From: Ischnura elegans
Lineage: Eukaryota; Arthropoda; Insecta; Odonata; Coenagrionidae
Length of the DNA: 64,000 nucleotides
Direction of reading: 5' to 3'
NCBI RefSeq assembly: GCF_921293095.1
Contig: NC_060249.1
Span: 74,845,907 to 74,909,906 of the forward strand
This document shows positions 1-64,000 of this stretch, in pieces. The first letter of the stretch is position 1. Each line of letters starts with the position of its first letter. The notes under the pieces were generated by a model. It was not told the origin of the DNA. It did not search any database and saw only the letters and a program-made list of their open reading frames with translations. A program made the position numbers and the translations under genes.

Positions 1-2066
1 TCTTGTGAATATTTCCTCAGATATCATCAAAGGAATGAGCAACATTCGAGGATATCGGCAAAATTAAAATATTTCATGAATGAGAGCATCCTGCTAATTG
101 TCAGCATTATGTTCACCTCTCTCCATGAAGTTTTTAATTTATTATTGAAAACACTTTTATTTAGAATTACATACATGGAGACATTAAAATTTGTATATTT
201 GAAAGGAAATTCAGCATATTTTTTTTGTAATGATGCATGAATTAAATAAAGGGTTGAACTCTTTAGTTACTGTACATTTTATTTTAGAGGCTCTAATACA
301 TTTTTTAATTTCAAATTAATTGAGTTTCATTAAGAGAAACTTTTTTGTTACTTGTTTATTGGAGATTTTGGTTCTTAAAAGAATTATGTACTATATACAT
401 ACATGTAGCGATGATTTGTTTAATTTCAGTGTCTTATGGTGAATTTTCATTGGCATTTTAAACAACTTCCATCTCTCATAGATTTTCCAGACTGCATTGT
501 GTCTCTTAATTGGTGATAATGTGAAATACATGCTTTTATCTGTTTTCATAATTTGTTTACAGTGCATTTGGTTATTCTTTCAGGAGTAATTGTTGCTGTC
601 ATTATTGTCTTTTTTTCTCTTCGGCTTGTTTATTAATTTTCATGCTATGCACACTGCTATAGTCTGTATCGTATGTAGCTGCAATGTCTTTGATATCATG
701 TATAATTTTTTTGTCCTTATTTCTGTATACTTTTACTTTTTAGTAATATATCTAGTTCAAGGTGTTCACTCAGCTTTTAGTATCATCTGGGTGGTAAGTG
801 TTGTTTTTATTTGACCTTTAACATACTACCTATGAATTTATTTTTTTGCTGTAGTAGAATGTAAGTGTAATAACCATATATACATGCTACTTTGAATTTT
901 TACAGTGATTAGTTATTAATACAATTGAACTTATTAAAATCATCCAACAGTTGTATTGCCATGCAAAATACCAATTTGCTCGGACATTTATTTTTTCCAG
1001 CGCTTTACAAAAAACAATATTCTTTGGTTGTGAATTTTATTTCATAAAGACTGTTTACTGTTGCTTAATTCATGGAGTATTCATTTCAATCATATTACAA
1101 TTAATTCAAAAATATTTTAAAGAATTTGAATAAATCAATTTTTACACAGATAAAGTATATGTGAGTGTAGATGTGCCGTCATGTAACACTCATGCATTGT
1201 TTGTTTAAGCATAAGATAGCATTCACTTTTTTCATTAAAACCCTGGAGCTTCTAAAGTATTTGAGATTAGAATTCCATAAATTCCTTTACTTTGATGCTT
1301 CCAGTATAACACAATTTTTGAGAAAATGTATCTAATAATGCAATATTAGCAAACTAATGTTTTTGGTACCTAATTTTATTTTTGTCTAACACAGGTAGAG
1401 TCTGTTTTCAAATAAATATGTATGTACTTATATTTGTGAAATGGTGAGAAGGTATTATAGAATTAAATTTATACATTTATTGGCACTCCTTCCCCACGTA
1501 TAAGTTTTTTATAATACACAAGCACTATAATTAGCTGTTTTTCATAATAACCCATTTTTTCTACTTACTTGGTATGCTTTTTTATGGTGAATGGAATATT
1601 TTTCTGCTAGGTTCAAGGCCGTGAATTTACTGAGTTTTTAAGGTTCAGTCATTCTTTAACACTGATAAAAATGTAATACTCACACAGCATATTGGAGGAA
1701 TAGCATTATTATTTGATTAATTAATTGAAAATATGGTTTCCATTTTTTTATTACCTTGTCTCTTTTTTTAATCACCCAATATTAATTTCTCTAGATTTTA
1801 GGGAAGACATATAAATTACTTCATTAATATTTTCACCATTTTCATGCTTTTTCTATTCGTTATTGAATATAAATCTAGGAAAACAATAAGAAGTTCAGAA
1901 CCTGGAGCCAGTCCAGGTATTTTTTCTTCAGCATTATTAAGGTGAAAATTACTCCTGGGGAGAGAGATATTTTCCTTTGTCCCTCATCCCTTAAATTTAA
2001 TCATGAGCTGTCTCTCAATTGAGCCATCCAAATATTCTTCAGTTATTTTCTTTATATCCTTCAATG

Positions 2067-2390
2067 CAGGAGTGGAACTAGGAGGATTGTCACTAGGGGG
2101 CAAAGATATCAGTTTACCCCTACCATTCCATTCCCCTACCCATCACTAAAATATAATACATCCGTTAGCTATTTTTTTAAATGCAGTAGTTGAAACCACA
2201 CATGTATTTTTGCGATGAAGAAATTTTATGAATACTATTTTTTAATAGTTTATAAATTAGTGATTCTTGTGAAATAATTTAATTAGAAAAATTAAATTAC
2301 TTTTTTACGTAAACTTTTTATATTTGCTGCCTCCTGAAATCTGCCGCCAGGGACACATGCCCCCTCTGATCTTTCCTAGTTCTGAGTCTG
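2067..2390. mobile_element. hAT-type MITE with perfect 8-bp target duplication
   Basis: A 324-bp element with inverted ends CAGGAGTGGAACTAGGA and, reversed, CAGACTCAGAACTAGGA. It is flanked on both sides by CTTCAATG (2059-2066 and 2391-2398), an exact 8-bp duplication as made by hAT transposases. G-rich and C-rich runs lie just inside the ends. No coding capacity. Confidence 0.88.
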
Positions 2391-2680
2391 CTTCAATGGT
2401 AGTGGTCTACGTATGTATTCATGAATCTGGTACCAGATATAGGCAACTATGAGTGATGCAACATTTGTTTAATTTTTTACTGCTATTCGAGTGAATTTTT
2501 TCAGAAAGATTTTTTTATCAAGAATTTCATTCACTCCGACAGTTGAAATGTGAGCCTCTGATATTTACCATACATGCATGTCTGATTATTTCATGCTATA
2601 CATACATAAAAGCAAATAGTTTTTGCTTAAATTTCATTTGAAAGAAGTTTTCTGTAGTCCTCCTTGGAACTCTGATTTTC

Positions 2681-3173
2681 CCCACATAGCAGAAATAGGT
2701 CTCGGATACGTCTCTGAGATGTCTCGAATATCACATCTGAGACTTCTCTGAGATGTCACTATGTCCAAAAAAATGGTCTATGTGACATCTCTTGAGACAC
2801 CTCACATAAGTCTCTGAGATGTCTCATTAGACTTTGTACTATGGTATGCTTTAAATTTAGGCAAAAAAATAATTAAATTTAAATTATACAGTTATGGCCT
2901 ACTTTTCTCCATCATTTTTAGCGACAAATTTTGTGATGGATCACCTTTTGAAAATAAGAAACTCATATTGAATGTCGTGATTTTAATAATCAAAACTGCA
3001 GATTTGCACCGAAAAATATATATGGAAGGCATTGATGGCATTTAAATACGTTTTTTTTTTAAATTCCTGAGCGTCTCACGATTACATCTCCGAGACATCT
3101 GTGAGACATACGTGATATTCGAGTCATTCGAGACCATAGTGAGACGTCTCTGAGAGGTTCGTTGCTATGTGGG
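2681..3173. mobile_element. Palindrome-rich MITE with CCCACATAGCA ends
   Basis: The left end CCCACATAGCA and the right end TGCTATGTGGG are exact inverse complements. The element is 493 bp, flanked on both sides by TC. Inside both ends are many copies of GAGAYRTCTC-like palindromes (GAGATGTCTC, GAGACATCT, GAGACGTCTC), making the terminal 100 bp able to fold extensively. No coding capacity. The superfamily is not clear. Confidence 0.82.
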
Positions 3174-3913
3174 TCCTTGAAGGTTTGATTGATACTAGAC
3201 TTTCAAATGCCACTTTTACAACCTCTGCATTGAAAACACTCACTACACCTCTTCTCAATCACTCTTCCACAGAAAAACAACTGAATCTCCTCTCACTATT
3301 GAAAGGCATTGGTTCTCAGATGCACTTCTGCATTTTTCAACTACCGCAGGCATTAAATGTCCCATGTTCCAGTTAGCTCCTTGTCTAAGTCTTTTCACTA
3401 AATCTGAATGGGCCTCAGTCACTTCCAAAGGCCTGAAGTAGCCTGATGGAATGTAGGAAAAAAATCGTTAGGAAACGGTTAAATGCGGAAAAAGGTCCAA
3501 GAATCTAGTCTACTTCACTGAAAGATTCCATGGAAGCCTACCAAGGAATCTTTTTCCTTTTATTGCCACTTGCTAGAAAATTAAAAGTTACTGACGATTT
3601 TCCACAAAGACTATTGTGTTTGTAGTGGCAAGTATTTTTGGAAAAATTGGCAGTGACTTTAATAGATTGATACGTTGGAATACTTCAAGATTTCGCCTGA
3701 AACAACTTTCTGTATTATCACTCACCCTGTGCGGCACTTTATTCATAAGTGTGATTACACTGCCATTATTTAATCACCTCCTCAACTTTGGCTGCCATAC
3801 TGAATCATTGAAACTATTTCTATTTATTGATGTATGCTTTCTTCCATTGTTTTTATTGTGCTTCCTTTCCGCCTGAATCCTGCAAATGCTGATTGGATAT
3901 GGGCGACATGCAG

Positions 3914-3955
3914 ATCGAGAACTTGGAGGACTTGCTCAAGGAAAAGGACAACCAG
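3914..3955 (+). CDS. brp: brp exon 1 in window (IENLEDLLKEKDNQ)
   Basis: This 42-bp exon encodes 14 residues ending in the ELKS signature LLKEKDNQ. The acceptor is a CAG just upstream (3911-3913) and the donor is GTGAGG. It is in phase 0 at both ends and joins exactly to VDMARARL in the next exon, a junction sequence conserved from insects to vertebrates in this family. It is too short to be found as an open reading frame. Confidence 0.9.
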
Positions 3956-6900
3956 GTGAGGGCAGGCGGGCCTCAGAAGGGCTCTATGAGGGCTGAGCAC
4001 AGAGTGGAAGGTTATGAGAAGGTATACAGAGACAGATTATGATCCTTTTGATCTCTGTGGATATCACTAAGTCTTCCATGTGGTGTGTTTGAATGTTATT
4101 GTTTTGTACTGTCAAAGCCTTTCCATACATATATTTTTTGAGTTGGCAATTTTGTCGCTTATGTTGACATATCTTGCTGTGGCAGTCACTTCTGTTTTCA
4201 TTTGAGTAAGTATCAACACACTAGTTTGAAAATGTGGGTGGAAAGTTAAAAAAAAAAACAGTTAAATGACTTGAATGCAAGTTGCAGTAAGTGCTGTATA
4301 CTTTGCTTTTGATTGGAAGAAAAATGTTACAAAATATTTTTCCACTTGCAAAAACAAGTGGCAGTAATGAAAAAAAGTCTTAAGTAAGGTTTCCAGGCAT
4401 TTTGTAATTCGATGGAAGGGGAACCCTTTAGATTTTCAAACTTCTTAATTCTCTAGATGCTCTCTCTTCAAGCCCTTTCCACCTGACTTTCATTGTTTTC
4501 ATCTAGCTATCCCGTCCCTACCACTAAATGTTACCTATGACCTCACTAAAGCACCATTCCCACCCAAGGGATCCCTATGTCTTTCAGTGATTCATCTCAT
4601 TTTTTTACGCCTTTTTTCCTCTCACAGAACATGCCACACGTTTCTGTACATAAAAATGCATGCAAGACACATTCACAGTAATAATAGAGGGATTGCGCGG
4701 CATGTAAGTGCACAGAGTGGAATGTCACCTTTTTTATGCTTACAGCGCCGTAATTACTTGCAACGCTTTCAACACGCCAAGTAAATAACATGGTGGGCTG
4801 ATTATTTCAACAGTGACACCATTTTTAATCATGTACCTAGTAAACAGCAGGCAAGTAATATAGGCTTTACTGATTTATGGAATCCCTTTAAGGAAGATAA
4901 CCTCGCATTGTGTCACTTCAAATTTTGGGGTTCAGAATAGGATTGCATGATTTCAAAAACTGGTAATAAAAAAAACCTGATGCACTATCATATTTAATTT
5001 AAGTTATTCACATATATTAAATTATAGGGACACAAAAACTTGATAAGGTTTTTAACCAATTTTTTTATCCAATACCAAAATAAATTCACTCAGGGTATTT
5101 TGTTTTATTTTCTATTCCTTGACCTGATGTCCCCTCAAATTCTGCATGAGAACTTTCCCTAAATGAATCCTTCATCTTGTCTTGTGATTCCTACTTTTCT
5201 CATTTCTGCTTTGTATTCAAATAGAAATTGAATCCTCTGTCTTTATTTTGTCAAGGGTTAATTACTTGCTATTTCCTTTTCATCACAGCATTCATTCCTA
5301 GCAGGAAATGTGAAAAGATGAAATATAGGATAGTTAATAACTAGTGCATAGTTTCCAAGTTAGTTTAGCATAGTATTGCTTTAACTAGGCAAATGATCAG
5401 CTACTTCCCTAAAGCTCAATAAGTTACCTTTTACTTATCCCAGGACTTTAAAAAAATACGTATCTCTAAAGCAGCCCTGTGTTATGGATTGGTTTGTCAT
5501 TGGCAGCAGGTAAGTTAATCACCACTTGAAGTAAGTTTTCATGAAAGATTTAGTAGCATCTAATGAAATTATTCTCTTCAATACTATAAATTATTTGGGA
5601 TGATGTATTTTTTAATGTTATATGATAATTATATTGTAATGAAAAAAATTAGGTTCAAATGCAAAAAATTTTGACAAAGTAGTAGTTCATTTGAAAACTC
5701 ATGGTTTCGGAACACATTAGATTTAGAAATTGATTGAAATTTGAGGAGATCATGCTATAAAAGAAAACAATTCTAATAGTTTAACTTGGCTTCCATTACC
5801 TTATTGCTCATTTAGTGATCCCAGAAGCTGTTCTTGTAATGGTACGATGTTAATTTTAATATGCATCCTGAATAATGATATTTATTATAAAACATTTGAG
5901 AGAAAACTATAGCAATATGCCCAATCTGATGATTTTCTAGCCTTATAAAAAAAAGGAATTCATGCTTGCTTGAACTTTAATATGAAGTACCTATTTATCT
6001 TGTAAGAGGAAATATTATTAGTTAAAATGGAAAATGTAATTACACGTATCATAAGGTTTCAGTGGTTCATAGGTATCATTGGTGTAGAGAAAAAAATGCC
6101 TATATTGTGAGGTACAAAATAGATATTTATTCCATGGATTACTTACATTAATGAAATATCACAATAACCATGCATTAAATAAACATAGGTCAGTTACATT
6201 TGGGTTGATAGAAAAAAATTAGATGGCATTGAGGGAGAAATGTCATTGCTAGGTGAAAAATAAATAAAAAAGCTTTAATATCTTATTCCTGGACATCATC
6301 ACTTTGTATTGCGTTAGAATTTTAATTTTATCTAGGTTATAATAATTCAAGGAAATGTAATATTCCTATTTTTATTCAGAGTTTTTGCAGCTTTTTTTTT
6401 TGCTTACTAATATTGGAACAGGGATTTAAAGTTTAGAGTAACTAGAGAACATAACAAAAGCTACATTTAAAATAGATGCAATTTTGATTGAAAACAGGGT
6501 AAGAATAGAATTTGAGCTTCACTTCAATGATAAAATTATACTTGGTTGCATTACCAACTGCTCACCCCATGCACATTTCTGATGCCATTTGTTAAACCCA
6601 CCCGACCAAATTCTCCGTGACCACCTTATTCCTGCCTAATCATTTTTTTGTTACTCCCTAGCATTTTTCCTGTGTGTCTGCATGAAGCCTGAGGTAACTA
6701 TTGACATGAAAAACTATAATGAGGCATTTTACTTGGTATACCAAATTAGTACTATATATAGAACGTAGCTTATTCATTGCATACCTTATATAAATTCATC
6801 AATCACAGATCAACTATCTAAATCACCTTCAAAGAACTCAAATGAAGTAAATTTAGGCATTAGGTACATATATTTAAATTTCATATGATGATGGAGTTTT

Positions 6901-9900
6901 TTTTTGCATCAAATAAGCACAAAATACCTTTTCCTAATTGTAACATTCTCACCAGAATAATCATCCATTTTTGCATTTACAAATTACATTTTTTTCTCAC
7001 ATGTTTGTGTCATATCTCATAAAATTAGTTTAGTAGATACATACATGCCTATACATTTTATATGTTCGTCTTAAGAACAAGCTAGTCAATGCATGCATTT
7101 TTATATGATTCCTATCATAGTAGTTTATTTTAATTTATCATAAATTTTACTCTTTAGTGCTAGTCTGAATTTATCAGCTCTAGATTATCTCTCTAGAAAA
7201 AAACATGAAACAGAATGGTGAAGCGTTTAGAAGGATATAAAGCTATTATGAAATATGTAGATATTTTTTTGTGGAGTGTTGAGTTCTCAACGTCCTCTAT
7301 CAATGCAATCAAAGCACAATGGAACACAGAGTCAAATGGGATTTATTGATTTTATTTTCTGTCAACTCACAATTCATTGTAATTAGCTTACTGAGGACCA
7401 TATATGTAAAATTAGTGGGACTAGAATGAAATTAAATGTATCAATAATGAACAGAAGTACCAGGTGATGAGAGCAGAGTGAGAATGTATAAAATTACATT
7501 TTGTAGTTATAATCACATCTTTATTACTTCAAATTAAAGCTGTTGTTAACATTAAATTAATGGGGCATATCATAGTATAAATGGTGCAAGGCTATATCAA
7601 GAATAAAATTTTTAGGGTCATTTGGAGGGGGTAACCTTTACACTATGCGCTGGACCCTCACTTTATGATTGGTTCACTTTACTATGGATTCTCATGACAA
7701 TCAGTACTGATTTTTTGATGATTTCATGACTATCAAATTTTAATTAGTTGTTCCATATTCACTGTAAGAATAATTGGGTACCAGAGTTTAGAATCATAAT
7801 TTGCTCATTTTTTCAACCAACTCCATTATCTGCTGTCCATTGTTTTTCCATTCTTCCTTGGTAATTGGTACCACTGTCTTTCCATGTATTTGCCAGTTAT
7901 TTCATTGACTCATTCTAGGACTAATTGAGAATTGTTAAAGAGAATTGAAAGGTGAGTTCTTAAAATAAAGTAGGCTTGTATTTGGCTTTCTGAATGACAA
8001 AAGCTGCTTAAATGCTCGCTTATAGCTAAGAAAATACTGGAGTTGTGACTTAATGAATGGAGTTTCCCCTTAATGTGGGAAAATGTGCATCTTCATGTGT
8101 AGGTATTTGAATTTTATGATACCCCGGATTGTCATGCCACCAGTTACGGAATAGTTGTCTCAATTTTTGCTCAGTCTGGTGTATCAGTCCTTGCGCAGTA
8201 GGTAGATTTAAACTTTTCAGCTGTATGTTGCCTATTATTTAATTTTACTGTTCTAATCATGTTGTCCCATCTAATGTAAAACTTTCCATCATATTCTGTA
8301 CATTAGTTCCTTCCCCAGTAGTATTTTCCAACCTCCCCTCATTTGTTTCATTGTCTTCCCAACTCCAGTTCCTCACAGTCCTCATATCCTTCTTGTCTCT
8401 GTCCAATAAGGGGTGAGGAGAGTTGACTTGGAAAATTTCCTTTCCAAAATTTAAGGGATCCCTCTCCATAAGGCCTCTCAATTGAAAAACTCAGATTTGC
8501 TTCAAAAGAATTTGGAAACATCATGAAGACTTACATCTTAAATCAGGATTTTGAAGCTATATTTTGAGATTCATCGTTATTTATTTTAAGTTAGGATGTA
8601 CTCTTTTTTTTTACCTTTGCCATAATACTTGATCCCATTTTTCATGATAAATTTTTTTATTCCCCCTTTTTCCACGAGGAATTCTCAAATCATTGAAATG
8701 GATTTGTTGCTTTGTTATTTTTTCTGAAACGAGTCATTGGCATGGATGAGAGGAAAGCTTTCTTGCTGCAGTGTCTATCTTTAAGTGTCTGTGCTTTACT
8801 TAGAAGCATTAGTTTGCCATGATTATATAAGGAATATTTTTTTTGCTAAATTAAATATCTTCCATTGAGATGAGTATTGGTTTGCATAAAGCCATTTCAT
8901 TGAAATTGTGCTGTAATAACTGCAATTGACTATAAAAATTTTCTGGCAAAGATATCTCAAAAGATATTGTTAAAATGAATGAAATCCGAGCAGGTGGACA
9001 TGGCACGGGCACGTTTGGCAGCTGTTCAGGCACATCACTGCTCCTCTGAAGGAGCTCTGTCGTCTTTGGAGGAGGCCATATCAGACAAGGAGAAGCAAAT
9101 GACTCAACTTCGGGAGCAACGGGACCGAGCAGAGCAGGAGAAACAGGAGGAACGTGAACTTCACGAGAGAGAAGTAGCAGATTACAAAATGAAACTCCAT
9201 TCGGCTGACTCCGAAATTGAGAAGTTACAGGTAAGTTCTCATTATTGAGGAGGAGAAAGAGGAAATAAACTGAACTACCAATGTAGAATAACTCGTATCT
9301 CATATTCTAACAAAGGCCTTACTTTGATCCTATGGTTATATACATATATCACTTGTTCTGTCTCCCACAACTGTAAGGTTGGAACTTAAGTCTAACTCAG
9401 TGCCCTTAATAAACTCAGTACGGAGAATTCCCGAAAGCATTAAGCCTAAATTGAAAGAAACTTTAAGTAGCCTTGTAAAGCAGGATATTATTGAGTGTGT
9501 GGATTATCCTACAGATTGGGTAAATAACATAGTAATTGTAGAAAAAGCCAATGGCAACCTTCGAATTTGTTTAGATCCCACTTCTGACACCATGTAATAA
9601 TACTGATAATGCGTATGTGCTCTACATAGTTGTTTATTAGACACGAGGCAAGGGGAGACTGACTGTAGACCACACTGGTGTGGGCTAGCGGACAATGACA
9701 AATGACATGCGATATACATATGTTACAGCTCTTGAATAAAAGTTTTTATTTCACCAGCTGGAAAAACAACTGATTTATTGTTAAAATAATTGATGAAAAT
9801 GTAAAAGCCTCTTGTCTATGCATATCAGACATCACATGCAGTATCTCTGAGAGGTATTGCACTCCTTCAAGACACTGCAAAAGTCCAAAAACAGCCATCT

Positions 9901-12900
9901 TAATCATCCTCTGATGGATAATGATGTGCTGTAATAAATGTTGTGTCCATTCTTGGTTCAAGAAGAGAATGCATACTTTTACATGATCAAGTTAATTTTT
10001 ATCTGTTTCTTTATTCAATGTTGTAAATAGATAAAAATTTTGGATGTTGTATATAAAATTGAAAAAAAATTACGATTTCAGGTTCGTTTGGAGAGAGCAC
10101 AAGCTGAAAAGGATAAACTGGAGGCTAAGCTGGAAGCATCACAGTCAGAGTTAGGAAAGTCAAAAGCAGAGTTGGAAAAAGTGCAGAGAGAAGCTGGTAG
10201 TAGTGTTGATGACCGAGAAGCTGCCAGGGCACGCACAGCAAAGCTTGAACTTGAGAATGAGAGACTGAGGGCTGATCTTGAGAGATCACAGGCCACGTTT
10301 GGGCGCTCAACTCTCAATACCTCACAAGTTAGTGGATACATCCTCTTTGTTAATATTTTTTTAATAATGTAAATTGTTTATAATTCTCAAATCTAATGAC
10401 ATAATCAGAAGTCACTTGGGTATTCATATACACCTGTTCAGCAATAGTCCATTTACCCTTGTAGTGAATATTTTGTGGCTCATCCAGGGTATGCAATTGC
10501 CCATTTCCTGCCTATGCCATATTTCTCAAGCTTTTAAATGTTTTATTGCCCATATTTTTTGTGTTGATTATCTGATCCTTTTGTTCAATATATGTACTGC
10601 CTTAAATTTGACTGAGTATACCTTCTTCTTAATGGTAGATGGCAGTTTCATTAACTTTTTCAAGGAGTAAGGCGTGTGTGCTCCTACAAAACAAAGTATC
10701 CAATTTTAATGTTTTTTACTAAGTAAAAGAGAAAAAATATGCACTTGAAGGGATAGTACTGTTCACACATTGTTCATAAAATGCAATAATTAATCAGGAG
10801 CAATGGATGCTGATTACATATTTATTTGGTGAGTGTACATATTTGCTAATGTAGAGCTTTTGGATGTGTTGAAGTTTCTCAGCTGTTATTTGAGTGCTCT
10901 GATCAATTTCAAAGCTATGGGGAAGGGTTAAAAAAAAAAGATGTTAACTACATTGGGTTATTAGTAGATTCCAGAATTCAAATTTTTTTAATCGCTGAAT
11001 TTTGGATTAGCTCATAGATAAGTTTAGGAAGCGTGCTGAACATGGATATGTAGAGGCAAGGTGGTGGATTTGAATTTTTTACTGAAGTAATGACTGATAT
11101 TTTCCATTAAGTTTGATGAGTCACCAGCCAACGTTAAAAAATTAACATGACTTTCATTAATGGTACTTCACTTTCTTTAAAAGCCAATTTAAGTGATTTA
11201 TAAGCAACTCAGGATTTTGTTATTCACATTTTCTGAGAAAAACATCTTTCCATTGACGATGTGACTCATTTTGTTAAATTTACATCGTAAACATTAAGGT
11301 GTGATCTTTCTTACTTTGACTATATTTGAAGGAATGATTTATGTACTATGCAATTTTCATTAGTGATTTTATAATATCAAATTTAAATTCACGTTATGGG
11401 AACCAAAGGAACTGGACCGTGCCACCGAGAGAGCAGAGAGAGCGTCTGCTGAACTCCGGAGAGCTCAAGCCGAAGCGAGGGCATCGCTTGCGGAGAGGGA
11501 TCGTGCAAGGGCAGAGGCAGATTCATTACAGGAGAAACTCGAGAAGTCTCAAGGGGAGGTGTACCGCCTTAAGGTTAGTGTTCTTTGTATTAGTTAATAT
11601 TATAAATTTATGTACAGTCAACTCTCAATCATCTGCCTCCCAATTATCCAGTGTACAGATTATCTGGACTATTTTCTTTCTTCCTGGACATAGAATTTTG
11701 AGGAATATTCTGCGGGGTACAATGATGAAACTCCAAAAATATCACTATATTGTAAAATATCTTTATATTATTGTTGTAAGTATACTGAATTCATTAATAA
11801 AATTCGGATATTCTTTCAAACATCTTTGATCCTTAAAGCAGTGGATTTATTGACAACCTTAAGTACATATATAATAACAGTAAATGTGCAAAAAGACAGT
11901 GTAACTCCCTCACATTCACTTTATGGTTAAATTTTCAAACAAGACTAGATCACTCATAGTATGCTACAATTATTTAATATTATTCCCTGAGAAAGAACCT
12001 TCTTGGTATTAATTATAACTGAAATTAAATAATTGATCATGGCACTAATGATTTCTGTTTTGCTTTGCCAGTTCAAAATGGTTAATGTTTGGATAATCAA
12101 GAACTTTAATTGAGGACATTTCCACAAGCATGATCATGTATGGTAACCCTGCATCAATGTGAACTGCTGCTTTAATCTTCATTCTTTTCATTTTAGGCTC
12201 GTCTTGAGAATGCACAATCAGAGCGTGAGAGTGGCCAAGAGGAATTAGAGAGGGCCGCTGGTGCCTTGGCACGAGCCACTGCCGATAAAGAGCGTGCCTG
12301 TGGGGAGCTGATCAAGTTGAAGGAGGAACTGGAGAGATCTCAGGCTACGTTAGGAAAAGCACAACTAGCCCAAGAGAAACTCCAGGCCTCTCTAGATAAA
12401 GCACAGTCTGATGCTGACCAGCTTCAGGAGCGACTTGACAAAGCACAAGCTGAAGTGAGAAGGGTAAGTTGCTCAATTCCAAAAAGTATACTTATCAGTG
12501 GCAGCTGGTGGTTATGTATCCAGGGTGTGAATTAAAATGATGAAAAAGGGCATGAAGTTCAAACGAATGCTGCTAAATGGCACTGAATGCATTGACAGAC
12601 TAGGGTCCTGAGCGCAGGTAGTGTAAGTGGCAGCTACACTGCTAAACTACCCAGACGGCACAGAACCCTCCGTATCTAATTCGTATGTACATAGTACCCA
12701 TTGACTAAGGGGATACTGTGCCGCTCCGTCGCTTTTCGTCAATGGATACATACCATTCGCGGCCTGTCGACGAAGCGCGTACGCAGCATGTGAATGTCCG
12801 CTACTAAGCACGTACGATTGGATACATAGCGCGCAGGAACACGGCACTCAGGCTAATCTCAATCGATTAGGTCGAAATTAGTTATATCGTAACTCGCACG

Positions 12901-15900
12901 ATCGAAAAATGTATCGAACGCAACACAATCGATAACTACCGACCGTAGCGAGAACCTTGATACGAATGAATTGTAAGTTCTCAATAGGTAAATAACACCA
13001 TATCATGAATTCTAATTACCATGAAAGACTCACGACCGACAAAGTTTTTGTCGGTTGTGAGTTTTTCATGGTAATTAGAATTCATGATATAGTATTATTT
13101 ACCCATTGAGAACTTACAAAACTTACTCGGCCACTTAAATAACTCTGCGAAAAATGAGATTCTCACGGCTAATTCACGCACCACCAGCATCCAGCATTGT
13201 TAAGTGGCTCGTACTTACTTGGAAACCTTGAGATGTTAATGAGAGTAAATTCTTATTAATTTTGACACAAAATAAGACATCACATAGCCCACGAGCATTA
13301 AAAAGCTTACCCTAAAGCCTGACGAAATAAGATTTTTAAATAAAAATTGCCGATGAAACAGGATTGCTGACACATCTGCGATTAGTATGATCGAATTCAT
13401 CAAAATGCAAGCAAAAATTAACGTATAGTTCAGTCTCAGCTACTAAAACTTACCCATATCAGGCGCTAAAGTATTTGATAAATTATTTGGTATGAGTAAA
13501 AGTCCCTAGGTAACTGCAGTAAATGCATCAACCTATTAAAAATATGAAAGTCCTGCCAAATCACCAGCATAAACACTTGTAAAATAAAACATGTTATCTC
13601 TTAGATCACACCTCCGATTTTATACTTACTTTGCATGAAGTCACCACCGCAAGAAATTTTAAAGAGGCAGGAAAGAAAAAACCCACAGAAATACAATACA
13701 TATATTATGTATTTTCTATTGTCAACCACAATAATATTTCCAATTTTCTCTTCTATCCCACATCTAATTTAGCGAAACAATTACTCTTATTCTCTTTCGA
13801 ATAGAAAATTATTTAAAAGAGGACTGGTCGATACATACAAACTATCGTCAATACTTTCTCCGATGAACGTCCACTATCACTGCACCAACTTGCACAAATC
13901 AAATCCACATCCACAAATATGTCACTTCTGCCACAATGTCTGTCTTCTTGGCGACAGGTAACAGTGAAGCAATGGTACCTTCCTCCAATCTGGGCACCTT
14001 CCATTCAGCAAGAATTTTCTCCTCGTCTTCTCGTCCAAGGCCACAGATTACTTTCTGATATCACAATGGTGCAATGTGAAGCTCACACACCTAAAATTAA
14101 TAAATAATAAAATACCATGTAACTTATTAGGTCAAATCATTTCCAATTTTTGGTATTTCTGCATGAGAAATCAAATTACTAGGCTCGTAAATATAGTAAA
14201 TATTTGTATGCCTGATATTTTTATTGTTTTAAACTATAGCATAAGATAATTTGAAATGATGAAAGCCGACGTGTAATACACCATAGGGCAAGCTAAGAAG
14301 CAATATTCGATCCTATAAACTTGGCAGCTTATTCCTAGTTTCTCCTTTAACCACACGTTTACCGAATGAATTAATACAAAAAAGACAACTAAAATGCAAG
14401 AATTTTCAAAAGAATTGCTGCTACAATATTTTGAATCACCATTTTTAGTAGTGAATAGTTCGGGATGTTGATGCATCAACATCCCGAAGCCACTTCTGAC
14501 TTAAAATTACATCCAAATAATTACAGCGAGAAAGAGTACATACCTCACAGTTTTTCGTAGGGGTGAAATGTTTTCTTCTTATCGCCCAAATGCACTTCTT
14601 CTTCAACTCAGGATCTTTTGGAGAGCTAAAAACTTGAACCATATGTCCCGGAGTTTCCATTACATCCCGACAATACACACACGAAAGGCATTTCTAACAA
14701 AAATATCTCACAAACACGTTTCTGAAGCCCAGTGAATGAAATTAAAGAATAAGGGAAACTTCACCATTACCAGACACTCTATTCTTCACTAACTTAACCA
14801 CAAAAATCCCTGAAATGTAGTGAGACGTGACGTAAACGACGCGATCTCCAACGGCTTGTGAAGGCATGTGATCTTTCTAGGAGGATAGGGCACGATGGCA
14901 CCAGATGGCACCACCCGCGAAAGAAAATAGTCCCAGACCGAATACAGTTTTATCGATGAGATACAATTTTATCGATGCATATGAATTTGCCAGTCCTCTT
15001 GCATCTTTTTTCGTCATTAAAGGAAATAAAGAAACAAAACCTTCTAAGTAACTTCCTAAGCGCGACTTTTGTATCTTGATTGTCCACCCTCGTATTTAGG
15101 TACGAAAACTTCCTGTGCCGTCTGGGTACCTGCGAGTTACTCACCAAATATGCATGTACGCACTCGCGTCGTGTTGCGTCTGCTCTCAGCACCCATTTGA
15201 ACATGACATGTTCCTCTGCTTACGTCGTCCCTCCCAAGCACCCACAAGTAATCACGTAGACCGAATATGCAGCCAGCGCGATGCCACGGGATTGCACACT
15301 TGTAGAGCGGTGCATTCGCCAAGGAGATAGCAGTAGCATTTGGAGCTTCATATCCCATCTCTGTGTGGACAGGATTTTTATATTTTTCTTTGCAAAGGCA
15401 TACATATTTTTCTTTTATAATTCATTCACCTTTGGGTGTGCAGTTGCGAACATGTGTATATGCAGGCACCGCCACTGATAATTATGAAACTCACAATCAG
15501 TAAATTTATTAAGGGCTTTCAATGACTCTGACTAACATATTGATTGCTTGTGAAATGGATATAAAGTGACCTATGTCTTTCTTCTTCTTTTTTGCCAGCT
15601 TCAAATGGAGAAAGAAAAACAAGGCTATGACTTTGAGAGTGTGCAATCTCAGCTCGACAAAGCACAAGGTCAGGCCACAAGACTGCAGAAGGAGCGAGAA
15701 GCTGCTCAGCTGGAAGCTGACCGCCTCAGGGACAAGTATGAGAAATCACAGGTAGAATTTTCCGTTAAGACATTTTCTTTGGTGTACTAGAGGAGATTCT
15801 TTTGAGTTTTGTTGTACTTGTCAAGTGTTGATATTATCAATTTTCATACCCTTCATTTAAATGACTTTTTTCTTTATTGGAAGTTGTTCAGTTTGTCCTC

Positions 15901-18900
15901 CCAAAGTAAAAGTTGCCTTCATTATTCCCGCTATGCTGGCCCTTTATAGACCGTAATGAGCCGACTGCAGAAAGAGAATGATTCTTTCCACGTTGAAGTA
16001 GAAAAGCTTCAGGAGCGAGTGGAAGTTTTACAGACTGCAGCCTCTAAAGCCCAGCGGGATAGAGACAACATGCAGACTGATCTTAGTATACTGCAAGAAC
16101 GTTTGGACAAGACACAGACCCAAATGCAGAAACTTCAGGTGAATAGACTTAGTATTTTTTTTTATAAACATGATTTGATCCAAGAAATGCTTCACATTTT
16201 TTATTCACGTTACAATGACTGTCTTGTTGGATGCAATCCAACCACTATGGAGCTTAAAGGATCAAAGAGTTACCAGGAAATGTTGATAATTTAAATAGAA
16301 TTTGCTATGAGATAGGGTGATGCTGCTCATTTTTTCATGTTCAGGTTCTTGCTTACTTAGGCTTGCTTCTTAGAATGCTAGGTTTTTAAAACACGCTGTT
16401 TAGCACTTGACGTAATGTCAAGTGTTTACTGAGTTTTATTTTAAATATATATATGTTACTGTGCTGTAATTATTCACAGGCTGCAGTGATTATCTTAATG
16501 GATCTTCTTTTATGAACTAATATTATATTTTAAACCTCATATCCAGTGTTTCAGATTATTGTGTAATGAATGTTTATCAAGAAAAATCTGAAAAGGCTTA
16601 GATGTAGAATGATGCATTTATGTCATGTTTGCAGTATATAAAAATTTATTTATTTAAGCTTTTTTTTAGATTTGGCCAAATAATTTATTTAAATCTACCT
16701 AATCACCCGGTTCTGTTAGGGAATTAAAAAAATTTCCAGGCTGGAAAAAATGCTCAAATGGATATCCCACCTAAATGTTGGTGAGATTACATATTATGAA
16801 GTATATTTGCGCGGAAGAACTGGGTTCAGTGTTTGTTAAAATATGTTTTACTTAGAGCTCTAATAGCACGTTCACATGGGAAGAACTTGCTTTCACAAGG
16901 AGATTAGGTCATAAGAGAAACTTTTTCATCACGTGAAATCCTATCGATGTAGCTCACTGATTGGATGTTGATGTTAAATGTCATTCATTGGTAGAGGTCT
17001 TAGTAAAGACGCAGTTGAGGAAACTTCCCAGCAGTTCACACAACAACCCAGGCATCTTATTATCTGCACTCACAGTACTTTGTAGTTCCATTTTACAAAT
17101 GAATATCACGTTAGGATATAGCTCAAACCCTTACCAGGAGCATAAAAAAGTCCATCTGCTTTTATCCTTTCAAGCATGGAAACAATCTTTTACTGAAATT
17201 GATCATGCATGTAATGGTAAATTCTTTTCAAGAAAGACAAAACTTTCTGTGTTCTCCGTTCTATGTTTTGCATGGTGTACCTGTTTAACAAAGGTTAATT
17301 TTAAAATGTTATAGGTGATTGCACTTGCATAAGAATTTAAGAATAAATATGGTTCTGCATCAATGTCATTCAGCAAAAAGATTTGTACCATAACTTTGAA
17401 GCCCATGGGTCTGCTAATTTTTGGAACTCATAAAGTGCAATATGGAGAAAATGCTGTTTATGGAAAAGTATCACTATTGCCAAAAGATATATTGTAGACT
17501 AGGAATGGAATCACTGGCTGTTGAGATTTTTTGTTGTTAGGCTAACCAGGGGTACAGTAGAGGGGGTTTTAGTGGTTATTTGTAAGAGCTGAAATATTTT
17601 CTGGGAATTAAGGGCTCTTAACACGTTGCGTACGGATGGCAAGAATTCTCGTCATTTTTTTCCCGAACGTTCTGGACGGATGACGAAGCTTCTCGTCATT
17701 TAGGCGCGTCAACCTAAACGATTTTAAAGCGTACAATTAGTATTCATTAGTATGTTTTCAGTTGTTGTTCGTTATTCATAATGAATTGATGCATCAAAAC
17801 GTTTGATTGGGTAAAGTTATATTCTAAACATTAGCTTTTTAACCATGTTTAAACCAAAGGCATTACGCCCTAATAGGCTCATATTTCCAATTTCGACATT
17901 CCTTGGAATTTAAATACCCCAGTACGGAATGTGTTAACAATAATTATCATTGTAAACTACTTGAAGGTGTTGTCAAAAATTTTTGAGCAACAATGTTTGC
18001 GGAATCTAATCACAAAGCCTCAGGTGCACGCTAACATGGGCTTCAAAGTAAAAAAGAAGCATAGGAATTAAATTTATATCCCATTCTCTGCATGAGTATG
18101 GAATTATTTAACTGTAGGGGATTTTGAGGAATAAATTTCTAGTTGCCAGCTTTCTTTAGTGATGAAAAAATATCTTTAACAATTTGGAAATAGAAATAGC
18201 TATAGTAATGCCATTACATATTGTGAACCCTAGCTCAGGTAAAAATAGTTTGCAAGATAAATTCTTTAAATGAAAAAATAGACTAGTGCAGGAATTATAA
18301 TTTCATTGCTTGGAAATAGAAATCCTTGTATATATTGAAATTAGCGATGCTGTAGATCCTTATGCTTTAATAGCAAAAAAATATTTCATGCAAAAATATT
18401 TTGGCATTTTGATATAAAGTATATAAAAATAAGTTTCATAGTAAATGCCTTAGCATGTAACTTCTATTTTTAAGACAGACTATGTGACACATGAGCTAAT
18501 TAATGTTAATATTTTAATTATTTTGTCAAAGTTTATGTGCTTTTTTAAAAATGGTCATGTTTGTATTTCAGGTATCAAGCTAAAATTGATGTTCATTTAA
18601 TTTTATTTATTACAAAATGAAATTTTTAATCCAACTTGATGATTTAATTCAACTCCCAGTTGAATCCTCATTAACTTCATGTCATGGTATTGTTGATTCA
18701 CTATCGCTTTATTCTCAATGCTTTGATGGCTGATGAGGATATCAGTATTTATGTTGAGGTGATTCTATTTGTTGAAAACCCATAGAATATTATGGTGTGA
18801 TTTGAACTATTCGCAAAGAGAAGAATTATCATTACTGAACATCTATGCAATTTGAGTACATATTCTGACTTTCATATTTCCATCATGAGAATTTCTTGGT

Positions 18901-21900
18901 GCCTCAATAAAAATTGATGTTGTGGAGTTTCATAATACATGTAATGATTCAAGAATTTGATGTTGAACTATTATGAATGCAAGAAGGAAGAGTAAAACCA
19001 CATGTCTTACGAAAAAAATTTATTTCAGGAAAGCAGTGACATATTATTGGTGCTACCTGGAGAGGGGTCATTTTAGGCTGCTCTCATTTGGATAATAATC
19101 AGAGTTTAAGAATATGAATTTCCCTAAAATTCTTAACATTTCTCAAAAGAACAATACTAGCTTATGGTTCCACAATGAATCATAGAAACTTTTCTTTGTC
19201 AGTCATGCTGAACATTTTTATGCTTGGTTGTCACCATGCATTTAAAATCATTGAATTTTTAAAATTACTGTTAGCATTTAAAATAAAGTTTGTAGTGCAT
19301 ACTGAATTTTAAATTCCCTGCTTTATCACATAAATAAAGAGAAAAAGTAAGTCAAAAATATGGAAAAATTACATTGAGCCAAGAGAGGTCGATTGACTCA
19401 AGTGATCAACTAATAATTATGAAAATTTCATATCATATTATAGTTGTAAAATACACTTATAGCCAGTTAAGTTCATAATTTGGATCATATGAATCAAAGC
19501 ATTCCTTTTAAGTCATAAAGATTTTGTCACAAAATTTTTTTTGAAATGAAATCACACGCTAATTTATTGGTCCTAGATTTCCAGGAGCTTATTCCAGCTT
19601 TAACTTAAGGATTTACCATGAAATAAAAATTTAAATTAATGTTTCTGCCCGTTAATTGATTGTTTGTTTCTTTCTATATGAACATCAGATGGAAAGAGAT
19701 GATACTTTGACTGAGGTTGATATTCTAAAGGAGAAACTTGAGAAGTCCCAAATGGTAGCACAGAAGGCTATTGAAGATAAAGACATTGCCAACAAGGAGT
19801 TTGAAAGGATGCTAGAGAAGTATGATAGGTAATTAAAATGAAAATACTAGAGGAGCACCTGATCAACACACACTGAAGAAATTTCATAACTAGCTAAAGC
19901 CATATAATATGTAGAATAGCGCCTGGCTTGTCAATTACTTTGCTTTTCTTTATCACCATAGACTATAGAACTTCAAGAACCAAAAGCCAATTATTTTTTT
20001 GCTTATTGCTTTGACCTTTCAATTAGTAGTGGCTAAGCATTTAATCTTTTCTGTGAAAGAGGGATGCAGCCTAACAAATAGCTGGATTAAATCACCATGG
20101 CAGATTGTCGGAGGAGGGTATCTGTGAGCAATTACCAGCTAGAGGTGCCCTCAAAGAGGACCACATATCCAGAAAAAAGCTACCGCGATTGTGATGGTTG
20201 GATGGCAGCATGGAATGGTGGATTTTCCTGCTTGGAAAGCAAGTGCTTAATTCTCCATGCTTAACTGATTTACTACTCAGAATTCATACCCAAGGTAAGG
20301 TATGAGAGTTCAAGCAGGAGAAATCGAAAGAGAAAGAAATTCAAGACCTTCAGCAGTGCAATGGGTACAATAGTTGCTAGAGTTCTCTTGGTTTGTGTAA
20401 CCAATGCATGCACACAGCATGTGTTTCATATAAGGTATATATGAATGCCAAAAGGATGGCGGATGCATTAGCGGAAAATCTTAAGTGGACAATTGCCATC
20501 AATTGATTTCAGGCATTAACTTATAAATCAAGTTGATACCTATTAAATCATTTGCCTAAAATTTTTTGTTGCTCATGAAGTGGAGCCAATAAGCCTCAAG
20601 TCTCCACCTAATGATGGCCGCAAATCTTTGTGTGTCTGGCATAGCAACGATCATCTTGCTCTAATCCATTCATCTATGTAGTGCATATGGATAGCATGTA
20701 TCTCATCCAAGTCTTACCCAATGGAAGGGATATCCAGATACAGATGATTTGCCATGGATAATTGCCAGCAGTTGAACTTCACCACAATTATCAGTCCAAT
20801 GGATTTTAGCCCACCAAAGAAAAGTTATCTACAAACTTGGGCAGTGTACTCATTGATTTGCATCTTACTACTGTGAAATCATCATTTTGTGTGGAGGAAA
20901 ATCATAGATATCCCAATTCTGATTTGATATTATATCCATATTGTAGGTCAACGAAGCTTTGCTTTTCAATTCTTTCTGCACCAATACTTCTCTCTCACTT
21001 CGCTTTCCTTTCCTGGTTGAATGTGGGGAAAAGAATAAGAAGAAATTTGAGAGAGAGAGGCTTGTTTTCCTTTCCTCTGTAATTTTATGAGCTAGACTGA
21101 TCTCCCAAGAAATACAGTCTAATTTATCCCTTCATACTTTTGCAATGAATGGAAATTTAATCAATACTTCAATGTATCAAGTGCATTTTGGATGCTGGCA
21201 TGAGTGAGGATGGGAGGAAGTGGATGGGGAACAGTTGGTAGCTGATGAATTATCTGGAAAGTAGGACTACAGGTAGTGCAGGTATTGGGTGGGATGAAAA
21301 AGCACTGTGTCCCTCTCTTGCAGCACCTATTAGTTTCTGCTTGATATATTTTTTATGCATTGCCTATATTCTGTTATATCCATTAGATTTTCTGACTTAC
21401 AGTTCAATTATACTGTGAAAATCTTTGCTGTTATGGAAATGACTGAAATGGCATAAATCATGGAGCAATGTATTTCTGTGAACATTTGCCAATTGAAGAG
21501 ATAATATAGAGTTGTAAAATTATCAACCAAGATATTGCTGAAGGTGTTCATGATGTATGGGCCTTGATTGTATGGATTTTTAAGATCACAACTGTCATAA
21601 AATTTGCAGTATTTGTTGTCCATGAATGGCCTTATTCTGTTTTATAAATGGTCTTTGTTGTGAGAGAATTGAGAATCAATTTCATGCATGCCATTTTACC
21701 TTGTCCTTGGATCTAATGTGTCTCATTTTCATTAGGTCTCAAGGAGAGGTGTACAGACTACAGAATAAGCTTGAGTGTGCAGAGGCTGAAAAGGAGAGAG
21801 CAGAGGTGGAATCGGAGAAGGCTCAGCTGCTTGCGGTCAAACTTCGGGAGGAAACACGTCGCCTCCAGGATGAGCTGACATCTGTCACGGAGAGCAGTGA

Positions 21901-24900
21901 CCGAACCACCCTTCAGATGGCCCGCCTGCGGGATGCTGAAGAAAAGGCAAAGGAGGAGGCAGCGAGACATGCCCTTGACCTCACCCTCATGCGCGAGCGC
22001 CTCGAAAAGGCATCTGCTGATCACCGCCGCGCCTTGACAGAGCGAGACGCGGCAGTGTCAGATTCAGAGCGCCTGGCCTTTGAACTTGAGCGTGCGCAAG
22101 CACAGTGTGCCAAGGCTCAGGCGGCCTCGGAGCGGGCTCAAGAGGAGTCCGCAAGGTTGGCAGTGGAATTGGAGAAGGCGACGGAGCGACTGGAACGCAG
22201 CGCAGCCGAGTTGCGCAAGTCCGCTTCGGAGTCGGAGAGGGCGAGGGCAGAAGCGGAGACTCACAAGGAGGAGGCGGAACGTTACGCAGCGAGGCTGGGC
22301 AAGTTCCAGGATGCCCACGAGAGGACGAGGGAGGAGAGGGAGAGGGGGGAGGTGGAGGCAGCACGCCTGAAGGAACGATTGGAGAAGGCAACCGTGGCAC
22401 GGGAGGCTGCCGAGAGGGACGCGGCACGTTTGGGTGCGGAACTCGAGTCGGTACGCGCAAAAGCGGCGGCCGATGCCGAGAGGTCAAGGGTTGAGCTTGA
22501 GAGACTCAGGGACAGGTTGGACCGTGCCTCTGCCGAAGCTGATAGGCTCAGGGCGGGCTCTGCTGCGGGTAGTGAAGGACGTCGTAGTCCAGCGGACACG
22601 GATAGACTCGAGAGGGCCCGCTTAGAGGCGGAGGCCGATCGGTATCGAGCAGAGGCTGATCGTGTGCGGTCAGAGTTGGAAAGGGCAAGGGTGGACCTTG
22701 AGAGGTCAAGGATGGAAGTTGAGAAACTCAGGTCTGAAAGTGTTCAAATTGATAGGGACAGGAGAAGTCCAGCTGCGATTGAAGCAGAAAGGGCTGAACG
22801 ATCAAGACTCGAAGCTGAAGTTGCCAGGCTTACAGGTGAGAGAGTGTTTATTCATTTATTCCTGTATTACCAAAAACAGCACCATAAGCCTTATACATTG
22901 GGGTTCTGAACTTAACAATCAAATGTACATGGACATACACGCCCTGGATAGTTGCAACCTATCCAAGTGGGACTTGAACCCGCGACCTCTTGTGTGGCAG
23001 TAAGAAGGACTTTACCCCACTGCCACCAATGCCAGCATGTTGATTGCATGCTACGTATGATGTTGATGGACAAGGAAATAATTGTGTCTCCAAAATATTT
23101 TTCTATATAAAATGGCTTTGACCTTTCAGCTATCAATTCAAAACTATTGCATTACATATTTTGGTGTAACGCCATTCCTTGGGAAATCAGGCTTAAAATC
23201 AGATACACTCACACACATATTTTGAATCATATAAATATCTCTCACCTTTTAGCTGATGATTTGCCTACTTTCAAATCAGTGACATCAGTGGGATCCGATG
23301 AATTGTTGTAATCTTAGTTTAACTTTTATTCTCTCATATTTAACATGAGTTCGTTTTTGGTGCAAATTCTTCTGCTAGGACATGAATTGATTCTTAAAGA
23401 TATTTTACTGGGTATGAAGCCCTAGAATGCTGGTGAGGTGGCAGGCTGTGAAAGCAAGTGTTATGCAGTTTGGAGAAACTTGTCTTTTTTGTTCTGATGC
23501 TTTGCTGATTAGTGCTAATGGTTAGATCATATGGTCACTTTTGATCACTGTAAATTATTATGCTGTAATTTCTTAATCTCTAATTTAATTGGCCTTTGAA
23601 TTTGTAGCTTTACACAAAATAAGCAAAAGTTTATTCCTCAACAATATGGTATACTTTTTTGAGATCGCATTGCATATTTTTTGCATTTTAATCTAGAAGG
23701 CTGGGATGAGATCATCTGTGATGCCTTCTCCTTTTCATTGCGAAATGCCACTAGAGATAAGCATTCTCCCATTTTAAATTACTAAGCAGTTTTAGTTTAC
23801 ACAGCAGTGCTTATCTCTTTTTTATGAAGGCTACAGTTAGGTTGAATGATTAGTCAGCCATGAATTTTTTCTGGTCAGCATAAACGGCCTATGTGATCCC
23901 AATCCAGCTTCATGATCTTCTATCAACAGTATCTAATGGATGGAAATGACTGACTAGAGTTGAATATTCAATTATTGTTGAAGCAGGGTCATTATTTCAA
24001 AGGCAAAGAGTATCAATTCATTTGAACTAGTCAGTTTTCTTAAATCTTCAGCATTTGAGGATTTAATAGAGATATCATCTTAAAGAATGTATTTGTAAGG
24101 CAAGTAATTAGGTAATGCAAGTGCAAGTGATCCTATTAATTCAGATGTTATTGAATGTGAATGTGATAAAGTTTAGTAATGTAGTGAAACTTAAATATCT
24201 CTGCTGGGCTTTTGGCTGTCTTCTGCAAAAGTAGATACCATTTGGATGAATAGCATCTGTGAAAAGACTTTAGTGTTTAAAAGCTTTTAACGGCTTGCTA
24301 ATTTGTAATGGAATTTATTGATGAGTTTTATATGTAAAAAATGAAAAAAAAAACTCAGCAAAATAGCAAAATAAGTGCATGGATTGAGAGGAGAGAAAAA
24401 TAGTTGAAGGTCAAAAAGAAACGAATCTTTCAAAAATATCTTTTACAACATTGTTTGAGTCGGGTAATGGGACCTTTCTCAAAATAATAATGCTTGATGT
24501 ACACGCATTCCTGTGGGCCAATATACTAGTGGTGTTTTCCAAACTATAAACTCTGAAGTCTCTTTTAATTATGTACTATCCAATGTTAATTTAAGTCAGT
24601 TATTCTTTATCCATCTAATTATGCTTGTGAAAATGCAACTCCATTGCTCAACCCCCTTGTTCAGGTGAGGTGGAGCGAGCTAGATCTGCGGCACGTAGAG
24701 GTGCGGCTGCCGAGATCGAGCGAGCTCGGTCGGAGGCTTCGGAAGCAGCTGAGGGTGAGAGGAGACGGCTTCGTGAGAGGCTGGAGACTCAGACAGCAGA
24801 GGCAACAAGGTTAGCGAGGGAACTGGAGCGATCCCAGGCTCACCTTGGCCAGTACCAGGAGAACACGGAGGCGGCTAGGATAGAGTTTGAGAGGATGGCC

Positions 24901-27900
24901 ACGGAATTGGAGAGATTGCACGAACGTTTGGAGGCAGCCCAGGCAGAGAAGTCTCGGGCCAACTCTGAACGTGATGCCTTGGTGACGCAGCTTGAGAAGT
25001 CTCAGGAAATGCTTCTCAACCTACAGCAAGAGCTGGGTGGTCGGGCTCAGCAGGGAAGTGCGACAGCAGAGGAAATTCAAAGGGTAAGATGATTAACTTT
25101 AGGGTAGAACTACCTAACAGGAAATATAATCTCAGATACACTAATGTTATTTTTTCCATAGATTTTTTAATGATTTGATCCAGGTTTCAACACTCTACAC
25201 TATGTTTTTCTCAAAAGTGTGTAGTGTCGAATCCTGGGTCAGACCATTAAAAATTTGCGGAACATACAATATTAGTTTATCTATGATTATCTTTCCTGTA
25301 TTCTATGATCATTGAAATTCACTATTGATGCAGCTAAAGCCATCATAGTAGGTTTTCTAACTCATTGGTACATTAATTGTCTTTGTCACAGATTTAAATG
25401 ACCATGTCAGAAAAATAGTTTTATTAAAATAAACCCACAAATTTTATGAACAACATGAAATAATAAGTGTACAGGTAAAATGATAGGTATGCTTATTACT
25501 CCATTATCAGTTCCCTTTTGTCAATACAGTCTTGAGTGAGCCTCTTTTAATTTCCTGCCATATCTTTGATATCTGATATCATATGCAGTGGAACTTGGTT
25601 AGTACGTTCCTCCTTAGTACGTTTTCCTCCTTAGTACGACGATTTCTCTCGGCCCCGGTACCATCAGAACAAAATACAGGTAAAAGTATTTGGTTAGTAC
25701 GTTTGAAAAAATTGCGCTTTCCTGGTTAGTACGCTCAATTGCTAGCCGTGACGCAACCCGCAATTCGTTCTCCAGTATCTTCTTAAGGGTCGTAATGCTC
25801 CGAATTCATGATTTAATTTATTATTACTAGCCATTAAAATTCTTGCATTCATTCCACATATCTTTCTTCGACCGTGATTTATCCAAATGCATTTCTCAAT
25901 TCTTATGACGCGATGAATAATAAAATATGGCCATTTATCAGGAATGTCTGACTATGCAAAAAAAACTGCAGCCAATGAGAAGCCCCAATTTTCCCCACCC
26001 CGAGCTCCTCACCTTCTGTTGCCTCTGGAGTGCCCACTGCGCACAAATTTCACAAGTGGGCAATTGCTGCTATTGCACGAGTTATGATGATGAAGAAATG
26101 AGTCTTATCCAATTCCCACTTTATCTAAAGCAGTACTGCACGACGTCAATGCTACGGAGTACGTGCGTATTTGACTACTGCTGCGGGAGCAGACGATGCT
26201 CTGGATCTCCACGCGAAGCTTAGCTTAAAAATACTTGATCTCGGCACGAAAGCAGACGACATTAAACAAATTTTAAAAGTAAATTTCAACTGTATAATAT
26301 AAAATCTTCTTGTAATTACGTCGTAATCTAATAATCTTGCGTGTTATTATTCGATATATCGATCGCTATAACAATCGATATGGCTTTATTCCAGAAGCAA
26401 ATGTGTACGGCTGTTGCCGTAATTTAAGGTTAATATAATTTTGTCCAATTTTTATGATGTTTAAAAACAACCCGTTGACATACTCAGGGTTGTTGTTATA
26501 TTCTCCGAGTATGCTGTGACAAAAAAGAAATGACTTAGGTTTACTTGTCCTCTTTCTATAAATACATATAGGATAAATCATGGGAGAAAGACGCCGTTTT
26601 CATGTAATTGTCTTCGGGAAATCTATGAAACATTGTGATTTTTTATTCACACGGTATTGTTTTTCAATGTAGCGCCCATTTTCTTTATTTTAAAGGTGAA
26701 AAGAGTTCAGGAAGGCGATCCTACAAGAACTACCGATAGTAATTGTAATTATGACGACTTTTCCACAGATTGCAATTACCCCGACTGCTATTTTTTACTT
26801 TCCTCGTTAGCACGTTTTCCTGGTTAGTACGTTCATTTTTTGTGGTCCCTTCAGAAACGTACTAAACAAGTTCCACTGTATATGATGATTTACATATATC
26901 CAACCTTGCTTTCCTAGGGTATTTTACCTAAACATGGGAGTTAATGAGAGACAAGCAAATATCTAGCCTCTCAGGGCACAATAACAGCATTTATTTTTGA
27001 GTAAGTGCTTAGCAGCAGATGAGTGTTACATATGTAATCTGGCCATAGAGACATGCAAAAATCTAGCCTCTAAGGGCACAATAACAACATTTATTGTATG
27101 TAAGTGCATGGCAGCAGATAAGTGATATATATGCAATCTGGCCATTTTTAGTTTACAAGGTGCCAGACTCCTAAGCCTCCAAAACATTTTAATACAAGGT
27201 ACTGCGTAGAAATTTGGCTAAATGGCATTTGCCTCTATTTTCTTGGAAATATGTATACATATAATAGACGATTAAACTAGCATTTTTACATTACAAATGT
27301 TTAGCTGAAATAATTTAGAATATTCTCAGGCCCCCAAATTAATCTGCAAAGCTGCCACTTATAAATACTACGATATAGAATTGGCTTTTTTGTCACTTTA
27401 TGTTATGCCAAGGACCCCAGTTTTTGGGGATATACTGCACTGGTTGAGTTTCCACCTTGTGAAATGTTAATTGGTGTATAGCAAAGAGACCTTCATGTGT
27501 CCTTCATATGTCAAGTCCTAAAAAATTATGACTTCATTTTATGGAGATTAGTGATATGAAGGCGTTATGTGGGTTGCATCACCACAGGATCAAAATTAGT
27601 TCTTGTTGCTTTGGGATGGAATGCGCATTTATTTCATGATCAAGTTTGTGTTGATTCTAGTTTCATTATTTTAAACAAGTATACTCCATCTTTAATTATT
27701 TTAATCCAGTGTACCTACTATATTACTATTGTATAGTGCACTATTTGATGATGAAGCAAAATAGGGTGATTGTGTTTACAAATGAAATGTATCACCCCTG
27801 TACATGGGCGGATCCAGGATTTTTTTCTGGGGGGGGCACAAGGGTCCGACAGGTCTTTTCATATTTGAGATCGAAAAAAATACAGCAATTGCTGTAGAAA

Positions 27901-30900
27901 TTTTTCTCTTTATTTTGATATGAAAATTATTAATATGCATTAAATAAAATGATTGAGGCTCCGTAATACACAAAATAAAACCTAATGATAGCCATATTAA
28001 AAATCTTGTGTGTTTTTAAGTTTCTGGGGGGGATGTGTCCCTTCCTTCTAAATCTGCCTATGCCTCTGTAGACTCTAATTGAATTTTTTCTAAGTTCACT
28101 ACCACTACGGGAATCTCGAATCTCATTCTTGACATGTATTACCTCATTTCCTAGAGAGCCAGTAATCATTGACTCTTAAATATCTGCACATTTTCTTAGG
28201 CCCCAGCTATGATACATGAAATTCTGTATGCTGATTCACATTATATTGAGCAAATAATAATCTTTTTTTTGACTCCAGAGAGATGTATATATGTGAGGGT
28301 TTCTTCAATTTTCGTAAAAGAAAATAATAACATGAGGACTTCATGTGTTCAAAAGTGAAATCTTCAGAGGTACTATTGTACAGGGGCTAATGATCAAAGT
28401 AGCTGTGATTTTTGTGGCCTTATATTATGTGACAGCCATTGAAAATGTTGTTTATTGATTGATTTTTCAGATTCGAGAGGAGGCAAATGCTCGCGAGAGG
28501 GAGGCCAGAAGAGCAGCGGAAGCTGAGCGTCTCAGGACAGAAGCTGCCGAGAAGGTGGTGGCTGAGCTTCAACGGCAGCTGGCCAAGGCACAGTCGGGTG
28601 TCAAGGAACGAGAGGCAGCAGCTAGAGCACAAGTGTCTGCAACGGCAGCGAAGGAAGCCGAGGCAAGGGAGCACGCAGCTGCACGGGCACTGGAGGAAGA
28701 AAGGCTAAGGGCAGAGGCTGCTGAGAAGGTGGGTATGAGTGATGATGCCTGAAAGTAGTGCATTTTCCGGTTTAAAAATGGTGAAACTAATCTTAATTAG
28801 AGGTACAAACCATCTGGTGTCTACTTCCTCAGCTGCTAACTTGAAAAACTTCAGTAGTTATAATCAAACATGCATCATCTGACTTTTTGGATCTCTTGTT
28901 CTGAAATTAATCAAGCTGGGAAACAGGTTCTAGAGTGTAGTAAGTGTGGGAGTTTAATATAGTGGGATATTGATAATCTGGAATGCTTTGGACCAGATGT
29001 ATTCCGGATTAACGATATTACAGACGAATAGATCAGTTACCTGAATGTAGGTAACTCTGCAACACGGGAAATATTGTTTTTCATAATGTGTTTTGACATC
29101 AGCGGGAATGATGCATTGTTGAGTAAAGGATCAAGTAATATATATCACGTGCTCAGACTTCACGTGGTCGAACCACATATGACATATCTAATGTGCAAAA
29201 TAAATCATTGAATATCAAAGTTTTTATGGAACATTACTTAGTGATTTATTTTGCACATTGGGTCAAGTAATGAGAAAAACACTAACAAATTCATAAAATT
29301 TATGATTATAAATGATTCAAAATATTTGAAATATGTAGTTCTTCATCCATTAATCGCAGAGGTAGATAAGTTGTGATCATGTAGATGAGACCACTGGTAA
29401 TTGGAAGAAAATGACACAGCATTTTTATAATCCGACTAGAACATCAACATTTCACCCTCCATATTTTCAATGTGCAACTGTTACAAATTCTAAGATATTT
29501 TCATGACTACTAACGTAAACTCATTAGTAATTATCAAATCCTCCAATTGGAGGTCATCCCAATTTGAATGTTTCCCTAAATCATAACTGATATTTGTGAG
29601 GGTGAAAATTTGCGGTAGAACTATATGGCAGCAGTTGTTACTTAAAATAAAAGTGATGACAATTAGTCTTGCAAATAAAGGTATATATAAAAGAAAGTCG
29701 AAAATCGTGTTAGTTAGAACACTTATAACTGGAGAACGGCTGCACCGATTTTAATGATATTAGGTTCTTTGGATTCGTCTCAGCCCCGGATAACATATAG
29801 GACATTAAAAATAGGATAATTTCACAAAAAATTCATCTCTTTCTTAGTGATATGTTTTTAGGAGTTAGTAACGCAAGAACAATTGATAAGTCGGTCAAAA
29901 CCACAAATTAAATTATTTGTTTTGTTTTTACCAATTTAATAACTGAACTTCGTAGCAATATAACATTTTAACTGTCAAATATATTCAAACTATTGAAATT
30001 ATGTTTTTTAAATTTAATTCAAGCTAATTGTAACCCCAGCTCGAGTTGACACTTCACTACCGTATTTGTAAACAAATCTCCAAGCAATTGTTGAAAATCG
30101 GTAATGCCCTGTGTTCCTGTCGACGAATCGAGCAGTCCTCGGAATGTTTGCAAATTAGTTTCATTGGAAGGTGAGCTCATGAACGAAGTGTTCCCGAATG
30201 ATTGATCACCACAAAAATCACAAATGGTTGATTGAGCGAGCAATATTGACGGCCTAGGACGAAGATTTGGATGACTCTAAACTAGGTAAATCAGGATATA
30301 TTATAGTTGGTACTCTGCATGAATTCAAAACTTTTAACTGTGTAACAAACGGAGACGAAGTTGCCAACTATCTCTTTGAATATTTAAAGTCCTTGGACGT
30401 ACCTGGCTTACCACAGCAGGATTTACAGCTAAAGGTAGGCTCTGTGTTCATGATCTTTCGATACCTAAACCAACCAAAACTATCCAACGGAACGCGTTTG
30501 GTGATGTAAAAAACTAATAATGAATGTGATTCAAGCGACTATACTCAAAGGAAAATTCAAAGATGATGAAGTTCGCATTCCGAAGTATCCATGATCCGAA
30601 CTTGTATGCCCTTTTGAGCTTACACAAATTCCATTTTGTGTTGCATTCGTGATGGTGATTAACAAATTACAAGGTCAATCTTTCAGTGTTTGTGCTCATA
30701 TGCTCATGAAAAACCCAAGATTTTATATGTAGTATGTTTACGAGTAGGTAAACCATCCGCTTAATCTCTTTCTTCGCTTCGCTATATTTACTTCGATTCA
30801 TCCGCTTCACCTTGGGCCTGATAAAAAGAACAAAAACGGTCATATATCAGAGAGTGCTTAAGTCAAGAGATTAAACCCGAATGTGTAGGTGCCGTGGTAT

Positions 30901-33900
30901 GTTTACGTAGTGCACTTCCGTGAACCGAGTTATAACTAGCGTGCCATGAGTATATAACATATTAATACTGCTCTCTAGGGTTTTTTACGAGATTTTGAGC
31001 ATCAGTCAAGTATCGTTCTAGCGTGGTGTAAACTTGCTCCAAGAACGGGTTTGACATTAATAATTGCTTTGTAAAGCCACAGTGCCTTAAATTTTCTAAG
31101 TTAAAACAAAAAAATTAGAAAATTCATTGAAAAAATCTGTATGTACTTGCCTTGGTCTACTTACCCGGTGTAGTTTGAATAAAAAAAATATATTTCTAAA
31201 CAGCCATTTTTATGCTTATTTATGTTTTTTTTATTTTTTATTATTGCATTAATGTAATCTAATTATTATTAAAATCAGTACAGTCTGCTCTTGATTAATA
31301 AATGGTGTAACTAAACTGTTCAGTGATTATTAGGCGGTACGAAGTTCGCCGGGTCAGCTAGTAAAGGTATAAATCCAAGCTTCTGCCAGCTAGAGTTTAT
31401 TAAACAGTGGCATAAAAGACAATGAATGTACCTAAATATTGGGTGTTTTTTGTGAAATTATTTTGTATGTCCCAAAATAAGCAAAATTTAAATAATAAAT
31501 TGCTACCAATTAATATTACTGTTTTATTAAAGGTTCTTGTTATCTTTAATTTGAAGGGATTTTCTTTTACATAAAAGTGCTTTTTATAATGAATACATTA
31601 TCATTCATACATTACAGGTTGTAGCTGAACTCCAGCGCCAGCTAGCCAAGGCACAAAGCGCAGTCCGGGAAGCCAAGGAGGCTGCAATGAGAGAGGGCCG
31701 GGAATCGCTGTCAAGGCAACAGCAACAAGCAGTTGCTCACGCAAGGGAGCAGGCGGCTGAGGAAGTTAAGAAGGTCCGCGAAGAGATGATGAAGGTGAAG
31801 CACGATGGCGATATGATCAGGAAGGAAGCAGAAGAGGCCAGGAAGCAAGCGGCCAAAGCACAAGAGGAGCTGAAGGGTGCTGGTGTGGAAAGAGAGAGGT
31901 TCCAGGCACAGCTTGAGATGCTCGTGAGGGAGTTGGAGAAGAACCAGGTGAGTGGTGCACTCAAGCATAGAAATGAATTTCAAAGTCCGAATTATGCAAT
32001 GAAAGTAGACAACCTCTATGTCATTGTTGTCTGTCACAAATTTTCCCTGTGATTTAGTTGTTGATCAATTTTGTTTACGTCCATGATAAAAACATTAATG
32101 GTGCTAATTTTATACGTTTATTTACCTCTTTTGTCATCCAGTATTAAACTGGTATTTTTTATCATCAATTTCATTTAAACTGTAAATTCAGTAATTAAAT
32201 ATACAATAATCTGATTTTTAAGTTAAGTATGATAAAATTATGTGAGGAGGTAAAATTTGCTTATCTTCCCAAACAAAATTGAAAGAAGTTTTACAGCTCT
32301 CAGCATTACAGGAGTAATGATAACTTGCATATATTTAGAGTATTTTCATATTATTTACTGTCCATTTTGTACATATTTCACAATGATTGGAAATACATAT
32401 TTTTCATGAGAAGTTTCCATTGCGAAAAATAATTTTTCACTATCTTTTAAAATATATTTGTCTTATGCATTACATTTTGATGAATAATTTTCATAATGAT
32501 AACCTATTATTTACATGAAAATATACCTAAATACCAATTATTGCATTTTGATATTTAAATTAAATGTGTGCAACCTATATTTGTCTTTTTAAATTTGAAA
32601 AATTATTTTGTGGTTATTAATAATCACTCATTCAGTCATTTTCATCAGAGTTTCCACCTGAAGATTGGCTTGGATAGGTGAGGATAGTCCTCATCACAGA
32701 TTAATCCTCTGCCATGTGAAAACTCAATGAAAAAGGGATGATTTTAGATATTGGCTCAGTTCCATTAGTGTTAATGGAGTAAATCATTTAAATGGAAAAA
32801 GTACACAAGCCAAGTAATATTTGTACATTAAATTTTTCTGTTGAGATTTTAGCAATGATGAAACTTGCCATTGAGTTTAAAATTAATTAATAATAGCCTA
32901 GAAATTTTGATGCAAAGATGCTACATATTAATTTTAAATTATGAGTACTTATGAACACTGAAACAATTTGCAAAATCCTGTGCACAATACAATCTTCAAG
33001 AATGGTGTATTGGGTATTCCCATTTTTTTTAAATTTGCCTTTCTGTATCATGTGGACTATCAATTTTATATTTTACAATAGTGATCAAAGTATCTATTTT
33101 GGCGCATATCTTTAGTGCTAGGAATTTTACATTCCTCAATTCCCTCTGCTTTTTAAAGCTATGCTCTTTACAATTTTAATTTTTTATGGCCAAATGCATT
33201 TTATCGTTGGTACAACCTTTTCTTTACCTCGAGATTATTTTTTTATCATAATGGTCATTTTCTGTGTTTTACCTGAAAATTGAAGTTTAGCTATGTAAGT
33301 TGTGCTTGAAAATACATATATTACTTCAGTCGTAAAATTTTCATTTGAACTTAACAAGATATTGCTTAGTTCAGGATTCGGGAAGGTCAAGATTTTCTTT
33401 TTTATCTATGCTTATGACTGTCAACATACATTCATTCACATGATAATAAAAGTAGAGTTTTATGTTTTTTATTATTTGTATTCATAGTTGTTTATTTTTG
33501 ACAGAAAATAGCTTAGTATGTATATATTTATCTGTTTATTTATTTACATATGTTATTATGTAATGCTTTTTTATCTTGATTTGTCATTTACTTTTACTTG
33601 AAAGATGATTTATGCATTATTTAAAAATTTTATTTTGCATTTTTTAGAGTCCAGATGTGATTCCTGACTTATTTTTGAGTGGCGTTAAGTGAACACCATT
33701 CATCGGAGGAATCCTTATGGCACAGTTTCCAGTCTGTATGTTAAAGAAGCGCCCAAAGTAGAGTTGCAATAAGCTTTTGAGATATTTTGCTGTGGATCAT
33801 TCAGTACATATAGTGGTGTGCATAGCATTGATTTTATTTTTTTGATGATGTTTAGTATTTTACTAGTTTTCAATGTTATATCTTTTATCATGTGTGTTAT

Positions 33901-36900
33901 TAATAGAAATGAGGTATATTTATTATAATTTAGATTTGGGTCTCTCTGATGTTGGCTATGTGACTTTTTTTGCTTTAGCTGGAACCTGAGGTGCTGAAAA
34001 CATTTGAACTTGAGAAATGGTTTCTGCCTCTATGCTTGCATGTTTATTTTATTGTGTGTATTCCTTTTTACCAGATATATGCTGTCATGAGCTGTGAGCC
34101 CATTCCAGCCTAGGGTGGAAAAGTTATTTGTTGGTTGCTTACTAACACTTTATTCTAACTAGAACATTATCTGTTGTCATCAGTTATACAATAATCATTT
34201 ATTTTTGCTGACCATTTGCAGCTTGACCTTCATGAAGCAAATCAAAAATTGGCCAGTGGGTCAGCTAGATCGAATCAAGAGACTGACATGGCAAGGAAGC
34301 AGTTGGAAGATCAGCGGCGGCAACTTGAAGAACAGAGGCGGCAATTCGATGAACAAAGGCGTCAATTTGATGAGCAGAGGCGACAGATGGAGGAGCATAA
34401 GCGGCATATGGAGGAGAACAGGAAACAGCTGGATGAGCAATGGAAGAAGGCTGAAGAGGCTAGGAGGCATGCGGAGGAGGCGCGGCGGAATGCAGATGAG
34501 CAGGCAAAGAGGGCAGCAGCCGCAGCGGCAGGAAGGGGACCTCCCCCTTCGCAGCAAATGCAGCAACTACAGCAAGAGGTGCAACAGTTGCGGCAACAGC
34601 TACAGCAAGCACAGCAGCAGGCTCAGCACCCGCAAGGGGGTCAGCAGATGCAACAGCAGCTTCAGCAGCAGCAACAACAGTTGCAGCAACAGAGACAGCA
34701 GTTGGAGGAGAGGGAGAAGGCGTTTGCAGATGCGGAGATGAAGTTCAAGAAGCGAAGGAAAGACCTGGAACAGCAGGAGGCTCAACTTCAGAAGGTAGGC
34801 TTTCAGAGCTGAGGATGTTCACCTCAGTGTTTTTTTGCACGTCAGATGCTTTTGGAACTCTACTGGGGGAAAAAAATTAATTTTGAAAAAGTAATTTTAT
34901 AATATAGTCCCCTCTGTTTTGCCTAAAATCTCTGGAGGATAAGTAACATGGTGGTCCATAACATGGCCTCCTTAATTATTTAGTAATAAAGGAGCAGAAC
35001 AGCTGTTATTGTTTTGATTATAATTACATTTTTAGACTTTGCCTCTTTACACCTTTTATACGACAGTAATTTTTAATAACGTAGCCAACGATTGACACTT
35101 TATTTTTTCTGTATGAAAAATGCACTTATCAATTGAGAATTTTCTGGCTGCCCTCACCAGAGGGAATGTACTTAAAGCAATTTCCATCTTGCCACATTGA
35201 ATGTGTTTAATATCAGCATACATTTTAGAAATTTTCCAAGCTTGGGAAAGTCTTACAGTCTTCAAAAAGCAATCCCAATCACTTCATCAGTTAACTTTAA
35301 TGTTAGAAATTTTTGACAATTCTTACCTTTCTTACCAAATTTTGTTTAACTGGAATCGGCTCCAATTGGCTTTCCCTATTTCAGATCATTTTAGTTTCAT
35401 TTGTTGCTTAATCTTTTAAAAGTTGGAATCCAAGCCTGCTTTCTGTATTTGGTTTACTTTTCAAATATAGATCTCCACATACTTGAGGTATTAATTGAAT
35501 TATAAATCGGTTGATTCATGTATGATTTTGGAGTAGGATTTTGGAGTATGTCCTGTCTCGATTCTCAGGTCCTTGCCTTGGCTTGGTTAGGAGCAACTGG
35601 GCCGGATCGAGACTGTCAATGTGTCTTGGCTGACCATGACGATGTGCAGCAAAAAATTTGTAAAGCATTAAAACTAATAGGCAAAGGGCACCAGTTTTTC
35701 CCACATAATTTTGCACAAGCCAGCAGAAAAATATTATCGTATCAGTAACTGAAAATGGATCTTAGCACACTTTTTCAAATCTCTATTTGGGTACTCCATT
35801 AAAATCTGCAAAACAATCCAATGTCAGCTTTTCATTACTGGTATTGCTTTCAGCCAAAACCGGCATAGACTTCCCACCTAGGCGAGACTCTCGCCTCACC
35901 AAGAATCCCATTCCTTAGAAATGACTTGTCTCGACTACTGAGAAGAGACTCTTGCACAGCACTATTTTGGAGTCATGTTTATATCATTTCAATGAAAGAA
36001 AAACTGTGAGAAACGTCAAAATAAGTAGTACTCAGTCTTTCATTAATACAAATATCTCCATCTTTATTATGCATAAATATGTTGTCCATTCATAGTCCGT
36101 TGAATATTTATCGTAGTTAAAACAGTTAGTTGTGTTTCATACATTTTTTTTAACCATTCCAAAATGGTGTCTGTGAGATGCTGCGTGATAAATAATGTTC
36201 CAAAATGTGACGCAACTAACGGAGGGTTAACAAAGATGAAGGGACAAAAATATGGGCCCTCACAAAAATAAAGCACAGTAAACCACAGTCAAGGTTTACC
36301 AGCCAGACTTATATTACTATGTAAAATCAAGGTTTGTCCAAACAAAGCTTCTGGGTATTAATTTTGGATTTAACCTTTGAAAAACTGAACTAGGCTTTGT
36401 TTTGTTCCCAGCAGAAGCAGCAAATGTTGGCCAAGGGCGCTGCAGCAGCGGCTGCTGCAGGAGGAGATGCTGGGGAGCTGGCAAAGCGACTGGCGGTGCT
36501 TGAGCAGGAGAATGAGAAGGCGAAGGCAGATGCCAAGCAAGCTCAGGCCGAGACGGACCGATTGCTGCAACTTGTACAGATGACGCAGGAGGAGCAGAAT
36601 GCTAAGGACAAAGCCATAAGGGAGCTGCAAGAGTGAGTCTTAGTTCTAATTCCCATAATTTTACATGACTCTCTTTAAATCAGCTCTCTCTACCATTGTT
36701 TGCTCCTGAGTATAATTATTCATCGTACAATTTAAAATTTTACCTGGTATGATACAGTTTTCACTGTTTTTTCTGTTTTGTAGCATTAAGCTGCCAACAT
36801 ATTGAAAGGAAAATAGAGGTTGAAAATTTATACTAGACAAAACCTGTTCCAGATATAAGTATTATATGTACAATAATCAATATTTGTAGTACACAGACTA

Positions 36901-39900
36901 CCTGTAATTAGGAAATATGAGCATATTTTAATTTAATTGACATTTCTCCAATAGCATTGGTGGGAAGCTAATGACATAAATCAGAGTTTGAAAATAGAAA
37001 TTGAGCTATGATAAGTTTGATAAAAAGATTGCAAAATATGGAAAAAACTGGAATATTTTGAGGGGCATGTCAAGTTTCACATTGCATCATAAAATATGTG
37101 TATTAGCTGCAATATAACCAAAATTAACTGAATCTGTGTGCAGTTGTGGTTGTAACTCCTTAAATGTATTTATCTACAAAGTTTCTCCTTAGGCCCATTA
37201 ATAATAATGATTTTTATCTTCACTTTTAGTGCTTTGAAGAATGCACAAGCTAAGCTGAAAAGTCAGCAGCAAACAAATGCACAATTGGAGGAGCAAAGAA
37301 AGAGGGAAGAGGTAAGCAGTATTCTGCTGTATTGTGAATCCTTGGTTAACATTGGATAGTTTTGAAATATTGGAATGTGAATAATCTACTAACATGTCTG
37401 CCATTTTTCTTTTTCCTCTTTCCTCGTAACCCATCCAATTCTCCATAACTTAATTTTTTATTCTCTGTATACCTATTTTTTTATTTTGCTGAAACTAATT
37501 TTTTGTTGAACTTTAGGCTTCTGGCCCAGCTGGCTTTTTGAAAAGCTTCTTTTAGGCCTCTTTCCCTCATTCATACCTCCACTCAAGACATTTCCTTTAA
37601 TTTTAGAGCAAATTTATATATGAATACATTGTCATTATCTTTTGTACAGTTTGGATTGTTGTGGTTATGCAAATTAATGCCAGAGGGAGTGTTAGGAGCC
37701 CCTTTTGTGGGCCCTCAGCAAAGGAAAGGAACTTTTGCCACAATAGATTTGTTGCTGATGCCTTTGCTGTTGCTCTTGTTACTACATATTGACTTTAATG
37801 TCAGAAAGCTTTATTAGCTTACAGACTGAAAAAGGGAGCTAAATGATAGTGTTCAGTTTTTCTCTTGCGTGGGGGAAATCGTGTGCAAAAGTTTATCTAT
37901 ATTTCGCCACTTAAAAAAAATGAGGAATGTGTTTGCAAGTTTGCACCGGTCAGTCACAAATGTGCCACATGAATTTTTTTGAGTCGCAAAATTAAAATTG
38001 AGCTTATAAGCACACGTGAAGGTTATTAGAATAGCTGTGGGAATCAATGAGCAATGGATAGTTTTGGGAAAAACATTTTAAGACTGGGTCTGAGTCCAAT
38101 TATCATGATTCTAATTTGTTTCACTGCCACAGTTGTTGCTGCAACGAGATGAGCACCACAGCTGCTTTACCAATACACCATTCTTTTAATCCGCTCAGAA
38201 ATATAGTCAAGTTATATCATCCAAGCATTCTCTCAGCCCATAACTTTGATTCTACTAAATGACTTTGGTTTGGATGAAGTACTCTGAATTAACCTAATAT
38301 GCTTTTCTCTGCTTCCAATTATAGACTAAACTTCTATCCTATTTGTCGGTAATACCTAATATAAGAAACAAACGGCATCTTTCTGGCTTACTCATGAGCA
38401 CAGCTTTGCTTTCTGACACCTTTATCTCTTCGCTCTTCCGTACTTGAGTATGTTACCTATCCACTGTCGTTAAGAAGCTTTTTACATTTTTATTTATCTT
38501 TAAATGTGAGCATTTTATTTTGATGTTTCATTCCCTTACCTGTTGATTTTTTTTGTTTTATTTCACTGATGGTTTTACATTTCTCCTTGCCTGAATCCTG
38601 TAAAAATTTTGCTCAAATTTTGGAATCCAAACACAAAACAAAAAAATTCTTCAAATCATGACAGCAACAGGTCAGAGGCCTCCGGGTCGAGGAGGAGTGG
38701 GAGGAAGTGGGGAGGGCCAAGGGGTGTGCCGTGACTGGGGTTGAGAATGCCATGGGGAGTGGCTGGTATGTTGGATTCAGGCGGAAGGAGCGATTCGGGG
38801 CCAAGGTAAGAGATGAGATGATGTCTGAAATGCAGGCAAGCAGTGCAATGACCCCGGGGAGCAAGCCGCAGGCGCAAGATGTGGCGTGTGGCACTGAGAA
38901 TGATGAAGAGAGCCCTGCTGCAAGCGACGCTGCTTTGAGGGAGCGAGACGAGAGGATCGAAGAGCTGGAGGAAGCTCTGAGGCAGAGCGTGAGGATAACG
39001 GCAGAGAGAGAGATAACCCTCAAAGAAGAGGAAAACAGAAGGGGAGCAATTGCAGAGAAGGTGAGACTTCATTCCTTGTTATTAATTGTTCCATTGCTCT
39101 TAAAAGCCCATCATTCATTTGCATGCTGTTGTCTGTTTACTATTGTATTTTTTTTCACTATATCTTGTATCATTTCATCAGTAAATGCGGAACGAGAGGG
39201 GGGGTCCAAACTCCTCCCCTCCTAAAATATAAAAATACAATTACTTTGCGTCACCATGAAAGAAAACAAAATATTGAAAAATCATGAATTTACAAAAGAT
39301 TTCTTAGAAAAATGAAGTTTTTTTCGATTATGAAGAGTGTTAAAATTACTTTAAACCCCTTTACTTACTATGTACCCTGTTTTTCAAAAGTTTTCCCCCT
39401 GCCCTCCTCGTTTTGTACCCCCTCCACAAATACAATTCCTGGCTACACCACTGCACAGAGCAATTTTGTGTTATGAAAAAGTAAAATTTAAGAGCTGCCT
39501 CATGAAAATACTGACCTTAGGGGTTATGCTGAAACTATGATGCCAAGGTAGGAGATAAGGCATTGCCTTATTATGGCAGGTCAGGAAGGAAAGGGAAGGC
39601 CACACAAAGTGACAATGCTGTTACAGGGTACCTGTTTATGTTTGCAATCCATTACCGGTGGCTCAAAAATACCCCTGAATTTATAATGATGAAGGGCTAG
39701 TAAGGTGTTTTGTACACCTTAAGTAACTGCCAAAACTTAACCTGCTCAACAATCGAGACAATATTTTTTTAATTAAAAGTTTCATTTGTTTGGTTGTTGA
39801 AAGGAAGGCTGGTTAAGAAAAATTCCTTTGCTCGAGGTTGTAACAATCAGGGAGGGTGAGGCTTGTATGTACGGCTTGGCAATATGTATTAATTTTTCTC

Positions 39901-42900
39901 TTTCAAGTTGATATTTCTGAATCTTTTCAAATATATCTAGTATCTGGTTAAATACATATTTTGGTAGTTGCATGGAACTGAGGGAGAAACAGAGAAAGTT
40001 AGTAGAAAACATTCTTTCAGTAAGTTTCATATTTGCCTGCTATAAATTGTTCCATGATTTTTACTTAGTTCTAAGACCTATATTATTTTAATGCCCATAT
40101 CCCAATTAACTAATTTATTCATGTTGGGATATTTTTTCTTTGTATCATACCTATTTATTTTATTCATTTGTTGAAGGTCTGTAAACTGGAGCAGAGGCTC
40201 ATGTCTCTTCAGACAGCTCATGCATTACGTTGCGCAACTTGTCGACCTCTTCTGACTCGTCTTCAAACCTTGGAACAAAAATTAACCACATTGCTATCTG
40301 AGAGGCACACACATTTACAGGATCTGGCTCGTATGAAGTGAGTGATAGCAATATATTTTTCAGAGCTTGAAGCAATAATTGTTGGTGTCTTTTGTGGGAG
40401 CTATTTCACCCTTGGTATTTAATTTGTCTCGACATGCAAATGACTCCTTTTAAGTAAGTTTTATAAGTAATTGGATTTCCTTAGTTTTTTCTTGAAGGTA
40501 TTGGGTTGATGATAGTCTTATTTTGTCTCTGAAAAGAGTTGTCTCATTATTCATTTGTACACTTTATTTTTCCTTGCCACACAGTAATATCTAAAAATTT
40601 TATTAATATATTGTATTGATAATTCAACATTCTTCTTCATTTTAACCTTTCATAAGTGTTGCACTTATAATGTGGTTCCTTTAATGGCATGAAGTAGAGG
40701 TTTCATTGTATCAAGAACTCTGTAAGTTACTCAACTTTACTTGTTGCCCCTTTATACACACAACACACCATGCACCCCTAGTCATTTTTTACCTTGAGAT
40801 TAGTTGAGCCATAACTCAACTTATTCAAGTTGAATTTATGGTGACCCAATGTGAAAACAGTTCATACAAGGTTACTTGTTGCAGTTATTTTCTTAAGGGC
40901 TGCCAATTAATCATTTATCCTGAGGAATTTGGCAACCATATGGATGAATTGAATTACAGCCAACCTTTGACTATCTAGCTTCTTATTATTAGCTTTAAAA
41001 ATTATCCATCATATTATCTCCTCATTAAAATAGTTGAAAAATTTGTCCATGAGAAAAATAATTAAAATTCTTTGAATTTTTATTCTTGCACCTAAAAAGA
41101 AGAACCATTTTATGAACTAAAAATCTTCTATTTTTGGTTCATTCATGTTCAAGAGTATCAAATGATACAATTTTTAATTTATTTCTTGTTTCCCTCTACC
41201 TAATGAAATTATTGTTTTCCTAAAACATAAAATTTATGGAGACACACTTTTTAATGTTGCTAATGTTTTTTATGTTACATGGTATTATGTTGTGTTTTAA
41301 AGGCCATGTAGATATACTTCTTAACACATATAAAAGCTAGAGAGACTGTAATTCTGTAGCCTCTCTGTTAAATGTAAAAAGTCAATGCAAGAATTGCTCA
41401 TATTCATGGGAAAACCCTTTAATATTACATAGTATGAGTAGTAGAGTTTAGTCTCATATGCTTTACTATTTATGTGCCCCATTTGTGGGGACTGTAATAT
41501 GGGCTCCAAATACTCTATGGACTTGTAGCAATTACCAATCAGTTCCCATGATGGATATTTACTATGGCAAATTGTTGGCCTTCTAGAAATGAAATAAAAA
41601 ATCCTTCTGCCTTGTAGGCAAGAAGCTCTAGAGTCAGCAATCAGTGAGAAAGATGCTCATCTGGCTCTTCTAGAATTCTCAGGGCTGCGCACTGCTAAGC
41701 AAGCAGAGCAAGCCGAAAAATTACGTGCTGATCGGGATCGCCTGATGAAAGCACTTCGCCGAGAGGTAAGCATGCAGTTGATTGGTTTTTCACTTAGATT
41801 GAATTTATAACCTGATAAGTTAATGTTTGCTATGCCATTTTATGGATATACTTTTGTTGTGAATTTTTGTTGAAATCAGCATGAAATCAGAATGTAAGCG
41901 CCAACTTGAGAAAATGAAAAGTACAGTATGATACAGGTCAATTATTAGCTTTATATGCCAAATATTTGCTTGGTATGCATGCATGGTCAGCAGTAGATTG
42001 AACATTCTTTGTTAGCTGAAAGAAATATTTTTTAAGGATGATACTTATATTACTTCTCTGTTTACTTATAAATTTGGCGAATTAAAATAAGTCAAGGATA
42101 GTCTATCCAAGGAAATGCAAAAGACAGGAATTCATTAACATTACAGAGACCAATCTTCGTGATCATCTTGGCCATTAAAAAAATTAACCTCTTTGCGATT
42201 GTTGCTTGGGTTGAACTGATTATATTAATTTTTATGCCCTTTCTACATCACTAATGCTTAAATCATAATAAGTTACTTGAAAGTTTGTTGAAAGTGTAGA
42301 TTATTAGTTCCTAATTAAAAATATTTTCCTCATTAGCCCTTAGACCCAGTGAGAAATGGGTGGTGGAATCCACGTGGAACCCACGTGGAATCCACGTTGA
42401 CTCGTGGATATATGGTGGTGGTGGATATTGAGTGGTTGGACCCACGTGGAATCCACGTTGATTTCAAGTGGATTTGTGGTGATTAGCATAAAATGTTAAA
42501 CAGAATTTCTAATTTGTGGAACTTAACTCTCTGTTGACATTGCGTCATTTATCATCCTGAAACCACGCTAGTTATGTGAAAATGTATCGCACATTCTATT
42601 TTTATATCATTCGTGGAAAGGCAGCCATGAGAGCACATGAAAAATCGTAGACACATATATAGAAGGTTTAGATATAGAGTGGTTGAGGTTTTAATGGTTT
42701 TAGGACAGCACCTACTGCTGTTTTAATTTTTCCACCAAATTTCCACATGGGTTCCACGTTGATTCCACGACCAAAAACACGTGGTATCCACGTTACATCT
42801 CCACGTGGGTTCCACGTGGTTTCCACCACCCATTTCTCACTGGGGAGTGAGGGAATGTTTTTATAAGTTTTGCATGCTAGCTGCGGCATTTACCCAAAGT

Positions 42901-44239
42901 TAATATTGCTATGCATATCTTGCACTTGTATACTTTCCCTGACCATAAGGATTGATAAGGGGCTTAAATCTACCAGACCTGCCCTGGTGGCAGGGGGTGC
43001 CTCCTACACAGGGGGTCTCTTCTGCACTGGCTGGCAGCTAAAATCGTGAACTTCCACTGCCTAAGCATAAATTTTATCCTCTGCTGAAAAAGTCAAAGCA
43101 TGGATAACACAGGCCAACAATGAAAAAAATTTTTTGCTGAAAATACCTTATTCTTATGTTTTTAAAGTTGCTGAATCCAAATATGATGGTTTTAAAGTTG
43201 TATCACCCACCATTTATTCACATTTCACAGTTAAATTCATGAAACCAAGCAATATTTTTAGAATTTAACAGCTTTTTTATAGTTGTAATCAAATTGAAAA
43301 AGTAGGTCTAATGAACGAAGATAATGGGGATTACTGTTGGTACTTCACTGGGAAGTTCAGCAAGCGATTCATCACAGAAAAAGCTACACAAGAAGCTTCA
43401 AGGAGAAAAGGGAAAGAAAATGTAGACCAATTCTAGTTGACAAGTGAACCCTGTATTATCACGCTGTAGTAAATACAAACAATTTTATGATGGAACACAG
43501 TGTTTCATTGATTTCCCTGTATACCGTACAGGGGTATTGGACTAAATATTAAATACATATTGCTTGGAAACTATGGGTGATACAAAAAAACTAAGGCCAG
43601 GTTTGGATTCAGCACATCAAAATCTATAAAGATCAGCTATTAAAATAAAAAAAGTTTTCAAACAAAATTTTTTTGTTGGCCTGTGTAATTTTTATCTTTC
43701 TTTCCTTTGCAATTGCATGAAATAGGTAATTGCAACGTTTTTTTTTATTGTCTGACTATCCTCAGAACGAGCAGTGTGTGCGTCTAATGCAGGAGTGTTC
43801 TGCCCTTGGGGTCGACATCCCCGACGGCAAACCTGCTCCGGGTAGAGAGGAGGTAAGTGGGCTGAACAAGCTGGAAACATCTCCTTCAGCTCTCTCACCT
43901 TCCCCGTGTAAGGCGATCAACAATTCTGGGCGGCAGCATCAGCCGGCGGATCCCCTAGTCAGGGTCTTGGACGACGACGACCCCTTGTACGAACCCTCCT
44001 ACGGCAGAGACGGCAGGAGAGCGGAGGAAGTGGGAGGCGTGGGAAACGGTGGCAGGGGGAGTAGGTGGAATGGGAGAGGAAGCTCTGCTCTCCCACACTC
44101 TTCTCTCCACGAGCGAGAGAAGAGGGAAGCTGTTGGGAGGGACAGAGATTCCACGAAGGTGGTAGACTCTCAAAATGGCCATTATGATAGCTCCAGTTGT
44201 GGAGAGAGTGCTGACGACGGTGAGGAAGACTTGGTGTAG
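3914..44239 (+). CDS. brp: bruchpilot / ELKS-CAST-ERC active-zone scaffold (whole gene span, 5' end outside window)
   Basis: The product is a cytoplasmic coiled-coil scaffold of the presynaptic active zone. In the ELKS/ERC family it organises calcium channels and vesicles together with RIM-type partners. Nineteen exons have matching splice phases and sum to about 1,866 residues. Family identity rests on exons 1-2 (LLKEKDNQ then VDMARARLAAVQAHH, SSLEEAISDKEKQMTQLR), exon 16 (IEELEEALRQSVRITAERE) and exons 17-18 (KQEALESAISEKDAHLALLE), all hallmarks of ELKS. Between these blocks lies a long arthropod-type coil. No start codon is visible; the N-terminal exons must lie upstream. Introns run from about 0.2 to 5 kb and hold many mobile elements. 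The Drosophila protein is about 1,740 residues, so the size fits. Identity is strong; exact isoform structure is inferred from splice sites only. Confidence 0.93.
3956..8993 (+). other. Large brp intron, nothing recognised
   Basis: Five kilobases of AT-rich sequence with no recognisable repeat ends, RNA gene or coding segment. This is the largest intron in the window. Confidence 0.7.
8994..9230 (+). CDS. brp: brp exon 2 (conserved ELKS coiled coil)
   Basis: This exon encodes 79 residues from VDMARARLAAVQAHH to EIEKLQ, in phase 0 at both ends. The acceptor is CAG and the donor GTAAGT. It contains the most strongly conserved ELKS stretch (SSLEEAISDKEKQMTQLR, RDRAEQEKQEERELHERE). This is the main evidence for family identity. 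A heptad pattern is visible throughout. Confidence 0.95.
9379..9597 (+). pseudogene. Ty3/gypsy reverse transcriptase fragment
   Basis: The reading frame contains IPESIKPKLKETLSSLVKQD, then PTDWVNNIVIVEKANGNLRI and CLDPT. This is the conserved N-terminal start of Ty3/gypsy reverse transcriptase, where a proline-tryptophan-valine stretch precedes the NGKLRICLDP motif. Only about 70 residues remain before a stop, with no YxDD motif, protease or LTRs seen. It lies 150 bp after brp exon 2, in the intron and sense to the gene. A dead scrap. Confidence 0.85.
10082..10327 (+). CDS. brp: brp exon 3 (coiled coil)
   Basis: This exon encodes 82 residues, from VRLERAQAEKDKLEAKLE to FGRSTLNTSQ, in phase 0 at both ends. 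The acceptor is TTTCAG and the donor GTTAGT. It begins the arthropod-type coil, with the recurring pattern LE(R/K)(A/S)QA. A serine-rich hinge (GSSVDDREAA) interrupts the heptads near its middle. Confidence 0.9.
11409..11573 (+). CDS. brp: brp exon 4 (coiled coil)
   Basis: This exon encodes 55 residues, starting ELDRATERAERASAELRRAQ and ending EKLEKSQGEVYRLK. The acceptor is CCAAAG and the donor GTTAGT, phase 0 to phase 0. The longest open frame here is a different, spurious frame; the coding frame is fixed by continuity with exons 3 and 5 and by the heptad pattern. The SQGEVYRL motif recurs in exon 9. Confidence 0.88.
11615..12110. mobile_element. Tigger/pogo-like MITE remnant
   Basis: The left end CAGTCAACTCTCAATCATC, preceded by TA, closely resembles the CAGTCAACTCTCAATTATC-type ends of Tigger/pogo elements. 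A diverged inverse match (GGATAATCAAGAACTTTAAT) lies near 12090. The right end is approximate. No coding capacity. Confidence 0.45.
12197..12463 (+). CDS. brp: brp exon 5 (coiled coil)
   Basis: This exon encodes 89 residues from ARLENAQSERESGQ to DKAQAEVRR. The acceptor is TTTTAG and the donor GTAAGT, phase 0 at both ends. It contains two imperfect internal repeats of the LE-S/K-AQ type (LERSQATLGKAQ, LDKAQSDADQLQERLDKAQ). Confidence 0.92.
12971..13119. repeat. Long foldback hairpin inside the THAP transposon
   Basis: Two arms of about 72 bp are nearly exact inverse complements, from TTGTAAGTTCTCAATAGGTA on the left to its complement ending AACTTACAA on the right. The turn is CGACAAAGTTTTTGTCGG. 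The few mismatches are single bases. Confidence 0.9.
14061..14691 (-). pseudogene. Broken THAP zinc-finger gene (two exons)
   Basis: Exon 1 (14691 down to 14544) begins MPFVCVLSGCNGNSG, the N-terminal C-x4-C of a THAP finger, then breaks frame and continues in another frame as SSPKDPELKKKCIWAIRR and KHFTPTKNCE. Exon 2 starts at 14090 after TTTTAG and gives VCELHIA, the C-x2-H half of the C2CH finger, followed at once by TGA (14061-14063). Beyond, a shifted frame reads ILAEWKVPRLEEGTIASL, a segment typical after THAP domains of transposons. The domain is therefore complete in parts but needs at least one frameshift and has a stop: dead. The tryptophan usual after KDPELKKK is a cysteine. Confidence 0.75.
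15599..15751 (+). CDS. brp: brp exon 6 (coiled coil)
   Basis: This exon encodes 51 residues from LQMEKEKQGYDFESVQSQ to RLRDKYEKSQ. The acceptor follows a long polypyrimidine tract (TTTTTTGCCAG); the donor is GTAGAA, a weaker match. Phase 0 at both ends. The preceding intron holds the 2.5-kb THAP transposon. Confidence 0.92.
15950..16138 (+). CDS. brp: brp exon 7 (coiled coil)
   Basis: This exon encodes 63 residues from TVMSRLQKENDSFHVEVE to DKTQTQMQKLQ. The acceptor is TTATAG and the donor GTGAAT, phase 0 at both ends. The heptad pattern continues. The intron before it is only 198 bp, the shortest in the gene. Confidence 0.9.
16139..19688 (+). other. brp intron, mostly unrecognised
   Basis: AT-rich intron of 3.5 kb. 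Only the piggyBac-like MITE at 17622-17933 is recognised. Confidence 0.65.
17622..17933. mobile_element. piggyBac-like MITE flanked by TTAA
   Basis: TTAA stands on both sides (17618-17621 and 17934-17937). The left end CACGTTGCGTACGGATGG and the reversed right end CACATTCCGTACTGGGG are imperfect inverted repeats of the type seen in piggyBac-derived MITEs. The element is 312 bp without coding capacity. GACGGATGACGA-like short repeats lie near the left end. Confidence 0.75.
19689..19828 (+). CDS. brp: brp exon 8 (coiled coil)
   Basis: This exon encodes MERDDTLTEVDILKEKLE through RMLEKYDR. The acceptor is CATCAG and the donor GTAATT. It ends in phase 2 (AG), completed to arginine by the first G of the next exon. 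It is shorter than a usual open-frame cutoff and was found by reading splice sites and phase. Confidence 0.85.
19829..21735 (+). other. brp intron, nothing recognised
   Basis: About 1.9 kb. No repeat ends or coding segment were recognised. Confidence 0.65.
21736..22835 (+). CDS. brp: brp exon 9 (1.1-kb coiled-coil exon)
   Basis: This is the largest exon: about 367 residues of almost uninterrupted coiled coil, starting SQGEVYRLQNKLECAEAEKE and ending EVARLTG across the next junction. Acceptor ATTAG, donor GTGAGA; it starts by completing a split arginine codon and ends in phase 1. Composition is extreme (E, R, A, S, L), and GC content is much higher than in flanking introns. Near residues 280-350 of the exon the repeats become DRLERARLEAEADRYRAEAD-like, broken twice by short RRSPA linkers (GRRSPADTD, RRSPAAIE), likely hinges. 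Long open frames in other frames and on the minus strand here are shadows caused by high GC. Confidence 0.93.
22905..23040 (-). mobile_element. tRNA-derived SINE
   Basis: On the minus strand a box A-like TGGCAGTGGGGTA (23013-23025) is followed 32 bp later by a box B GGTTCAAGTCC (22970-22980), the spacing and sequence of an internal RNA polymerase III promoter. A non-tRNA tail follows towards 22905. It is not a working tRNA: the cloverleaf cannot be closed and no CCA-side stem is seen. Confidence 0.7.
24665..25083 (+). CDS. brp: brp exon 10 (coiled coil)
   Basis: This exon encodes about 139 residues, starting EVERARSAARRGAAAE after a split glycine and ending ATAEEIQR. Acceptor TTCAG, donor GTAAGA. 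It contains LERSQAHLGQYQENTEAA and LVTQLEKSQEMLLNLQQELG. It continues the exon 9 coil without a break in register or style. Confidence 0.92.
25163..25254. repeat. Small foldback repeat
   Basis: Arms of about 38 bp (TTTTTAATGATTTGATCCAG... and its imperfect complement ending CAGACCATTAAAAA) flank a short AT loop. It may be a tiny MITE or the remains of a palindromic element. Confidence 0.6.
25586..26878. mobile_element. pogo-like non-autonomous element with TTAGTACG subterminal repeats
   Basis: The left end CAGTGGAACTTGGTTAGTACG and the right end, reversed CAGTGGAACTTGTTTAGTACG, differ at about one site. The right flank is TA; the left flank TG is one transition away from TA, the duplication expected for Tc1/mariner/pogo. 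TTAGTACG recurs at least five times near the left end and again near the right. The 1.29-kb interior has no transposase. Confidence 0.82.
26948..27146. repeat. Tandem duplication, two copies of about 100 bp
   Basis: GAGACAAGCAAATATCTAGC... at 26948 is repeated as GAGACATGCAAAAATCTAGC... at 27048, and both copies end with CTGGCCAT. Around 90 percent identical by eye. Confidence 0.85.
27803..28062. mobile_element. hAT-type MITE (CATGGGCGGATCC ends)
   Basis: Ends CATGGGCGGATCC and, reversed, CATAGGCAGATTT flank 260 bp containing G-runs near both ends. The flanking octamers CCCCTGTA (27795-27802) and CCTCTGTA (28063-28070) agree at seven of eight bases. A degraded relative begins near 55867. Confidence 0.75.
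28471..28728 (+). CDS. brp: brp exon 11 (coiled coil)
   Basis: This exon encodes 86 residues from IREEANAREREARRAAEA to EEERLRAEAAEK. Acceptor TTTTTCAG, donor GTGGGT (a less usual +3/+4), phase 0 at both ends. The segment VVAELQRQLAKAQS appears here and again at the start of exon 12, suggesting an old internal duplication. Confidence 0.92.
28729..29675 (+). other. brp intron part, small inverted repeat only
   Basis: Mostly unrecognised AT-rich intron. An exact 18-bp inverted repeat (29190-29207 and 29242-29259, AATGTGCAAAATAAATCA) could form a hairpin with a 34-bp loop. Confidence 0.6.
29686..31361 (+). mobile_element. Degenerate Helitron
   Basis: The right end AAGTTCGCCGGGTCAGCTAG followed by T matches Helitron 3' ends (CTAG/T, with a GC-rich stem just before). 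The left part TCGAAAATCGTGTTAGTTAG, then GAACGGCTGCACCGATTTTAA, is the typical 5' region of insect Helitrons. Between them lie remains of the helicase C-terminal part. The 5' boundary is approximate. TAAAGGTATA stands on both sides (29676-29685 and 31362-31371), unexpected for a Helitron. Confidence 0.8.
30060..30770 (+). pseudogene. Helitron helicase (PIF1-like) C-terminal remnant
   Basis: Broken plus-strand frames give WLIERAIL, then YLKSLDVPGLPQQDLQLKVG and LSNGTRLV, the conserved region of Helitron RepHel helicases (usually SGLPPHKLNLKVG and LCNGTRLIV). Further on, damaged frames keep pieces resembling the MTINKSQGQS and VACSRVGKPS motifs. The longest open piece is 30267-30509. Several stops and frameshifts make it inactive; no Rep domain was recognised. 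Confidence 0.8.
31618..31947 (+). CDS. brp: brp exon 12 (coiled coil)
   Basis: This exon encodes 110 residues from VVAELQRQLAKAQSAVRE to LVRELEKNQ. Acceptor ATTACAG, donor GTGAGT, phase 0 at both ends. The coil becomes richer in K and Q (RQQQQAVAHAREQAAEEV), the transition to the Q-rich rod in exon 13. Confidence 0.92.
31948..34221 (+). other. brp intron with a possible short alternative terminal exon
   Basis: AT-rich intron of 2.3 kb without recognised mobile ends. At 33648 a strong polypyrimidine-AG acceptor is followed in phase 0 by SPDVIPDLFLSGVK and TGA (33648-33692). This could be chance. Confidence 0.4.
34222..34794 (+). CDS. brp: brp exon 13 (Q-rich coiled-coil rod)
   Basis: This exon encodes 191 residues. 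The first half is a chain of near-perfect heptads built on EQRRQ(F/L)DEQRRQ, the second a glutamine-rich tract (QQLQQEVQQLRQQLQQAQQQ and others). A short AAAAAAGRGPPPSQQ linker separates them. Acceptor TTTGCAG, donor GTAGGC, phase 0 at both ends. Drosophila BRP also has a glutamine-rich C-terminal coil implicated in vesicle tethering; the same role is inferred here. CAG/CAA runs make this exon prone to length variation. Confidence 0.93.
34795..36411 (+). other. brp intron, nothing recognised
   Basis: About 1.6 kb. A short palindromic stretch (AGGCGAGACTCTCGCCT near 35880) is the only structure noticed. Confidence 0.6.
36412..36632 (+). CDS. brp: brp exon 14 (coiled coil)
   Basis: This exon encodes about 74 residues, starting QKQQMLAKGAAAAAAAGG and ending KDKAIRELQ plus a split codon (phase 2). 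The acceptor is a tandem NAGNAG site (CCCAGCAG), so isoforms with or without one glutamine are possible. Donor GTGAGT. After an alanine/glycine-rich linker the heptads resume (LAVLEQENEKAKADAKQAQ). Confidence 0.9.
37230..37311 (+). CDS. brp: brp exon 15 (coiled coil; splice-choice exon)
   Basis: This 82-bp exon completes a split aspartate and encodes ALKNAQAKLKSQQQTNAQLE through RKREE. Acceptor CTTTTAG, donor GTAAGC, ending in phase 0. Two downstream partners are possible: the small terminal exon at 37517 or exon 16 at 38665. Confidence 0.88.
37517..37555 (+). CDS. brp: Alternative terminal exon of brp (ASGPAGFLKSFF, stop)
   Basis: After a good acceptor (GAACTTTAG) the phase-0 reading frame gives 12 residues, ASGPAGFLKSFF, and a TAG stop. 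It lies 205 bp after exon 15 and would end the protein after the long coil, without the second ELKS block. Vertebrate ERC genes also make A and B isoforms with different C-termini. A possible ATTAAA polyadenylation signal lies near 37991. The exon is inferred only from the splice site and the protein-like ending. Confidence 0.5.
   Translation, partial: ASGPAGFLKSFF
37556..38664 (+). other. brp intron / possible 3' UTR of the short isoform
   Basis: About 1.1 kb following the alternative stop. It contains an ATTAAA near 37991 but no AATAAA. Otherwise unrecognised AT-rich sequence. Confidence 0.5.
38665..39060 (+). CDS. brp: brp exon 16 (second ELKS-conserved block begins)
   Basis: This exon encodes 132 residues in phase 0. 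The last 50 (ALRERDERIEELEEALRQ, SVRITAEREITLKEEE) match the conserved ELKS C-terminal block. The first 80 (including GWYVGFRRKERFGAK) are not coiled coil and not recognised. Acceptor ATGACAG at 38664, donor GTGAGA. An internal GTAAG...CAG of 30 bp is too short for a normal intron, so I keep it as coding. The upstream boundary is less certain than the downstream one. Confidence 0.82.
39184..39452 (-). mobile_element. G-rich hAT-type MITE copy (reverse orientation)
   Basis: The right edge TGGCTACACCACTG is the inverse of the CAGTGGTGTAGCCA end seen at 51275. The interior (ATGATTTTTCAATATTTTGT when reversed, and the segment before it) matches the 51275-51536 element over most of its length. The left end is damaged and no duplication could be matched. 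Confidence 0.65.
40177..40337 (+). CDS. brp: brp exon 17 (C-terminal ELKS block)
   Basis: This exon encodes VCKLEQRLMSLQTAHALR through HLQDLARM and a split lysine (phase 2). Acceptor TTGAAG, donor GTGAGT. It aligns with the ELKS segment leading into EMKQEALLAAISEKD. A CATC motif (cysteines three apart) within LRCATCRPLL is unusual for a coiled coil. Confidence 0.88.
40338..41617 (+). other. brp intron, nothing recognised
   Basis: About 1.3 kb of AT-rich intron without repeat ends or coding segments. Confidence 0.6.
41618..41765 (+). CDS. brp: brp exon 18 (C-terminal ELKS block)
   Basis: After completing the split lysine this exon encodes QEALESAISEKDAHLALLEF through RLMKALRRE. Acceptor TTGTAG, donor GTAAGC. 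The stretch is the signature KQEAL.AAISEKDA.IALLE of vertebrate ELKS/CAST, so the gene keeps the canonical ELKS tail. Confidence 0.93.
42345..42844. mobile_element. 500-bp MITE with E-box-rich ends
   Basis: The left end CCCAGTGAGAAATGGGTGG and the right end are exact inverse complements over more than 20 bp, flanked on both sides by GA. The terminal 130 bp on each side are built of ATCCACGTGGA-type units; CACGTG occurs six times (42371, 42382, 42443, 42778, 42802, 42813). The middle is AT-rich and non-coding. It shares the CCCA...TGGG form and a 2-bp flank with the elements at 2681 and 12650. Confidence 0.85.
42845..43765 (+). other. brp intron part, nothing recognised
   Basis: About 0.9 kb between the MITE and the terminal exon, without recognised elements. 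Confidence 0.6.
43766..44239 (+). CDS. brp: brp terminal exon (C-terminus)
   Basis: This exon begins NEQCVRLMQECSALGVDIPD and runs open for 157 codons to a TAG at 44237-44239. The tail after residue 30 is low-complexity and acidic (LDDDDPLYEPSYG, ESADDGEEDLV) and ends EDLV. A strong potential donor (GAG|GTAAGT) sits inside at 43853; if used, the tail is removed and an exon I cannot find would follow. The acceptor is CTCAG. Reading through is favoured because the frame stays open and protein-like. Confidence 0.82.
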   Translation, partial: NEQCVRLMQECSALGVDIPDGKPAPGREEVSGLNKLETSPSALSPSPCKAINNSGRQHQPADPLVRVLDDDDPLYEPSYGRDGRRAEEVGGVGNGGRGSRWNGRGSSALPHSSLHEREKREAVGRDRDSTKVVDSQNGHYDSSSCGESADDGEEDLV

Positions 44240-47200
44240 TTTACGCATGACTCCTGGCATGTGCCTCATTGGAAGTTGTTGGAAAATGAATGGATGAAGA
44301 TGATGAACGGCGAGTGAAGTTGATTTCCTGAGCATTTAGGCCCCCTATGAGGATGTCTTTATTCTTATGAATGTATGGGTATATTTTAATTGGCTGCCTT
44401 TGTTGATTTGGTTCTCTTGTTATTCCATGCTGAGAACATCTTTTGTCAGCATTGCTTTACAGTGCTTGGAAACATTCAAATGATCAATTTAGGGTCTTTT
44501 TTAACTGAAATTTTCATGGCCAAGTACTTAATATTTTCTCTTTCTGTGTTACTTAAACACGTAGAGCTTGATTTGGTCCATGCTTTTACTTTTTCACCAG
44601 GAGCATTCATAATATGAAGACAGAGTTAGGTAGTGTTTCTGCAATGAAATAATCATGGTTCTGATACCCACTGCAATTTTCTTGCCATTCGCTGTGCATT
44701 AGCAATGATATAGCATACAGCTCTGTAACAAAGCTATGTGGTTGGTTGTCCATAAAATATTATACTAAGGATTTGAAGTCAGGCTAGGTTGGTTTGGAGT
44801 GGATTGGAGTGCTTTGGTTGTACTGTAGATGGAGCTATTGACAATAATGACCTAAAAATGAGGCACTGAGTGAAATGGAAATGGAACTTTTAACAAATAA
44901 TTATATTTATAAATACAAACACACGTCTTCCTAAAGTTTTTGGAAGGGTGCTTTCGAGTATCGAAGCACAGCACATTTGATTTGCTAATTTTGACCAAAA
45001 AAAAACTTGATTTGAGAGGTTTTTTTTCTTTGGTGGATTGGTGTATTCTTCTTCATTTTGATTCGAGCATTTTTGTGTTGATCTGGTGGATTGTTAGAGT
45101 TTATTGACATTATGCCTTTCTATATCACTCAAATTATAGGGTTTGATCAATGTGACTTTGTTAAAAATGAAATTGAAAGCACATTAATTTTAACTGAGCG
45201 TTGAAATTGTTCTAGTTGAAATAGAGTATATCATTCATTTTTGAGCTGATTGGCTAGATAATGTGGTTCGTGGATCCCATTTTGATCATAAGTAAATGTG
45301 TACAAATGTAATATAGTATGATTAAAATAGGTAAAATGAAGCAATGCTACTTAAGTTTTTAAAGCCATGCATTCATGAAATACATATGAAGCATATTTAA
45401 TGAACTCAATCGATTGAGTCCAAAGATACTCATGACCAACTACAAGTATTCATTAGATATTAAATATGGGCTATATTCTGTGGGTATTTGCAAAGGTATA
45501 ATTGTTTTTATTTGCCTTTTGTACATAAAAACAGAAAATTATTGAAGTAGACAAATATATATAACGTTGAAGTCATTTAAAGTCTAGCTTTGTCATCTAC
45601 CCATATGTAGATATAGCTATGTGTGCATGGTTGGATTAAACAGTTCACTTCTTCCCACAAACTATCAATATATCATCAGAGGACGAGATGGTGAAAGCTG
45701 TTTTACCTTCAAGAACATACCGTGGTGCTGACAATTTGATTATAGCCTGTGCAAAAGTTGTATATCTGCTATTTAACTGGAAAAATGAAGATCAGTGATG
45801 ATATTAACATCTATAGATAATGCAAAAGTGTTTCTGTGTGTGTGTTTATGGGAATAGTATGGGTGTGGAGCATTTTTTTTAAAGCAAATCAAATAATTAA
45901 TAACTTTTTTACTTCAAGTGTTAAATAATGTTGAGAATTGGCTTTGTGTATAGCTGTTAAAGAAAGAAGGCCCTTCAACTAACTTGCTATGTAGTCATAC
46001 CTCTACGTGTGGGACAAATGTTTCCAGAACTTTCCTCCTGCACATGTCCTCATCATACTCCCTCAACTGGATTTAATGTCTAATTAACCGAATGATTTGC
46101 CTTGTGTTGGAATGATTTCTAAAGAAACCCTTTCCTCATGCATGAAGTATATATGAATGAACTCAAGAGGTGAAAGGAGTTTCAAATTTATACTGCCATT
46201 ACCTGTGCCATTATGTAAATCATGAAAGTATGAAAAAAACCAAGATGTCATTTTTTTATTTTTTAATAGTTATTCTGATTTGGCTCGCGTGTGTTAAAAG
46301 TTATTAAAAAAATGGATGTGATGCATTATTGTCAAAATACGCAGCAGCAATAAGCAAAAGGAACTAAGAGTACTTTGTAGTTGTACTAAAAAGTTGTTTT
46401 ATAATATTTTCCATTGTGTAATGAATGGGCAGAGAGGGAAAGAGGGACGTAATACTTGTAATGTGTGTGTGTGTGTTCGTGCTTGAATCATTCTCGTGCT
46501 CACTCATTCTCTCTGTCTCTCTCTTGCTTGTTGAATAATTAAATTGTGATTACAGCAAATTTTTTGCTTGGAAATGTTTAAAAAAAATTTGCTGTGTGGA
46601 ACTTTCTGTCTTTGTACAAAAGTTGGTGTAATCTTGAGTGAGAGTGGTGAGTAAATGTGGTTGTATTTAATTTGAATGTGTGAACAAAATAAGATGCTGT
46701 GAGTGCTCTTTAATCAAGGCCTGAAAATGAGGGAAGAAAAAAAAATGATTTTGTGTTAGCTTTGATTCAAAAGTTGTGAAATTTGACTCTTGGTGGATTG
46801 TGTGTGGGAGCATTAAGAGATAGATGTGAATGGAATTTGTTGCTAGACCTGCATATTCCACCCATGCGTAAAGACCTACCCAAAGCTCTTTCAATAGAAA
46901 AAAGCTTAATATGGACTCCAGCTTGACTTCTTCGTGCGATTCTAAAACATAAGTAACTTATCTTTAAAAGAAATTGGGTGGAAAATGAGGCATCGTTGTG
47001 CATTGCACCTTGGAGGAATTCCCCAGATGCTTTTGGTGATTAGATACACACTTCATTTATCAATCTATCGACATTTCCTAACAAAGTCAAGCAGTGTTAA
47101 ATCTCGTAATGGAGGAAGCGAGCATGGTGTTATTTGATTTCACTTATTATTTATCTCCTTTCTCTCTATCTTTCTCTCTCTCTCCTATTCACTCAATTTC

Positions 47201-48540
47201 TGTCAACCTTTCCCTAGTAGAGGTCGTAATGCTAGCTTCTCATGATTGCAATGTACTCGCCAACACAATCAGCGTGCAAAGGAAGGTTTTATGAAATGAC
47301 AGATGCTGATTCAAAGTTGATGCGACTGAAATTGCGAAGAGAAATTTGATATCTGTCTTTTGAATCACTGTTCTAACTCTAAGCAAAGGAAAATATCTTA
47401 TTGTCAGAAAAAAGCAGGTATTGAACTGACTGTTGACTATCACTGTTGTGCAAAGTATTTCAAGTTGATAGTGTAATATGATGTAGAAATAGAATATATA
47501 AATTTAGTATATTAAATTGTATATTCAAAGAGCCAACTTTTATTTGTATGTTTGATATGTGAGAGCTTATGTTTTGACTATGGCACAAAAGGAAGTGTAA
47601 TTCTAAAGAGATGTAACAAATGCTGTTATGCCTGCTGTATCTATTTGTTTCTCCTTTTGTGAGAACTTTTGTTGCAATTTCCACATATCTCATTTCCTTT
47701 GATGAGGAGGAAAGTGTTTGATTGTTATGATTGAGAATGATTTCAAAAAGTCACAGAGGTTATTTGGTAATTATACATCAAAATATCTACCAGTCATTAA
47801 TATTCTATGTCTGTGTACATGGGCCTATAAAAAATTAGCTCGTGTTTAGATGGGACACGACTGTTGAAAATCATTATTGTAACGCTGTGGGACCAGGCCA
47901 GTCATGGGGGAGTATTATGTAGGTGCCACTTTGTAACCATTCTTCTATTGCCATCGTAAATGTTGACATTTTTTGGGGTATTTTTACTCATTATAGTGTT
48001 GTGGAATGATTTCATTTAAAAATATTAATGTCTCAGAAGTACATGAATCATTGTTTTAGAGAGAAGAGGTGTCATGGTCAAAATAAAACTCAAGTCAATG
48101 CTTGACTATGGGAACAAAAAACTGAGAAATGAATATAGTGTTCAAATCATTCACTTTTAGAGGTAGAAAGCAAAAAAAATGTAAAGTTTATGACACAAAA
48201 CTGTGTGTCTGTGAGATGAGAGTGTATGATTATCTAGAAAAAATTACCCTCTACACATTTTTGGAAGTAAAAAAAGCTAATGGTTAATTTATCTTACTTT
48301 GATTGTATTCCTCTTTCTTTTGAACTTGAGGCAGTGATAATGAGTCAACATCAGTCTCTTATGATGAAAAGTGGAAGCTGAGTTCAAGGCACGTATTGGA
48401 TATTGCCCGTATTATCCCATGTCATTTCCACCAATTGCCCTCTTCTTAGGCCCCAAGAAGGGCAATGCCATGTATGAGGGTCACTCATGTACCCTGGTCA
48501 GTGTTCTCGTGTTGTTATGAAAATAAACATTAGGTTAAAT
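44240..48540 (+). other. brp: Probable long 3' UTR of brp
   Basis: About 4.3 kb of AT-rich sequence follow the stop codon without any recognisable gene. AATAAA hexamers occur at 48082-48087 and 48522-48527, and an ATTAAA near 46538. A TG-repeat (near 46461-46475) and a CT-rich tract (46505-46525) are present. No closer AATAAA was seen, so a long 3' UTR, usual for neuronal genes, is the simplest reading. Confidence 0.45.
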
Positions 48541-49326
48541 GAAGTTTAAAATGTTCATCTTTCTGAACCTCCTGGGTTATCATTAATTTATTTTAGTCTT
48601 TTCATTGATGTTTTTGGGAAATTTGGTGCAAAACTGGATGCAGTATTACTGAACGACATGTGTTAGTTCTGGGGATAGAAATTGAATATTTTCTTGGAGA
48701 TTACTAAATCATTGAGATTACTAGGTCAGTACTACATGGAGATTCCTAAATCATTCATTGAAAAACTTAATTGGCTTGGTCTGGAGATAATGTTGTACAA
48801 GGGTGAGTCAAATGAAAACCTTTAAAATGGAAAGTATCTCCTCTTGTACAAATGTAAATGGTGTATGTTCATACATATTCCATGTGATGTATGAACAGAT
48901 ACCAAAAGCCTAATTAATATAGCATGTTGTCCAGAAAAAAAATGTTCACTCAATTCAGAATGACTTGAAATTCATTTAACCATAAAAAATATTGTGATGA
49001 TTGAATTAATTATAAATTTGTACATTGATTTTATGCAAACTTATGAAAATAGGCTCATTTTAAGGGGCAGTACTTCCTTCTAAATACCATTTCCATTGGA
49101 TTTTTGGGTGCATAAGTTTGATCATAACAATATTAAGCTGTAGTTTGATCTTTTTTAGTCATCATTAAGCATTCCAATCTCTGTATCATTTTGTTTCATT
49201 AACATTTTATCACAGTTGAAATAATTTATTCTCCGTAATCATTACTAAAACTACATTTAAACTCATGTAGCAGCAACCATGGAAATACCTATAAACACAT
49301 TCAAGATTGCTGATTGATGAAAGATG
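48541..49326. other. Intergenic, nothing recognised
   Basis: About 0.8 kb of AT-rich sequence with no supported feature. Confidence 0.6.
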
Positions 49327-49334
49327 CCCAGGAG

Positions 49335-49647
49335 CAGTGGCACAGCAAGGGGGGGAGGGTTTGGGGGATAATAAACCCCCAGAGCTCAGAGAGTTTTTAA
49401 AGTTTAATCTATTTTACTTAATTGGACTAATATTACTTATATACTAATGTAAGGATTATAAAAATATCCCTCAGAAGGCTGTAAAACTTACCATTTTGAA
49501 CCATTTTACTTAATTGTTTTTCTGGGAGAGGGCCCCCCGCACGTCCCGCTTCCCCTGGTGGGTATTCCATACCCCCAAACTCCCCAGTATTAGTTGTGTC
49601 TAAACCCCCCCCCCCCCCCCCAGCCTCAATTCCTAGCTGCGCCCCTG
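49335..49647. mobile_element. hAT-type MITE with perfect 8-bp duplication
   Basis: The ends CAGTGGCACAGCAAGGGGG and, reversed, CAGGGGCGCAGCTAGGAAT flank 313 bp. CCCAGGAG is repeated exactly on both sides (49327-49334 and 49648-49655). A homopolymer run of about 17 C lies near 49604-49621. Confidence 0.88.
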
Positions 49648-49869
49648 CCCAGGAGACTGTAACTTTGAACAACCTACCCCCTTCCAAATGCCTTAGAAGG
49701 GGAGCCTGTGAGGAATCCACTCTTTCATCCAAAATGTTTTTCCGGAGGTAGATGCTTACCTTATTCCCTTCTGCTGCTTTAACGTTTCAAACACCTCTCA
49801 AGATAGCATCTTCCTTTTAGAGTATCAGGTATGTACACTACAGAGGCATTTTAAAGTTGCTTGAATTGT

Positions 49870-50040
49870 TGGGGAAGCATAGTGGTCCAGGCAGAGTTTT
49901 GGGATGCTGATCATTGAATCCTCGGTTAAAATCCCACATGAAGACTTAGGGCAGCCCTTGACTTAAAATCCTCTTGAGTATGAGGTGGCCCAAGGAAAGG
50001 GAATGGCCTCCATACCCTGAACATATGAAATCACATGCAT
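49870..50040 (+). mobile_element. tRNA-derived SINE (plus strand)
   Basis: A box A-like TAGTGGTCCAGGCAG near 49880 is followed by a box B-like GGTTAAAATCCC (49924-49935), the layout of a tRNA-derived head. A body follows to about 50040; the end is not sharp. Confidence 0.55.
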
Positions 50041-50339
50041 GTGGCTAACTATAGTATGAGCTCTACCCTTGCCTATTTTAACCAATGTTAGGGTTGAATC
50101 ACTGAGTAATTGATGATTTTTGGAGTGATTCCCATGCCAGTGACACAGTTTCCTTTGTTGGTATCCTTTCAAATGAGGGCACAGCCGCAATGGATTATTA
50201 GGAGAGATAGGTAATTCATTCATCAAATTTTCCTTTGCAATTTTTGCCTTAGTTTCTGCGTCATGCTTTTTCTGGATTTCTTGTGTCAATTCCATTGAAG
50301 AAAAAGTTGCTTGGAGACAGAGAAGAGTATGAATGGCTA

Positions 50340-50538
50340 CATGGGTGGATCTGGAGGTGGGGGGGGGGGGGCACGGGTCATGTGCCTCCCCCCCCAGACC
50401 CATAAAAAATATGTAAGATTTTGAATATGGTCCCATTATCATTGCCCTCATATTGTATTACGAGGTATCCCCCAGAACAAAATCCTGGATATGGCCTTGC
50501 TTGTGTCCCCCCAGAAAGAAATCCTGGATCCGCCCCTG
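50340..50538. mobile_element. hAT-type MITE (GGCGGATCCAGG ends)
   Basis: The reversed right end CAGGGGCGGATCCAGGATT and left end CATGGGTGGATCTGGAGG flank 199 bp with G and C runs. The octamers AATGGCTA (50332-50339) and AATGGGTA (50539-50546) agree at seven of eight bases. Confidence 0.75.
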
Positions 50539-50769
50539 AATGGGTAGGTTGGGAATCATCTTAACTAATGCATTATTGACGGAGTTCTCAGATTTATCAA
50601 AAATCAAAGTTGTGAAGATCAAGATGGGTTCATAAGGGTAATCTTGTATAAAATATACACCTAACCATACTACTTATAAAATAACTATCATTTTAAAAAT
50701 TATTTGATCCTTCGGTTTTCGTTTGCACTAAGTTTTTGCCGCAATAAATTTAAATTCTCGGTTTGTCAG

Positions 50770-50870
50770 GGGGGAAAATTTTTGAAAAACAAATGCGACT
50801 AAGCAATGCGTTTTAAACTAATTTTAGCGCTTATTATAATAGAAAAACTTCAATTGTTAAAGTGTACTTT
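50770..50870. repeat. Fragment of the 51275-type MITE
   Basis: GCAATGCGTTTTAAACTAAT and AATAGAAAAACTTCAATTGT match the interior of the complete element at 51275-51536. No ends are preserved here, so it is a fragment or internally diverged copy. Confidence 0.65.
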
Positions 50871-51274
50871 AAATCCAATAAAAACCACGGGAAATCTCAG
50901 AAAGAAAATAACCTCTTTAATTATGGCTTTTTATTCGCACCCACAGCGTACCAAATGCTATGTAGGATTTAAGAATTTTAAAACCTAAACAGGCGATGCA
51001 TTTTATATCGCGAGTTAGGTACATTCATGTGTTAAAATAACTGCACTTTTTTAAATTTAAAAGTTTAGTCATCAGTACCATGGCTGCGTCAACTGTGAAA
51101 TTCAACTGTGATAGAAATTCCATAATTTGAAGGAAATTTTCTCATGAAAAGAAAAAAAAACGTGCTTTTGGAGAAATAGTAATTTGAATTTTTCTTCATT
51201 CATTCGTGATAATAAACTTAGGTGCATAATTATGTATAGGAATGCTCTAGCTATTGGTTTCAAAATAATGGTGA

Positions 51275-51536
51275 CAGTGGTGTAGCCAGAATTTCGTTCG
51301 GGGGAGGGTGGGGGGTCCAAAACCCAAAATCGAAAATTAAAAAAAACAGGGTACTAAGTAATGCGTTTTAAACTAATTTAAACACTTTTTATAATAGAAA
51401 AACGTCAATTGTTAAAGAAATATTTTGTTAACTCATGATTTTTCAATATTTTGTTTTCTTTTATGAAGGAAAATAATTAATCGTGTTTTTATATTTCGGG
51501 TGGTGGGGAGGGTCTTCCCCCATGGCTACGCCACTG
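51275..51536. mobile_element. hAT-type MITE (CAGTGGTGTAGCCA ends)
   Basis: The left end CAGTGGTGTAGCCA and reversed right end CAGTGGCGTAGCCA flank 262 bp. AATGGTGA (51267-51274) and AACGGTGA (51537-51544) agree at seven of eight bases. G-rich inside both ends, no coding capacity. The same family occurs reversed at 39184-39452. Confidence 0.85.
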
Positions 51537-51544
51537 AACGGTGA

Positions 51545-52200
51545 TGTTGTTGTTTTAAATTTTTGGTTTCAACTCTTTCAAAAGAGTCGGTGTTTATGCC
51601 TCCTTTGAGTTTTCTATGGGAATTCACCATTTTCACCATACCCTCCAATATAAATGACGGTTCCTTCATTAGAGAATGTTTTTTATTTGCATATTTTTCA
51701 TCAACTTTAAATTTTAATAATTGGACCTTTATTCCAATAAGAATAAATATAAATATGAGCGATTTTCCACTTTTCCACGAGGGACCAAGATTAAAATGCC
51801 AAAATCCGGTATTACGTTTTGGGTCTGAATGGCTGCACCCCTCGAAAACGTTTGTTTTCAAGTTATTCATGTCAATTTGAAATTTTCTTTCCTTCAAATT
51901 CATTATGCGGGGCAGGATGAGGCAGCTGCCCCCTCCTACCCCGCCCATAATCGGAAGTATTTCATTCCCGAACTTGATACGTTTCCCACAATTATATTGG
52001 GGTTAGGGTTTCAATGGTGGCAACTGCTTTTGGGTATTGTAAGGCTCTCCGATTTTCGCATTCGTGGTTGCGTATTTTTTTCATATGTTTTCCACGATTT
52101 ATACTATTCTTGGCGCTATTTGCGATAGATTTTCCACGGTTTTGGAAAGTGTTTGGATCACCGCCGCATTCAGAGACTGCGAGCTTCAATGATATTGCGA
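51545..52200. other. Unrecognised stretch
   Basis: About 650 bp with several open but not protein-like frames on both strands. No supported feature. Confidence 0.5.
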
Positions 52201-52850
52201 GAATCGGTATTGCTCAGCCACCTTGAGTGCTCTTGTGCATGACGCGGTAATGTTGGAAGGCGATGGTGTACTGGGAAAGCAGTGCCACTCCGCCAAACGA
52301 AAACGTAGCTCCCCTCAAATCCCCCCCCCCCCCCCCACGGCCTCGCTAGGACAATGCCCCGATTGCTCTGGCGCGCGGCAGTCAACTGCCCCATTCAACT
52401 GCCGTACTCTCCATTGCCTTCCTGTACCGGTACGGCGCGACCTATTAGACTCTCAACAACGGCCAGCCAGGCGCTACATGACACTCGGAAGGCTAGGCTG
52501 CCGCTGCATTTACCGATTATTCTGCAACTGCCTGGCGTGGACGAAGGACGCGACGTTTCCTGCCGTCTTACCAAGCAACTGGAGAGTGTTCTCGCCGCTG
52601 TCAGCGATTTCATCGAGTAGGAGTCGGACCGAGGAGAGTGTTGGTGCTCGGAAGATTCCGGTGAGTTGACAACTATTTTCTTTTCGGTGTATGTCGAAGG
52701 GGAGAGGCAACTCGTAGAAGACTTCATAGTTAAACTTAAATAGAATTCTGCCCCCTTTGCTGCATTTTTCATCTCTGAGTGATGAGTCGTGGTGATTTTC
52801 AGGCCCTACTGGCGTACTTACTTCCTTTTCGCTGGTGCTCATTTCCCTGC
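52200..52850. other. CpG-rich segment, possible promoter or first exon
   Basis: This stretch is markedly richer in G, C and CpG than its surroundings. On plus it ends with a good donor (ATTCCG|GTGAGT at 52660-52666), as a non-coding first exon would. On minus there are overlapping open frames from about 52842 (beginning MSTSEKEVSTPVGPENHHDS) and 52772. A run of about 16 C is at 52321-52336. No known domain was recognised, so I cannot say whether this is a host promoter, a gene start, or mobile DNA. Confidence 0.35.
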
Positions 52851-53037
52851 GTCAATGACTATGGGGATATAAACCCGGTTGTTGAGGATGTGAAGCCAAA
52901 CTATAGGCGTTCTGAGCGATTTATATAGTCGGCATTATGTATATACAGAAAATAATCAAAAACATACCGTGTTTTAAACTTTATCGCTAGTCGGTTCGGA
53001 GGCTTCACGGTGATTAAGTGGATAAATGTTTTCCGGG

Positions 53038-53267
53038 TTAATGCCGCACTGACTTATTTTTGCGGATCAAGTCAGGCGCGCGCTGAATTGATCGTTTTGA
53101 ACCAGATTGTTGGAAGAGCCGTTTGAAAGAAGCAGTAGAATAGCCGTCCTCCCTGTTGAAATTCTCCACTTGATTTTCTATTTCTATTGTCTCCCTTACC
53201 AGCCGAGGGAAATATTTATTTTCTCTGGCGATGATTTTTGATTCTTGGAATTTTATTACGAGTCCAG
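53038..53267 (-). pseudogene. Penelope-like element, C-terminal piece
   Basis: Minus-strand frame GLVIKFQESKIIARENKYF, then RLVRETIEIENQVENFNRED, ending after GYSTASFKRLF. This is the region after the GIY-YIG endonuclease of Penelope-like elements, where (I/V)xFxxxKIIAxExxYxxRxxREAIEI...NxNRDxG is usual. The piece starts exactly at the CAG duplication of the inserted element at 53268; the rest of the element continues at 54826. Confidence 0.8.
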
Positions 53268-54825
53268 GGGCCGTATTCTGTAACTCCAAACCGATCGGTG
53301 CGGTACCGATTCGTCGGGTGCGACGTCACACCGACTCCCGGTAAGAAGTCGTGCGATTCTGTACGAACCCGGTCGGTGCGGCACCGACGAGAGGACGGGA
53401 GATCGTCGGTAGCCGTACCGACAGCAAAGAGGTGTCGGTACGGCCACCGACTAGTGGGTTTCATGAATTCCCCGGTGCGCATTGTACGTTTTATTTTGTT
53501 TTTACCTCATCACCGAGTAAATAATGAGGTTTTCTCCAATGTTATCTTTTTCTGCCCCTTCGAATACGCCTCTATAATTCACTGTGTCATCATCTATATT
53601 AATTACCTTGACAGAAATATAAGATAATGGTTAATAAAAATGAGGTTTGCTAACATATAATGACTTTCTCTCATTTATGTTACCGCACTTTCACTCGCTT
53701 GTAATAGGCTTTATTTCTCTCTATCATCATTTATTTGCTCCTTTGGCATAAAAAAGATATTTTTGATTAAATATGATTTTTGCCGCAATGTTATCACTTT
53801 ATATACTCTGAATAGGCGACTGTATTTTCACTCGATCATCAATTTGGCGTTTCTCTCGGCATAGAAATAAGATCTTTTTATTTAAGTATGAAGTTTGCCA
53901 CAACGGTATCAGTTTCTTTCATTTGTAACGGGCAACTATATTTCATTTCATCGTCAGCCATTGATTCCCTTGACGATAAAAGAAGATATTTGTTAATAAG
54001 TATGAGGTTTACCGCAATATTATAATTTTCTCTCACTTGGAATGCGCAACTTATATATATGTATTTCACCCAGTCACAATTTATTTACTTCCTCGTCATT
54101 ACACTTCTTTTAATTGCACCCAGCTCCATATTTTTATAACAATTTCCTAACTTGTTCCTCTAATATTACATTTGCATTTGAATCCTACGTTCACGTTCCA
54201 TGGTATGCTATTTTCGTCTGCTACGGTGCCAATGGCATAACCTTCCGTTGATAACATTTATACGGAACTTACTTAATGACAACTATATTACCAAATCATG
54301 AATAAATAGCATTATACGGAACCAATATTTAAAAAAAGAAACTACGATCTCAAGGATAGTTTCAATAATTCATTCCAGCAACAACAATCTCCATCACATA
54401 CAAACTTTATTGTGATGTTGTAATATTGTTTCCTTCGATTCTGTAGGTACTGCATTACTACCACACATTATATAAGCATTATTAACAACTTATCTAATAT
54501 CGTTTATCTTAATCTAGCAATAAGTCGTAATTTCCGCAAATAAAAAGATTGAGAATGACGACAACAAACTGTGCCAATGAGTCTTCTCTTGTTTTTACCC
54601 TTCTTTCATTGGTGGAGACACGTGAAACTTCGGATATAGTCGGATTTTCCCTGTTTGGGAAGGAGAGGGAATCGTACCGACTGGTTTGAAACCGACGACC
54701 TTACAGAATCGCTGAAAGTGTCGTCGTCGGTGCGGAATCCGTTGTCGGTACGGTTTGATGTCCAGTCGGTGGGCTTGAAAGGGAAACCGACCGGTGCGGC
54801 ACCGACGAAATACAGAATACGGCCC
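53268..54825. mobile_element. 1.56-kb DNA element with GGGCCGTATTCTGTA ends and CAG duplication
   Basis: The left end GGGCCGTATTCTGTA and the right end are exact inverse complements. CAG stands on both sides (53265-53267, 54826-54828), and the Penelope reading frame is continuous if the element and one CAG are removed. Seven GTCGGT/ACCGAC hexamers lie near each end. The middle holds 115-130-bp tandem repeats. Non-coding. A PIF/Harbinger relation is possible from the 3-bp duplication and end type but is not proven. Confidence 0.82.
53520..54115. repeat. Tandem repeat of about 115-130 bp, five copies
   Basis: Each unit contains AGTATGAGGTTTGCCGCAAT, then TTATCA-TTTCTCTCATTTG, a GGC-ACTATATTTC segment, and CATCATCAATTTATT-CTTGGCATAAAA-like sequence. 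Unit starts are near 53524, 53640, 53770, 53886 and 54000. Copies are diverged. Confidence 0.75.
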
Positions 54826-55237
54826 CAGGTTCTGGCCATTAATGCTTCGTAACCGTGGAAAGGCGAGCATTTTTCTTTTCGACTGCCTTCACGATGTTCT
54901 TCTTTTTTGCATTCACGGGATCGCCCGATGTTCGTCCGATGTCAGATTGACCACAGGTGCACGAAATTTTATACCCTCCTTCGTACACGTCAGATTGGTG
55001 ACGATCCTTTTCCCTTCGAGGGAGTTAAGAGGTTTTCTTTACGCTTTAGAATCTCGTCAAGATGTCGTGTTTGGCGAGAACTCTTGCGATCCTCTCCGCA
55101 TCTTGCGAAGTTCCTGCGAAGTACGGCAAGAGAACCTGTGCCTTTACGTTCTGCTGGTCTTCTCTTTTGTAGTGTTCAAGGCCACATCACGTTTCTCTTC
55201 TTCCTTGCGCGGATTTTCCGAATCAATTCCTGGTCAG
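54826..55237 (-). pseudogene. Penelope-like element, linker and GIY-YIG piece
   Basis: On minus, frames give LLPYFAGTSQDAERIARVL and AKHDILTRF, then after stops YKISCTCGQSDIGRT and, near the edge, TVTKH, a stop and WPEPG. This matches the Penelope-like order LPY.KGTSE.I.RVLKKH.I...F, (Y)KI.C.CG..YIG.T (the GIY-YIG region), then S.V..H. The YIG is DIG here and several stops occur. It joins in frame to the piece ending at 53267. Its 5' side is cut at the second CAG + GGGCCGTATTCTG end (55235-55238). Confidence 0.82.
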
Positions 55238-55745
55238 GGGCCGTATTCTGTATTTCGTCGGTACCGCACCGGTCGGTTTCCCTTCCCAGCCCACCGACGG
55301 CACATCAACCCGTACCGACGACGGTTTCCTTACCGACGACGGTAAATTCAGCGATTCAGTATGGTCGTCGGTATCAAACCAGTCGGTACGGTTCCCCCTC
55401 CTTCCCAAAAAGGGAAAAGCCGAATACACCCGAAGTTAGAAGTTATTTGACGTGTCTCCACCAATGAAAGGTAAGTGTGGAAAAAAGTGAAGACTGAAAA
55501 TGTTCAATTCCCGCTAAAACTACAAAAAATGGAGGGAGTCGGTACGTACTTTTTCGTCATTTTATTAATCTTTTTATTTGTGGAAGGTGTTACTTAGATG
55601 AAGATAATTGATATTGTATAACTTGTTAAATATCTTGTATAATATGTGGCAGTAGTGCTCAGCCTACAAAAGCGAAGGAAACAATATTACAACATCGGAT
55701 ATAGTTCGCATATGATGGAGATTGTTGTTGTTGGAATGAATTAAT
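55238..55745. mobile_element. Left end of a second GGGCCGTATTCTGTA element
   Basis: The end GGGCCGTATTCTGTA, preceded by CAG, opens a second copy of the 53268 family, matching that element's right arm in reverse, again with seven GTCGGT/ACCGAC hexamers. No matching right end is seen in the remaining 8.7 kb, so the element is either truncated or extends beyond the window and could include the Harbinger genes. Confidence 0.7.
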
Positions 55746-55866
55746 TCAATTATCCTTTATGACGTATTGTCATGTATACATATTGGTACCGGATGCTGCT
55801 ATACCATAATACCTATGTAATGTAGTTGTCATTAAGAAAGTTCCTTCTGAATTATATCAATGAACG

Positions 55867-56080
55867 CAAGAACGGATTCAGAATTTTTTCTGGAGGGTCA
55901 CAAGGGTCTGACAGACAAACGGTCTCCTCATATTGGAGATTAAAAAAAACATGCAGCAATTACTGCGAAAATTATTATCTGTATTTTAATTTGAAAGTTA
56001 TTTGTGAGGAATTAAATATTTAATTGAGGCTCCGTCCCAGACAGCACAACATTTTGTGTTGCATCAATAATACACGAAAA
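55867..56080. mobile_element. Degraded MITE related to 27803, with a CCCAGACAGCACAAC insertion end
   Basis: ACGGATTCAGAATTTTTTCTGG...GTCACAAGGGTCTGACAG and the following 150 bp match the hAT MITE at 27803-28062 up to GAGGCTCCGT. There the match is interrupted by CCCAGACAGCACAAC (56036), nearly the same as the ends of the THAP transposon at 12650. The right boundary is uncertain. Confidence 0.5.
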
Positions 56081-57118
56081 ACACATGACCAAAAACATAT
56101 GTATAAGATGGAATACGATCGTATTGCCTCTGTTTATGTCATGTAAAAGTGCTTCAAAATTCCCTCAGGATGTATGTATATGCGCATATCACAAATTAGA
56201 AATCTGAATACCCATACGTGAAATATACATTTATATCTACAGGCCCTCGTACATGAATTACAAATATTGATTTTCTGGACCACGAATCCACTTAATATAC
56301 TATTCATAATAAGGTGCGCCTATGCAAAATGTAAAAGTTACACAAGTTATTTTTTTAAATTCAGAGGGAATTTTATTCTGTTCAAAAGTGCTGAGAAAAG
56401 TAAGCTCAATGAACATTTATAGAAATTAGGTACTTAATAGCATTAATATAGGATGAATAAATTTAAGGAAACCACAACATATACATAGCAATATGTTTAT
56501 TCAAAGAGACAAAATACAATAATTCACACAAAGAACAAGTGTGGCCATGAAAATTGCTTACAAGCATTAAGGGCCAGCAAACAGGAGATGAGAATATAGC
56601 ACAAAGATACATCAAGTACAAACAATTGTTTGAGTTGGGAATTAGCAAAAATGTTAACATGGAACAAGCGTTGCAACCCAGTGTACAAGATGAAACCTGA
56701 ATTCAGGAAACCAAGTCTGCATCATCAGCCACTTCCTGACAGGAGAAAAGAAGAGTTCAAATTTAAAAGTCATGCAAAAATATATCCTTTTGTAAGAGCT
56801 GAATAGAGCTCCCAGCCTTTCAATTTGAACATGATTTATATAGGTAGTCAGTCTTCTGTGAAATCTGTAGTTTTAATACAAATTCTAGTAAGTAATACAA
56901 ATGAACGTCGAGGACAGAAGGGCAAAAGGATAATTCCTTTCATAGCCATTCTACTCCAGCCTACTTTACTTTCATACATATCCTATTCGTAGAACATAGA
57001 TTAGGAATTATATTGTACTCAAGGGCTTTGTGAGGATTGGTGACTCCTTAAGGTTAGCACAAACTCCTTATTTCTAAGTTTCTACCCATTTAATTTCTTC
57101 CACTTGATGCGTTTTTCA
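56081..57118. other. Unrecognised stretch
   Basis: About 1 kb of AT-rich sequence. It may hold the promoter and first exon of the Myb-like gene that follows, but I could not identify either. Confidence 0.45.
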
Positions 57119-60100
57119 GGTGCTGAGAAGATATCACTCAATCAGAGGGAGTTAATGCTCCCAATTTATGCTGGCGCATTTAGACCTGGCTCGTGGCCGA
57201 ATCAGTGGGCCGCAGGCAGGATTGAGGAGGTCTGAGTTGTGGAGGGAGCTCACAGATCTCCTCAATTCCTGCCCCACTGGAGGGAGCAAAACCCCGGAAA
57301 AGTGGTCAAGGGTTAACTTCAACACTGCATTAATCGAACTGTGGTTCTATCACCACGTAAAGGTATTTAAATGGTATTTCCCGTTTTATCATAGTCATGG
57401 ATGGACTGGAGATCAGACACTAAGCAGAAGGCCATGAAAATCAGGAGGTCGGCCCAGCAGACAGGGGGAGGGCCATCTACTGTCGTGCCACTGACTGCCC
57501 TCGAAGAAAAGCTAATTGCTTTTATCGGGGAAACGGCAGTCAGTGGCATTCCGGGAATTGTAGACCCCCTAGAGGTGAGGCACCATGTCATTTATCGTAG
57601 CAGTGAAGGACAGTGGCGGTTTGCCCATAAGGACTCTCGGACGCCGCCCCTCCCAAATATTTGAAAAAGTAAAAATAATAAAAATCTATTAATTTATAAT
57701 TATACATCTGATTAATCAAAGTGTTTTTTCAGTCCCATACATCGAAAGTGTTGGAAAAACACGAAAAGAAATAGCGCGAGAAGTTCGTATTTGTAGCCGT
57801 GGGGCGCTGGCCAGAACGTCCCAATCCATCCCCATGCAGTCATATGGAGAGTGGTAGTGGTGGGGGCCGCTGGTGCTATGACGCGTCTAACGTTGTGTCT
57901 TATGGAAGTCTTGGGACGTTGTCCGAAAATGCGCAGAGCGACGTGTGAGTTGACATCGCTGCGCAGGCCGGCGGGCGTATAATCTGGCGTCTACTTGGTG
58001 CTGCCACAGAAAAGGGACGTACGGAATCAGAATGATCACTGTACTGGGTGTAGTTATACGATTTTAATTTTTAATTACTGGTAGGTATTGCTACAGAAAA
58101 TAAATTATCCCATTATGCTTGCGTTTTTTGGTGTTTGAATTCCGGAACACATAAAATCCAACCAGTTAAAGGCCGTATTGATGTTGGAAAACCATTCTCG
58201 AGTATTTGCCACAGTTCTATTATGATTACGGATTTCAAGAACCTTGGGGAAACTAATATTATAATGTTTAGGCCTGAACAATGTATTCATATCTTCCCGA
58301 TGTTTAGAAATGCGGTACCTATTTTTCAGATAAATTTATCAAAAGACCTGCAGTATTAGAAAAAATCAGTTAACATTCCCCACTGATTTATAATTTAAGA
58401 AATAGGCGCGTGCGTGATAGGGTGAAGGATTAAACATGATTTAACCCGTAAAACGTGACTTTAAATAGTCATTCAATGACTGTCAAGAAGTGCCGCGTAC
58501 AACGCACCCTTTGTGTGTAGGTTCATCATTTTTCTAGCCGTCCTTGTTTTTTTAGTTCATGTTCACCTAATTCCTCAGCGGCAGAGCGGTAGCTATCTGA
58601 CGGAAAATGTCCACTTCGGTCTGATTTAAATGGCTTCGAAGAGTTCATATCAGTGCGGAGATCCTTACAACTCCTATCTGTGGCTCAGAGTCGTCGTCTT
58701 TTACGATCTAGAATTTATATTCTATTATATCATGGCAATGATTTCGAAGACATGGTTATTCCAAATGCGACCCGTTGGCGTCTCGTGTGTTTGCCACATA
58801 TGAATCTTAGACTCAAGGAGATGGTCCGTGACGTCCTTGTTTGTTTAAATGCCTTTGCTGACCTTAAATTCGTTCGTCAGCTGAATCAGCATTAGTTGAC
58901 CACGACTTCTATCTCCCTTGAGTCGTCCTTATAGTAACGGCAAGACTCTCGGAAGGAACGGAGTGAAATGAGTTCAGACATCATTTTCGAGGAGTTAACT
59001 GTGCGTAATTGCCGATTAAGAAGTTTCTTAGCGCTGTGTGTACATTCAAGAAGACAATTTTGAATTAATCAACAGTGCTCGTTTTTTTTAGGGAAATATA
59101 GGGAAAAATTGTCACAATTCTGTGTCCAGGCACCTTGTTCTTTTTGGTCGTATTTTTCGTCGGCCTATTTTGTGTCGTCCCTTGTTTATTTATAGACTAG
59201 TGCCCTTGCCATGCGTTCAATGGGAAAGAAATTGTTGTCCGGCGCTGATTTCAACGAACTTGTAATTGATCACTTTGCTGGACAAAAGGAAAGAAGGATG
59301 GACTTCTGCAATATAACTAAAGGCATGTGAGTATTTCAGATTATGTTAAAAATGTGTGAGAAATGTTTAATTGTTGATTTTAAATCATACTGTATTCAAG
59401 AAACAACGCGAACACCGCCATCAAAGTGTACATCTGCAATAGCAAAGCGCGCGCATTCTAGTAGTGTTTTTTGCCTAGTGGAAGTCTGTGACACTCCCCT
59501 CCCTCCTCAGGTGTTATAAGTGTCATTATTACCTAAATCATTGCAAATGTTGTATAGATTTGACAAATAACGCATTATGATTGCAAAGCGAACAACAGAA
59601 GTGTATTGCGGGCATATCCGCACGAAGAATGTAGGCGCTAAAACGTATTTTCGTTTGTATTTGCATAATATCGCAGCAAATATATTTTTATTCTTCAAGA
59701 TCATTGATCAGTATAATCGAGAGTCCGGACTAAGCCGATCCGTATGACCGAGAGTCTTCTGCATTTAGTATTAATTAATCAAGCCTTATTAGGAGAACTA
59801 GGTATTTTTGTTGAAAAAAACGGAACATATGGCATCACAAAATTTAATTCCTAGATTGCCGTAAAAACTTAATAAAATACACGAAATATTAAAAAATTAT
59901 GACCCCCCGGTGGAGTGCGCCCCCCCTAGCATTTGACTCATGAGCCGCCACTGATGAAGCTAATATCCAATTGATAAATTATGGTGTAAGTTTGCTTACT
60001 TTATCGCATTTCAGATTGTGACAGTTATGCCCGATGGGAGCTTGCCCTTTTTCATTGAGGAGGGAGAGGCATCATCATCAGCTTCCACCGTAGATGGTTC

Positions 60101-60484
60101 TACCCCTTCCACCTCGGGAATGCCTCCTCCTGCAAAAAAGAGGAGGATTTGTGGTGAGTGATGGTTCAATCGTCAGTATAAAGACTTCTAAAATTTATGT
60201 CATGTACCATAATATTGATACCCATTGATTAGAGTCAATATTTGGGCAAATTACCTGACAGCAGCTTCAGTGATAAGGTTGCTCATGTGAGAATTTTATT
60301 TTCCTTCTCTTTAGACGCGGATCTCGATGAAAAGGAGGAGAGGGCCCTGGCTGCAAGCGAGGCTATGGCAGATGCTATTCAAAGAATAGCATCTGCTGTA
60401 GAGGTTGTAGCCAGGAACTCTGAGGAGACGAGGAGAACATTGGAGATCCTCACAGCATCTGTGACAGAGATGAAGGAAATGTAA
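57119..60484 (+). pseudogene. Harbinger companion gene, Myb/SANT-like DNA-binding protein (degraded)
   Basis: Four segments splice in compatible phase: about 57119-57311, 57395-57574, 60015-60153 and 60315-60484. The first two give GRISGPQAGLRRSELWRELT, PEKWSR and WMDWRSDTKQKAMKIRR, the tryptophan-rich Myb/SANT-like domain of Harbinger accessory proteins, which help the transposase enter the nucleus and bind DNA. The third encodes a S/P/T linker and PPPAKKRRICG, a likely nuclear signal; the fourth is a coiled coil (LDEKEERALAASEAMADAIQ) ending in TAA. A surplus C in the CCC at 57160-57162 breaks the frame before the domain (ELM in one frame, FMLAHLDLARG in another). The third intron is filled by the 2.3-kb insertion at 57611. 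The first exon was not found. Confidence 0.8.
57611..59953. mobile_element. 2.3-kb hAT-like element (CAGTGGCGG ends) inside an intron of the Myb-like gene
   Basis: CAGTGGCGG at 57611 and its complement at 59945-59953 mark the ends, with C- and G-runs just inside, as in the small hAT MITEs of this window. The flanks GTGAAGGA and ATGAAGCT share TGAAG, so the duplication is poor. It may contain exons: 59196-59326 has acceptor TTATAG, MGKKLLSGADFNELVIDHFA and a GTGAGT donor, and 58653-58895 is open on plus. No transposase domain was recognised. Confidence 0.55.
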
Positions 60485-61446
60485 GTAGTGCAGTTAGACT
60501 GCTAAACAACCTTTCATAGAAACAAAACTTACCTAATATTGAAGGCGTCTGATAATGTCTCCCCTCACCGCTCTTGCTTCTAGAAGCAGGGCCCTAGCCC
60601 CTTGTTCCACTGGCGGTGGTCTATCAATTTCATCCTCCATATGGAATTCATCATCTCCATATGGAACTCCACCCAGCATACACATGTTGTGCAGGACGCT
60701 GCAGGCATTGACAAATTGGCATACTTTGCTAGGGTCATACTCCATTTTCCTGGCTTGGAGAAGGCATCTAAACCTTCCCTTCAACAATCCAATGCATCGT
60801 TCCACTGCTGAATGTGCCTTCACATGAAGGCGAGTGAAACGTGCCTCGGGTGTGCCCTCTGCTGCATCCAAAATTGGGGTATGGAGCCATGGCTCATGTG
60901 GATAACCAGAATCACCTATGGAATTATTTAACACAGAAATTAGAGATTCATTTTTGAAGAAATTTTCATGACAAACTTAATTTAAGAAATACTAACCTAG
61001 CAACCAACATCTCTCACCTGTAGCCCAAAATTCTGCCAGCTTCTGGCGAATGGCGGAATTAGCCCACACAAAAGAGTCATGGCTGCTACCCGGGTATCTC
61101 GCCAAAATATTATAAATTTTGAGATCTGAGTTGCTAACCTGAAAGTGGAGGATGTTCCACATATGACATAAGTCAGCCAACCATGCACGATAACATGTTC
61201 ATTTGTCTATTGCAAAATGATGTAACTTACTATTTGCACATTAATTGAATGGAATAGCTTTCTGTTCACATATAAGTGCTCTTCCTCCCTTGGAGCTTTT
61301 ATGGCTATATGGGTGCCATCAACATACCCCAAAACACCAGGCATCCCTGCATTTTGGTAGTTCCTGGAAATGTGGAAACCCTTTTTATTAATGAATGCTC
61401 TTTTATCTTTTCAGGTTAAAACAACATCTTAGGAAGTAGGTTTTTT

Positions 61447-61918
61447 TAATTGTATCATTTGCTGAAGTAAGCACATTTTTTTAAAACGTATCATTTGCTG
61501 AGGTAAGCACACATTTTTTTTAAACGTATCATTTGCTGAAGTAAGCACACATTATTTATTTTAACGTATCATTTGCTGAGGGAAGCAAGCATTATTTATT
61601 TTAACTTATCATTTGCTAAAGTAAGCTAGTCATTCTTTGTTTTAAAGTAATATATGCCAAAGTAAGCTAGTTATTCCTTGTTTTAAAGTAATATATGCCA
61701 AAGTAAGCTAGTCATTCTTTGTTTCAAAGTAATATATGCCAAAGTAAGCTACTCATTCTTTGTTTTAAAGTAATATTTGCGAAGTAAGCTACTCATTCTT
61801 TGTTTTAAAGTAATATTTGCCAAATTAAGCTAGTCATTCTTTGTTTTAAAGTAATATTTGCCAAAGTAAGCTAGTCATTCTTTGTTTTAAAGTAATACTT
61901 GCTAAAATAAGCTAATGA
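61447..61918. repeat. Minisatellite, about 12 copies of a 41-bp unit
   Basis: The unit is AAAGTAATATTTGCCAAAGT followed by AAGCTAGTCATTCTTTGTTTT. Right-hand copies are very alike; left-hand copies are a variant with CGTATCATTTGCTGAAGTAA. The gradient suggests growth on the right side. It lies between transposase exons 2 and 3. Confidence 0.9.
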
Positions 61919-61929
61919 AATGAAATCAA

Positions 61930-62600
61930 GGAGATGACTGTGGGTGTCAATATCCTGGAAAAAAAATCAGTGTGCTGCTATTTGCTGATGGCATAGCACT
62001 CATAGACGAGACTGAGAAGGATTTGAAGAAGACTTTGACAAATATGGAAAGGACAATGACCAGATATCAGCTGAAAATCAAAAAAAAAATAAGACTAAGG
62101 TATTAGTACGCAGTAAAAGAGAGGAGGTTAAGGCAAAAATTAACCTGGAGAAGCATAAGCTTGAAAAGGTGAGAGAGTTTTCTTAACTGGGAAGCCAAAT
62201 TACCTTCGATGGATGAAGTAAGAAGGAAATACTCAGTAGAATAGTGCAGGAAAAGAGAGCTTCTATGAAAAGAAGAATCTTCTTACAGATAAAAATAAAA
62301 GCATAGAAGCAAGGGAACAATTCATCAGATGCTATACATGGAGCATGTTTCTCAATGGAAGCGAGGCTTGGACGATGACAGCAGCAGAGAAGTCAAGAGT
62401 GGAAGCATTTGAAATGTGGTGCTACCGAAGAATGATGAATATAAAATGTATAGACTGCAAGTAACAAGGAACTGCTAAGAAGAGTGGGATAAAATAGAAG
62501 TCTTCTAAAATCCTTAAGCAGAGGACGGAACAACTTAGTTGACCACATTCTGAGACATGATGGCCTGATGAAAACAATCCTAAAATGGCAGGTGGAAACC
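61930..62600 (+). pseudogene. RTE-like LINE reverse transcriptase fragment
   Basis: Plus-strand broken frames read VLLFADGIALIDETEKDLKK, TKVLVRSKREEVKAKI, a GSQITFDG piece, then SIEAREQFIRCYTWSMFLNG, SEAWTMTAAEKSRVEAFEMW and CYRRMMNIKC. This is the last third of a non-LTR reverse transcriptase, starting just before the FADD box (FADG here) and running to the WCYRRM(L/M) tail region typical of RTE-like LINEs in invertebrates. Stops and frameshifts are present. It lies antisense to the transposase gene, where one of its exons should be. Confidence 0.82.
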
Positions 62601-62639
62601 AGAAAATTTGTGGATGAAATCATACAACAAATGTTTTCT

Positions 62640-63080
62640 ACACCACTCCATGTGCTTCAAATTTTGTAGGCCAGTATTTGAAGATCTGAAATTACTGTCT
62701 CATCCGTGAGTGTACATAGTGTGTATACTTTTCCTCATTTGGGAAAAATGGATAAATTGTATGAAAATTTTCATTTCCATGAATAAAATTATAGAACTTT
62801 AAATGATATTTATCTTTATTACATTTGCAAAGGGACAGCAGAAGGGCCTAACCAAATTGGTGTTAGGCTTTTTAACCATCTCCCACAAAATTTAAAGTTA
62901 TTTCTGTACTTCTTTTAAAAATATGATTAATGAATTTCTATGGGGTGAACTGTGATATTCAATTGAGGAATTTCTGAGAAAATCAGTTGATGATTGTTGT
63001 AAATCAAACAATCAAAGTTACTTTAATGGAGACAACTCCATATTTGTTAATTAAAATTGTGTATAAGTATTAATTATGAC
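62640..63080. other. Unrecognised stretch inside the transposase gene
   Basis: AT-rich sequence between the LINE fragment and transposase exon 2, nothing recognised. Confidence 0.5.
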
Positions 63081-63754
63081 ACACTAATCAACTTCCTTGG
63101 CATAACTATCACTTCCAGTGGAACGCTGGTAGCTGCCTTGCCCATAAAAATGTAGGGCACACAGGACCTATAAAGGTAATCTGGCATTAATATGGTATAT
63201 TTCCAACTTCAATAATTATATTACCTCGTGTAAAATGATATTACCTTGGTTTCCAATGGGATATGGGTCACACGTTGACCAGCAGGAAGGACTGGTCGCA
63301 ATTCTTCAATGAGGACTCTTGCCATGTCCTGAGTTAGGCGGTATAATTTGCGAAAAAGTTCCTCGCTTGTTTGAAAAGGGTCAGAGGTATCCCGCAGGTG
63401 CCTAAGGTTGGTGCGGACATCCCTCAGAAGCCTAAGGCGCCTTTCTCTCCTCCATCTGCGGAGATGCCGCAAAGCGCCCACAGGGTCCATCAGGCTAAAG
63501 TTTTGGTTGTCAAAAACGTACAATGTTGAAAAAATTTCACTTATAATTCTCAGAAAGTACCACATTCTCATAATTATTAAGATGCAAGATCCAAGTTGAT
63601 ATATATGGGATATTCAATGAGTGACATTATCTGATCAACCAAATAGTTGAACCTTTCAGTGTAAGACATCGATTCTTCCCAAATTTATTGATGAATACAT
63701 TCTTAAAATGAAATTTTCACTTTGAAAATGATGAATTTACTGATTTTCACTCAC

Positions 63755-63877
63755 CAGAAGTCAATGAAGGTAGAGGTGGTCAAGATGTCAATTCCCGGAG
63801 AGAATTCAAGAAGGGCGAGAGGTCAATGCAGGGTACGTGGTGGTTTTCCAGGGAGTGCGTAGGTCGATGATATATAG
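63755..63877 (-). promoter_or_regulatory. Possible promoter and 5' UTR exon of the transposase gene
   Basis: On minus, a CTATATA box (63871-63877) is followed by about 90 bp and a good donor CTTCTG|GTGAGT (exon end 63755). The acceptor AACTTTAG lies just before the ATG exon (63494). This fits a non-coding first exon, inferred from signals only. Confidence 0.4.
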
Positions 63878-64000
63878 TTGCGGGTAGTCCAGGAGGTGCA
63901 GATGTCAAAATGTCAAAATCAAGTACATATATGTAGAATGGAAGACACACGTAGCTCGCCAACACTCAACTAGTGAATGACGTGATGCGTTAAGTGTTGA

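Follow-up and report, generated by a model that had tools for sequence, protein, structure and literature searches.

A broken THAP gene inside a probable non-autonomous TRC-type (CACTA/EnSpm) transposon of Ischnura elegans

The window, that is the whole stretch of 64,000 nucleotides of Ischnura elegans DNA that was analysed (contig NC_060249.1), contains a mobile element with inverted ends, a long foldback and the remains of a THAP gene, whose features are given here in the coordinates of the window.

12648..12649, no strand: 2-bp target duplication on the left flank, TA here
12650..15126, no strand: whole element, 2477 bp, probably TRC-type (CACTA/EnSpm) and non-autonomous; longest internal stop-to-stop frame 96 aa
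12650..12663, plus strand: left terminal inverted repeat CCCAGACGGCACAG, 14 bp, exact
12971..13119, no strand: foldback of 149 bp, with arms of 73 nt each (12971-13043 and 13047-13119) and a 3-nt loop
13902..14090, minus strand: putative exon 2 of the THAP relic, with the C-x-x-H ligand pair; 13902 is the end of the matched frame, the exon end being unproven
14091..14543, minus strand: putative intron separating the two exons of the THAP relic (GT-AG)
14459..14489, no strand: 31-bp segment with a perfect 30-bp palindrome, inside the inferred intron
14544..14691, minus strand: putative exon 1 of the THAP relic, with the ATG at 14691, the first two Cys and a frame break near 14628
15113..15126, minus strand: right terminal inverted repeat, 14 bp, exact match to CCCAGACGGCACAG
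15127..15128, no strand: 2-bp target duplication on the right flank, TA here

The inverted ends, the flanking TA and the foldback had all been predicted from the letters of this stretch, and each of them was found at its place. The ends form a perfect repeat of 14 bp, or of 16 bp once the flanking TA is counted. The arms of the foldback are 93% complementary (z = -20.7 against shuffles, computed for single-stranded DNA), and its self-match is present in 40/40 scored genome copies. The 31-bp palindrome segment belongs to the 2477-bp form of the element and is missing from a 2446-bp form; among 33 complete copies it is whole in nine, absent from 23 and half-cut in one (L046), where a 42-nt deletion runs through its middle. 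The shortest complete copy measures 2426 bp (L021). Subterminal repeats near both ends are a habit of CACTA elements; those seen here are short and weak (for example TGGATACATA twice and a 17-bp pair).

A search of the host genome with the ends, as had been advised, returned 1757 exact matches to CCCAGACGGCACAG (888 and 869 on the two strands) and none for the reversed-pattern control, so the end repeats are not a product of chance. The mean pairwise difference among the 33 complete best matches is 0.26%; the copies are very young and the family has recently multiplied. In seven of the first 40 copies the element is interrupted by nested elements; for three of these seven the right end was read from a second piece (L055-L057). 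The four loci L058-L061 (contig C1, >2.5 kb) represent the same THAP-relic element in older copies that have gained internal sequence.

The length of the target duplication, which was to be defined over many copies, is exactly 2 bp in 51 of the 52 copies examined (39/40 best-matching copies, 4/4 longer older copies and 8/8 copies of other length classes), the single miss being L034 with its unequal flanks AT / TG. Eleven different dinucleotides are represented among the first 39 duplications, hence insertion is not TA-specific; TA makes up only 11/39 matched duplications, and TA-specific insertion was rejected on this count. The TA on both sides of the window copy is the duplication of this copy and not a rule. 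Paralogous empty sites with a single dinucleotide were recovered for 6/33 complete copies (L021, L028, L030, L033, L040 and L046), all six of which sit in repeats having an uninterrupted paralogue. Two joined-flank matches for L011 do not confirm a 2-bp site, as both have gaps at the junction or close to it.

The P element duplicates 8 bp and Kolobok duplicates TTAA, and both carry THAP domains. That the element is one of these two has next to no chance of being right, since duplications of 3, 4 or 8 bp number 0/40 among the best-matching copies; P was ruled out by the 8-bp count and Kolobok by the 4-bp count, in agreement with the original prediction. The same prediction had offered a deleted relative of ISL2EU (PHIS); on that reading, the THAP exon would be the N-terminus of an ISL2EU transposase that lost its DDE part. 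ISL2EU does share a THAP domain and a 2-bp duplication with this element; however, according to the excerpted source, it duplicates AT within A|AT|T, its ends mostly begin with GG, and it encodes a DDE + HTH + THAP transposase and a YqaJ protein (PMC4482050). In the family described here the duplicated pair varies freely, AT accounting for just 5/39 matched duplications, and the ends start with CCC instead of GG, on which grounds ISL2EU was rejected. Moreover, no frame in the element exceeds 96 aa, and a Pfam scan of four element frames and three constructs gave THAP only, with no DDE remnant among those frames. A deleted relative of ISL2EU is accordingly very improbable. A THAP domain with a 2-bp flank does not imply ISL2EU, and a single TA-flanked copy misleads where many copies expose an unspecific 2-bp duplication.

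Ends that start with CCC and 2-bp duplications have been described, in the excerpted papers, for the TRC elements of animals, which form a branch of CACTA/EnSpm (PMC1636069; PMC4298943). The TRC terminal inverted repeats read CCCTAGTAGCACCG in Tribolium and CCCAGTCAAC in Aedes (PMC1636069), and the Hydra element Spongebob, filed as TRC/CACTA, has the tip CCCAGCCAACATTGAC and a 2-bp duplication (PMC4298943). The inverted ends of the present element likewise begin with CCC and its 2-bp duplication has no fixed sequence; its tips, CCCAG, are not those of plant CACTA elements in the strict sense. Because both properties are published for TRC, we assign the element, with a probability of about 0.86, to the TRC branch of CACTA/EnSpm as a non-autonomous member that is mobilised in trans. 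The earlier view that its combination of characters fits no known group cleanly is not supported, as CCC tips with a freely varying 2-bp duplication were already described as TRC (excerpts of PMC1636069).

SmTRC1 and other animal TRC elements resemble this element in their CCC tips, 2-bp duplication and internally deleted copies, as far as the excerpts of the source go (PMC1636069). SmTRC1 differs in its terminal inverted repeat of 54 bp, compared with 14 bp here, and in a 2-bp repeat seen in 7/14 copies, compared with the 51/52 of this family; animal TRC elements have a transposase, whereas this element lacks one, and THAP is not mentioned for SmTRC1 or TRC in those excerpts (PMC1636069). Spongebob_HMa / EnSpm-4N1_HM of Hydra shares the CCCAG start and the 2-bp duplication, but its tip, CCCAGCC..., diverges past CCCAG, it is 5.8 kb long, and no THAP is noted in the part of the source that covers it (PMC4298943).

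In the mechanism proposed here, a TRC transposase (Transposase_21) encoded at another place in the genome would recognise the CCC-starting ends, excise the element and reinsert it with a 2-base stagger, which would duplicate whatever dinucleotide stands at the target. The broken two-exon THAP gene would then go back to an ancestor, whether as a gene of that ancestor's own or as a captured one. No TRC transposase was linked to CCCAGACGGCACAG ends in the larger copies and upstream flanks searched; we infer from the ends and the duplication that one of the TRC-type enzymes of the genome moves the element.

Eight nested inserts lie in seven copies, and six of the eight have CCC tips and 2-bp duplications; one nested element (L049) has a Tribolium-like tip, CCCTAGTAGCACAA, and one of the six (L052) encodes a frame of 686 aa. 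This frame matches DUF4218 with E 0.0026 and 18 bits, below the Pfam cutoff of 27, and carries C(2)C and H(3)H motifs of the kind given, in the excerpted source, for the EnSpm-Mirage-Chapaev-Transib group (PMC12730594). A genome search with the L052 transposase gave 799 first-look candidates, of which 65 were scored, and 66 matches; 37 of these, leaving out the query and one fragment, contain no stop over the stretch that matches; their open frames measure 652-738 aa and their identity is 39-54%. The genome of this element thus has TRC-type transposases, as is the case with animal TRC elements.

Longer copies were searched, as had been advised, for a catalytic domain between the ends: over the sequence covered, 46 larger copies yielded no TRC transposase belonging to the family itself, the query being a single TRC protein, which a distant enzyme could escape, and L058-L061 gave nothing better than E 0.96 against the L052 transposase. 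In the 1.3-kb upstream flanks of 20 TRC transposase frames CCCAGACGGCACAG occurs 0/20 times, and the same flanks hold three CCC..CACA-like strings, where by our estimate two to three would be expected by chance. Viral contigs held no relative of the L052 transposase. A tip scan of all loci gave 16 pairs, compared with 15 in the direct-orientation control, and a pair was trusted only if its tips were long or another copy showed the empty site.

The absence of a transposase linked to exact CCCAGACGGCACAG ends in these larger copies and upstream flanks would suit a superfamily of THAP transposons that has yet to be described, makes 2-bp duplications and has TRC-like CCC tips by coincidence, and so would a literature search in whose listings no described combination of THAP with CACTA/EnSpm turned up. 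Such a superfamily is nevertheless quite unlikely, since CCC tips and 2-bp duplications jointly match TRC, and several other families in this genome whose tips follow the TRC pattern, one of them with a TRC-type transposase, nest in the copies.

The class of the element is ordinary under the TRC assignment, and the THAP gene inside it is the unusual part. The predicted two-exon gene on the minus strand, with its C2CH ligands spread across frames, is readable, but the gene, while real, is broken. The first frame of exon 1 meets a stop at 14628-14626 and the remainder reads on in another frame; exon 2 has an in-frame stop at 14063-14061; and the ligands C, C, C and H can be read across the broken frames. 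The two-exon structure (ATG, exons and GT-AG intron) is a reading of the sequence. PF05485 matches the relic with 27.9 bits (E 4.1e-6) when both exons are joined and the two breaks are read through with X, and only for this construct is the curated cutoff of 23.9 bits exceeded, the separate pieces reaching 19.2 and 13.7 bits. THAP2 and THAP1 chains match it with E 3.1e-4 to 7e-4. THAP domains have a conserved Trp and an AVPxxF motif, both of which seem, by eye, to be lost from the relic. Among the 33 complete copies the strings are conserved for the ATG in 30/33, for the frame break, the donor and the acceptor in 32/33 each, and for the exon 2 stop in 33/33. A programmed frameshift was set aside, because the spacing between the two frames of exon 1 varies as it would under decay: it is 10 nt in the copy of this window but 8 nt in six older copies.

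Within the TRC assignment, it is fairly probable that THAP is cargo which a TRC element took up from the host or from another transposon, in the way that plant CACTA elements capture genes. In seven other TRC-like elements the THAP matches were no better than E 3.9, and the flanks upstream of the 20 TRC transposase frames gave none at E 0.5 (one side). The frames of exon 1 are out of register in 6/6 older copies; both pieces of exon 2 are seen in four of these six, and in all four it is broken. The sampled copies thus derive from a source whose THAP gene no longer worked. Against cargo, the relic retains a start codon and splice signals. It is conceivable, though doubtful, that THAP is native to the family: an autonomous TRC element with CCCAGACGGCACAG ends would then have, or have had, genes both for a TRC transposase and for a small DNA-binding protein of the THAP type, the latter binding element DNA like TNPA in plant Spm. 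If the THAP gene belongs to such an autonomous element, a transposon superfamily has newly recruited this DNA-binding fold, beside P, Kolobok and PHIS.

Since the family is young and has many copies, and since stop-free TRC-type transposase frames abound in its genome, it may suit the study of living animal CACTA transposition. The same genome also contains a 131-bp palindromic MITE with the same 14-bp tips (L062-L067), a near-perfect palindrome with no coding sequence, which has about 60 nt of the left end in common with the element and is flanked by a 2-bp duplication in 6/6 cases.

The element at window positions 12650-15126 represents, with a probability of about 0.86, a new, young and non-autonomous family of a known kind, namely TRC, the animal branch of the CACTA/EnSpm superfamily. 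Since no transposase could be tied to the family, this class rests on the ends, the target duplication and the company that the element keeps, from which we infer the enzyme. The anatomy put forward in the original prediction, i.e., inverted ends, TA on the left and on the right, a 149-bp foldback and a two-exon THAP gene on the minus strand, was all present in the window copy:

12650-15126, whole element: 2477 bp, bounded by exact inverted repeats CCCAGACGGCACAG
12971-13119, foldback: 149 bp, z -20.7 as DNA

A run of long coiled-coil frames was recognized by eye at window 10031-44239 (+), and the element begins ~190 bp past a likely splice donor near 12462 (also by eye); perhaps it is intronic in this coiled-coil gene, with the THAP relic oriented opposite.

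Copies were sampled with the first 501 bp of the element as query, and 40 places (including the window's own) were scored out of 1140 first-look candidates. All match these 501 bp at about 100%; 33 are complete end to end (2426-2479 bp) and seven are broken up by other insertions. An exact 2-bp duplication flanks 39 of the 40 copies (TA 11, AT 5, TC 5, AA 3, TG 3, TT 3, CT 2, GA 2, AC 2, GT 2, AG 1), the sole miss being L034, whose unequal flanks (AT/TG) perhaps reflect recombination between two copies. Equal 2-bp flanks were also found in four longer copies (L058-L061; AA, GC, AC and TA), six 131-bp copies and two copies of other lengths, thus in 51 of 52 copies overall. Six of the 33 complete copies sit in repeats for which the fetched sequence includes a paralogue lacking the insertion, and this shows the dinucleotide once; the empty site of copy L030, which is the flank of copy L009, reaches only 8 bases beyond the junction, and the count leaves out the matches of L011, which have gaps at the junction or close to it, and a match of L044 to the end of its own element. 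Insertion sites are A/T-rich and show a weak, symmetric preference for C before the duplicated pair (23/39) and G after it (14/39).

P elements make 8-bp duplications and Kolobok elements TTAA duplications. Duplications of three, four or eight bases occurred in none of the 40 scored copies, and the original prediction was right in setting both groups aside. Neither these two nor ISL2EU fits an element with CCC ends and a 2-bp duplication of varied sequence. A deleted relative of ISL2EU, as had been proposed, was not borne out, since AT makes up only 5 of the 39 duplications and the ends start with CCC, whereas ISL2EU, in the accessible part of its description, duplicates AT and usually starts with GG (PMC4482050). 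The view that the combination fits no known type cleanly gave way to a match with animal TRC elements, which, as far as excerpts of the sources go, jointly share with the element the CCC start and the 2-bp duplication (PMC1636069; PMC4298943). They are known from Schistosoma, Tribolium and Aedes, with tips CCCTAGTAGCACCG... in Tribolium and CCCAGTCAAC in Aedes (PMC1636069), and CCCAGCCAACATTGAC in Hydra (PMC4298943).

One copy of the element, L052, carries a nested 7044-bp insert encoding a frame of 686 aa. The frame matches DUF4218 weakly (18 bits vs. a cutoff of 27) and has C(2)C and H(3)H motifs, the like of which are named for the EnSpm group in the part of PMC12730594 consulted. The genome search with this protein gave 799 candidates, of which 65 were scored, and 66 matches; by manual count, 37 of these (query and one fragment excluded) contain no stop where they match, lie in open frames of 652-738 aa and show 39-54% identity. 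Judged from sequence, a single genome apparently holds many intact animal CACTA transposases, with dozens of stop-free TRC/CACTA-type frames. The original prediction had proposed looking for a catalytic domain in longer copies; the same query recovered no TRC transposase belonging to the family in 46 larger copies, the last pieces of three interrupted ones lying outside the search (one set gave only the self-match at E 1e-3, the others nothing better than E 0.96). The element's end 14-mer was found within 1.3 kb upstream, the only side searched, of 0/20 sampled transposase frames.

The THAP cargo is the feature that sets the family apart from the ordinary TRC kind, and literature searches on the combination, within the texts they reached, found no description of a THAP gene in a CACTA or EnSpm element. 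With its breaks read as X, the gene matches the Pfam THAP domain PF05485 at 27.9 bits (profile positions 1-86 of 87), and the read-through sequence matches THAP2 and THAP1 chains. The reading frame changes in exon 1 near 14628, and exon 2 is interrupted by a stop at 14063-14061; the strings surrounding these two lesions recur exactly in 32/33 and 33/33 complete copies, respectively. Exon 1 is also split between frames in 6/6 older copies (L058-L061, L068, L069), and exon 2 is broken in all four with both pieces seen, in three by frame and in one by the same stop. The source shared by all sampled copies probably carried the gene in an already non-functional state, as it is broken in young and older ones alike, and it would then have spread as a passenger; it may have been a working gene of the autonomous parent or a captured one.

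In the most likely mechanism, the element's tips are bound by a TRC transposase, which would then excise the element and join it to a break with a 2-bp stagger. Among the products seen, the shortest is a near-perfect palindrome of 131 bp that has these tips too (z -23 as DNA; L062-L067, contigs C1 and C2 of the host genome G000), which recurs at exactly identical length with 2-bp duplications in 6/6 and suggests that the tips and ~60 bp are enough for mobilisation. As a guess, the foldback and palindrome may stem from hairpin repair or template switching.

Two forms of the element exist, of 2446 and 2477 bp, and a few copies have a different length. The longer form has linked single-base differences and an extra 31 bp inside the THAP intron (window 14459-14489) that include a perfect 30-bp palindrome; this segment is whole in 9 of the 33 complete copies, missing in 23 and partly deleted in L046. 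There a 42-nt deletion begins just before the palindrome centre, as if provoked by a hairpin. Pairwise difference among the complete copies averages 0.26% (maximum 0.49%); as the copies compared are those that match the window copy best, the value reflects the young end of the family. In the host genome the end 14-mer has 888 forward and 869 reverse matches (reversed pattern as control: 0 and 0), and among the matches listed, neighbouring inverse ends, read by eye, are separated by ~2.0, 2.4-2.5 or 2.7 kb or by exactly 131 bp, with a few wider. The six older copies, picked from the end-match list, are ~85-98% identical to the window copy over aligned pieces; standing beside near-identical ones, they point to a family with a long past that expanded in a recent burst.

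Eight inserts are nested in seven copies of the element. Six of the eight have CCC tips and 2-bp duplications, in keeping with the TRC assignment, and uninterrupted copies supply the empty sites of these six:

L049: CCCTAGTAGCACAA
L050: CCCAGCCAGCACA
L050, L051, L054: CCCAGGAAAGAAAAA group
L052: CCCTACAAACACA

The insert in L048 is Tc1/mariner-like, in TA (by eye), and that in L053 is of another kind. Inside the nested element of L054, positions 2044-4928 hold a further element of 2885 bp (tips CCCAGCCGGCACA, CG duplication), by its tips a near relative; a search of it for THAP gave nothing better than E 4.8.

What looks like another small TRC-type element spans window 42345-42844 (500 bp). 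Its inverted tips, CCCAGTGAGAAATGGGTGGTGGAA, are 24 bp long, GA flanks it on the left and on the right, and CCACGTGG-like repeats lie close to either end; no second copy was found within the 278 kb compared. Possibly another is window 2681-3173 (493 bp; 11-bp tips CCCACATAGCA, TC on both sides, GTCTC repeats); the tip scan gave many chance pairs, and no other copies of this stretch were seen. At 60533-60976 (-) a frame resembling, by eye, a PIF/Harbinger-type transposase is present.
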